NCBI GenBank assembly: GCA_017628755.1
Contig: JAGBYM010000080.1
Span: 1-35,132, forward strand
Reading direction: 5' to 3'
Source: Clostridia bacterium
GTDB lineage: Bacteria; Bacillota; Clostridia; Oscillospirales; CAG-272
Length of the DNA: 35,132 nucleotides
The notes under the pieces: model-generated
What the model was told of the DNA's origin: nothing
Databases searched by the model: none
The model's input: only the letters and a program-made list of their open reading frames with translations
Made by a program: the position numbers and the translations under genes
In this document: positions 1 through 35,132 of the stretch, piece by piece
How the letters are laid out: every line of letters starts with the position of its first letter
Position numbering within the stretch: position 1 is the first letter of the stretch

Positions 1-15
1 GACCGCAAAGCGGTC
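1..15 (-). terminator. Possible terminator stem after tRNA-Leu
   Basis: GACCGC-AAA-GCGGTC is a perfect 6-bp stem with a 3-base loop, 13 bases past the CCA end of the tRNA. Any U-tract would lie outside the window, so the terminator role is inferred from position only. Confidence 0.3.
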
Positions 16-27
16 ATGAGCCTTATT

Positions 28-114
28 TGGTGCCGGTGGCGGGACTTGAACCCGCACGATATCGCTACCAACGGATTTTGAGTCCGTCGCGTCTGCCGAT
101 TCCGCCACACCGGC
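28..114 (-). tRNA. tRNA-Leu (anticodon CAA)
   Basis: Read on the minus strand this is a full class II tRNA. The acceptor stem GCCGGTG pairs with CACCGGC, the anticodon loop is CTCAAAA (anticodon CAA), there is a long variable arm, and the T arm contains GGTTCAAGTCC. The 3' CCA is encoded at 28-30. The anticodon and the long variable arm identify leucine, decoding UUG. It has its own promoter at 124-152. Confidence 0.96.
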
Positions 115-123
115 GTTCGTAAT

Positions 124-152
124 ATTATAACACAGATTGCCCGAAAAATCAA
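124..152 (-). promoter_or_regulatory. Promoter of tRNA-Leu
   Basis: On the minus strand TTGATT (147-152) and TATAAT (124-129) are separated by 17 bases. The -10 box ends about 10 bases before the mature tRNA 5' end. Confidence 0.75.
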
Positions 153-203
153 TACCCAAAGGCAATATTTTTGTTTGTTGCTAAAAGAAATATACTTAAG
201 GTG

Positions 204-232
204 TTGAAATATTTGCCGAAATATGTTATAAT
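204..232 (+). promoter_or_regulatory. Promoter of the two-component operon
   Basis: TTGAAA (204-209) and TATAAT (227-232) are spaced by 17 bases, giving a leader of about 85 bases. A second TATAAT at 287-292 lacks a well-spaced -35 box and is less convincing. Confidence 0.65.
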
Positions 233-325
233 TGAAAAATCAACAATACTTGATTTTTAATTGAACCGCAATTTAATTTCATATAGTATAATATAACAGT
301 AAAAATATACCTCGGAGGTAAAGAA

Positions 326-997
326 ATGTTCCGAATCCTCATTGCCGAAGACGACCGCGAGCTCCGTATGCTCTTTTCACACGTTCTTGCAAAGAACGGC
401 TACAGCGTTGTTGGCGTCTCGAACGGTAAAGAAGCGCTTGACGAGATCGAAGCCGGATACTTTGATCTGATAATATCCGATATTATGATGCCCGTGATGG
501 ACGGCTACGAGCTCGTCCGTTCGCTCCGCGAATCCGAAAACCACACCCCCGTGCTTATGATAACCGCCAAGGATGCCTTTGACGCCATGCAGCTCGGATT
601 TATGTCGGGAACCGACGATTATATGGTAAAGCCCATCAATCTCAACGAAATGATCCTCCGCGTCGGTGCACTTCTCAGACGTGCACAGCTTATCAGCGAA
701 AGAAGACTCACCATCGGCGAAACGGCAATGGAATGCGATTCGCTGACCGTAACCTCTGCAGGCGAGCGTATGATCCTTCCGCAGAAGGAATTCATGCTCC
801 TTTTCAAGATGGCGTCCTATCCCGGTAAGATCTTTACCCGTCAACAGCTTATGGACGATATCTGGGGCTATGACTCGGGAACCGATACCCATACCGTTGA
901 CGTACATATCGGACGTTTGCGCGACCGCTTCCGCGATAACACCGATTTCAAGATCGTCACCATGCGCGGCGTTGGCTACAAGGTGGTGAAATCTTGA
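326..997 (+). CDS. OmpR/PhoB-family response regulator
   Basis: A 223-residue DNA-binding response regulator, the output half of a two-component system. The receiver domain (about residues 1-115) shows the acidic pair E8/D9/D10, the phosphoacceptor D52 in SDIMMP, and the conserved Lys in VKPI. The C-terminal winged helix (about 125-223) ends with the typical HTVDVHIGRLRDR and RGVGYKV motifs. Length is normal for the OmpR family. The start is supported by GGAGG at 314-318, seven bases before the ATG. It overlaps the following kinase by four bases, so the two are almost certainly co-translated partners. The signal and regulon cannot be told from sequence. No phosphate, potassium or antibiotic-resistance genes lie next to it. 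Confidence 0.93.
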   Translation: MFRILIAEDDRELRMLFSHVLAKNGYSVVGVSNGKEALDEIEAGYFDLIISDIMMPVMDGYELVRSLRESENHTPVLMITAKDAFDAMQLGFMSGTDDYMVKPINLNEMILRVGALLRRAQLISERRLTIGETAMECDSLTVTSAGERMILPQKEFMLLFKMASYPGKIFTRQQLMDDIWGYDSGTDTHTVDVHIGRLRDRFRDNTDFKIVTMRGVGYKVVKS

Positions 998-2031
998 ACC
1001 GATTTAAGGACTTTATGGTGAAGCATTTTTACGACGTCTTCAGTATGAGATTCTATTTCACGATCTTTACTGTAGTTGAAGTCGTGGTTGCTATCACGAT
1101 AGCCTGGTACGTTGCCAAATTTCTCGAGATAGACCTCAATGATTCCTTGTTCTTTCTTTTTGCTATAATATCTATCGTAATTGCGGCAAGCCTTGCGGTG
1201 CTCATAAACTCCTTTTTCCTCAAACCGATCAGAAAGCTTTCGGATTCGATGAAAAAGGTTGCCGGCGGCGACTTTTCCATAAGACTCAAAAAGCACAGTA
1301 AAGTCAAGGAGATCGGCGCGCTTAACCGCAGCTTCAACACGATGGTTGACGAGCTCGGTGAAACCGAAGTTCTGCAGTCAGATTTCGTATCAAACGTCTC
1401 GCACGAAATAAAGACCCCGCTCAATGCGATTGAAGGATACGCAACTCTTCTTCAGGATGAAGACTGTACGGACGAGGAAAGAGCACGCTATACCGAAAAG
1501 ATCCTTTTCAACACAAAACGTCTTTCCGAGCTTGTCGGTAACGTTCTCATTCTTTCGAAGATTGAAAGCGATTCGATCGATATTAATGAGGAAACCTTTC
1601 GCCTTGATGAACAGATCAGACATTCGATCATGATTCTCGAGCCAAAGTGGGTAGAGAAGGATATTGAATTTGATATCGAGCTTGACGAAATCAAATATAC
1701 AAGCGACCGCGTGCTTCTTATGCACGTGTGGAACAACATTATAGGAAACGCCGTTAAATTCAGTCCCGATGAAGGTTTGATAACTATCAGGCTTACCTCG
1801 GATGCGGAAACGATTTCGTTCTGGGTCGACGATTGCGGACCCGGTATCGGCGAGACCGCAATGAAGCATATCTTTGATAAGTTCTATCAGGAAGACAGCT
1901 CGCATAAACAGAACGGAAACGGCCTCGGACTTTCTCTTGTCAAACGTATAGTTGACTTGCTTGGCGGGGAAGTAATCGCTGAAAATCTGCCTGAAGCGGG
2001 TTGTAGATTCAAGGTTGTGCTGAAAAAGTAA
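994..2031 (+). CDS. Membrane sensor histidine kinase (HAMP-HisKA-HATPase)
   Basis: A 345-residue sensor kinase and partner of the upstream response regulator. Two transmembrane segments (about 19-43 and 52-75) are joined by only about ten residues, so there is almost no extracytoplasmic sensor. A HAMP-like linker follows (about 76-125). The H box SHEIKTPLNAI places the phosphorylated His at residue 137. The ATPase domain has an N box (NNIIGNAVKFS), a G1 box (DDCGPGIG) and a G2 box (GNGLGLSLVKRI). The start is TTG inside the upstream stop (TTGA overlap), supported by AGGTGG seven bases upstream. An ATG seven codons later is an alternative. The tiny loop suggests sensing within the membrane or through a partner protein (inference). 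Confidence 0.92.
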   Translation: MNRFKDFMVKHFYDVFSMRFYFTIFTVVEVVVAITIAWYVAKFLEIDLNDSLFFLFAIISIVIAASLAVLINSFFLKPIRKLSDSMKKVAGGDFSIRLKKHSKVKEIGALNRSFNTMVDELGETEVLQSDFVSNVSHEIKTPLNAIEGYATLLQDEDCTDEERARYTEKILFNTKRLSELVGNVLILSKIESDSIDINEETFRLDEQIRHSIMILEPKWVEKDIEFDIELDEIKYTSDRVLLMHVWNNIIGNAVKFSPDEGLITIRLTSDAETISFWVDDCGPGIGETAMKHIFDKFYQEDSSHKQNGNGLGLSLVKRIVDLLGGEVIAENLPEAGCRFKVVLKK

Positions 2032-2071
2032 TAAAAATATCAAAAAAGTCAAAAAATATTTGAAAAAGGTA

Positions 2072-2100
2072 TTGCATTTTTCTTCAACTTATGGTATAAT
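2072..2100 (+). promoter_or_regulatory. Promoter of rplS
   Basis: TTGCAT (2072-2077) and TATAAT (2095-2100) have 17-base spacing. Transcription would start near 2107, at the beginning of the structured leader. Confidence 0.8.
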
Positions 2101-2106
2101 ATTCGA

Positions 2107-2158
2107 GTGTGTGACAGCACACGGGGAGCGGTCCTCTGCATGCTCGGTATGAACGCTC
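2107..2158 (+). promoter_or_regulatory. Probable L19 ribosomal-protein leader
   Basis: Between the predicted transcription start and the rplS ribosome binding site are two stems: GTGT/ACAC (2107-2110 with 2119-2122) and GAGCG/CGCTC (2126-2130 with 2154-2158). Firmicutes rplS mRNAs often carry an autoregulatory L19 leader, and position and structure fit. A covariance-model search was not possible here. Confidence 0.5.
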
Positions 2159-2188
2159 TTACATCACTTCTATAAGGAGGAATAGGTA

Positions 2189-2530
2189 ATGGATTTCATT
2201 GCAGCTATTACCAAGGAGCATCTTAAGTCTGAACTTCCCGTAGTTAATGTTGGTGATACCGTTCGTATCCACAACCGCATTAAAGAGGGAGCACGTGAGA
2301 GAATCCAGCTTTTCGAAGGCGTTGTCATCGCAAAGCACGGCGGCGGAATCTCCGAGACCTTCACTGTAAGACGCGTTTCTTACTCTGTTGGTGTTGAGAA
2401 GACCTTCCCCATCCATTCTCCCAACGTTGTTAAGGTCGACATCGTTCGTTCCGGTGTGGTCAGACGTGCAAAGCTCTACTATCTGCGTGACAGAGTGGGC
2501 AAGGCTTCCAAGGTTAAAGAGAAGATCTAA
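2189..2530 (+). CDS. rplS: 50S ribosomal protein L19
   Basis: A 113-residue ribosomal protein L19, located at the interface of the 30S and 50S subunits. The sequence carries the family core: [14 protein letters not shown] near the N terminus, [34 protein letters not shown] and the C-terminal [20 protein letters not shown]. Length is typical. An AAGGAGG ends eight bases before the ATG. The gene is monocistronic here, with its own promoter, a structured leader and a terminator. The usual trmD/rimM neighbours are absent from this side. Confidence 0.98.
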
Positions 2531-2552
2531 GCTTACCTGCATCAATAAAGGA

Positions 2553-2579
2553 CACCTCGATTACGGGGTGTCTTTTATT
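2553..2579 (+). terminator. Rho-independent terminator of rplS
   Basis: GACACC (2553-2558) pairs with GGTGTC (2569-2574), followed by a T-rich tail. It lies about 22 bases after the rplS stop. Confidence 0.75.
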
Positions 2580-2588
2580 GTTTTATAC

Positions 2589-2617
2589 TTGATTTGAGCG
2601 CGGATATATGATATAAT
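2589..2617 (+). promoter_or_regulatory. Promoter of the FAD oxidoreductase gene
   Basis: TTGATT (2589-2594) and TATAAT (2612-2617) with a 17-base spacer. Confidence 0.7.
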
Positions 2618-2647
2618 TGATTAAAGAAAATGTGCGAGGTGCATATT

Positions 2648-3910
2648 ATGAAAAAATACGATATCGTTGTTGTCGGCGGCGGCTTTGCCGGCGCAGCTGC
2701 TGCTATAAGCGCGGGCAGACTCGGAAAGAGCGTTCTGCTTATCGAAAAATACAATTGCCTCGGCGGCGCGGCTTGCTATGACCTTGTCAACCCCTTTATG
2801 CCGTATTTTACGACAGATCCCGTAAGCGGAGAAAGGATAGACCTCAGCTGCGGTCTGTTTACCGAGATAGCTGACCGTCTGCGAGCTCTCGGCGGAGCGA
2901 AAAACGATAAGAGAAGCCTGCCTTTTAACGAAGAGGTGCTGAAATATCTTCTTAATACTATGGTGATCGAAAGCGGGGTCGATCTGCTTTACCAGACCTA
3001 TGTTATAGGCGTGAAAAAGAACGGAGAGCGTATCAAATCCGTTTGCATATCCAATGTTTCGGGTAATTCTGAAATAGAAGCCGATTGCTTTATCGACGCC
3101 ACAGGCGACGCAAATCTCGCAGTAATGGCGAGATGTCCTTATAAGCTCGGAAGAGAAGATGATAACCTCTGCCAGCCGATGACGCTGTGTTTCAGACTTG
3201 CGGGTGTTAAGTCGTACGATTCCGAGCTCAAAGCAAGGATAAATGCACTTTACAGCGAATATCAGGCTTGCGGCAAGATTAAAAATCCCCGCGAAAATGT
3301 GCTGATATTCAGAACACTCGTCGATGATATTCTTCATTTCAACACCACTCGAGTGGTAAAGCTCGACCCGACAAATGCCGAAGACGTCACGCGCGCAGAA
3401 ATCATTGCCCGTGAGCAAGTATTTGAAATGTATACCTTCCTACGCGAGAATTTCGTAGAATTTTCAGAAAGCACACTTATTTCAACCGGTATGCAGATAG
3501 GTGTCCGCGAAAGCCGAATGATCGAAGGCGAGTATACGCTGACAAAAGAAGATCTCCTTTCCTGCTCTCGGTTTGATGATTCAATCGCCGTCTGCAATTA
3601 CGATATCGATATCCATAGCCCCGACGGAAGCGGAACGAGCCATTACTATTTCCCTAAGGGCGAATATTATGCGATCCCTTACCGCTGCCTGATACCCAAG
3701 AACGCAGAAAATCTTCTTGTCGCCGGAAGATGCGTTTCGGCAACTCATGATGCTCAGGCGTCACTTCGCATTATGCCGACCTGCGCTACTCTCGGAGAAG
3801 CCGCGGGCGTCGCTGCTGTACTGTCTTTGTTGAACAATGCAAGAGTACGTGACGTTGATATTGCTCAGCTCCGAGAAATACTGAAAAACAACGGGGCAAA
3901 AGTGGATTAA
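2648..3910 (+). CDS. FAD-dependent oxidoreductase (FAD_oxidored type)
   Basis: A 420-residue flavoprotein of unknown substrate. The N terminus is a Rossmann dinucleotide-binding fold, VVVGGGFAGAAAA, with the family motif CLGGAACYDLVNPF. A second FAD motif (FIDATGDANL) lies mid-protein. The C-terminal LLVAGRCVSATHDAQASLR with MPTCATLGEAAGVAA is typical of the PF12831-like family. The start at 2648 is chosen because GAGGTG lies about seven bases before it; an in-frame ATG at 2630 has no ribosome binding site. It stands alone between its own promoter and sigG. Members of this family occur in varied oxidative pathways, so no pathway is assigned. Confidence 0.85.
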   Translation: MKKYDIVVVGGGFAGAAAAISAGRLGKSVLLIEKYNCLGGAACYDLVNPFMPYFTTDPVSGERIDLSCGLFTEIADRLRALGGAKNDKRSLPFNEEVLKYLLNTMVIESGVDLLYQTYVIGVKKNGERIKSVCISNVSGNSEIEADCFIDATGDANLAVMARCPYKLGREDDNLCQPMTLCFRLAGVKSYDSELKARINALYSEYQACGKIKNPRENVLIFRTLVDDILHFNTTRVVKLDPTNAEDVTRAEIIAREQVFEMYTFLRENFVEFSESTLISTGMQIGVRESRMIEGEYTLTKEDLLSCSRFDDSIAVCNYDIDIHSPDGSGTSHYYFPKGEYYAIPYRCLIPKNAENLLVAGRCVSATHDAQASLRIMPTCATLGEAAGVAAVLSLLNNARVRDVDIAQLREILKNNGAKVD

Positions 3911-3945
3911 GTACCAAAATCTGCTGTTCCCGGAAATTGAATAAC

Positions 3946-3992
3946 AGCCTCCGTGCTCTGCCGATACTATTTTCAGCAAGAACACGGAGGCT
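3946..3992 (+). promoter_or_regulatory. Hairpin sequestering the sigG ribosome binding site
   Basis: AGCCTCCGTG (3946-3955) is the perfect reverse complement of CACGGAGGCT (3983-3992). TCT/AGA pairing can extend the stem inward. The 3' arm contains GGAGG (3986-3990), the ribosome binding site of the ATG at 3996. There is no T-run after it, so it is not a standard terminator. A weaker stem (GCTGTT 3923-3928 with AACAGC 3943-3948) shares three bases with the 5' arm and could compete with it. Confidence 0.7.
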
Positions 3993-3995
3993 CTT

Positions 3996-4772
3996 ATGTA
4001 TTGCGGAAAAGTAGAAATTAGCGGTATCGATACTTCAAAACTGAAGGTTCTTACCGATGATGAAAAAGAAGAGCTTTTGAGAAAGACAAAATCGGGCGAC
4101 ACTTTCGCCCGCGAGGAACTGATCTGCGGAAATCTGCGATTGGTTCTCAGTATTATCCAACGCTTTGGCGGTAGGAAAGAATCCCCAGACGACCTTTTCC
4201 AGGTCGGTTGCATCGGCCTTATAAAAGCAGTTGACAATTTCAATATCGACCTTAATGTAAAATTTTCGACCTACGCTGTTCCAATGATTATCGGCGAAAT
4301 CAGAAGATATCTCAGAGACAATAACGCTATCAGAATCAGCCGCTCGATGCGAGATCTTGCGTACCGAGCTCTCTCGGCAAGAGAGGAAATTTCACGCGAG
4401 AAGCAGATAGATCCGACGTCTGATGAGATCGCCGAACGAATAGGAGAAAGCAGAGATGCCGTCGTCCGCGCGATGGAGGCTATCGTTGAGCCTATCTCGC
4501 TTTACGAACCCGTATTTACCGAAAACGGAGATTCGCTTTACGTCATCGATCAGCTTGCCGACATTGGCGCGAGCGACGAATCTTGGCTTGAAAACATTGC
4601 GCTCGCCGAAGCGTTGCAAACCCTCGGCGAGCGTGAAAGAAGAATAATCGATATGAGATTCTACAAAAACAAGACACAGATGGAGATCGCCGAAGAGATC
4701 GGAATCTCACAGGCGCAGGTCTCGCGTCTTGAAAAGGGCGCGCTTGAAAGAATACGAAAGCAGATCATATAA
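3996..4772 (+). CDS. sigG: RNA polymerase sporulation sigma factor SigG
   Basis: A 258-residue sigma-70-family factor that drives late forespore transcription. The N terminus KVEISGIDTSKL is the SigG hallmark. Region 2 contains NLRLVLSIIQRF, DDLFQVGCIGLIKAVDNF and KFSTYAVPMIIGEIRRYLRDNN. Region 4 ends with KTQMEIAEEIGISQAQVSRLEK, the helix-turn-helix that reads the -35 element. Length matches Bacillus SigG. The ribosome binding site lies inside a strong hairpin. The gene is not preceded by spoIIGA-sigE as in many spore formers. Its last eight bases overlap the convergent ABC ATPase gene, with no terminator between them. Its presence indicates an endospore former. Confidence 0.95.
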   Translation: MYCGKVEISGIDTSKLKVLTDDEKEELLRKTKSGDTFAREELICGNLRLVLSIIQRFGGRKESPDDLFQVGCIGLIKAVDNFNIDLNVKFSTYAVPMIIGEIRRYLRDNNAIRISRSMRDLAYRALSAREEISREKQIDPTSDEIAERIGESRDAVVRAMEAIVEPISLYEPVFTENGDSLYVIDQLADIGASDESWLENIALAEALQTLGERERRIIDMRFYKNKTQMEIAEEIGISQAQVSRLEKGALERIRKQII

Positions 4773-5364
4773 CCCGAGCACTTGAAATCGGCGTTTCGTC
4801 AAAAATAATTACTCTGTCTGCAAGTTCTCGTGCAAAATCCACGTCGTGCATTACTGCGAGAACGAGCGAGCATTCGGTGTGAGCTTTAATTACCGATGCC
4901 GTGAGTTCCGCGGTTTCTTTGTCAAGATTTGCGAAAGGCTCGTCAAAAAGGTAAATGTCTGCTTTAAATGCAAGAGCACGGGCTACAGAAACTCTCGCTT
5001 TCATTCCGCCCGAAAGCTCGTCGGGATAGGCGTGTATATCTGAAATACCAAGCTCATTTAACAACGCTTCGGCTTCCCGGAGCGTTGTTTTTTTGCCCCC
5101 GAGAACAAGATTTACATTCTCCGCGGCGGTCAGCGAGGGAATGAGTCGAGGTTCCTGAAATGACATTGATATAACGTTATTTCCATGTTCTATACTGCCT
5201 GAATCCGCTTTTTGCAGTCCTGTGATCAAAGAAAGGAGTGTGCTTTTGCCATGTCCCGAAGCACCGCAAAGTGCGATAATTCCCGAAACAGGGAATGTCA
5301 GTGTGAGATTCTTAATTACTTCCTTGCCGTCATAGCTTTTGGAAAGGTCTTTGATTTCAAGCAT
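4765..5364 (-). CDS. ABC transporter ATP-binding protein (SsuB/ThiZ/TauB-like)
   Basis: A 199-residue ATPase subunit that powers import by the adjacent permease. It has Walker A GASGHGKST (34-42), Q-loop SFQEPRL (about 68-74), signature LSGGMKARVS (117-126), Walker B IYLFDEP (137-143) and an H-loop MHD. It is short for the family (often 230-260 residues) because the C-terminal tail is missing. Its start overlaps the permease end by eight bases, so it is the last gene of a regulator-binding protein-permease-ATPase operon. Its 3' end overlaps the sigG end on the opposite strand. The substrate is unknown: sulfonate, nitrate, thiamine-precursor and related importers share this architecture. Confidence 0.9.
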   Translation of the reverse strand: MLEIKDLSKSYDGKEVIKNLTLTFPVSGIIALCGASGHGKSTLLSLITGLQKADSGSIEHGNNVISMSFQEPRLIPSLTAAENVNLVLGGKKTTLREAEALLNELGISDIHAYPDELSGGMKARVSVARALAFKADIYLFDEPFANLDKETAELTASVIKAHTECSLVLAVMHDVDFARELADRVIIFDETPISSARVI

Positions 5365-6112
5365 TTCTTTTTCTCCTTCCTAAAGCGGACAGAAGTGCGC
5401 CGATAACTTTTTCAATCAAAAGACTCAGAATAATTATCACAGCTGTCCAGGCAAGCAGGTCGGCGGGTTCCATATAGCTTTTCGCGTCCGAAAGCTTCTT
5501 GCCAATCGAATTTGGGATGTACGCTACAACCTCAGCGGCGATTCCCGCTTTTATTGCGAGACCGACGGAAGTTGTCAGCGCCGAGCAGAAATACGGCATT
5601 ATAGAAGGAACATATATGTTTCTTACTTTCAGTATCCACGAAACACGGAATACGTAAGCCATTTCAAGAAGATCTTTCGGCGTTTGAGATATACCCTCGC
5701 AGATATTTCTGTAAAGTACGGGGAAGATCATTATAAACGTTATAGCCGACGGGATGATCTCACGATTGAAAATAAATATAGCAATCAGAATGAAGGATAC
5801 CACGGGCGTCGATTTCATAAGCAAAACAGCGGGTTCGAGCAGCTTGCTCGCAATTTTAGAATACGAACACGCAGCCGCCATAATGAACGCGGCAGGTATT
5901 GCAATAACAATTCCGATGATTATTCTCAAAAGCGACAGAGCGGTAAAAAACCGGAAATCTTTCGTGAGTATAAGCTCGCATAGCCTTTTGAAGGTTTCGA
6001 GCGGAGATGGAACAATCAGCGGATTATTGATCGCCAAAGCGCCGATGTACCATATAGCTAGCCAGAATGCAACAATTCCCGCGCAGGTTGCAACTTTTTT
6101 GAAAAGTTTCAT
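5357..6112 (-). CDS. ABC transporter permease (SsuC/ThiX/TauC-like)
   Basis: A 251-residue inner-membrane permease of the binding-protein-dependent family, with about six hydrophobic segments starting at residues 9-30. An EAA-like cytoplasmic loop (EMAYVFRVSWILKVRNIYVPSIMPYF region, about 148-173) contacts the ATPase. The gene starts three bases after the binding-protein stop and overlaps the ATPase gene, so translation is coupled. Length and topology fit nitrate/sulfonate/taurine-type permeases. Confidence 0.88.
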   Translation of the reverse strand: MKLFKKVATCAGIVAFWLAIWYIGALAINNPLIVPSPLETFKRLCELILTKDFRFFTALSLLRIIIGIVIAIPAAFIMAAACSYSKIASKLLEPAVLLMKSTPVVSFILIAIFIFNREIIPSAITFIMIFPVLYRNICEGISQTPKDLLEMAYVFRVSWILKVRNIYVPSIMPYFCSALTTSVGLAIKAGIAAEVVAYIPNSIGKKLSDAKSYMEPADLLAWTAVIIILSLLIEKVIGALLSALGRRKRNA

Positions 6113-6115
6113 GAT

Positions 6116-7114
6116 TTAACCGAAGATTTTATCGTCGGGCAAAGCACCGCCCACCGAAGTTGGAGTGCAATTGTAAAGTGCTCCCCAAAATTCATTCAGA
6201 GCTTTTTTCATTTCTTCTCCTACAAGGTATGTGACGTTGCAGCGGGGAAGTGCGTTTTTAACAAGAGCTTCGTTGGCAGCAATACCTGCGGTGACGACAG
6301 CTTGTGCTGCCTTTTCTGCATCGGAATTGAGCACGTTGACAGATTCTTCGTATGCCTTAAGGAAGTTTTCGACTGCAACGGGATGCTCTTCGATAAATGC
6401 TTTTCTTGCTACGATACATCCCTGAACAAGTTCGGTGCCTGTGAGAGACTTCCATTCTGGTGTGAAGTCAAGAGCAACCTTGAGCGATGCGTTTTTTGTC
6501 ATTGCCGCCGTAACCTTCGGCTCGGGAAGTACGCCGAGAGATGCTTTGCCGCTTGCAAGCGCGGCAGTGAGCTCATCGGGAGTGGCGTACGTATAATCAA
6601 GTGTAACTTTATCTGTAAGTCCCGAAAGCTTAAGAAGAGTTTTGAGAACGTATTCGGGATTCGAACCGCTTCCGGGAAGGTAAACGGTCTTGCCTTCCAG
6701 ATCAGATATTGAATTGACTCTATCTCCGTTTTCGATCAGATAGAGAACCCCGAGTGTGTTTACGGCAAGTACCTCAATTCCGCCCTGAGTTTTATTGTAA
6801 AGAGTTGCTGCAAGATTGGTCGGCACAGCCGCAATATCAACGCTACTGCCGATCACAAGAGGGGCGACGAGAGTGGCATCCGCGTAGAAATCAATTTTGG
6901 CATTCATATTGTGATGAATACCGTTCTGAATGTCGCAGTAAAGAGGGGCTATACCGAATCCCGTAGTTCCGTTGAGAACCGCGACGCGTATCTCAGCAAA
7001 ATCGGCAGGAGAAGTAGCTTCATTGTGAATGGTGTCTTCGCTTTCTCCCTGATTGCACGAAACAAGAGAGAAAAGGCAGAGGAGCGCGAGCGTGAGTGCG
7101 ATAATTCTTTTCAT
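6116..7114 (-). CDS. ABC transporter substrate-binding lipoprotein (SsuA/ThiY-like)
   Basis: A 332-residue solute-binding lipoprotein. The signal peptide MKRIIALTLALLCLFSLVSC ends in a lipobox with the lipid-anchored Cys at 20. The mature part resembles NMT1/SsuA-type binding proteins: a GTTGFGIAPLY segment, DIAAVPTNLAATLYNKT, VYLPGSGSNPEYVLKTLLKL, then GVLPEPKVTAAM. AAAGGA precedes the start by about ten bases. It follows the Crp/Fnr-type gene by 24 bases. The ligand cannot be read from the sequence. Confidence 0.87.
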   Translation of the reverse strand: MKRIIALTLALLCLFSLVSCNQGESEDTIHNEATSPADFAEIRVAVLNGTTGFGIAPLYCDIQNGIHHNMNAKIDFYADATLVAPLVIGSSVDIAAVPTNLAATLYNKTQGGIEVLAVNTLGVLYLIENGDRVNSISDLEGKTVYLPGSGSNPEYVLKTLLKLSGLTDKVTLDYTYATPDELTAALASGKASLGVLPEPKVTAAMTKNASLKVALDFTPEWKSLTGTELVQGCIVARKAFIEEHPVAVENFLKAYEESVNVLNSDAEKAAQAVVTAGIAANEALVKNALPRCNVTYLVGEEMKKALNEFWGALYNCTPTSVGGALPDDKIFG

Positions 7115-7138
7115 AATAATTATGTCCTTTCTTGACTG

Positions 7139-7804
7139 TTAATTTATATTGTTGAGTTTATCTTGAGAGACTACGGTAATGATTTTGCCGTCTCTTTTTA
7201 CCGCGCCTTCATCTTCCAGTGAATCAAATGCGCGATACAGTGAGGCACGGCTTAAATCGAGTGCATGTGCCAATGATGTCATCGACATTCCGAGTTCAAC
7301 CGTCCCGTCATCGTTTCGCGGAGAGCTCTTGATAAACAGCGCAAGTTTACGCTCCGAACTTCCTGCAGTGACGCAATCGATCTTGGAATTGAGAAAAGAT
7401 ATTCTGTCAGCCAAAAATGATACCAGATTGCGCCTGAACGCGGGTTCCGATTCAAGCAATTGTTCGAAAGATTCTTTGGGTATGAAGAACATTTCGCTTT
7501 TACCGTCTCCGCATGCCAAGGTTCTCGTATTAGGAGGAGAAGCTGCAAAAATTCCCGCAACTCCGATCATGTTTCCGGGTGAAACGAATTTTAGTATTGT
7601 GCTTCTGTCTTTGTCTGCAGAATATATTACGCCTCGCCCCGAAAGCAGAATTCCCACCGCGGGAGAAAAGTCGGCTTTCATTTCTTCTCCTGAGCGAAAA
7701 GAGAGGCGCGTTCCTTGCGATAATATCAAATACTCGGTCAACCGTCTGTCGCAATTTTTAAACAGAGGCTGACATAAAATTAAATTTTTATGATTTTGCT
7801 TCAT
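7139..7804 (-). CDS. Crp/Fnr-family transcriptional regulator
   Basis: A 221-residue regulator with an N-terminal cyclic-nucleotide-binding-like beta-barrel (about 15-120), a dimer helix (about 120-145) and a C-terminal HTH_Crp domain (SMTSLAHALDLSRASLYRAFDSLEDEGAVKRDGKII). The start at 7804 is preferred: the predicted transcription start is near 7838, which leaves no room for the more upstream ATG codons, and GGTGG lies four bases before it. Four cysteines are present (about 11, 18, 98, 144), but their spacing does not match FNR iron-sulfur ligands. It is the first gene of the ABC importer operon, which it probably controls. An 18-bp palindrome lies between its promoter and its start. Confidence 0.88.
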   Translation of the reverse strand: MKQNHKNLILCQPLFKNCDRRLTEYLILSQGTRLSFRSGEEMKADFSPAVGILLSGRGVIYSADKDRSTILKFVSPGNMIGVAGIFAASPPNTRTLACGDGKSEMFFIPKESFEQLLESEPAFRRNLVSFLADRISFLNSKIDCVTAGSSERKLALFIKSSPRNDDGTVELGMSMTSLAHALDLSRASLYRAFDSLEDEGAVKRDGKIITVVSQDKLNNIN

Positions 7805-7816
7805 AATGCCACCAGA

Positions 7817-7834
7817 ATGTCTCATATGATACAT
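7817..7834. promoter_or_regulatory. Palindromic operator candidate for the Crp/Fnr-family regulator
   Basis: ATGTCTCATATGATACAT is an 18-bp inverted repeat with one mismatched pair, of the size and symmetry bound by Crp/Fnr dimers. It falls at about +4 to +21 relative to the predicted start of the regulator transcript, a position expected for repression. Confidence 0.5.
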
Positions 7835-7844
7835 ATTTGCAGAT

Positions 7845-7873
7845 ATTATATCATAATTACCTCTGAAAATCAA
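7845..7873 (-). promoter_or_regulatory. Promoter of the regulator-ABC importer operon
   Basis: On the minus strand TTGATT (7868-7873) and TATAAT (7845-7850) are separated by 17 bases. Confidence 0.72.
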
Positions 7874-7904
7874 GCATTTATTTTTTATTTTTGAAATAAT
7901 TGTA

Positions 7905-7933
7905 TTGACATAATTCGCAATTTGTTATATAAT
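7905..7933 (+). promoter_or_regulatory. Promoter of the amino-sugar/galactose operon
   Basis: TTGACA (7905-7910) and TATAAT (7928-7933) at 17-base spacing match the vegetative consensus perfectly. It is divergent from the regulator promoter. Confidence 0.85.
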
Positions 7934-7969
7934 ATAATAGAATTATAATGCGAAAGTGTGGGTATTTAA

Positions 7970-8866
7970 ATGACACTCGTAATTTTAGCCGCGGGAATGG
8001 GTTCGCGTTTCGGCGGTATGAAACAGATAACCCCCGTTGGTCCTTCGGGCGAATTCATAATCGACTATTCCTGCTACGACGCAATCAAAGCGGGATTTGA
8101 TAAAATTGTTTTCGTTATCAAGAGAGAGAATCTTGATATTTTCCGCGATACTGTCGGCAAGCGCGTTGAAAAACACGTTAAAGTCGAGTATGCTTTTCAG
8201 GATATGACGGATATCCCCGCTCCTTTCTCGGTTCCCGAGGGAAGAGTAAAACCCTGGGGCACCGGTCATGCTCTTCTTGCGGCAAGAAACTGTGTCAGCG
8301 ACAATTTTGCTACGATTAATGCTGATGATTTTTACGGTGCTGAGTCATATGCAATCATGGCTGAGTTTCTTAAATCTGCAGCTCCCATGCAGTTTGCAAT
8401 GGCGGGATACAGACTCTCTAATACCCTGACCGAAAACGGCACGGTATCAAGAGGTATCTGCCTTGCGGATGAAAACGGAATGCTCAGCGAGATCACCGAA
8501 AGAACCGCAATCCGTCCCGCAGGTGATGATGCGGAATTTGAGGATAACGGTGAGTGGATTCCCGTCAGCGGCGACAGCATCTCATCAATGAATTTCTTCG
8601 GATTCACCCCCGAAGTCTTTGACTTTGCCGCTGAAAAATTCAAGAGCTTCCTTGAAAGCATCAAGGATCCGCTCAAGAGCGAGTATTATCTTCCCTCGAT
8701 TGCATCTCTTGCAATGAATGCGGGACTTGCAACTGTTAAAGTGTGCCCCACACCATCGCGTTGGTACGGCGTAACATATGCCGCTGACAGAGAAGGTCTT
8801 GAAGGCAAGATCCGCGAAATGATAGATAGCGGTTTATATTCATCCGATTTATGGAGGTCAATTTAA
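7970..8866 (+). CDS. Sugar-1-phosphate nucleotidyltransferase
   Basis: A 298-residue NDP-sugar pyrophosphorylase-like protein. The N-terminal nucleotide-binding signature is LAAGMGSRFGGMKQ, a variant of GxGTRxxPxTxxxPK. A Rossmann-like core follows with INADDFYG, the metal- and sugar-phosphate-binding segment, and WGTGHALLAARN, the base-recognition segment. The reaction is expected to be NTP + sugar-1-P to NDP-sugar + PPi. It is the first gene of an operon with an N-acetylhexosamine kinase-like protein, galE and galM. By context it likely makes a UDP-hexose or UDP-HexNAc from the kinase product, taking the place of a GalT-type transferase (inference). The ribosome binding site is weak. Confidence 0.82.
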   Translation: MTLVILAAGMGSRFGGMKQITPVGPSGEFIIDYSCYDAIKAGFDKIVFVIKRENLDIFRDTVGKRVEKHVKVEYAFQDMTDIPAPFSVPEGRVKPWGTGHALLAARNCVSDNFATINADDFYGAESYAIMAEFLKSAAPMQFAMAGYRLSNTLTENGTVSRGICLADENGMLSEITERTAIRPAGDDAEFEDNGEWIPVSGDSISSMNFFGFTPEVFDFAAEKFKSFLESIKDPLKSEYYLPSIASLAMNAGLATVKVCPTPSRWYGVTYAADREGLEGKIREMIDSGLYSSDLWRSI

Positions 8867-8870
8867 TATA

Positions 8871-9956
8871 ATGAATGAAATTTTTGAAACAGCTAAAAAG
8901 TTCAACCTGCCGTCCGAGCCCGTTGGATACACCGAATGTAAGATCGGACATATTAATTCCACCTATTTTGTTGATTGCAAAAACGGAGATAAATACGTTC
9001 TTCAGAATATCAATACAGGAATTTTCAAGGATCCCGACATCCTTATGAACAATATCGTGGGTGTTACCTCGCATATTCGCAAGAAGCTTGAAGCGGAAGG
9101 CAAGGATCCCCTCCGCGGCACTCTTAAATTCTTCTGCTCTGTTGACGGACTCTATTATTATAAGGATGAGGTCGGCAGATGCTGGAGACTTTATAAGTAC
9201 GTTGATGATGTTGATTGCTATCAGAGCGCGGATTCCACAGAGCTTCTTGAACGTGTAGGAATGGCTTTCGGACATTTCCAAATGCAGCTTGCTGATTATG
9301 ACGCAGGAAAGCTTCGCGAGACTATTCCCAACTTCCATAACACTCCCTCGAGACTTAACGATCTTAAGATCGCGCTTGAAAAGGATGCGGTAGGCAGGGC
9401 GTCTTCTATCAAAGATGAGATCGACTTTGTTTTTGACCGCAGCGAAATTTGCTCCTATATTATGGACAGAATTGCTGACGGCACACTTCCTCTCCGTGTC
9501 ACTCATAATGATACAAAACTTAATAACATCCTGATGGATCATAAAACAGGCGAGCCCGTGTGTATAATCGACCTTGATACGATCATGCCGGGTTCCGTGC
9601 TCTTTGACTTCGGTGATGCTATCCGTTTTGGAGCTTCGAGTGCAGCGGAGGATGAGACTGACCTTTCTAAGGTATATATGAGAGAGGATGCTTTTGATGC
9701 GTTTGCCAAAGGCTTTGTATCGGGACTTGAAGGCTCGCTTTCAGAGGAGGAGATTATGGAGCTTCCCATGGGTGCTCTTGTCATCACTCTTGAAAACGGA
9801 ATCAGATTCCTAACCGACTATCTCAACGGAGACACCTATTTCAGAACCCACTATCCCCAGCATAATCTTGACCGCGCACGTAATCAGTTTGCGCTTGTCC
9901 GCGATATGGAGAAGAAGATGCCCCATATGCGCGAGATCGTAAAAAAGTATCTTTAA
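8871..9956 (+). CDS. nahK: N-acetylhexosamine 1-kinase-like phosphotransferase
   Basis: A 361-residue kinase of the aminoglycoside phosphotransferase fold. The catalytic loop is THNDTKLNN (His 212, Asp 214) and the metal-binding segment is IDLDTIMPG (about 233-241), followed by FDFGDAIRFGA. These motifs match NahK/LnpB of the Bifidobacterium lacto-N-biose pathway, which phosphorylates GlcNAc or GalNAc at the anomeric position. Length is close to NahK. It lies four bases after the nucleotidyltransferase and before galE. GGAGG occurs 13 bases upstream of the ATG, longer than usual. Substrate choice (HexNAc or galactose) cannot be decided from sequence. Confidence 0.8.
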   Translation: MNEIFETAKKFNLPSEPVGYTECKIGHINSTYFVDCKNGDKYVLQNINTGIFKDPDILMNNIVGVTSHIRKKLEAEGKDPLRGTLKFFCSVDGLYYYKDEVGRCWRLYKYVDDVDCYQSADSTELLERVGMAFGHFQMQLADYDAGKLRETIPNFHNTPSRLNDLKIALEKDAVGRASSIKDEIDFVFDRSEICSYIMDRIADGTLPLRVTHNDTKLNNILMDHKTGEPVCIIDLDTIMPGSVLFDFGDAIRFGASSAAEDETDLSKVYMREDAFDAFAKGFVSGLEGSLSEEEIMELPMGALVITLENGIRFLTDYLNGDTYFRTHYPQHNLDRARNQFALVRDMEKKMPHMREIVKKYL

Positions 9957-9988
9957 ACCGAAATTTTTAAATACAGAGGTAAAATAAA

Positions 9989-11002
9989 ATGGCTGTTCTT
10001 GTTACCGGCGGCGCGGGCTATATCGGCTCGCATACTGTGGTTGAGCTCATCGAAGCAAACCGCAAAGTAATCATCATCGACAATTTCTCCAACAGCAAAC
10101 CCGAGGTTCTCAACAGAATCGAAAAGATCACGGGCAAGCGTCCCAAGCTCTACGAATGTGATCTTCTCGACCTTGAGGCAACCCGCAAGGTATTTGCTGA
10201 AAACGAGATCGACTCGGTTATTCATTTTGCAGGTCTTAAGGCAGTAGGCGAATCCTGCGCACAGCCCCTTCGCTACTATAGCCACAACTTTAATGCAACC
10301 TTCAACCTTATCAGCGCCATGATCGAATACGGCGTTGGTACTATCGTATTTTCTTCTTCCGCAACCGTTTACGGTTCTCCCAAGACTGTTCCGATCCGCG
10401 AGGATTTCCCGCTCTCGACCACCAACCCTTACGGCGAGACCAAGCTCGTTATCGAGAGAATGCTCAAGGACATCTGCGACGCCGGCGAGCTTAAGAGCGT
10501 TTCGATCCTCCGCTACTTCAATCCCATCGGAGCACACGAGTCAGGACTTATCGGCGAAGACCCCAAGGGGATCCCGAACAATCTCCTTCCTTATATCAGC
10601 CAGACCGCTATCGGAAAGCTTGAAAAACTTCACGTATTCGGTAACGATTATCCCACCCATGACGGTACGGGTGTTCGTGACTACATCCACGTAGTTGACC
10701 TGGCCAAGGCAAACCTCGCTACTCTTGACAGAGCTATGGCTGTGAATGGATCCGAATATTATAATGTAGGTACCGGTGTTGGATACTCTGTTCTTGACAT
10801 CGTCAAGGCATTCGAAAAGGCAAGCGGTAAAAAAGTTCCTTACGTCATCGATCCCCGCCGTCCCGGCGATATCGCAGAATGCTACGCTGATCCTACCCTT
10901 GCAAAGAATGTTCTCGGCTGGGAAGCAAAGTTTGATATCGAGCGTATGTGTAAGGACGCCGACCGTTGGCAGTCGATGAATCCCGACGGATATAACGACT
11001 GA
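9989..11002 (+). CDS. galE: UDP-glucose 4-epimerase
   Basis: A 337-residue short-chain dehydrogenase-fold epimerase that interconverts UDP-Gal and UDP-Glc, and often the N-acetyl forms. It has the NAD-binding motif TGGAGYIGSHT (6-16), the catalytic Ser in SSSATVYG (about 122-129) and YGETK with Tyr 148 and Lys 152. The substrate-binding NPIG and GVRDYIHVVDLA segments are also present. Length matches E. coli GalE. AGAGGT precedes the start. It follows the kinase by 32 bases and ends one base before galM. Confidence 0.96.
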   Translation: MAVLVTGGAGYIGSHTVVELIEANRKVIIIDNFSNSKPEVLNRIEKITGKRPKLYECDLLDLEATRKVFAENEIDSVIHFAGLKAVGESCAQPLRYYSHNFNATFNLISAMIEYGVGTIVFSSSATVYGSPKTVPIREDFPLSTTNPYGETKLVIERMLKDICDAGELKSVSILRYFNPIGAHESGLIGEDPKGIPNNLLPYISQTAIGKLEKLHVFGNDYPTHDGTGVRDYIHVVDLAKANLATLDRAMAVNGSEYYNVGTGVGYSVLDIVKAFEKASGKKVPYVIDPRRPGDIAECYADPTLAKNVLGWEAKFDIERMCKDADRWQSMNPDGYND

Positions 11003-11003
11003 T

Positions 11004-12035
11004 ATGACAGAGAAGAAAATCTTTGGAGAGATCAACGGCAGAGAAGTATCTCTCTACATACTGAAAAATGACTGTCTTGAGGTTACTCTTTCGGATTACG
11101 GCGCAACAATTGTTCGTGTTCGTCTGACCCTCAAAAACGGCGAGGTGCGCGATCTTGTCCGCGGTTATGATTCTCTCGATTCTTATATAAATGCTGACGG
11201 CTACCTCGGCGCAGTTGTAGGACGCGTCGGAAACCGTATTTGCCGCGGCAAGTTCAGTCTCGACGGCAAGGATTACGAGCTTTATTGCAACAACGGCGTA
11301 AACCACCTCCATGGCGGTAAGATCGGTTTTGATAAGAAAATTTACGATACTGTTATTGATGGTGATAGCGTTATTTTCTCTGCTACGTCTCCGGATGGCG
11401 AGGAAGGCTATCCCGGTAAGCTCGATTATTCCGTAAAATACACTCTTTCGGGTATTTCACTTCGTCTTGACTATTATGCGGTTACAGACAAAGCAACTCC
11501 CGTAAATCTTACTAACCACGTTTATTTCAACCTTATGGGAAGCGGCACTGTTTATTCCCACAGAATAACCGTTGACGCTGACCGCTATATCCCCACCGAT
11601 GATACTCTTATCCCCACGGGCGAGATAGCGCAGGTTGACGGCACTCCCTTTGATTTCAGAGAGGAGAAGTATCTGAGCGCGGGAATCCTCGGATCTCATA
11701 AGGACATCACCCTTGGCGGCGGACTCGACCACTGCGTCGTCTTTACAGACCGCGGAGAGGGAATGCACGAGAGAGTAAAGGTTACCTCCCCCGACGGTCT
11801 TGTTACCCTCAAGACCTATACCGATATGCCCGCAGTACAGCTTTACAGCGGCAACTTCCTCGGCAATAAGGATCACCCCTTCAGAGGCGGTGAGAAGCAG
11901 ATCAAGCGCGCGGCGTTCTGCCTTGAGACAGAGGCAATGCCCGATTCGGTGAACCACGCAAACTTTACAAATACCGTTCTCCGTCCGGGAGAAGAGTATA
12001 AGACCTCAACGGTCTATGAGTTCATTGCAAACTGA
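11004..12035 (+). CDS. galM: Aldose 1-epimerase (galactose mutarotase)
   Basis: A 343-residue mutarotase that interconverts alpha and beta anomers of galactose and related sugars. Typical segments are GRVGNRICRGKFSLDGKDYEL, NGVNHLHGG (catalytic His), NLTNHVYFNL (second catalytic His), GLDHC and AFCLETEAMPDSVNH (catalytic Glu). No signal peptide is seen, so it acts in the cytoplasm. The ATG lies one base after the galE stop. The 3' end runs into the next gene. The pair galE-galM supports hexose or HexNAc use by this operon. Confidence 0.94.
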   Translation: MTEKKIFGEINGREVSLYILKNDCLEVTLSDYGATIVRVRLTLKNGEVRDLVRGYDSLDSYINADGYLGAVVGRVGNRICRGKFSLDGKDYELYCNNGVNHLHGGKIGFDKKIYDTVIDGDSVIFSATSPDGEEGYPGKLDYSVKYTLSGISLRLDYYAVTDKATPVNLTNHVYFNLMGSGTVYSHRITVDADRYIPTDDTLIPTGEIAQVDGTPFDFREEKYLSAGILGSHKDITLGGGLDHCVVFTDRGEGMHERVKVTSPDGLVTLKTYTDMPAVQLYSGNFLGNKDHPFRGGEKQIKRAAFCLETEAMPDSVNHANFTNTVLRPGEEYKTSTVYEFIAN

Positions 12036-12036
12036 A

Positions 12037-12738
12037 ATGAAAAAACTTACTGATGCAAAAGCGACGGGAAATCTTCCCGCCGCTTTGCCGTATATGATTG
12101 CTCTTGCTGTATGCTGTATTGCCATGTCGGCAATCGAGCTTATATTTACGCCGACGTATTTCGTCAAAGCCGCTATAAAGCTCGCGCTTTTTGTGATAAT
12201 CCCTATGTCGCTTGTTCTTGTTTGCAAAGAAACCGCAATGCTACGTTTCTTTAAGCCGAATAAGAAAACGCTTCTTCCGATGCTCGCATTCGGCGTGCTT
12301 ATGTACGGCTTTATAATCGGCGCGTATTTCCTGCTCGGAAAATATTTTGATCTTTCGGGTATCACCTCGTCGCTTGACGAAATAGGAGTTACAAAACAGA
12401 ATTTTGTGTTTGTCGCTCTCTATATTGCTGTGTGCAATTCCTTCCTCGAAGAATTTATCTTCCGCGGATTCGGATTCATCGGACTCTCTGAAAAAATAGG
12501 AGTCAAAAGTGCGTGCATTTTCAGCGCGATCTGCTTCGCGCTCTATCATATCACGATGATGATCGGTTGGTATTCTTTTTGGCTGACAGCACTTATCATC
12601 TTTGCACTCTTCGTCGGAGGAGTGATACTTAATATCCTCGACAGCAAATGCAATACTGTCTACCCCGCGTGGATAGTCCATATCTTTGCCAACCTTGCGA
12701 TAAACACGATCGGAATGATCCTGTTCGGTATATTTTGA
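12037..12738 (+). CDS. CPBP-family intramembrane glutamic protease
   Basis: A 233-residue polytopic membrane protein of the CPBP (Abi, CAAX protease-like) family. The three family motifs are visible: EEFIFRG, FALYH and HIFANL, which form the intramembrane active site. About six to eight hydrophobic segments are present. The start at 12037 is chosen because it follows the galM stop by one base; an in-frame ATG at 12016 would overlap galM. No good ribosome binding site is visible, so translation is probably coupled. It is the last gene of the sugar operon, and a functional link to sugar use is not obvious. Members act in bacteriocin immunity or protein processing, but none is assigned. Confidence 0.85.
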   Translation: MKKLTDAKATGNLPAALPYMIALAVCCIAMSAIELIFTPTYFVKAAIKLALFVIIPMSLVLVCKETAMLRFFKPNKKTLLPMLAFGVLMYGFIIGAYFLLGKYFDLSGITSSLDEIGVTKQNFVFVALYIAVCNSFLEEFIFRGFGFIGLSEKIGVKSACIFSAICFALYHITMMIGWYSFWLTALIIFALFVGGVILNILDSKCNTVYPAWIVHIFANLAINTIGMILFGIF

Positions 12739-12777
12739 AAAATATGAAGCTTGTTTCGCAGCAAGCTTCATATTTTT
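12738..12777 (+). terminator. Terminator of the sugar operon
   Basis: A 16-bp inverted repeat (12738-12753 with 12762-12777) with core TATGAAGCTTG/CAAGCTTCATA and an 8-base loop ends in TTTTT. It begins at the last base of the CPBP stop codon. Confidence 0.9.
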
Positions 12778-12820
12778 ATTCCCTTCCGCATATAATCAAA
12801 TGCAAAGGAAGGTGAATTTT

Positions 12821-14038
12821 ATGAAGATTCTTTCTCGTTTATCTGATTTCTATTACAGACTCGACCGCAAAAAGCTTTGGATCATATGGACTGCCAATAT
12901 TCTCTGGATCGTTTTGCTTTTTTCATATATCTGGTGTCTTGATTCATATGCCGCAACATGGGAAGATAATATCCCCACACTGTCTCCGCTTGACTGTAAA
13001 AGTGCAGTATTGATGGAAGCCGAAACGGGACGGATTCTCTATGAGCAGAATGCTGACGAATCACTCCCTCCCGCATCTGTAACAAAAGTTATGACTCTTT
13101 TGCTTACCATGGAAGCTATCGAAAAGGGAAATATAACGCTTGATCAGATGCTTACTGCATCCGATCACGCCGCTTCAATGGGCGGAACACAAGTGTTCCT
13201 TGAAGTCGGCGAACAAATGAGCGTTGAAGACCTTCTCAAATCCGTCATAATCGCGTCGGCAAACGATGCCGCGGTCGTGCTTGCCGAGGCTATTGCAGGC
13301 AGTGAGGAATCCTTTGTTTCTATGATGAATAACCGCGCTTCCGAACTCGGAATGCAAAATACTCATTTTGAAAACACAAACGGTCTTGACGATACTGTCA
13401 CAGATCACGTAACCTCGGCTCGCGATATTTCCCTGATGTCGCGCGAGCTTATCCGCCATGAAAAAATTCTAGAATATAGCTCGATATGGATGGATACCGT
13501 ACGTAACGGTGAATTCGGATTGACGAACACCAACCGCCTTGTCCGCTTTTACAAAGGCGCAACCGGACTTAAGACAGGATCGACTTCGAAGGCAAAGTTC
13601 TGCATTTCTGCAACCGCCAAGCGGGACGGTATGCATCTTATTGCCGTTATCATGGGTGCGCCTACAAGAGATATCAGAAATGCGGAGGCAACCAAGCTTC
13701 TGGACTGGGGATTTGCCAATTATTCGCTTTACAAATACGATCCCTGCAGTCTTGGCGAAGTGAAACTTTTAGGCTCAAATACGAGCATGCTTGAATGTAA
13801 GACGGATGGTATTTCGTTACTCGTACCTAAAGGAACGTCGGGAAAAATAACGTCGGAAATAAATCTTCCCGAAAGCGTAAAAGCTCCTCTGTCCGCCGGA
13901 GAACAAGTCGGAAATATCGTCTTTAAACTGGACGGAGAAGAGATCGGCAAGGCCAAAATTGTTTCTTCGAGGGACGCAAATCCGATATCTTTTGCCGAAT
14001 TGTTCTTTATTATGCTCCAAAAGTTTATTTTATGGTAA
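12821..14038 (+). CDS. D-alanyl-D-alanine carboxypeptidase (DacF/PBP5 type, S11)
   Basis: A 405-residue serine D,D-carboxypeptidase that trims the terminal D-Ala from peptidoglycan stem peptides. A basic N terminus and hydrophobic segment (about 18-40) form a signal or anchor. All three catalytic motifs are intact: SVTK (86-89), SAN (146-148) and KTG (251-253). A C-terminal beta domain follows, then a hydrophobic tail that may anchor it. The start at 12821 is favoured by AAGGAAGGTG just upstream, over an ATG at 12800. A possible promoter with TATAAT at 12791-12796 and TTCATA inside the preceding terminator is weak. Whether it is the vegetative DacA-type or sporulation DacF-type enzyme is undecided. 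Confidence 0.92.
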   Translation: MKILSRLSDFYYRLDRKKLWIIWTANILWIVLLFSYIWCLDSYAATWEDNIPTLSPLDCKSAVLMEAETGRILYEQNADESLPPASVTKVMTLLLTMEAIEKGNITLDQMLTASDHAASMGGTQVFLEVGEQMSVEDLLKSVIIASANDAAVVLAEAIAGSEESFVSMMNNRASELGMQNTHFENTNGLDDTVTDHVTSARDISLMSRELIRHEKILEYSSIWMDTVRNGEFGLTNTNRLVRFYKGATGLKTGSTSKAKFCISATAKRDGMHLIAVIMGAPTRDIRNAEATKLLDWGFANYSLYKYDPCSLGEVKLLGSNTSMLECKTDGISLLVPKGTSGKITSEINLPESVKAPLSAGEQVGNIVFKLDGEEIGKAKIVSSRDANPISFAELFFIMLQKFILW

Positions 14039-14066
14039 AAATATTATCGAATAAATGAAAATAGTG

Positions 14067-14095
14067 TTGAAATTTCATTCGTTTTGTGATACAAT
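14067..14095 (+). promoter_or_regulatory. Promoter of pgi
   Basis: TTGAAA (14067-14072) and TACAAT (14090-14095) with a 17-base spacer. Confidence 0.7.
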
Positions 14096-14132
14096 ATATA
14101 CGTAAAAATATATTCCAAGGATGGACACTCAA

Positions 14133-15467
<1,335 letters not shown>

Positions 15468-15504
15468 AAAATTAAAATTTGTGTGTTTTTCGTTAAAAAT
15501 ATAC

Positions 15505-15533
15505 TTGATTTTATCGGAAATCTATAGTATAAT
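15505..15533 (+). promoter_or_regulatory. Promoter of the small P-loop gene
   Basis: TTGATT (15505-15510) and TATAAT (15528-15533) at 17-base spacing. Confidence 0.75.
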
Positions 15534-15574
15534 ATTATAAAGGATTATAATCACCCAATACCCAGGAGGTTAAT

Positions 15575-15982
15575 ATGCTCAAATTAATTGTCGGAAAAAA
15601 AGGTTCCGGAAAGACCAAAGCTCTCATCAATATGATCAATGAGACTCTTGAAACATCCAATGGTTGCGTAGTTTGCCTTGAGAAGGGCATCAAGCTTCGC
15701 TATGATGTAAATTACCGTTGCAGACTCATCAACGTTGATGAGTACTATCTCTACGGTTCTTCTCAGCTTTACGGTTTCGTCGCTGGTATTCTTGCCGGCA
15801 ACCATGACGTTACCGATCTCTACATCGACGGAACTCTCCGCATCTGCAACGGCGACGTTGAATCCTTCGAGAAGTGCGCTCATCACCTTGACGAGCTTGC
15901 TGACCGTTACAAGATGAACATCGTTGTTACCGTTTCTCTTGCAGAAGAGGAGCTTCCTGAAGCTCTCAAAAAGTATATCTGA
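15575..15982 (+). CDS. Small P-loop NTPase-like protein, function unknown
   Basis: A 135-residue soluble protein with an N-terminal Walker A motif, GKKGSGKTK (about 7-15). A possible Walker B strand DLYIDG lies near residues 80-86. No signature or sensor motif is visible and no second domain follows. The gene has a strong promoter and a CCCAGGAGG ribosome binding site, suggesting good expression. I recognise it only as a conserved hypothetical type seen in Clostridia, sometimes labelled PilT-like or ATP-binding. No pilus or secretion gene is nearby, so such a role is unsupported. It lies about 90 bases before guaB. Confidence 0.75.
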   Translation: MLKLIVGKKGSGKTKALINMINETLETSNGCVVCLEKGIKLRYDVNYRCRLINVDEYYLYGSSQLYGFVAGILAGNHDVTDLYIDGTLRICNGDVESFEKCAHHLDELADRYKMNIVVTVSLAEEELPEALKKYI

Positions 15983-16005
15983 TCAATTCGGATAGTATAA
16001 GTTGC

Positions 16006-16035
16006 ATAGCCGGGTCTTTTTTGAGGTCCGGCTAT
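16006..16035 (+). terminator. Hairpin between the P-loop gene and guaB, possible terminator
   Basis: ATAGCCGG (16006-16013) pairs with CCGGCTAT (16028-16035) around a 14-base T-rich loop. The tail is only partly T-rich (ATTTTT after six other bases), so it may be a weak terminator or a guaB leader element. Confidence 0.4.
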
Positions 16036-16072
16036 TGCGAAATTTTTGAAATAATTTAAGGATGTGATAAAT

Positions 16073-17575
16073 ATGGCTTACTATTACAAAGAACCTTCAC
16101 GCACCTTCAGTGAATATCTGCTTATCCCGGGATATACTTCTCCCGACTGTATTCCCGCGAACGTATCTCTTAAGACTCCTCTTGTAAAGTTCAAGAAGGG
16201 CGAAGAACCTGCAATTTCTCTCAATATTCCCATGGTATCCGCTATCATGCAGTCGGTATCTGATGATAAAATGGCGATCGCTCTTGCGCGCGAAGGCGGC
16301 ATGTCCTTCATTTACGGCGCACAGTCTATTGAAAATGAGGCTGCAATGGTTGCTAGAGTAAAGAACTACAAGGCAGGATTCGTTGTAAGTGATTCCAATC
16401 TTACACCCGATAACACTCTTGCTGACGTTCTTGAACTCGTTCGTCGCAACGGACATAATACCATCGCTATTACAGAAGACGGAACCGGAACAGGCAAGCT
16501 CCTCGGTATCGTAACAAGCAGAGATTACCGTGTTTCCCGTATGTCCACAGACGTAAAGGTTTCCGAGTTTATGACTCCTCTTGAGAAGCTCATCACTGCT
16601 CCCGCAGAGACCACTCTTAAAGAGGCTAACGATATTATCTGGGAAAACAAGCTCAACTCGCTTCCGATCGTTGACGGTGAGGGCAAGCTCCTTTATTTCG
16701 TATTCCGTAAGGACTATTCCGCGCATAAGGACAATCCTCTCGAAATGCTTGACAGCAAGAAGAGATTTATGGTCGGCGCAGGTATCAATACCCGTGACTA
16801 TAAGGAAAGAGTTCCCGCACTTGTTGAGGCTGGTGCAGACGTTCTCTGTATCGACGCTTCTGAGGGTTATACCTGCTGGCAGAAGATGACTCTCGACTTT
16901 ATCCGAGAAAAGTACGGTGACACCGTAAAGGTAGGCGCGGGTAACGTTGTTGACCGCGAAGGCTTCCGCTTCCTTGCTGAAGCAGGTGCAGATTTCGTTA
17001 AGGTCGGCATCGGTGGTGGATCCATCTGTATCACCCGTGAGCAGAAGGGTATCGGACGCGGACAGGCTACAGCTCTTATCGAGGTAGCTGCTGCTCGTGA
17101 CGAATATTTTGAGGAAACCGGTATCTACGTTCCGATCTGCTCGGACGGCGGTATCGTTCACGACTACCATATGACTCTTGCACTTGCTATGGGCGCTGAC
17201 TTTATGATGCTTGGCAGATATTTTGCAAGATTCGATGAGAGCCCCACAAACAAGCTCTTCATCAACGGCCAGTACGTTAAGGAATACTGGGGCGAAGGTT
17301 CCAACCGTGCGCGTAACTGGCAGAGATACGACCTTGGCGGCGCAACCGGTCTTGGATTCGAGGAAGGCGTTGACTCTTACGTTGTTTACGCAGGTTCTCT
17401 CCACGATAACGTTGCAAAGAGCCTTTATAAGGTTAAGTCCACTATGTGCAACTGCGGCGTGATCACAATTCCCGATCTCCAGAAGGATGCAAGAATTACT
17501 CTTGTTTCTTCGACAAGTATCGTTGAGGGCGGATCTCACGACGTTATTCTTAAGACTGCAAACGCAAAGTTATGA
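16073..17575 (+). CDS. guaB: IMP dehydrogenase, Tritrichomonas foetus-like type
   Basis: A 500-residue enzyme oxidising IMP to XMP with NAD, the first committed step of GMP synthesis. A TIM-barrel catalytic domain is interrupted by two CBS repeats (about 100-220). The catalytic loop [21 protein letters not shown] puts the nucleophile at Cys 319, and WQRYDLGG puts the flap Arg-Tyr at 418-419. By memory both residue numbers equal those of T. foetus IMPDH, and the whole sequence resembles that protist enzyme more than the usual GPGSICTTR type. The ATG at 16073 is preferred over a GTG at 16064 because TAAGGATG lies in range. It overlaps radC by four bases. Confidence 0.95.
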
Positions 17576-18375
17576 GTGGTAACGGCGATATTCATGCCGG
17601 ACACCGTCAGCGCATGAAAGAACGCTTTTTAGCCAACGGACTGGAAGGTTTCAGCCAGCATGAGGCTATTGAGCTTATGCTGTATTATGCTATTCCGAGA
17701 CGCGATGTCAATGAACTTTCGCATAGATTGATCGAAAGATTCGGTTCTTACAATGCCGTTTTTGACGCTGATTACGAAGATCTCCTTTCGGTCGAAGGCA
17801 TCGGCGAAAATGCCGCCATTCTGTTTAAACTGATGGCGGCAAGCTGGCGCAAATATGCCTTGAACGATGGGGAGAAACCTTTTCTTTACGATAGTCCGCA
17901 GAAGATCGGAAATTATGCTGCAAGGCTTTTTATAGGTGCTTCAGTAGAAAAGCTGTACGTTATGCTTTTTGACAACAAAATGATGTTGCTGGATACAGTG
18001 AAGATTGCAGAAGGTGCAGTCAATTCGGTAAGTGCTCCACCAAGGGTATTTGTTGAAAAGGCTTTCAAGAAGAACGCTGCCTCGATAGTCTTGATACATA
18101 ATCATCCAAGCGGTTTACCAAATGCTTCGGACGATGATATTTGCTTTACTCACAATCTTAAATCCGTTTTAAAGGGTGTGGGTATTGATCTGATAGACCA
18201 TGTGATTGTAAGCGGTAAATATTATAAACCTATTTTTGGCGGCCTGCTCGGAGAAAGCCACTTTGCTTCGCGGGCAAATTTTGCTTATGATCCCAATCTG
18301 GATTCAAACGATATCAGAGAAGCAGATTTGGCAGTTGCCGCTGATGTTCCGTATAAAGGCGACAAAGATTCATGA
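17572..18375 (+). CDS. radC: RadC-family JAB-domain protein
   Basis: A 267-residue protein with an N-terminal UPF0758/HhH-like part (about 1-95, including the VEGIGENAA helix-hairpin-helix) and a C-terminal MPN/JAB domain. The metal-binding motif [14 protein letters not shown] gives His 166, His 168, Ser 176 and Asp 179, all conserved. The family is historically named for DNA repair, but its biochemical role is unsettled. The last 40 residues, beyond the JAB domain, are extra and look unstructured. ATGA overlaps join it to guaB and to the next gene, so the three are one translational unit. Confidence 0.92.
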
Positions 18376-18965
18376 TAATTTTATATTGTTATGACATTGA
18401 AAAGAGAATAGAGGTCCATAATTATTTTCGTGATCTCGGTTTGACAATCGAAGCTTCCGCACCCAGAGAATTCCGCCTGCGCGGTTTTGCTGCCGATGCG
18501 GAAGCTTTGCTTATTGTAGGTGATACACCGCCCGGATATATAGCCACGCTAAATTTACAGTTGCCTATATTTAACGTAGGCAGATATCAGCTTGGCGATG
18601 CGTTTCATTTCAGAGAATATACAGATCCACGTCTGGCGCAGATGCTTTCAGCATTCTCTTCGGATGAGCCATTCTTTTCCTATAATGATATTTTGTTCGG
18701 CAAGACAGGAAGGGTGCTCTTTCTCGGGTACGATATGAAGCTTAACAGCGTTCAGAGATCAATTCTTCATTTTCTTGTCAAAAATAAAGACAGAAGCGTA
18801 CCGTCCGATGAGCTGATTGAAGTATGCTTTGGTGATACACATAAAAGCCATATCGTGCTTTCCAAAGAAATATCACGCATAAATGCAAAGGCTTTTAACA
18901 TTGGCGGAAGAAGAATGATATGCTCTCCAGCAAGAGGATATTACAGAATTAAAAAATACATATAA
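18372..18965 (+). CDS. Winged-helix DNA-binding protein with a receiver-like N terminus
   Basis: A 197-residue protein. The N-terminal 115 residues look like a degenerate receiver: alternating strands and helices, but no DD pair, no phosphoacceptor Asp in a D-x-x-P context and no VKP Lys. The C-terminal part (about 120-197) resembles an OmpR-type winged helix: KLNSVQRSILHFLVKNKDRSVPSDELIEVCFG, then a recognition-helix region and a hairpin ending ARGYYRI. It probably binds DNA without phosphorylation control. It overlaps radC by four bases and is followed by a strong bidirectional terminator. Its targets are unknown. Confidence 0.7.
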   Translation: MIILYCYDIEKRIEVHNYFRDLGLTIEASAPREFRLRGFAADAEALLIVGDTPPGYIATLNLQLPIFNVGRYQLGDAFHFREYTDPRLAQMLSAFSSDEPFFSYNDILFGKTGRVLFLGYDMKLNSVQRSILHFLVKNKDRSVPSDELIEVCFGDTHKSHIVLSKEISRINAKAFNIGGRRMICSPARGYYRIKKYI

Positions 18966-18967
18966 CA

Positions 18968-18995
18968 AAAAAGCTATCCGTACGGATAGCTTTTT
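18968..18995. terminator. Bidirectional terminator between convergent operons
   Basis: AAAAAGCTATCC (18968-18979) pairs with GGATAGCTTTTT (18984-18995). A and T runs on both flanks make it work for the guaB operon and for the trmO operon. Confidence 0.92.
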
Positions 18996-18996
18996 G

Positions 18997-19683
18997 TTAT
19001 ATGATATCGGTTACCGTAATAGTTCCTTCTCCGGCTTTGAAAGAAACTTCATAATCAGCATACTTGAACGTGTATATCCTTTCGGGATCATCCTGATATC
19101 CGGGACGCGGATCTTCTGCGAGAATTGCAGTAATCTCGTTTTGGAGTACTTCATCAATTTTTTCATTTATTGTATCCGAAAACACGACTTCAACTTTCGG
19201 AGCTTCGCTTGTCAGCGCAAAACCGCTCAGAGCCTCGGGATGCGAATCGGTGTAGGCAAGATATGGCTTGATATCGTATATAGGCGTTCCGTCCAGAAGA
19301 TCGGCACCAGAAACAGTAAGCACGGGGCCCTTTGGGGTATCAAGCTCGATGGATACGAGCTTGACCGATGAAAGTCCGATCGGATTTGGTCTGTATGGAG
19401 ATCGCGTAGCAAAAACGCCCATTCGCATATTTCCTCCTAGACGAGGGGGACGTACTGTCGGTGACCACTCGGATCTGACGGCTTTGGAGAATTGCCAGAG
19501 AAGCCACAGATGCGAATAACCTTCAAGACCGCGGAAGGCATCAGGGTTGCGATATTCGGGAGCAAATATTATTTTGGCTTCAACAGTATCAACAAGTCCG
19601 CTCTGGCGCGGGATGCCGAATTTTTCCTTGTATCCGCAATGAATGTGTGCGATCGGTTTGATCAGCATTTCTCCGTTGTTCAT
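18997..19683 (-). CDS. trmO: TrmO-like tRNA (t6A37) methyltransferase (TsaA/YaeB family)
   Basis: A 228-residue TsaA-family protein expected to methylate N6-threonylcarbamoyladenosine at position 37 of certain tRNAs using SAM. Family motifs seen are GLEGYSHLWLLWQF, GVFATRSPYRPNPIGLSSVKL and DLLDGTPIYDIKPYLAYTD. The length fits TrmO with its C-terminal extension. The ATG overlaps the radA stop by four bases, with GGAGG seven bases upstream inside radA, so it is the third gene of a yfcE-radA-trmO operon. Its stop codon lies at the terminator edge. Confidence 0.9.
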   Translation of the reverse strand: MNNGEMLIKPIAHIHCGYKEKFGIPRQSGLVDTVEAKIIFAPEYRNPDAFRGLEGYSHLWLLWQFSKAVRSEWSPTVRPPRLGGNMRMGVFATRSPYRPNPIGLSSVKLVSIELDTPKGPVLTVSGADLLDGTPIYDIKPYLAYTDSHPEALSGFALTSEAPKVEVVFSDTINEKIDEVLQNEITAILAEDPRPGYQDDPERIYTFKYADYEVSFKAGEGTITVTDII

Positions 19684-21080
19684 ACGTTGCCCTCCGAGGA
19701 TTCGCCGTTCGCAAGCAACGAGAGCATCTCATATACGCTCTTTATCGGTATGAGGCGCACAGATGTGTCTATAGGACGTTTTTCTATATTACGGTAGGGA
19801 AGAATGATTCGCTTGAATCCAAGCCTCTCAGCCTCTTTTACGCGGCTCTCAAGGTTTGATACCGCACGGCATTCACCTGCAAGACCGATCTCGCCTATTG
19901 CAAGAAGATCCTCGGGGACGATCTTATCGGTTATGGAGGACATCAATGCAAGCGCCGCGGCTGCGTCGGAAGCGGGTTCGTCAAGTCTCATTCCGCCGAT
20001 AACGTTAATATACACGTCATTTGCGGAAAACTTTAAACCGAGACGTTTTTCGAGAACGGCAAGAATTAGATAGATACGGCTGTAATCCATGCCGTTTACC
20101 GTTCTTCTTGGCGAAGGGAATGAGGTGGTTGTGACAAGTGCCTGGACTTCAGCGATCAAAGGTCTCGTGCCTTCGATAGTACAGAGTGCGCAGTTTCCGG
20201 AAACCTTTTTGGGTCGACCGGCAAGCAGAACTTCTGATGGATTGGGAACCTCGCAAAGTCCCTTGTCCGTCATCTCAAAAACTCCGATCTCGTTGGTGGA
20301 GCCGAAACGGTTTTTGACAGAGCGAATGATTCTGTACGCCTGCTGATGCTCGCCTTCGAAGCAAAGAACTGCATCAACCATATGCTCAAGTAGCTTAGGA
20401 CCCGCAATAGATCCTTCCTTGTTAACGTGACCGACGAGAATAACGGAGATGCCATCGTTCTTAGCCTTCGAAATGAAAGAAAGAGCACTTTCACGTACCT
20501 GCGTCACGCTTCCGGGGGAAGATGCCGACTGAGGCGAGAACATAGTCTGTATCGAGTCCACTATCAGTACGTCGGGCTTGACTCTGTCGGTCTCTTTAAG
20601 TATCTTATCAATGTTTGTTTCCGTGAGTACAAGAAGTTCACGTCCCTTGACTCCGAGACGAGCCGCGCGGAGCTTGAGCTGACCGCTCGATTCCTCTCCC
20701 GAGATATAAAGAACTTTTCTTGTCTCGCCTAGAATCCCACTGATCTGCAAAAGCAAAGTGGACTTACCGATTCCTGGTTCACCTGTGAGCAGAACGACCG
20801 ATCCTTTAACCAGACCTCCGCCGAGTACTCGGTCGAGCTCGCCGAGTCCTGTAAGCGAACGGATGCAGCAGTCAGCTTCAAGCTGATCGAGGGGTGTCGC
20901 GCGGCTGTCCGAGCCGATACTGTAACCGTGTTTAGCTTCTGCAATCTTAGATTGAGGAGAAGTATCTATAACGTCCTCAACAAACGAGTTCCATGCGCCG
21001 CATTTGGGGCATTTACCCATCCACTTGGGGCTTTCATATTCGCAAGTAGAGCAAATATAAACCGTCTTTAAACCTTTCAT
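19680..21080 (-). CDS. radA: DNA repair protein RadA
   Basis: A 466-residue RecA-related DnaB-like ATPase that promotes branch migration in homologous recombination. The N-terminal zinc finger has Cys 10, 13, 24 and 27. Walker A GEPGIGKST is at 100-108, Walker B is VLIVDS, the RadA signature KNRFG is near residue 260, and a Lon protease-like domain fills the C-terminal third (DVYINVIGGMRLDEPASDAAAAL). Length is typical. It lies ten bases after the phosphodiesterase gene. Confidence 0.97.
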   Translation of the reverse strand: MKGLKTVYICSTCEYESPKWMGKCPKCGAWNSFVEDVIDTSPQSKIAEAKHGYSIGSDSRATPLDQLEADCCIRSLTGLGELDRVLGGGLVKGSVVLLTGEPGIGKSTLLLQISGILGETRKVLYISGEESSGQLKLRAARLGVKGRELLVLTETNIDKILKETDRVKPDVLIVDSIQTMFSPQSASSPGSVTQVRESALSFISKAKNDGISVILVGHVNKEGSIAGPKLLEHMVDAVLCFEGEHQQAYRIIRSVKNRFGSTNEIGVFEMTDKGLCEVPNPSEVLLAGRPKKVSGNCALCTIEGTRPLIAEVQALVTTTSFPSPRRTVNGMDYSRIYLILAVLEKRLGLKFSANDVYINVIGGMRLDEPASDAAAALALMSSITDKIVPEDLLAIGEIGLAGECRAVSNLESRVKEAERLGFKRIILPYRNIEKRPIDTSVRLIPIKSVYEMLSLLANGESSEGNV

Positions 21081-21090
21081 GTTCCGTTCC

Positions 21091-21642
21091 TTATAAACTG
21101 TGTTCAGAAATGATATTTCCGTTAAGATTCTTCAGATCAAATCTACCGTTTTCGAAAATCATATAAGAGTTAGCACTTCCGTTCTTCGGTATCGAAACCG
21201 AACCGGGATTGACCACCCAAACTCCGCCAACTGACTCAAAGCATGGAATGTGTGTATGACCGTGAAGCAGGATGTCGCCATCTTTAAGTTTCGGAAGATT
21301 CTGCGCATTGAAATGATGACCGTGCGTAGCAAATATTACATTCTTGACAAGTGAAGCATCTGATATTATCGCATATTCGGCAAGTACGGGAAAGTCAAGA
21401 ACCATGTCGTCAACCTCGCCGTCGCAGTTTCCGCGAACGCAGATTATGCGGTCAGAAAGTCCGTTCAGCATAGCAATTACCGATTTGGGCGCGTAATCTC
21501 GAGGCAGATCGTTTCTTGGACCGTGATAAAGAATATCTCCGAGCAAAAGCAGTCTGTCGGCTTTTTCGTGTTCAAATGCTTCAATAAGCTTTTTGCAGTA
21601 AAAGGCAGATCCGTGGATATCGGATGCAATAAGCCATTTCAT
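21091..21642 (-). CDS. YfcE/MJ0936-type metallophosphoesterase
   Basis: A 183-residue calcineurin-like phosphoesterase. The metal ligands appear in order: SDIHG (Asp 8, His 10), GDILYHG, GNCDGE, a His in ATHGHH and GHTH. Length and motif order match YfcE-like enzymes, which hydrolyse phosphodiesters in vitro. The physiological substrate is unknown. AAGGTG precedes the start by about nine bases. It is the first gene of the operon with radA and trmO. Confidence 0.9.
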   Translation of the reverse strand: MKWLIASDIHGSAFYCKKLIEAFEHEKADRLLLLGDILYHGPRNDLPRDYAPKSVIAMLNGLSDRIICVRGNCDGEVDDMVLDFPVLAEYAIISDASLVKNVIFATHGHHFNAQNLPKLKDGDILLHGHTHIPCFESVGGVWVVNPGSVSIPKNGSANSYMIFENGRFDLKNLNGNIISEHSL

Positions 21643-21676
21643 AAATAATCACCTTCTGTAAATATACTTCCTAAAT

Positions 21677-21705
21677 ATTATACAATATTTTTTGCCTTTT
21701 TGCAA
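21677..21705 (-). promoter_or_regulatory. Promoter of the yfcE-radA-trmO operon
   Basis: On the minus strand TTGCAA (21700-21705) and TATAAT (21677-21682) with 17-base spacing, starting four bases after the cwlD stop. Confidence 0.75.
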
Positions 21706-21708
21706 GGT

Positions 21709-22449
21709 TTAAGCTTTACTTTCTTCAAGAAAAGATGTCAGAGAAGAGAAAATCACGAAAGTCAGCTTTTGTCTGTATTCTTCTGTTGAGAGTAATTCAC
21801 ATTCCTCGGGATTGGATAAAAATCCGCATTCCACAAGAATTGCCGGATAAGTCGCGCGGTCAAGTAGATATATATTTTTTCCCGACTTGGTTTCTCTGTT
21901 GTTTTGTGGCTGCAGAAGTGATATTACGTCGTGTCGCAAAGCTTCAGCTGTTTGGCAGCTTATGGGTGTATGATCGGAATAATAAACCGTAAGTCCCGAA
22001 TATTTTTGCTGCGGAAAGGCATTCATGTGAATTCCGACAAATAGATCAGGTATGGCAGAGTTTGCGATTTCAAGCCTTGCTGCAAGATCAAGAACCTTTT
22101 TTCTGCCGTTATAATTTACGTTTCTGTCATATAGCATAATATCTTCTGTGCGTGTGGGAATGACCTCATATCCTGCAAAGCAGAATAATTCGCACAGATC
22201 ATCGGAGATGAGAAGGTTTAGCTCTTTTTCGAGAACACCGTTTATTCCAACAGCGCCGCCATCCTCACCGCCGTGTCCTGGGTCGACTACTATGATCCTT
22301 TTTGGCTCAACCGCGACAGACGTACTTCGTGATAAGTTAGTTTCAACCGTCAATTTTGATGTGATTGTACAGTAACATATAAACAATAGAGCAAAAACTG
22401 CAATGAACGAAAAGTTGTTAATAAGTAATTTTGTATCTTCTGTTTTCAT
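21709..22449 (-). CDS. cwlD: N-acetylmuramoyl-L-alanine amidase, CwlD-like
   Basis: A 246-residue Amidase_3 zinc enzyme that cleaves the bond between MurNAc and the stem peptide. In spore formers CwlD starts muramic-lactam formation in the spore cortex. A single N-terminal hydrophobic segment (about 8-30) acts as signal or anchor. The zinc ligands are in VVDPGHGGEDGGA (His and Glu) and in GIHMNA; the catalytic Glu is in LVECGFLSNPEE. Size and layout fit CwlD better than larger vegetative amidases. GGAGG lies seven bases before the ATG at 22449; the adjacent ATG at 22452 is too close. No convincing vegetative promoter precedes it, consistent with a sporulation sigma factor (inference). Confidence 0.87.
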   Translation of the reverse strand: MKTEDTKLLINNFSFIAVFALLFICYCTITSKLTVETNLSRSTSVAVEPKRIIVVDPGHGGEDGGAVGINGVLEKELNLLISDDLCELFCFAGYEVIPTRTEDIMLYDRNVNYNGRKKVLDLAARLEIANSAIPDLFVGIHMNAFPQQKYSGLTVYYSDHTPISCQTAEALRHDVISLLQPQNNRETKSGKNIYLLDRATYPAILVECGFLSNPEECELLSTEEYRQKLTFVIFSSLTSFLEESKA

Positions 22450-22502
22450 CATTATCCCTCCTACATAATAATTATTTGATTTGAGAAGAGAATATGACAA
22501 AT

Positions 22503-22536
22503 AAAAAACATCAAGGTTGTCTCCTTGATGTTTTTT
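22503..22536. terminator. Terminator after acpP
   Basis: A perfect 14-bp inverted repeat, AAAAAACATCAAGG (22503-22516) with CCTTGATGTTTTTT (22523-22536), around a 6-base loop. It ends the acpP transcript on the minus strand and isolates cwlD. Confidence 0.93.
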
Positions 22537-22548
22537 ATACGAAGATGA

Positions 22549-22776
22549 TTATTTCTCGAGAGTATTGAGATACTCAACGACGTCTCCAACGGTTACGAAC
22601 TTATGCATTTCGTCTTCCTGAATCTCGATTCCGAAGGTCTCCTCACAACGAAGGATGAGCTCGGCAAGTTCAATGGAATTGATTGCAAGATCACCGGAAA
22701 GCTCAGCGTCGAGAGTGATCTTATCCTCTTCAACCTGGAACTCTTCGATAAGAAGTTCTTTGAACTGTTCAAACAT
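22549..22776 (-). CDS. acpP: Acyl carrier protein
   Basis: A 75-residue acidic four-helix carrier protein. The phosphopantetheine attachment site is Ser 34 in LAINSIELAEL. The usual DSL triplet is NSI here, so the Asp before the Ser is replaced by Asn. The rest, including EETFGIEIQEDEMHKFVTVGDVVEYL, is typical. It is monocistronic with a consensus promoter and a strong terminator, and no fatty-acid synthesis gene is adjacent. It could be the main fatty-acid ACP or a dedicated carrier, which sequence alone cannot decide. Confidence 0.92.
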   Translation of the reverse strand: MFEQFKELLIEEFQVEEDKITLDAELSGDLAINSIELAELILRCEETFGIEIQEDEMHKFVTVGDVVEYLNTLEK

Positions 22777-22835
22777 AATAGATTTGCCTCCAAATAAGTA
22801 TACGGGTATTTTCTATCGACATAAAAGCCACGCAT

Positions 22836-22864
22836 ATTATACAATATTTGCCCGGATTTGTCAA
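22836..22864 (-). promoter_or_regulatory. Promoter of acpP
   Basis: On the minus strand TTGACA (22859-22864) and TATAAT (22836-22841) with 17-base spacing, a perfect consensus. I see no FapR-like operator. Confidence 0.85.
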
Positions 22865-22921
22865 TACAAAATTTGTAAATAATATTCGCTAAATGTCATA
22901 TTACAACAAAATTTGAGAATA

Positions 22922-24259
22922 TCAGCGGTATTTATAGCGTTTATTGTTTGCGGTGCCCCTGATAATAGCTTTTACCGTTATATATACTACTGTAAAAACA
23001 ACTGCAAATATCACGGAGGCGATAAAAACTCTGCTGTGAGATATTTCTTTGATCTTGGTAAGCGCATACAGAACTTCGCTTTGCGCAATCGACGTTTTTG
23101 TTACAAGCTCTACCGTTGCAAGCTCCTCTCCGTTATAATAAGCGGTGATCAATCCGACGTGCGCGCCCTCAGCTATGGGAGCTTGAAGCTCTTCTGAATT
23201 CAAAGAATGGCTGTATGTTATGTCAGTTCCCAAGACTGTTGTTTTGGGCAGATATGCGCTTACGCTTTTCGACGGTACTACGAGAACACTGTCAATATCA
23301 AGAGACATTGTAACCGGCATTTCGCATACGGTCTTCCCAACCGAAATGATCTCAACATAGCCCCAGGCATCATATGCCCAGCCGATAAGGTCGTTAACCA
23401 GTGCATACGACATGATCGTTCCGTCATCGGTAATGCCTGCACCCATGACTATGCAAATATAGGAAAGATTTCCGTTGTCGGCGACAGTTACTGCGCAATA
23501 ACCGCTTTCTGTAGTGCTTCCTGCGGCAAGACCGTGGCAAAGAGAATTGAAATATTTGGCGGTATAGCCTGTTCCTACAAGATAGTTCCTGTTTTCAAAA
23601 ACGAAATTTTTATCGCCGAGTTTCTCTGTTTTATGATCGCTTGCGGTGGTTATCTGCATAAGAAGCGGATTTTCGGACGCGGCAAGGCAAAGCTTGGCAA
23701 TGTCATTAACGGTAGTGTACATCGATTCGTGATGCATACCCGTTGCGTTGGCATAAAAGGTATCATTCATGCCGAGAGTGACTGCTTTGTTATTCATAAG
23801 CGTGATGAAATTAGGCAGATTGCCCGAAACCACATGAGCGAGGATGTTGATCGATCTATGGCAACCTCCGCAGAATGCCAAATACAAAAGATCGCGGATT
23901 GAAAGGTTATGACCTTGCACGATATTGAAGTGCTGACCGACAACTCCATCAATCATTGCCTGCGTAACAACAACGATGTCATCGAGCCTGTCGTATAGCA
24001 TCTCGGTGCAGATAAGTCCGGCCATGATTTTTACTGTAGAAACCGGCTGGATTTTAACGTCTGCGTTTTGGCTTACCAGAATACGGTCGTTCTCAACGTT
24101 ATATAAATAAACCGCGTTTGCATTTTCGAGCGGTATTTCTTCGAACGCTTTTGCCGAAGTGTTTACCGTTCCCGCGGAAATTAAACAAATTATAGAAATT
24201 AAGAGCGCCGCGGTTAGGAGCCAGGCCGACCCGCGGCGTATAAAAGATTTTAGTACCAT
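22922..24259 (-). CDS. Degenerate S11 D,D-carboxypeptidase homologue, probably inactive
   Basis: A 445-residue PBP5-like protein with a signal or anchor segment (about 11-30), a transpeptidase-like domain and a C-terminal transmembrane segment (about 410-430) before a basic tail. The nucleophile motif STVK (Ser 74, Lys 77) is intact. The expected SGN/SAN motif is GGC (131-133), followed by HRS, and the expected KTG is AAG (245-247) within GLAAGSTTESGYC. Loss of two of three catalytic motifs suggests a non-catalytic or altered role. The reading frame is intact and the fold segments are conserved, so it is not a decayed pseudogene. It is the last gene of an ireB-ribF operon, 13 bases after ribF. 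Confidence 0.85.
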   Translation of the reverse strand: MVLKSFIRRGSAWLLTAALLISIICLISAGTVNTSAKAFEEIPLENANAVYLYNVENDRILVSQNADVKIQPVSTVKIMAGLICTEMLYDRLDDIVVVTQAMIDGVVGQHFNIVQGHNLSIRDLLYLAFCGGCHRSINILAHVVSGNLPNFITLMNNKAVTLGMNDTFYANATGMHHESMYTTVNDIAKLCLAASENPLLMQITTASDHKTEKLGDKNFVFENRNYLVGTGYTAKYFNSLCHGLAAGSTTESGYCAVTVADNGNLSYICIVMGAGITDDGTIMSYALVNDLIGWAYDAWGYVEIISVGKTVCEMPVTMSLDIDSVLVVPSKSVSAYLPKTTVLGTDITYSHSLNSEELQAPIAEGAHVGLITAYYNGEELATVELVTKTSIAQSEVLYALTKIKEISHSRVFIASVIFAVVFTVVYITVKAIIRGTANNKRYKYR

Positions 24260-24272
24260 GTTACCACAAAAA

Positions 24273-25199
24273 TCAGTTGTTATTTATAAAATAATTACGC
24301 GCATATTCAGTATCGTGTGCAATTCTTGATTTGAGCTCATCAACAGAATTAAAAGTAAACTCTCCACGTATACGCTCAAGAAATTCAACCTTGATGCAAG
24401 ACGGTGTTGAGTCGATCACCGTGTCGAGAATATGCGTTTCAATGCGAACCCTACCGCTCGAATCAAGTGTTGGAGCAAGACCGATATCGCTGACTGAGTT
24501 AAATACACGACCGTCATCAAGCGTAGTTCGTGTTACATAAACTCCAAACGCGGGAATGGCTCTGATATCTTCGGGAAGCTGATTGAGAGTAGGGAAACCA
24601 AGCTTTCTGCCGTCTTGTCTGCCGGATGATACATTTTGCTGTATAGCGTAAGGTCTGCCGAGCATCATGCGGGCGAGTTTGACATCGCCTTCCTTGATTG
24701 CAGCCCTGATTCTGCTGGAGCTTACCGGCTGTTCTCCGAAATAGATCGGATCGAGAGTTATAACGCGGTCCTTGAAGTAATCACGAAGGAGAAGGGGAGT
24801 ACCGGCGCGGTTTTTACCGAAAGCAAAGTTGAATCCGCATACGACGCCAATTGCTCCGCATTCTTTAATAAGTATTTCAGTGATGAAATCGCGTGCATCA
24901 AGACCGCGCAGTTCTGAGAATCCGGCAACAAAAAGCGAGCATATTCCTCTTGCGGCGAAGAGCGCTTTTCGTTCTTCACTGTCGCCGAGAATTTTAATGT
25001 TGCTCCCCGGAGCAAAACATGCGGGCGGAATATCAAAGCAGAAAACCGCAGGTTCGGCACCAAGCTCGTCCGCAAGTGAAACAGCGGCATCGATTACTGC
25101 ACGGTGTCCGATATGAAAACCGTCAAAACTGCCGAGAGCAAGAACTCTTCCCGATATTTTCTCCGAGTTGGATTTAGCTGAAAGAGAATAATGAGTCAT
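24273..25199 (-). CDS. ribF: Bifunctional riboflavin kinase / FAD synthetase
   Basis: A 308-residue enzyme making FMN from riboflavin and FAD from FMN. The N-terminal nucleotidyltransferase domain has GSFDGFHIGH (the HxGH motif), CGFNFAFGKNRAGT and the ISSSR-like VSSSRIR. The C-terminal flavokinase domain has GRKLGFPTLN and an ETHILD segment. Length is normal. It lies six bases after ireB and 13 before the S11 homologue. The ribosome binding site is weak, suggesting coupling to ireB translation. Confidence 0.94.
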   Translation of the reverse strand: MTHYSLSAKSNSEKISGRVLALGSFDGFHIGHRAVIDAAVSLADELGAEPAVFCFDIPPACFAPGSNIKILGDSEERKALFAARGICSLFVAGFSELRGLDARDFITEILIKECGAIGVVCGFNFAFGKNRAGTPLLLRDYFKDRVITLDPIYFGEQPVSSSRIRAAIKEGDVKLARMMLGRPYAIQQNVSSGRQDGRKLGFPTLNQLPEDIRAIPAFGVYVTRTTLDDGRVFNSVSDIGLAPTLDSSGRVRIETHILDTVIDSTPSCIKVEFLERIRGEFTFNSVDELKSRIAHDTEYARNYFINNN

Positions 25200-25205
25200 A
25201 GAAAC

Positions 25206-25490
25206 TTACTTCTTTATGATAATATCCGTAAAATAGAATTTTGCAAGCGCGTCAAGAAGCTCGTCGCGATCAAGCTTTGAGATCAGGCCGCGGGCGTTTC
25301 TATGGCTTGTGATATAAGTCGGATCTTCAGAAAGAATATATCCGACGATCTGGCTGATAGGATTGTATCCTTTTTCTTCAAGAGCTTCGTATACCGCAAA
25401 AAGGATCTCGCGGATAGTTGCGTCTCTATCCGACATCGAAGGAAATTTTCTTGTATTGTAATTTGTATCGTGGGCGTTTTTGCTCAGCAT
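25206..25490 (-). CDS. ireB: IreB-family regulatory protein (UPF0297/DUF965)
   Basis: A 94-residue protein matching the IreB family: [46 protein letters not shown] and [13 protein letters not shown]. In Enterococcus IreB is a phosphorylation target of the PASTA kinase IreK and affects cephalosporin resistance. AAGGAGGTAAC four bases before the ATG at 25490 sets the start, so an upstream in-frame ATG is rejected. The N-terminal Thr/Ser residues (for example near THR-rich [10 protein letters not shown]) are candidate phosphosites. The usual neighbours alaS and ruvX are absent; here it leads an operon with ribF and an S11 homologue. Confidence 0.93.
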
Positions 25491-25527
25491 TTCAGTTACC
25501 TCCTTAAAGATACAAATATTCATTTAT

Positions 25528-25556
25528 ATTATACTCTAAAATAGAATTAATTTCAA
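25528..25556 (-). promoter_or_regulatory. Promoter of the ireB-ribF operon
   Basis: On the minus strand TTGAAA (25551-25556) and TATAAT (25528-25533) with 17-base spacing. Confidence 0.8.
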
Positions 25557-25657
25557 TAGTTTTTTGCCGAAAAAATAAAATAATCGGTATAAAAATCATA
25601 TAAAATTTAAATAAATGCAAAGAATTGCTTATATGAATAAAAATAAATGAAAATATA

Positions 25658-25686
25658 TTGACAGTTGTAAAAAAATAGGTTATAAT
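25658..25686 (+). promoter_or_regulatory. Promoter of the TerB-ATPase-helicase operon
   Basis: TTGACA (25658-25663) and TATAAT (25681-25686) with 17-base spacing, a perfect vegetative consensus. A second TATAAT follows at 25689-25694. Confidence 0.85.
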
Positions 25687-25720
25687 GATATAATACCTGA
25701 AATGAGAGGAGGACTCGGCT

Positions 25721-27367
25721 TTGTCGGATAAAGAGAAAAGAAATGCCATAGATGATTTCTGGAATATAGACTCACTTGTGCCTAAAAAGCGTACACCCGC
25801 GGTATTTGACGATAAGCATACCGAAGCCGCAGAGATCGAGATTCCTCTGCCCGGTAAAGAAGCACAGAATGCCCCGAAAACCGAGAAGATTCCCGAAGAC
25901 AGTGTGATAAAAAGATATATTCATCCGCATACCGCAGAGAGCGAAAAGAAAAAGGTTCCTGACGAGGAATATACTCCCGAAAACTCTCTTATTCATTCCG
26001 TACGCTTGTATTCATGGAGTAGTGCATATCCCTATTACGAGCAATTCAGACGCGCAGCGATCTTTTATTATAACAAGACCTCGCATAAGGTTGAGGCTGA
26101 GCCTTACTTTTCGTATATGCCGCAGTATTCACAGCTGAATGACCGTCAGCTAGCGTACTATCTTTGGTTCAGAAGCGAGATACGTGCCGGAAGATATCCT
26201 TCGGTAGATTACAGTTATATTTTGCTTTTGATATACGAAACTATAAATCTTTCGGATAAACTGCCGAGGGAGAGAAGTGTTGATCTTCTTGCAAATCTCT
26301 GGCTTAATTACAGAGAGGATTATCCTCGCCTTGACGTTCAGCTCTCCGAGTGGATCTTCGATATGTGTCTTCTTGGTAAGATGGAGCCTCCGCGTGACAT
26401 ACTCGGTGTTGTTGGAAATTCGCTTCCGGCTACCGCGGGTCTCCGTGAGTTTTACGCCGATGCAGTAGGAGATGCCGGTGCGTTTGCATCCTTGCTTATC
26501 CGCCATTGTTCGAATTACAATTTCAAAAAAAGCAAATTCGCCGTCGGAGAACATGTTGATCTTTACAAGAAACACATGCACGGTGTGCTTGCATATATGA
26601 TCTCAAAGAGTAATGACCCGGCTCACCCATTTGAATTTGCGGGGCTGAAGCTCCAGGACAGCCGTACACAGCGCGATACCTATACCGGCGCACTCTGCAG
26701 CCCGAAAGTGAAAAAGCGCATAGAGATCGAATTTTGCTCCTTCTCGCATTCGCATGAATTGCGTTTTATAGTGACAGATATCCTGAAATACGCTGAAAAC
26801 CGTATCCGTGCGCATATCGGTGTGAAATCGAGACTGTCGCTCAATGCGCTTCCGGCTGGTATCAAGGCTCTTGCGGAAGAATATTTTAACCGAGAATTGC
26901 CGATCAGAAGCGTTCACCCAAGCGTAAAAGACGAAGTTCCCGAGTACGAAAAGCTTTATGAGCCCACATCAAGCGGACTCTCGTTTGATTCCGCAGCAAA
27001 GATAGAAGCCCTTTCTTGGGAGACTACCGAAAAGCTTGTCGAAACATTTGTAGATGAAGAAAATCCTATAATACTCGAACCCGAGAATATTCCGGAACCT
27101 GTTGAAGAAGAGTCGGAAACGGATTTTATTGATGGCTTGAGCGACTCCGAAAAAGAGTTTGTTTTAGCAGCACTTGAGGGCGACGGATCTAAGCAGTCCG
27201 CCATAGCGGCTCGCGAATCGTCGCTTCCCGATATAATCGCCGATAGGATCAACACCCTTGCCGCGGATATATTCGGAGATATTATACTTGAGGATCTGGG
27301 CGGAAGCTACGGAGTCCTTGAGGATTATGAAGAAGAATTGAGAGGAGCATTGGAAAATGGAAAATAA
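25721..27367 (+). CDS. TerB_N / TerB_C domain protein
   Basis: A 548-residue protein. Residues 1-85 are charged and probably disordered. Residues about 88-300 match the TerB_N pattern (SYMPQYSQLNDRQLAYYLWF, RSEIRAGRYPSVDYSYILL, LIYETINL). The last 150 residues resemble TerB_C, with LSWETTEKLVETF, ADRINTLAADIFGDIILED and an acidic end. No membrane segment or nuclease motif is seen. The start is TTG, supported by GGAGG eight bases upstream and by the consensus promoter. It overlaps the BrxD-like ATPase gene by 11 bases. TerB-related domains occur with stress-response and DNA-processing genes, and the neighbours here point to the DNA-processing side. The biochemical role is unknown. Confidence 0.85.
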   Translation: MSDKEKRNAIDDFWNIDSLVPKKRTPAVFDDKHTEAAEIEIPLPGKEAQNAPKTEKIPEDSVIKRYIHPHTAESEKKKVPDEEYTPENSLIHSVRLYSWSSAYPYYEQFRRAAIFYYNKTSHKVEAEPYFSYMPQYSQLNDRQLAYYLWFRSEIRAGRYPSVDYSYILLLIYETINLSDKLPRERSVDLLANLWLNYREDYPRLDVQLSEWIFDMCLLGKMEPPRDILGVVGNSLPATAGLREFYADAVGDAGAFASLLIRHCSNYNFKKSKFAVGEHVDLYKKHMHGVLAYMISKSNDPAHPFEFAGLKLQDSRTQRDTYTGALCSPKVKKRIEIEFCSFSHSHELRFIVTDILKYAENRIRAHIGVKSRLSLNALPAGIKALAEEYFNRELPIRSVHPSVKDEVPEYEKLYEPTSSGLSFDSAAKIEALSWETTEKLVETFVDEENPIILEPENIPEPVEEESETDFIDGLSDSEKEFVLAALEGDGSKQSAIAARESSLPDIIADRINTLAADIFGDIILEDLGGSYGVLEDYEEELRGALENGK

Positions 27368-28712
27368 GAATCAGAAGATACCGAAAAGAATACTGTCATC
27401 GCTGATAGCATCGGTTTCCGCGGGAGTTGTTCCGCGCTCGGGTGCTCCTTACATTGCAATAGGCAGACACGATGAGATAAATGCTTTACTTTCCGATCTT
27501 GAACTTATGAACGAGGGCGGCGGAAGCATGCGTTTCCTTGTCGGCAGATACGGAAGCGGAAAAAGCTTTTTGATGCAGCTTATCAGAGGATATGCTCTTG
27601 AACGCGATTTTCTTACCGCGGACTGTGACCTTTCGCCCGAACGCCGTCTCTACGGAAGCGGAGGTGCGGGAGTCGCAACCTACAGAGAGCTCATGAAGAA
27701 TCTTGCATCAAAAGCCGCGCCCGACGGCGGAGCTATGCCAAAGATCATTGCTAAATGGGTATTTTCTCTGCAAGGCGAGCTTATAGCCGAAGGCATTACT
27801 CCCGATTCACCTCAGTTTTCTCCCAAGCTCGATGCGAAGCTTTTTGAAAGTCTGCGTGAAATAGAATTTCTTGTCGGCGGTTTCGATTTTTCGAGAGTTA
27901 TCGGCGAATACTACCGCGCAACTCAGCGCGGAGACGATCTTCGCGCCGCATCCTGCTTACGTTGGCTGAGAGGTGAGTTTTCTACCAAAACCGAGGCTCG
28001 AAGAGAGCTCGGATTTGACGTTTCCGCAATAATCGGAGACAACAACTGGTATGATTTCCTCAAGCTTTGGGCGTCTCTTTCACGCGCTATGGGATACCGC
28101 GGATTGCTCGTGTTCATTGATGAATGTGTAAATCTGTACAAGATCCCTCACCGTGTCTCGCGTGAAAATAACTATGAAAAAATTCTTTCGATGTTTAATG
28201 ATACCTTGCAGGGAAGAGCTCCCCATCTCGGTCTTGTGCTCGGCGGAACACCGCAGTTTCTCGAAGATCCGCGCCGTGGTCTATTCAGTTACGAAGCTCT
28301 CAGAAGCCGTCTTTGTGACAGCAGATTCGCATCGGAAAAGCATAAGAACTTTGTCGGTCCAGTAATCAGACTCACCAGACTTTCTGATGATGAGCTTTTG
28401 GCTCTTGTCGTCCGTATGACCTCCCTTCACGGACAGAATTTCTCATGGGAACCGAGAATCACAAGAGACGAACAGGTTAAATTCGTGCAGATATGTCTCG
28501 ATCGCGCGGGTGCAAATATGATGATAACTCCGCGTGAAATGCTCCGCGATTATATGACTCTGCTCAATATACTCATGCAGAACCCGAATGTCGATTTTAA
28601 CGCGATTGTCGGAACCGCCGTTACTCTCAAAACCGATGCGGAAGAAGATGTGCCCGCAAAGACCGAGGATGCACCGCGCTCGAAATTCGATCCCGAAGAT
28701 ATTGATTTCTGA
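27357..28712 (+). CDS. BrxD-like ATPase (DUF2791, BREX ATP-binding domain)
   Basis: A 451-residue AAA-type P-loop ATPase. The N terminus RILSSLIASVSAGVVPRSGAP and GRHDEINAL are characteristic of the BrxC/BrxD (DUF2791) family. Walker A is GRYGSGKS (63-70), Walker B is LLVFIDE (250-256), and a sensor-like GGTPQFLED follows, with a late RLTRLSDDELLALV segment. Length is close to BrxD. The last 30 residues are acidic. BrxD-type ATPases accompany Lhr-like helicases in some BREX systems. Here the partners are the TerB_N protein (11-base overlap) and the helicase (11-base gap). No PglX, PglZ, BrxC or BrxL gene is in the window. Confidence 0.85.
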   Translation: MENKNQKIPKRILSSLIASVSAGVVPRSGAPYIAIGRHDEINALLSDLELMNEGGGSMRFLVGRYGSGKSFLMQLIRGYALERDFLTADCDLSPERRLYGSGGAGVATYRELMKNLASKAAPDGGAMPKIIAKWVFSLQGELIAEGITPDSPQFSPKLDAKLFESLREIEFLVGGFDFSRVIGEYYRATQRGDDLRAASCLRWLRGEFSTKTEARRELGFDVSAIIGDNNWYDFLKLWASLSRAMGYRGLLVFIDECVNLYKIPHRVSRENNYEKILSMFNDTLQGRAPHLGLVLGGTPQFLEDPRRGLFSYEALRSRLCDSRFASEKHKNFVGPVIRLTRLSDDELLALVVRMTSLHGQNFSWEPRITRDEQVKFVQICLDRAGANMMITPREMLRDYMTLLNILMQNPNVDFNAIVGTAVTLKTDAEEDVPAKTEDAPRSKFDPEDIDF

Positions 28713-28723
28713 CGGAGGAAAAT

Positions 28724-30967
28724 ATGAATAATATCGATAGCGTATTCGAACGCTTTCCCGATTATATCAGGGAGTATATTTACAGCCATTCCTGGGACTC
28801 TTTGCGCGAGATACAGCTTCTAGCGGCAGACTCACTCTTTAATTCCGAAAACAATCTTCTCCTGACGTCCTCCACCGCATCGGGTAAGACAGAAGCAGCT
28901 TTCTTCCCGATACTTACAATGCTTGAAGGTAATCTCCCCGAAAGCGTTGCGGTTCTTTATATCGCGCCTCTCAAAAGCCTTATCAACGATCAGTTCGGAC
29001 GCATTGAAGAGCTCCTTGATATCTCGGGAATTCCTGTGACGCATTGGCATGGCGACGTAGCACAGTCGCATAAGAAAAAGTTGCTTGAAAAGCCCCGCGG
29101 AATCCTGCAGATTACTCCCGAGTCGCTCGAATCGATGCTTATGAATCGATCGAACGATCTTGTGCGTATCTTTTCAGGACTGATGTTCGTCGTAATAGAT
29201 GAGATCCACACCCTGACGGGTTCGGACAGAGGCAACCAGATCATCTGCCAGCTTTCAAGACTCGGCAGACTTATCGGTCATCACCCCCGCAGAATCGGAC
29301 TTTCCGCAACCGTCGGAGACACCGAACTTGCAGCTTCGTGGCTTGGCGCAGGAAGTGGAAGAGATACTGATGTACCCGTACCCACACCCGAAAAGCTCCG
29401 CTGGAGACTTGGAATGGAGCACTTCTATATACAGAACGATGCCCATCTCCAATCGGATGACGCAAGAAAGAACGTCGATGAAGGCGCATTAAAACGCGCT
29501 GTAATAGATGCGGGATACGAATACATTTATGATTGCGTGCGCGATAAGAAATCTCTTGTTTTCTCCAATTCGCGAGAGGAGACCGAATATATTACCGCAA
29601 CTCTGCGCCAGATAGCAAAGAATCGCGGAGACAAGGATATCTTCTTAATCCATCACGGAAATCTGTCCGCCTCTATACGTGAGGAAGCCGAACAGAAAAT
29701 GAAGGACGAAGATATCCATGCAGTAACTTGCGCGACGGTTACTATGGAGCTTGGAATTGATATCGGCAAGCTTGAAAGAGTAGTGCAGAATTCTTCACCG
29801 AATTCGGTTTCAAGTCTGCTTCAGCGCCTCGGACGCTCGGGCAGACGCGGACAGCCTCCCGAAATGATGCTTGTGTTCAGAGAAGAGGATCCGCTCCCCA
29901 ATACGCCTCTGCCTCAGCTTTTGCCCTGGGAACTGCTGCGTGCTATAGCAATTGTTCAGCTGTATATTGAGGAACGCTTCATCGAACCTCCGCGAATCAA
30001 AAAGCTTCCGTTCAGCCTTGCATTTCATCAGACCTTAAGCACTCTCGCTTCAAGCGGAGAACTGACTCCCCGTGCACTTGCGGAAAGAGTTCTCGGATTG
30101 CCTCCGCTTTCGAGAATTACCAAAGAGGATTATAAAACTCTGCTTATCTCGATGATCGAAAACGATTATATTGAGATGACAGAAGAAAAGGGACTAATTG
30201 TAGGTCTTGCAGGCGAGAGACTGATTTCAAGCTTCAAATTCTACGCAGTTTTCAAGGACAGCGAGGATTTTACCGTAAGACACGAATCCGAAGAAATCGG
30301 AACAATAACAACGCCTCCACCCGTAGGAGACCGTTTTGCGCTTGCGGGAAAGGTTTGGGAAGTCGAAGAGTTGGACGTTGCGCGTAAGCTTATATACGTA
30401 AAGCCGGTCGAAGGAAAAATGGAAGTTTCCTGGCCCGGTGATTACGGCGAGATCCATACAAAAATTCTCAAACGCATGCGCCGTGTTCTGGAAGAAGATA
30501 CCGTGTATCCATATCTCAAGCCTAACGCCGCGCACCGACTTGAAGTTGCTCGTCATCTTGCAAGAAACACGGGTATGCTCGAGCATTCAATCGTACACCT
30601 CGGCGGCTATTTATGGTGCATTTTTCCTTGGCTCGGTACACGATCGTTCAGAACATTCAGAAAGTTTTTGGCATCGCATGCCTTTGAATACCGTATAAGC
30701 GGTATTGAGCACGAAGCCGGAGCTTATATAACCTTCAAGATGGAACGCGGTAACGATTATGCTTTGGCTCAAGGACTGGCTTCTGCAGTTGAACGTGAAG
30801 GAATATCTCCGATGTCGCTTATCGGACAAGCGGAAAATCCCGTGTTTGATAAATATGATGAATATATTCCGAACTCGCTTCTGCAAAAGGCATATGCGGC
30901 AGATAAACTTGATCCCAATGAAGCCGCGGAACGTATCATCGAAATATATAAAGAATATAAAGAATAA
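28724..30967 (+). CDS. Lhr-like superfamily 2 DEAD/DEAH helicase (BrxHI-like)
   Basis: A 747-residue helicase. Motif I is TASGKTEA (51-58), motif Ia is APLKSLINDQ, motif II is DEIH (159-162), motif III is SAT (194-196), motif V is TMELGIDIG (about 340-348) and motif VI is QRLGRSGRRG (367-376). The C-terminal half (about 400-747) resembles the Lhr core winged-helix and beta region (VGDRFALAGKVWEVEELD) but lacks the long tail of Lhr. GGAGG lies seven bases before the ATG. It is the last gene of the TerB-ATPase-helicase operon and is followed by a terminator. It is expected to move on or unwind nucleic acid, probably with the upstream ATPase (inference). Confidence 0.92.
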   Translation: MNNIDSVFERFPDYIREYIYSHSWDSLREIQLLAADSLFNSENNLLLTSSTASGKTEAAFFPILTMLEGNLPESVAVLYIAPLKSLINDQFGRIEELLDISGIPVTHWHGDVAQSHKKKLLEKPRGILQITPESLESMLMNRSNDLVRIFSGLMFVVIDEIHTLTGSDRGNQIICQLSRLGRLIGHHPRRIGLSATVGDTELAASWLGAGSGRDTDVPVPTPEKLRWRLGMEHFYIQNDAHLQSDDARKNVDEGALKRAVIDAGYEYIYDCVRDKKSLVFSNSREETEYITATLRQIAKNRGDKDIFLIHHGNLSASIREEAEQKMKDEDIHAVTCATVTMELGIDIGKLERVVQNSSPNSVSSLLQRLGRSGRRGQPPEMMLVFREEDPLPNTPLPQLLPWELLRAIAIVQLYIEERFIEPPRIKKLPFSLAFHQTLSTLASSGELTPRALAERVLGLPPLSRITKEDYKTLLISMIENDYIEMTEEKGLIVGLAGERLISSFKFYAVFKDSEDFTVRHESEEIGTITTPPPVGDRFALAGKVWEVEELDVARKLIYVKPVEGKMEVSWPGDYGEIHTKILKRMRRVLEEDTVYPYLKPNAAHRLEVARHLARNTGMLEHSIVHLGGYLWCIFPWLGTRSFRTFRKFLASHAFEYRISGIEHEAGAYITFKMERGNDYALAQGLASAVEREGISPMSLIGQAENPVFDKYDEYIPNSLLQKAYAADKLDPNEAAERIIEIYKEYKE

Positions 30968-30972
30968 AAAGC

Positions 30973-31008
30973 AAACAGCCGATCGTCAGATACGGCTGTT
31001 TTCTTTTC
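30973..31008. terminator. Bidirectional terminator after the helicase gene
   Basis: AAACAGCCG (30973-30981) pairs with CGGCTGTTT (30993-31001), followed by TTCTTTTCTTT on the plus strand and a T-rich tail on the minus strand. The stop codon of the convergent small gene lies in its loop. Confidence 0.8.
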
Positions 31009-31246
31009 TTTCTCGTGCCAACAGATCAAGCAGAAGTGTTCCTGCCCAAAATATTATGTAAGTTGTCAGTATGTAATCGAGCATCGGGGCATAGTAGAGT
31101 TCGACTCCTGTACTTCCTATATTCACTTCAGCCTCGCATAAATAGTAAATTCCGCAGAGCGCAAGAATCACAAGTGACGCTCCGAATTTGTAAAAAGCAA
31201 TTTGCATTTTACCCATCTCCGAAAATGCTTTTATAATTTTTCTCAT
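30986..31246 (-). CDS. Small two-TM membrane protein, function unknown
   Basis: An 86-residue protein with two hydrophobic segments (about 17-38 and 54-76), a short polar loop between them and basic residues at both ends (MRKIIK and ARERKEN). It resembles no family I can name. AAAGGA lies about nine bases before the ATG, and a TTGAAC-17-TATAAT promoter is upstream. It converges on the helicase gene, and its last codons lie inside the shared terminator. The ribosome binding site, promoter and membrane topology support a real gene. Confidence 0.68.
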   Translation of the reverse strand: MRKIIKAFSEMGKMQIAFYKFGASLVILALCGIYYLCEAEVNIGSTGVELYYAPMLDYILTTYIIFWAGTLLLDLLARERKENSRI

Positions 31247-31611
31247 ATCTTAATTCCTTTGGTAATTAATGAATATTTTTGAATTATACATTTAAACATG
31301 TATGCAATTGTTTGTATTAATATTATAACATACAAAATTAAGCTGTTCAAGCGGTATATTTTACCGTTTGATATGCAATAAGAAATAATTATTTTATTAT
31401 ATCGACAGATTGTTACCCATTTAGGGGTTTGTCAGGATATAGAAAGAATGATAAATGTCGTACACAATGTCGCTGACTTGTCTTTGAATTTGCGAAATTG
31501 ATGATTCTTTTGTTCAGTTTGCATAAAAACAGTGATCCAATTTGGGAATTTCGACGAATAGAATAATATGATATAATAATACAAAAAGTGTCAAAAAGCG
31601 AGGAAAAGAAA
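31247..31611. other. AT-rich intergenic region (365 bp)
   Basis: It holds the minus-strand promoter at 31322-31350, an inverted repeat at 31352-31366, and a short direct repeat AATGTCG at 31454-31460 and 31466-31472. A TATAAT at 31572-31577 is the likely -10 box of the following small gene, with only a poor -35 match (TTCGAC, 31550-31555). I see no structured RNA, tRNA or convincing coding frame in 31371-31560. Confidence 0.5.
31322..31350 (-). promoter_or_regulatory. Promoter of the small membrane protein gene
   Basis: On the minus strand TTGAAC (31345-31350) and TATAAT (31322-31327) with 17-base spacing. An inverted repeat, CGGTA-N5-TACCG (31352-31366), lies directly upstream of the -35 box. 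Confidence 0.6.
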
Positions 31612-31878
31612 ATGAAGTGTATGAAAACAACAATAACTCTCCTGAGCGCGAATAAAAAGCACGTGTCTGATAAAGTTGTAGTTTACAGACTGTTTCATGT
31701 CTGCGGTTGCAAAGGTCAGCATTTTGCTATCAATGTTTCGATTGATAATGAAAGCAGTATTTGTAAATTCGGAAAGGACCGCGCTAAAGCTTATGATATA
31801 TATCGAAAAATTGTTAAGAATGGGGTTACTCCTTGCTGTTTGAGTGATATTGCAGAAGATTTTGAAAAAGACATATAA
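31612..31878 (+). CDS. Small cysteine-containing protein, possibly DUF6514-like
   Basis: An 88-residue soluble protein with six cysteines, including CGC near the middle and a CC pair (VTPCCLSDIAEDF) near the C terminus. The overall pattern, YRLF followed by a short beta-rich core and an acidic end with LSDIAEDFEKD, recalls the DUF6514 small-protein family of Clostridia; I am not certain. The start at 31612 has GAGG eight bases upstream; a GTG at 31588 lacks a site. It stands alone about 120 bases before nrdR. No function can be assigned. Confidence 0.62.
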   Translation: MKCMKTTITLLSANKKHVSDKVVVYRLFHVCGCKGQHFAINVSIDNESSICKFGKDRAKAYDIYRKIVKNGVTPCCLSDIAEDFEKDI

Positions 31879-31923
31879 CTTTGAATATTTACTGCTGTTT
31901 TTGAGGTTTTTTCGTGTTATCTC

Positions 31924-31952
31924 TTTACAAACCCGCCAAAATGTGATATTAT
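31924..31952 (+). promoter_or_regulatory. Promoter of nrdR
   Basis: TTTACA (31924-31929) and TATTAT (31947-31952) with a 17-base spacer. Confidence 0.55.
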
Positions 31953-31999
31953 ATATTATGATATATTATAAAATGTTTTGAAAGGTCAGGTGTCAGAAA

Positions 32000-32452
32000 A
32001 TGAAATGTCCGCATTGCGGTTGCCTTGAAAGCAAGGTTATTGACTCGCGCCAGAATGTTGAAAGCAATAATATACGCCGTCGCCGCGAATGTATGTCGTG
32101 TCAAAAGAGATTCACTACGTTTGAGGTTGTCGAATCTGTTCAGACTATCGTTATAAAGAAAAACGGATCAAAACAGCTGTTTGATAAGCAAAAGCTTCTT
32201 TCCGGACTTATGAAGGCATGTGAAAAACGACCTGTTAATGCTGAGGCAATTGCAGCAGAGATTGAGGCGGAGCTGCATAATTCGCTTCGCCAGGAAGTAA
32301 CGTCCGGCGATCTCGGCGAAATGGTCATGCGCAAACTTAAGGAAGTTGATGATGTTGCGTACGTTCGCTTTGCAAGTGTGTACCGTGAGTTCAAGGATAT
32401 CGAAACCTTTATCAAAGAGCTTAACGAGATTAAAAAGACGAGCACAGATTAA
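32000..32452 (+). CDS. nrdR: Transcriptional repressor NrdR
   Basis: A 150-residue ATP/dATP-sensing repressor of ribonucleotide reductase genes. The N-terminal zinc ribbon has Cys 3, 6, 31 and 34, with the DNA-contacting RRRREC segment. An ATP-cone domain (about 49-140) follows, with [17 protein letters not shown] and [30 protein letters not shown]. Length is standard. AGGTG lies about nine bases before the ATG. It is 12 bases before pyk and probably co-transcribed with it. No nrd genes are in the window. Confidence 0.97.
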
Positions 32453-32464
32453 GGCGGTGATTTT

Positions 32465-33883
32465 ATGAGAAAAACAAAAATCGTATGCTCCATAGGTCCG
32501 GCAAGTGAAAGCGAAGATGTGCTTCGCGGGCTTTGCCTTGCGGGCATGAACGTAGCAAGGCTTAATTTTTCCCACGGTACTTATGAAGAGCATCAGAGAC
32601 GCATAGACGCGATCAAAAAAGTACGCAAAGAGCTGAATTTACCTATCGCGATTATGCTTGATACCAAGGGTCCCGAATTCCGTATCAAAACATTCGCTGA
32701 CGGAAAGATTATGCTCGAAGACGGAGATAAATTTACTTTTACCACAGATGAAGTTATCGGAGATAAAAACAAAGTTTCGGTCACATACAAAAAGCTTAAC
32801 GAAGAACTTTTCCCCGGCGACAAAATATTGCTGAATAACGGTTTGCTGATTTTTTCTGTAGACAGTGTCGAAGGTAATAATATTAACTGTACCGTTATTT
32901 GCGGCGGAGAGCTTTCCGACAGGAAGAGTATGAGCTTCCCGGGAAAGCATCTAAAGCAGGATTATCTCTCCGAGCAGGACAAGGCGGATCTTCTTTTTGG
33001 TGTCAAAAATGAAGTTGATTACGTGGCATGTTCCTTTGTTTCCTGCAAGCAGGATATGATAGATATCAGAAGTTACCTTTCCGAGATCGGCGGTGGTTAT
33101 CTCGACCTTATAGCAAAGATTGAAAATCAGTCGGGATACGACAACATTGAAGAAATATGTGAGCATTGCGACGGTATAATGGTTGCAAGAGGTGACATGG
33201 GAGTTGAGGTTCCGTTTGAACAGCTGCCCGCGATTCAGAAGCACCTTATCACAAAGTGCAGACTGCTCGGTAAGCGTGTTATCACGGCAACCGAAATGCT
33301 TGAGTCCATGATACACAATCCCCGCCCGACAAGAGCGGAGATTTCCGACGTAGCAAATGCAGTCTACGACGGTACCAGTGCGATAATGCTTTCAGGCGAA
33401 ACTGCAGTAGGTGCATATCCTGTTCTCACCGTACAAACAATGGCTAAGATCGCAGAAACTGCTGAAAGCGATATTGATTACGCATCAAAGTTCTATGCCT
33501 CGGAATTTAAGATCAGGAATTCCGTAGACGCAATCTCGCACGCGACATGCGCTATGGCAATCGACATTGATGCCAAAGCGATAGTTGCATGCTCGCTTTC
33601 GGGAATGACAGCGCGTCTTGTTTCACGCTTCCGCGCTCCCGTGCCGATTATAGGCTTGACGACAAATGAAACAACATGGCGTAAGCTTGCGCTTTCTTGG
33701 GGAGTAATGCCGGTTATGTGTGAGAAATACACATCTATTGACGTATTGTTCTATATTGCAAAGAATACCGCAGCTGATGTTCTTTCGCTTGAAAAAGGTG
33801 ATAAAATAGTAGTCACCGGCGGTGACATCACCGGAAAATCCGGAAACACTAATCTTATCAAGGTTGAAGAAATAATCAAATAA
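32465..33883 (+). CDS. pyk: Pyruvate kinase
   Basis: A 472-residue glycolytic enzyme converting PEP and ADP to pyruvate and ATP. Segments in order are KIVCSIGPAS, MNVARLNFSHG, IMLDTKGPEFRIK, a B domain (about 70-165), IAKIENQSGYDNIEEI with the active-site Lys, GIMVARGDMGVEVPFEQLP, TATEMLESM (Glu where many have Gln) and SAIMLSGETAVGAYPV. It has no extra C-terminal PEP-utiliser domain, unlike Bacillus enzymes. GGCGGTG precedes the ATG. It converges on pckG across a strong shared terminator. Confidence 0.96.
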   Translation: MRKTKIVCSIGPASESEDVLRGLCLAGMNVARLNFSHGTYEEHQRRIDAIKKVRKELNLPIAIMLDTKGPEFRIKTFADGKIMLEDGDKFTFTTDEVIGDKNKVSVTYKKLNEELFPGDKILLNNGLLIFSVDSVEGNNINCTVICGGELSDRKSMSFPGKHLKQDYLSEQDKADLLFGVKNEVDYVACSFVSCKQDMIDIRSYLSEIGGGYLDLIAKIENQSGYDNIEEICEHCDGIMVARGDMGVEVPFEQLPAIQKHLITKCRLLGKRVITATEMLESMIHNPRPTRAEISDVANAVYDGTSAIMLSGETAVGAYPVLTVQTMAKIAETAESDIDYASKFYASEFKIRNSVDAISHATCAMAIDIDAKAIVACSLSGMTARLVSRFRAPVPIIGLTTNETTWRKLALSWGVMPVMCEKYTSIDVLFYIAKNTAADVLSLEKGDKIVVTGGDITGKSGNTNLIKVEEIIK

Positions 33884-33885
33884 CA

Positions 33886-33916
33886 AATAACCCCGACCGA
33901 ATCGGTCGGGGTTATT
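33886..33916. terminator. Bidirectional terminator between pyk and pckG
   Basis: AATAACCCCGACCG (33886-33899) pairs perfectly with CGGTCGGGGTTATT (33903-33916). The flanks are AT-rich on both sides, so it can serve both genes. Confidence 0.9.
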
Positions 33917-33932
33917 ATTATAAGTTGAAAAC

Positions 33933-35132
33933 TTAAGCGTTAAGTCTTGCCTCGAGAGCAGCAAGCTCTTCGTACATCTCAGCGGGAACGCGGTCGCCAA
34001 CGAGATTGTAGAATTCCTTGATGTTCTCAACATCCTCAAGCCAGGAAGCCTTGTCAACGGTGAGGAGGTCCTTGATGGTGTCAAGAGTAACATCCTCGAG
34101 ACCTTCAATGTTGATGTCTTCAGCCTTGGGAACGTAACCGATAGCGGTTTCAACAGCGTCAACCTTGTCTTCGCAACGAGCGAGGATCCAGTCAAGAACG
34201 CGGAGGTTGTCACCGAAGCCGGGCCAGATGAAGTGACCTTCGTCATCGGTACGGAACCAGTTAACGTGGAAGATCTTGGGAGCGTTGGGGATAACCTTAC
34301 CCATATCAACCCAGTGCTTCCAGTAGTCGCCCATGTTGTAACCAACGAAGGGACGCATAGCCATGGGATCGCGACGAACTACGCCGACTGCACCTGCAGC
34401 TGCTGCGGTAGTCTCGGAAGCCATGATGGAACCAACGAAGGAACCGTGCTTCCAGTCGAAGGACTGGTAAACCAGGGGAGCGGTCTTTGCGCGGCGTCCG
34501 CCGAATACGATTGCGGATACGGGAACACCCTTGAGGGAGTCGAACTCGGAAGAAATGCAGGGGCAGTTCTTTGCGAGAGCGGTGAAACGGCTGTTGGGAT
34601 GAGCGCCACAGGTGGACTTATCCTTCTTATCGAACTTGGTGCAGTCCCAAGGTCTGCCCTGCCAGTCGATAGCGTTGCCGGGTGTGGGAGGATTGTTATC
34701 GAGACCTTCCCACCAAACGGTATTGTTCTCGGTGTTGTGAACAACGTTGGTGAAGATGGTGTCACGCATGCAAGTAGCAAGAGCGTTGGGGTTGGACTTG
34801 TCGTTGGTACCGGGAGCAACGCCGAAGAATCCGTTCTCGGGGTTAACCGCCCAAAGTCTGCCATCCTGGCCAACACGAAGCCAAGCGATATCATCGCCTA
34901 CGCACCAAGTCTTATAGCCCTTATCCTTGTAAATCGAAGGTGGAATGAGCATTGCGAGGTTGGTCTTACCACAAGCAGAGGGGAATGCAGCACTTACGTA
35001 CTTAACCTCACCGTTGGGAGCTTCGATACCGAGAATGAGCATATGCTCTGCCATCCAGCCCTCTTTTCTACCGAGGTAGGATGCAATACGAAGAGCGAAG
35101 CACTTCTTACCTAGAAGAACGTTTCCACCGTA
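33933..35132 (-). CDS. pckG: Phosphoenolpyruvate carboxykinase (GTP), 5' end outside window
   Basis: The last 399 residues of a GTP-dependent PEP carboxykinase, which interconverts oxaloacetate and PEP. The open frame runs through the window edge: codons 35132-35055 read YGGNVLLGKKCFALRIAS and on to the internal Met at 35054, so that Met is not the start. The nucleotide-binding FPSACGKTNLAM, metal-binding GDDIAWL and FGGRRAKTAPLV are the GTP-enzyme motifs. About 200 N-terminal residues are missing compared with the usual 600. Here it may run in the anaplerotic or gluconeogenic direction opposite pyk (inference). Confidence 0.96.
   Translation of the reverse strand, partial: YGGNVLLGKKCFALRIASYLGRKEGWMAEHMLILGIEAPNGEVKYVSAAFPSACGKTNLAMLIPPSIYKDKGYKTWCVGDDIAWLRVGQDGRLWAVNPENGFFGVAPGTNDKSNPNALATCMRDTIFTNVVHNTENNTVWWEGLDNNPPTPGNAIDWQGRPWDCTKFDKKDKSTCGAHPNSRFTALAKNCPCISSEFDSLKGVPVSAIVFGGRRAKTAPLVYQSFDWKHGSFVGSIMASETTAAAAGAVGVVRRDPMAMRPFVGYNMGDYWKHWVDMGKVIPNAPKIFHVNWFRTDDEGHFIWPGFGDNLRVLDWILARCEDKVDAVETAIGYVPKAEDINIEGLEDVTLDTIKDLLTVDKASWLEDVENIKEFYNLVGDRVPAEMYEELAALEARLNA

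Follow-up and report, generated by a model that had tools for sequence, protein, structure and literature searches.

A probable chromosomal branch of the Shango defence system with largely vertical descent in gut Clostridia

Introduction

The Shango system of P. aeruginosa PA14 has been described as sitting in a variable defence hotspot, cDHS1, and as protecting PAO1 against many phages, though not against all (PMC10250203). In published descriptions, Shango is characterised as island-borne or prophage-enriched. Its helicase, SngC, has been grouped with BrxHI, DruE and DpdJ (PMC12278908), and BrxD and BrxHI have been proposed as a loader-helicase pair (PMC12839542). The literature matches listed included neither a paper on the mechanism of Shango nor one that reports vertical inheritance in a Clostridia branch.

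We analysed a 35,132-nucleotide stretch of DNA from a Clostridia bacterium (the window) that carries three genes in the order given for PA14, namely TerB protein, ATPase and DEAD/DEAH helicase (PMC10250203). Unlike the PA14 copy in its variable hotspot, the window copy lies in a housekeeping neighbourhood, and it belongs to a branch that tracks host families and in which sngC is often placed elsewhere. The reading we favour, with a probability of roughly 0.65, is that of a chromosomal Shango branch, largely vertical across a number of related gut Clostridia families, with a loader-helicase mechanism.

Results

Operon layout and identity

An initial annotation had described a tight three-gene operon on the + strand with a perfect consensus promoter and its own terminator, all of which was borne out. 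The ORF coordinates (Table 1) place sngA and sngB in an 11-base overlap and leave an 11-base gap before sngC. Only one site in the promoter region matches the consensus at 12/12 positions; 12 promoter-like sites lie there where shuffles average 9.3, and the count itself therefore carries little meaning. The terminator is absent from the consensus-scan list, and the fold of 30966-31012 (-19.9 kcal/mol, z -6.6) was equalled by none of 200 shuffles. Codon use is neighbour-like, as had been remarked earlier, with GC3 at 0.455 for sngA, 0.473 for sngB and 0.467 for sngC within the 0.33-0.64 spanned by the other listed genes of the window. Of ten flanking genes scanned, all but one small ORF have Pfam matches, and the flanks resemble housekeeping genes (radA-like ATPase, phosphoesterase, amidase, carboxypeptidase, ribF and ireB on one side; nrdR, pyk and pckG on the other).

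Table 1. Positions of the operon's genes, signals and motifs in the window
Feature	Position	Strand	Evidence or remark
Sigma-70 promoter, TTGACA-17-TATAAT	25658..25686	+	12/12 consensus, 17-base spacer; consensus scan
Ribosome-binding site, AGGAGG	25707..25712	+	read from sequence; 8 bases 5' of sngA TTG start
sngA, TerB_N/TerB_C protein, 548 aa	25721..27367	+	PADLOC SngA 3e-47 (residues 74-542), Pfam
SngA N-terminal motif DDFWNIDSLVPKK, codons 11-23	25751..25789	+	found in part of resident branch
TerB_N domain of SngA, residues 107-218	26039..26374	+	Pfam; best conserved SngA region
TerB_C domain of SngA, residues 412-541	26954..27343	+	Pfam
sngB, BrxC/BrxD family ATPase, 451 aa	27357..28712	+	PADLOC SngB 1.4e-159; Pfam BrxC_BrxD 506 bits
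GRYGSGKS of SngB, residues 63-70	27543..27566	+	7/8 positions invariant in 14 SngB
Acidic pair D255 E256 of SngB	28119..28124	+	invariant in 14 SngB
sngC, Lhr/BrxHI-like SF2 helicase, 747 aa	28724..30967	+	PADLOC SngC 2.7e-240; Pfam DEAD + Helicase_C
STASGKTEA of SngC, residues 50-58	28871..28897	+	8/9 columns kept in 31/33 SngC rows
DEIH of SngC, residues 159-162	29198..29209	+	D, E, H kept in 32/33 SngC rows
Intrinsic terminator, hairpin + T-rich tail	30973..31012	+	folding

By sequence, the operon looks like the Shango system, an already known anti-phage defence, and not an unnamed module: the top PADLOC models for its three proteins are SngA, SngB and SngC. Pfam domains were found for the TerB-domain protein, the BrxD-like ATPase and the helicase that the initial annotation had named, with TerB_C (2.1e-10) and TerB_N (4.5e-10) of SngA both above cut-off. 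Its view of a compact nucleic-acid-processing or defence module was right on the domains, the operon and the residency described below, and missed that the module is a known system, already tested by others in P. aeruginosa. The kinship it saw to the BrxD/Lhr-like helicase pair of BREX also holds, with 506 bits for SngB on BrxC_BrxD and 412.5 bits for SngC on BrxHI. On their own PADLOC models SngB and SngC reach 529.9 and 798 bits, respectively, against 157.7 bits for SngB on BrxD.

The sequence motifs are intact. In SngB, we take GRYGSGKS to be the Walker A and D255 E256 the Walker B motif; in SngC, STASGKTEA and DEIH are presumably helicase motifs I and II. SngC shares its helicase core with the SF2 helicases Lhr and YprA, its best PDB matches being YprA (2.5e-27) and the ATP-dependent DNA helicases 5v9x (3.1e-26) and 7lhl (1.4e-25), both of which we assume to be Lhr; it differs from them in being tied by co-occurrence to SngA and SngB. 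PDB sequence searches gave two matches for SngB (E 0.03 and 0.13) and one for SngA (E 0.35), the latter no convincing relative among solved structures. No nuclease was identified.

Distribution and co-occurrence

Strong SngB matches occur in 16 of 299 genomes of a phylum sample and SngB is present in 138 of the 196 host-family (f1) genomes, one match in most; counting only good genomes of the family, 87 of 116 have Shango, a few of these copies belonging to the scattered lineage described below. Whether the three genes co-occur elsewhere had been put forward as a check on the module, and they do: among 59 relatives, the window's own genome included, 33 have all three, 25 none and one a partial set. 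Both SngB and SngC are found in 129 of the 140 family genomes having either, and nine have SngB without SngC at the cut-off used; the Fisher test on this co-presence ignores relatedness and predates the regrouping of G374 and G383, which leaves presence counts unaffected.

The genes need not be neighbours. Across the family, sngB and sngC are adjacent in 69 genomes (counting G374 and G383, once all pieces per genome are included) and on different contigs in 51, 21 of them certain. In the SngB tree, sngC stands apart from sngB in 14 of 42 resident rows vs none of 34 other rows, a comparison whose Fisher test omits three resident rows at contig ends and likewise ignores relatedness. Separated genes lie in other neighbourhoods, for example upstream of alaS (the gene names alaS and pfkA were confirmed by a check).

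Locus and descent

The left border of the operon is shared across the genus: ireB lies left of it in 11 of 12 carriers, the twelfth being at a contig end. The right neighbour is less constant, with nrdR in only four genus carriers and missing from the 3.9-6.9 kb after sngC in G004, G010 and G011. G008, a species nested within the genus on the rpoB tree, has a clean empty site; two further ORFs considered as Shango parts, orf86 and orf96, are both present at that site also and were rejected. All three genes are absent from G008, G015, G022, G027, G031 and G033, which fall at about five places on the rpoB tree.

Descent is largely vertical. The SngC tree of 26 genomes recovers 6 of 13 strong rpoB splits and strongly contradicts none, in a comparison that favours the vertical reading since it leaves out four genomes placed on foreign branches (G018, G020, G041, G050) and G040, whose SngC is cut short and on a long branch; for SngB, 2 of 14 strong splits are in conflict with rpoB. 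Of the 59 genomes, the rpoB tree covers 52: G016, G049 and G058 gave no match, G004 only fragments, G039, G044 and G046 are also absent, and G001 fills less than half of the columns.

A wider SngB tree of 76 rows combines 33 SngB of relatives, 14 of 15 other strong phylum carriers, 20 of 32 new carriers, three plasmids and six further f1 genomes, with G286 (gene in two pieces) omitted. One of its branches consists of clades by host family and another is scattered over families. In the former, a single clade (98) unites 29 of 35 f1 rows and joins the f17 and f6 clades (99), and the window SngB falls in this 29-row clade of f1 only. The scattered lineage takes in 2 of 29 f1 carriers of the relatives set and four picked f1 genomes; transfer therefore does occur in the host family, and the 6 of 35 f1 rows give no estimate of the frequency of the scattered lineage because the six further genomes were mostly picked for high SngB score. 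With the genus locus and the family prevalence, this tree supports the resident chromosomal function that had been suggested from the window.

Discussion

Under the favoured reading, SngB would act as an ORC/Cdc6-like AAA+ ATPase that loads the SngC helicase under the control of SngA, whose TerB domains may recognise a trigger or dock partners. SngC, a Lhr/BrxHI-type SF2 helicase, would be placed on foreign or replicating phage DNA and unwind or strip it, such that phage replication fails; by this route the window copy may itself defend its host. As no methyltransferase belongs to Shango, the cue that separates self from non-self would be DNA structure or replication state and not methylation.

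Two explanations that would take the operon out of a resident Shango branch were rejected. A degenerate or partial BREX (Pgl) locus is suggested by the BrxC_BrxD family membership of SngB and the likeness of SngC to BrxHI, and indeed the BrxD-BrxHI pair of BREX type 2 is a homologous ATPase and helicase. SngB and SngC, however, score lower by hundreds of bits on BREX than on Shango models, and SngB reaches 154.7 bits on the NCBIfam BrxD equivalog, below the cut-off of 350. PglZ (BrxZ) is found in 8 of 196 family genomes, 4 of them above cut-off, and had no match in the window's own genome (73% complete), where BrxC_BrxD gave one match and a second BrxC/D gene was not seen; the earlier statement that BREX partners are lacking holds to that extent, and a complete BREX locus outside the window, named there as a refuting result, was likewise not seen. 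Nor is there a PglX/BrxX methyltransferase among the ten flanking genes scanned. A BREX remnant is accordingly very improbable. A recently acquired mobile defence cassette is improbable too, if somewhat less so. It would suit the scattered lineage in the host family and the 692 plasmid records with SngB-like genes, of which 542 are predicted to be conjugative, although the weakest of the underlying matches include a BREX gene; three plasmid regions examined have the gene order of the window. Against a recent arrival stand the left border common across the genus together with the empty site of a nested species, the neighbour-like GC3, the place of the window SngB in a clade of f1 only, the lack of a match in 50,697 phage records, and the lack of any mobility domain among the ten scanned flanking genes, as had already been noted from the window.

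A domesticated or primary role of the resident branch in DNA maintenance (fork restart, repair, structure clearing), with defence as a side effect or a derived use of the mobile branch, is a more serious contender, which we consider unlikely on balance. It would explain family-wide presence with one match in most genomes, and genes split into other neighbourhoods yet retained together per genome, with sngC away from sngB only in resident rows. The conservation of SngB and SngC equals that of pyk and nrdR and would fit a housekeeping role as well. However, Shango is not essential, given the empty site in G008 and the five more genomes without all three genes, and a relative of like architecture, the PA14 system, is reported as a proven defence. 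SngA, moreover, diverges faster than SngB and SngC, at a rate similar to that of ribF and pbp5, a claim limited to relative rate since most synonymous distances are near 2 or undefined.

More speculatively, and to be taken as tentative, resident Shango may be a core chromosomal function of one group of gut Clostridia families, in which an AAA+-loaded Lhr-type helicase polices replication intermediates, inherited vertically and dispersed into housekeeping neighbourhoods yet kept as a unit, with mobile Shango as its source or escaped form. If true, a defence system would here have been caught in, or on its way to, a housekeeping role. Defence systems are usually viewed as fast-moving cargo, whereas resident Shango largely descends with its hosts and keeps its parts together in the genome even where the genes are separated. 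The resident branch makes it testable whether a defence system can come to serve as a core DNA function.

The resident copies, inherited vertically, also provide a large alignment for locating the working parts of Shango, such as the N-terminal FW motif of SngA. This motif (DDFWNIDSLVPKK) is present in 24 of 40 resident-branch SngA vs 1 of 30 others, these being the sequences available from 42 resident and 34 other rows, and the stretch that follows it is poorly conserved.

Identity of the operon

The three-gene operon of the window (table) is a new copy of the known Shango system, given its profile matches, its low BREX scores and its gene order. The best PADLOC names of the products are SngA (3e-47), SngB (1.4e-159) and SngC (2.7e-240), and Pfam finds TerB_N and TerB_C in SngA, BrxC_BrxD in SngB, and DEAD with Helicase_C in SngC, in agreement with the TerB, BrxD-like ATPase and Lhr-like helicase assignments of the initial annotation. 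SngB scores 529.9 bits with the SngB model versus 157.7 with BrxD and misses the NCBIfam BrxD equivalog cut-off (154.7 versus 350); SngC scores 798 bits with its own model versus 412.5 with BrxHI. The same three kinds of protein, in the same order (TerB protein-ATPase-helicase), make up the Shango of P. aeruginosa PA14, which lowers the plating of many, not all, phages 10-100-fold and protects liquid cultures (PMC10250203). The reported lack of BREX partners also held as far as PglZ and BrxC are concerned: the own genome (2.43 Mb, 170 contigs, 73% complete) gave no PglZ match and a single BrxC_BrxD match, and PglZ was found in 8 of 196 genomes across the family, in 4 above the cut-off.

Features of the window in and around the Shango operon
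Feature	Position	Strand	Description
TTGAAA-17-TATAAT	25528-25556	-	11/12 consensus
sngA	25721-27367	+	first gene, ORF
sngB	27357-28712	+	second gene, ORF
sngC	28724-30967	+	third gene, ORF
small ORF	30986-31246		fast-evolving, between sngC and nrdR
small ORF	31588-31878		fast-evolving, between sngC and nrdR
pckG	33933-35054		GC3 0.61

The genus locus and its loss

The sng promoter matches the consensus at 12/12 positions, the TTG start of sngA reads as preceded by a good ribosome-binding site, and folding places a terminator hairpin at the end of the operon, which bears out its earlier description as a plus-strand unit with a perfect promoter and a terminator. On its left the operon has the divergent genes ireB, ribF and one for a D,D-carboxypeptidase, and on its right both small ORFs followed by nrdR, pyk and pckG. 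No mobility domain was found in the ten flanking genes scanned, as the initial annotation had it. The minus-strand promoter sequence, which lies roughly 100 bases away from the promoter of sngA, is likely that of the divergent ireB-ribF operon.

All three sng genes are present in 12 of the 13 genomes of the genus. ireB lies left of sngA in 11 of these 12 (the contig of G004 ends there), together with ribF except at a contig end in G009. nrdR lies to the right in the own genome, G012, G009 and G003 and was not found within 4.4 kb (G004), 6.9 kb (G010) or 3.9 kb (G011) after sngC; the common border of the genus is therefore the left one only. In G008, the member without Shango, nrdR-orf96-orf86 directly abuts ireB-ribF-pbp5. 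As G008 is nested within the genus on the rpoB tree (support 95-100) and its site is cleanly empty, this is a loss. The two small ORFs persist at that site and were thus rejected as Shango parts. If Shango was present in the ancestor of the family, the other family genomes that carry no sng gene (G015 with G027, G022, G031 and G033) would require some four further losses.

Distribution and descent

Within the family, the SngB profile matches 138 of 196 genomes (87 of the 116 good ones) and 55 of 71 genera. It matches 42 of 197 genomes in an order sample (E <= 1e-60) and 36 of 299 in a phylum sample (E <= 0.001); the latter comprise 16 strong matches, counting the own genome and G286 (gene in two pieces), three that score 138-222 bits and span most of the profile (G152, G228, G342), and others all under 81 bits. 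Among 59 relatives, own genome included, SngA, SngB and SngC occur in 34, 33 and 34. The three genes co-occur as checked for, with all in 33 and none in 25; only G032 is partial, with SngC and an N-terminal SngA fragment and SngB not detected. As that fragment is at the contig edge, an assembly gap is the likely explanation. sngC without detected sngB is seen at G032:C49:5079-7280 (L124) and G456:C35:4738-6900. Across the family, SngC (E <= 1e-100) is in 131 of 196 genomes, with SngB in 129; SngB alone is in 9 and SngC alone in 2. Given that cut-off, some SngB-only genomes are cut-off or assembly effects, such as G006, where a SngC piece was found separately.

With five rows dropped beforehand (G018, G020, G041, G050, G040), which favours a vertical reading, the SngC tree of 26 genomes recovers 6 of 13 strong rpoB splits and strongly contradicts none (distance correlation 0.72, against a maximum of 0.46 in 2000 permutations), and the SngB tree recovers 7 of 14 and strongly contradicts 2 (0.70; best permutation 0.44). 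In a 76-row SngB tree (quick method), 29 rows of the host family f1 form one clade (98), as do families f17 (96) and f6 (100); the three are joined (99), and f16 adjoins with weaker support (89). A separate 21-row clade (100) mixes six f1 rows with f2, f7, f10, f20, f23 and genomes outside the order. Shango thus has two modes, a resident branch tracking host families and a scattered branch. The window's SngB falls in the former, which with the genus-wide left border fits the earlier suggestion of a resident chromosomal function.

Plasmids from Paenibacillus, Aeromonas and Mesorhizobium carry the three genes in this order, the Mesorhizobium copy adjoining transposases. Counted on SngB alone, 692 plasmid records carry an SngB-like gene; most come from Klebsiella (449) or Salmonella (144), where identity is about 36%. 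No SngB-like gene was found in phage records. Shango as such is already known. Published work places it in E. coli genomic islands (PMC11096173), finds it enriched in prophages (PMC13064858) or located together with R-M genes outside defence islands (PMC10924106), and names it among the systems of rumen genomes (PMC13356809). A literature search covering part of the matching papers turned up no description of a Clostridia branch inherited vertically. The resident branch may serve immunity or a core DNA function.

Separated genes

Of 42 resident rows, 14 have no sngC next to sngB (3 more of the 42 are at contig ends), versus 0 of 34 others. A search for sngC covered nine of the 14. It lies elsewhere in eight, in G485 and, on another contig than sngAB and with other genes following sngB, in G016, G019, G021, G024, G025, G026 and G040, and it was not found in the ninth, G370. 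The other five rows of the 14 are G527, G545, G553, G582 and G653. In G029, sngA is the gene set apart. Among the 129 family genomes with both SngB and SngC, the genes are adjacent in 69, further apart on a single contig in 9 and on different contigs in 51; a contig end cannot explain 21 of these 51 (sngB on the minus strand with > 3 kb downstream), nor G021, G025 and G026 on inspection. Retention of separated genes, with all three missing in G015, G027 and G033, argues that they work as one unit.

The order sngA-sngB-alaS is found in G019, G021, G024 and G026, which fall within one rpoB clade (98) and differ in other surrounding genes. Among the best 80 of 581 named-contig loci, partly from these same genomes, 19 lack sngC despite at least 3 kb downstream, 6 of them with alaS <= 400 bases after sngB. 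At L047, L049, L051 and L052, from four genera, sngA-sngB is directly upstream of alaS in otherwise differing gene order. Stand-alone sngC follows a 6-phosphofructokinase gene by one to three genes in two genera (L119 in G021, L120 in G019). The G040 match (L123, G040:C112) covers only SngC residues 262-741 after a frame that looks unlike SngC, and is cut, a fusion or misassembled. Stop codons are reported inside the sngC matches at G024:C90:18198-20474, G029:C35:56769-58997 and G030:C1:12649-14883, and may mark the match end, true breaks or assembly errors.

Possible mode of action and divergence

Walker motifs are intact in SngB, as are helicase motifs in SngC. BrxD has been proposed to load or activate BrxHI like a replicative helicase loader (PMC12839542), and SngC has been placed with BrxHI, DruE and DpdJ (PMC12278908). 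SngB may thus put SngC on DNA, with SngA as sensor or dock, and the helicase would then upset invader replication. PADLOC, Pfam and NCBIfam profiles revealed no nuclease domain in the three proteins, and none of the genes encodes a methyltransferase; recognition by DNA structure or replication state is therefore more likely.

A DDFWxIxxLxPKK-like motif, counted with a looser pattern around FW, starts 24 of 40 resident SngA proteins versus 1 of 30 others and is missing from 7 of 12 genus members; it may be a docking peptide. TerB_N is the best conserved part of SngA, and the N-terminal stretch and a linker inside TerB_C are the most variable. Identities to genomes G012, G009 and G001 are 93, 95 and 89% for SngB and 92, 90 and 89% for SngC, similar to pyk (90 and 90% to the first two) and nrdR (93 and 95%). 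Those of SngA (79, 73 and 66%) are similar to ribF (77 and 72% to G012 and G001) and pbp5 (76 and 70%). Most neighbours of pckG are saturated in synonymous divergence, but pckG itself has a dS of 0.34 to G012; given this low value and its GC3, it is probably highly expressed.
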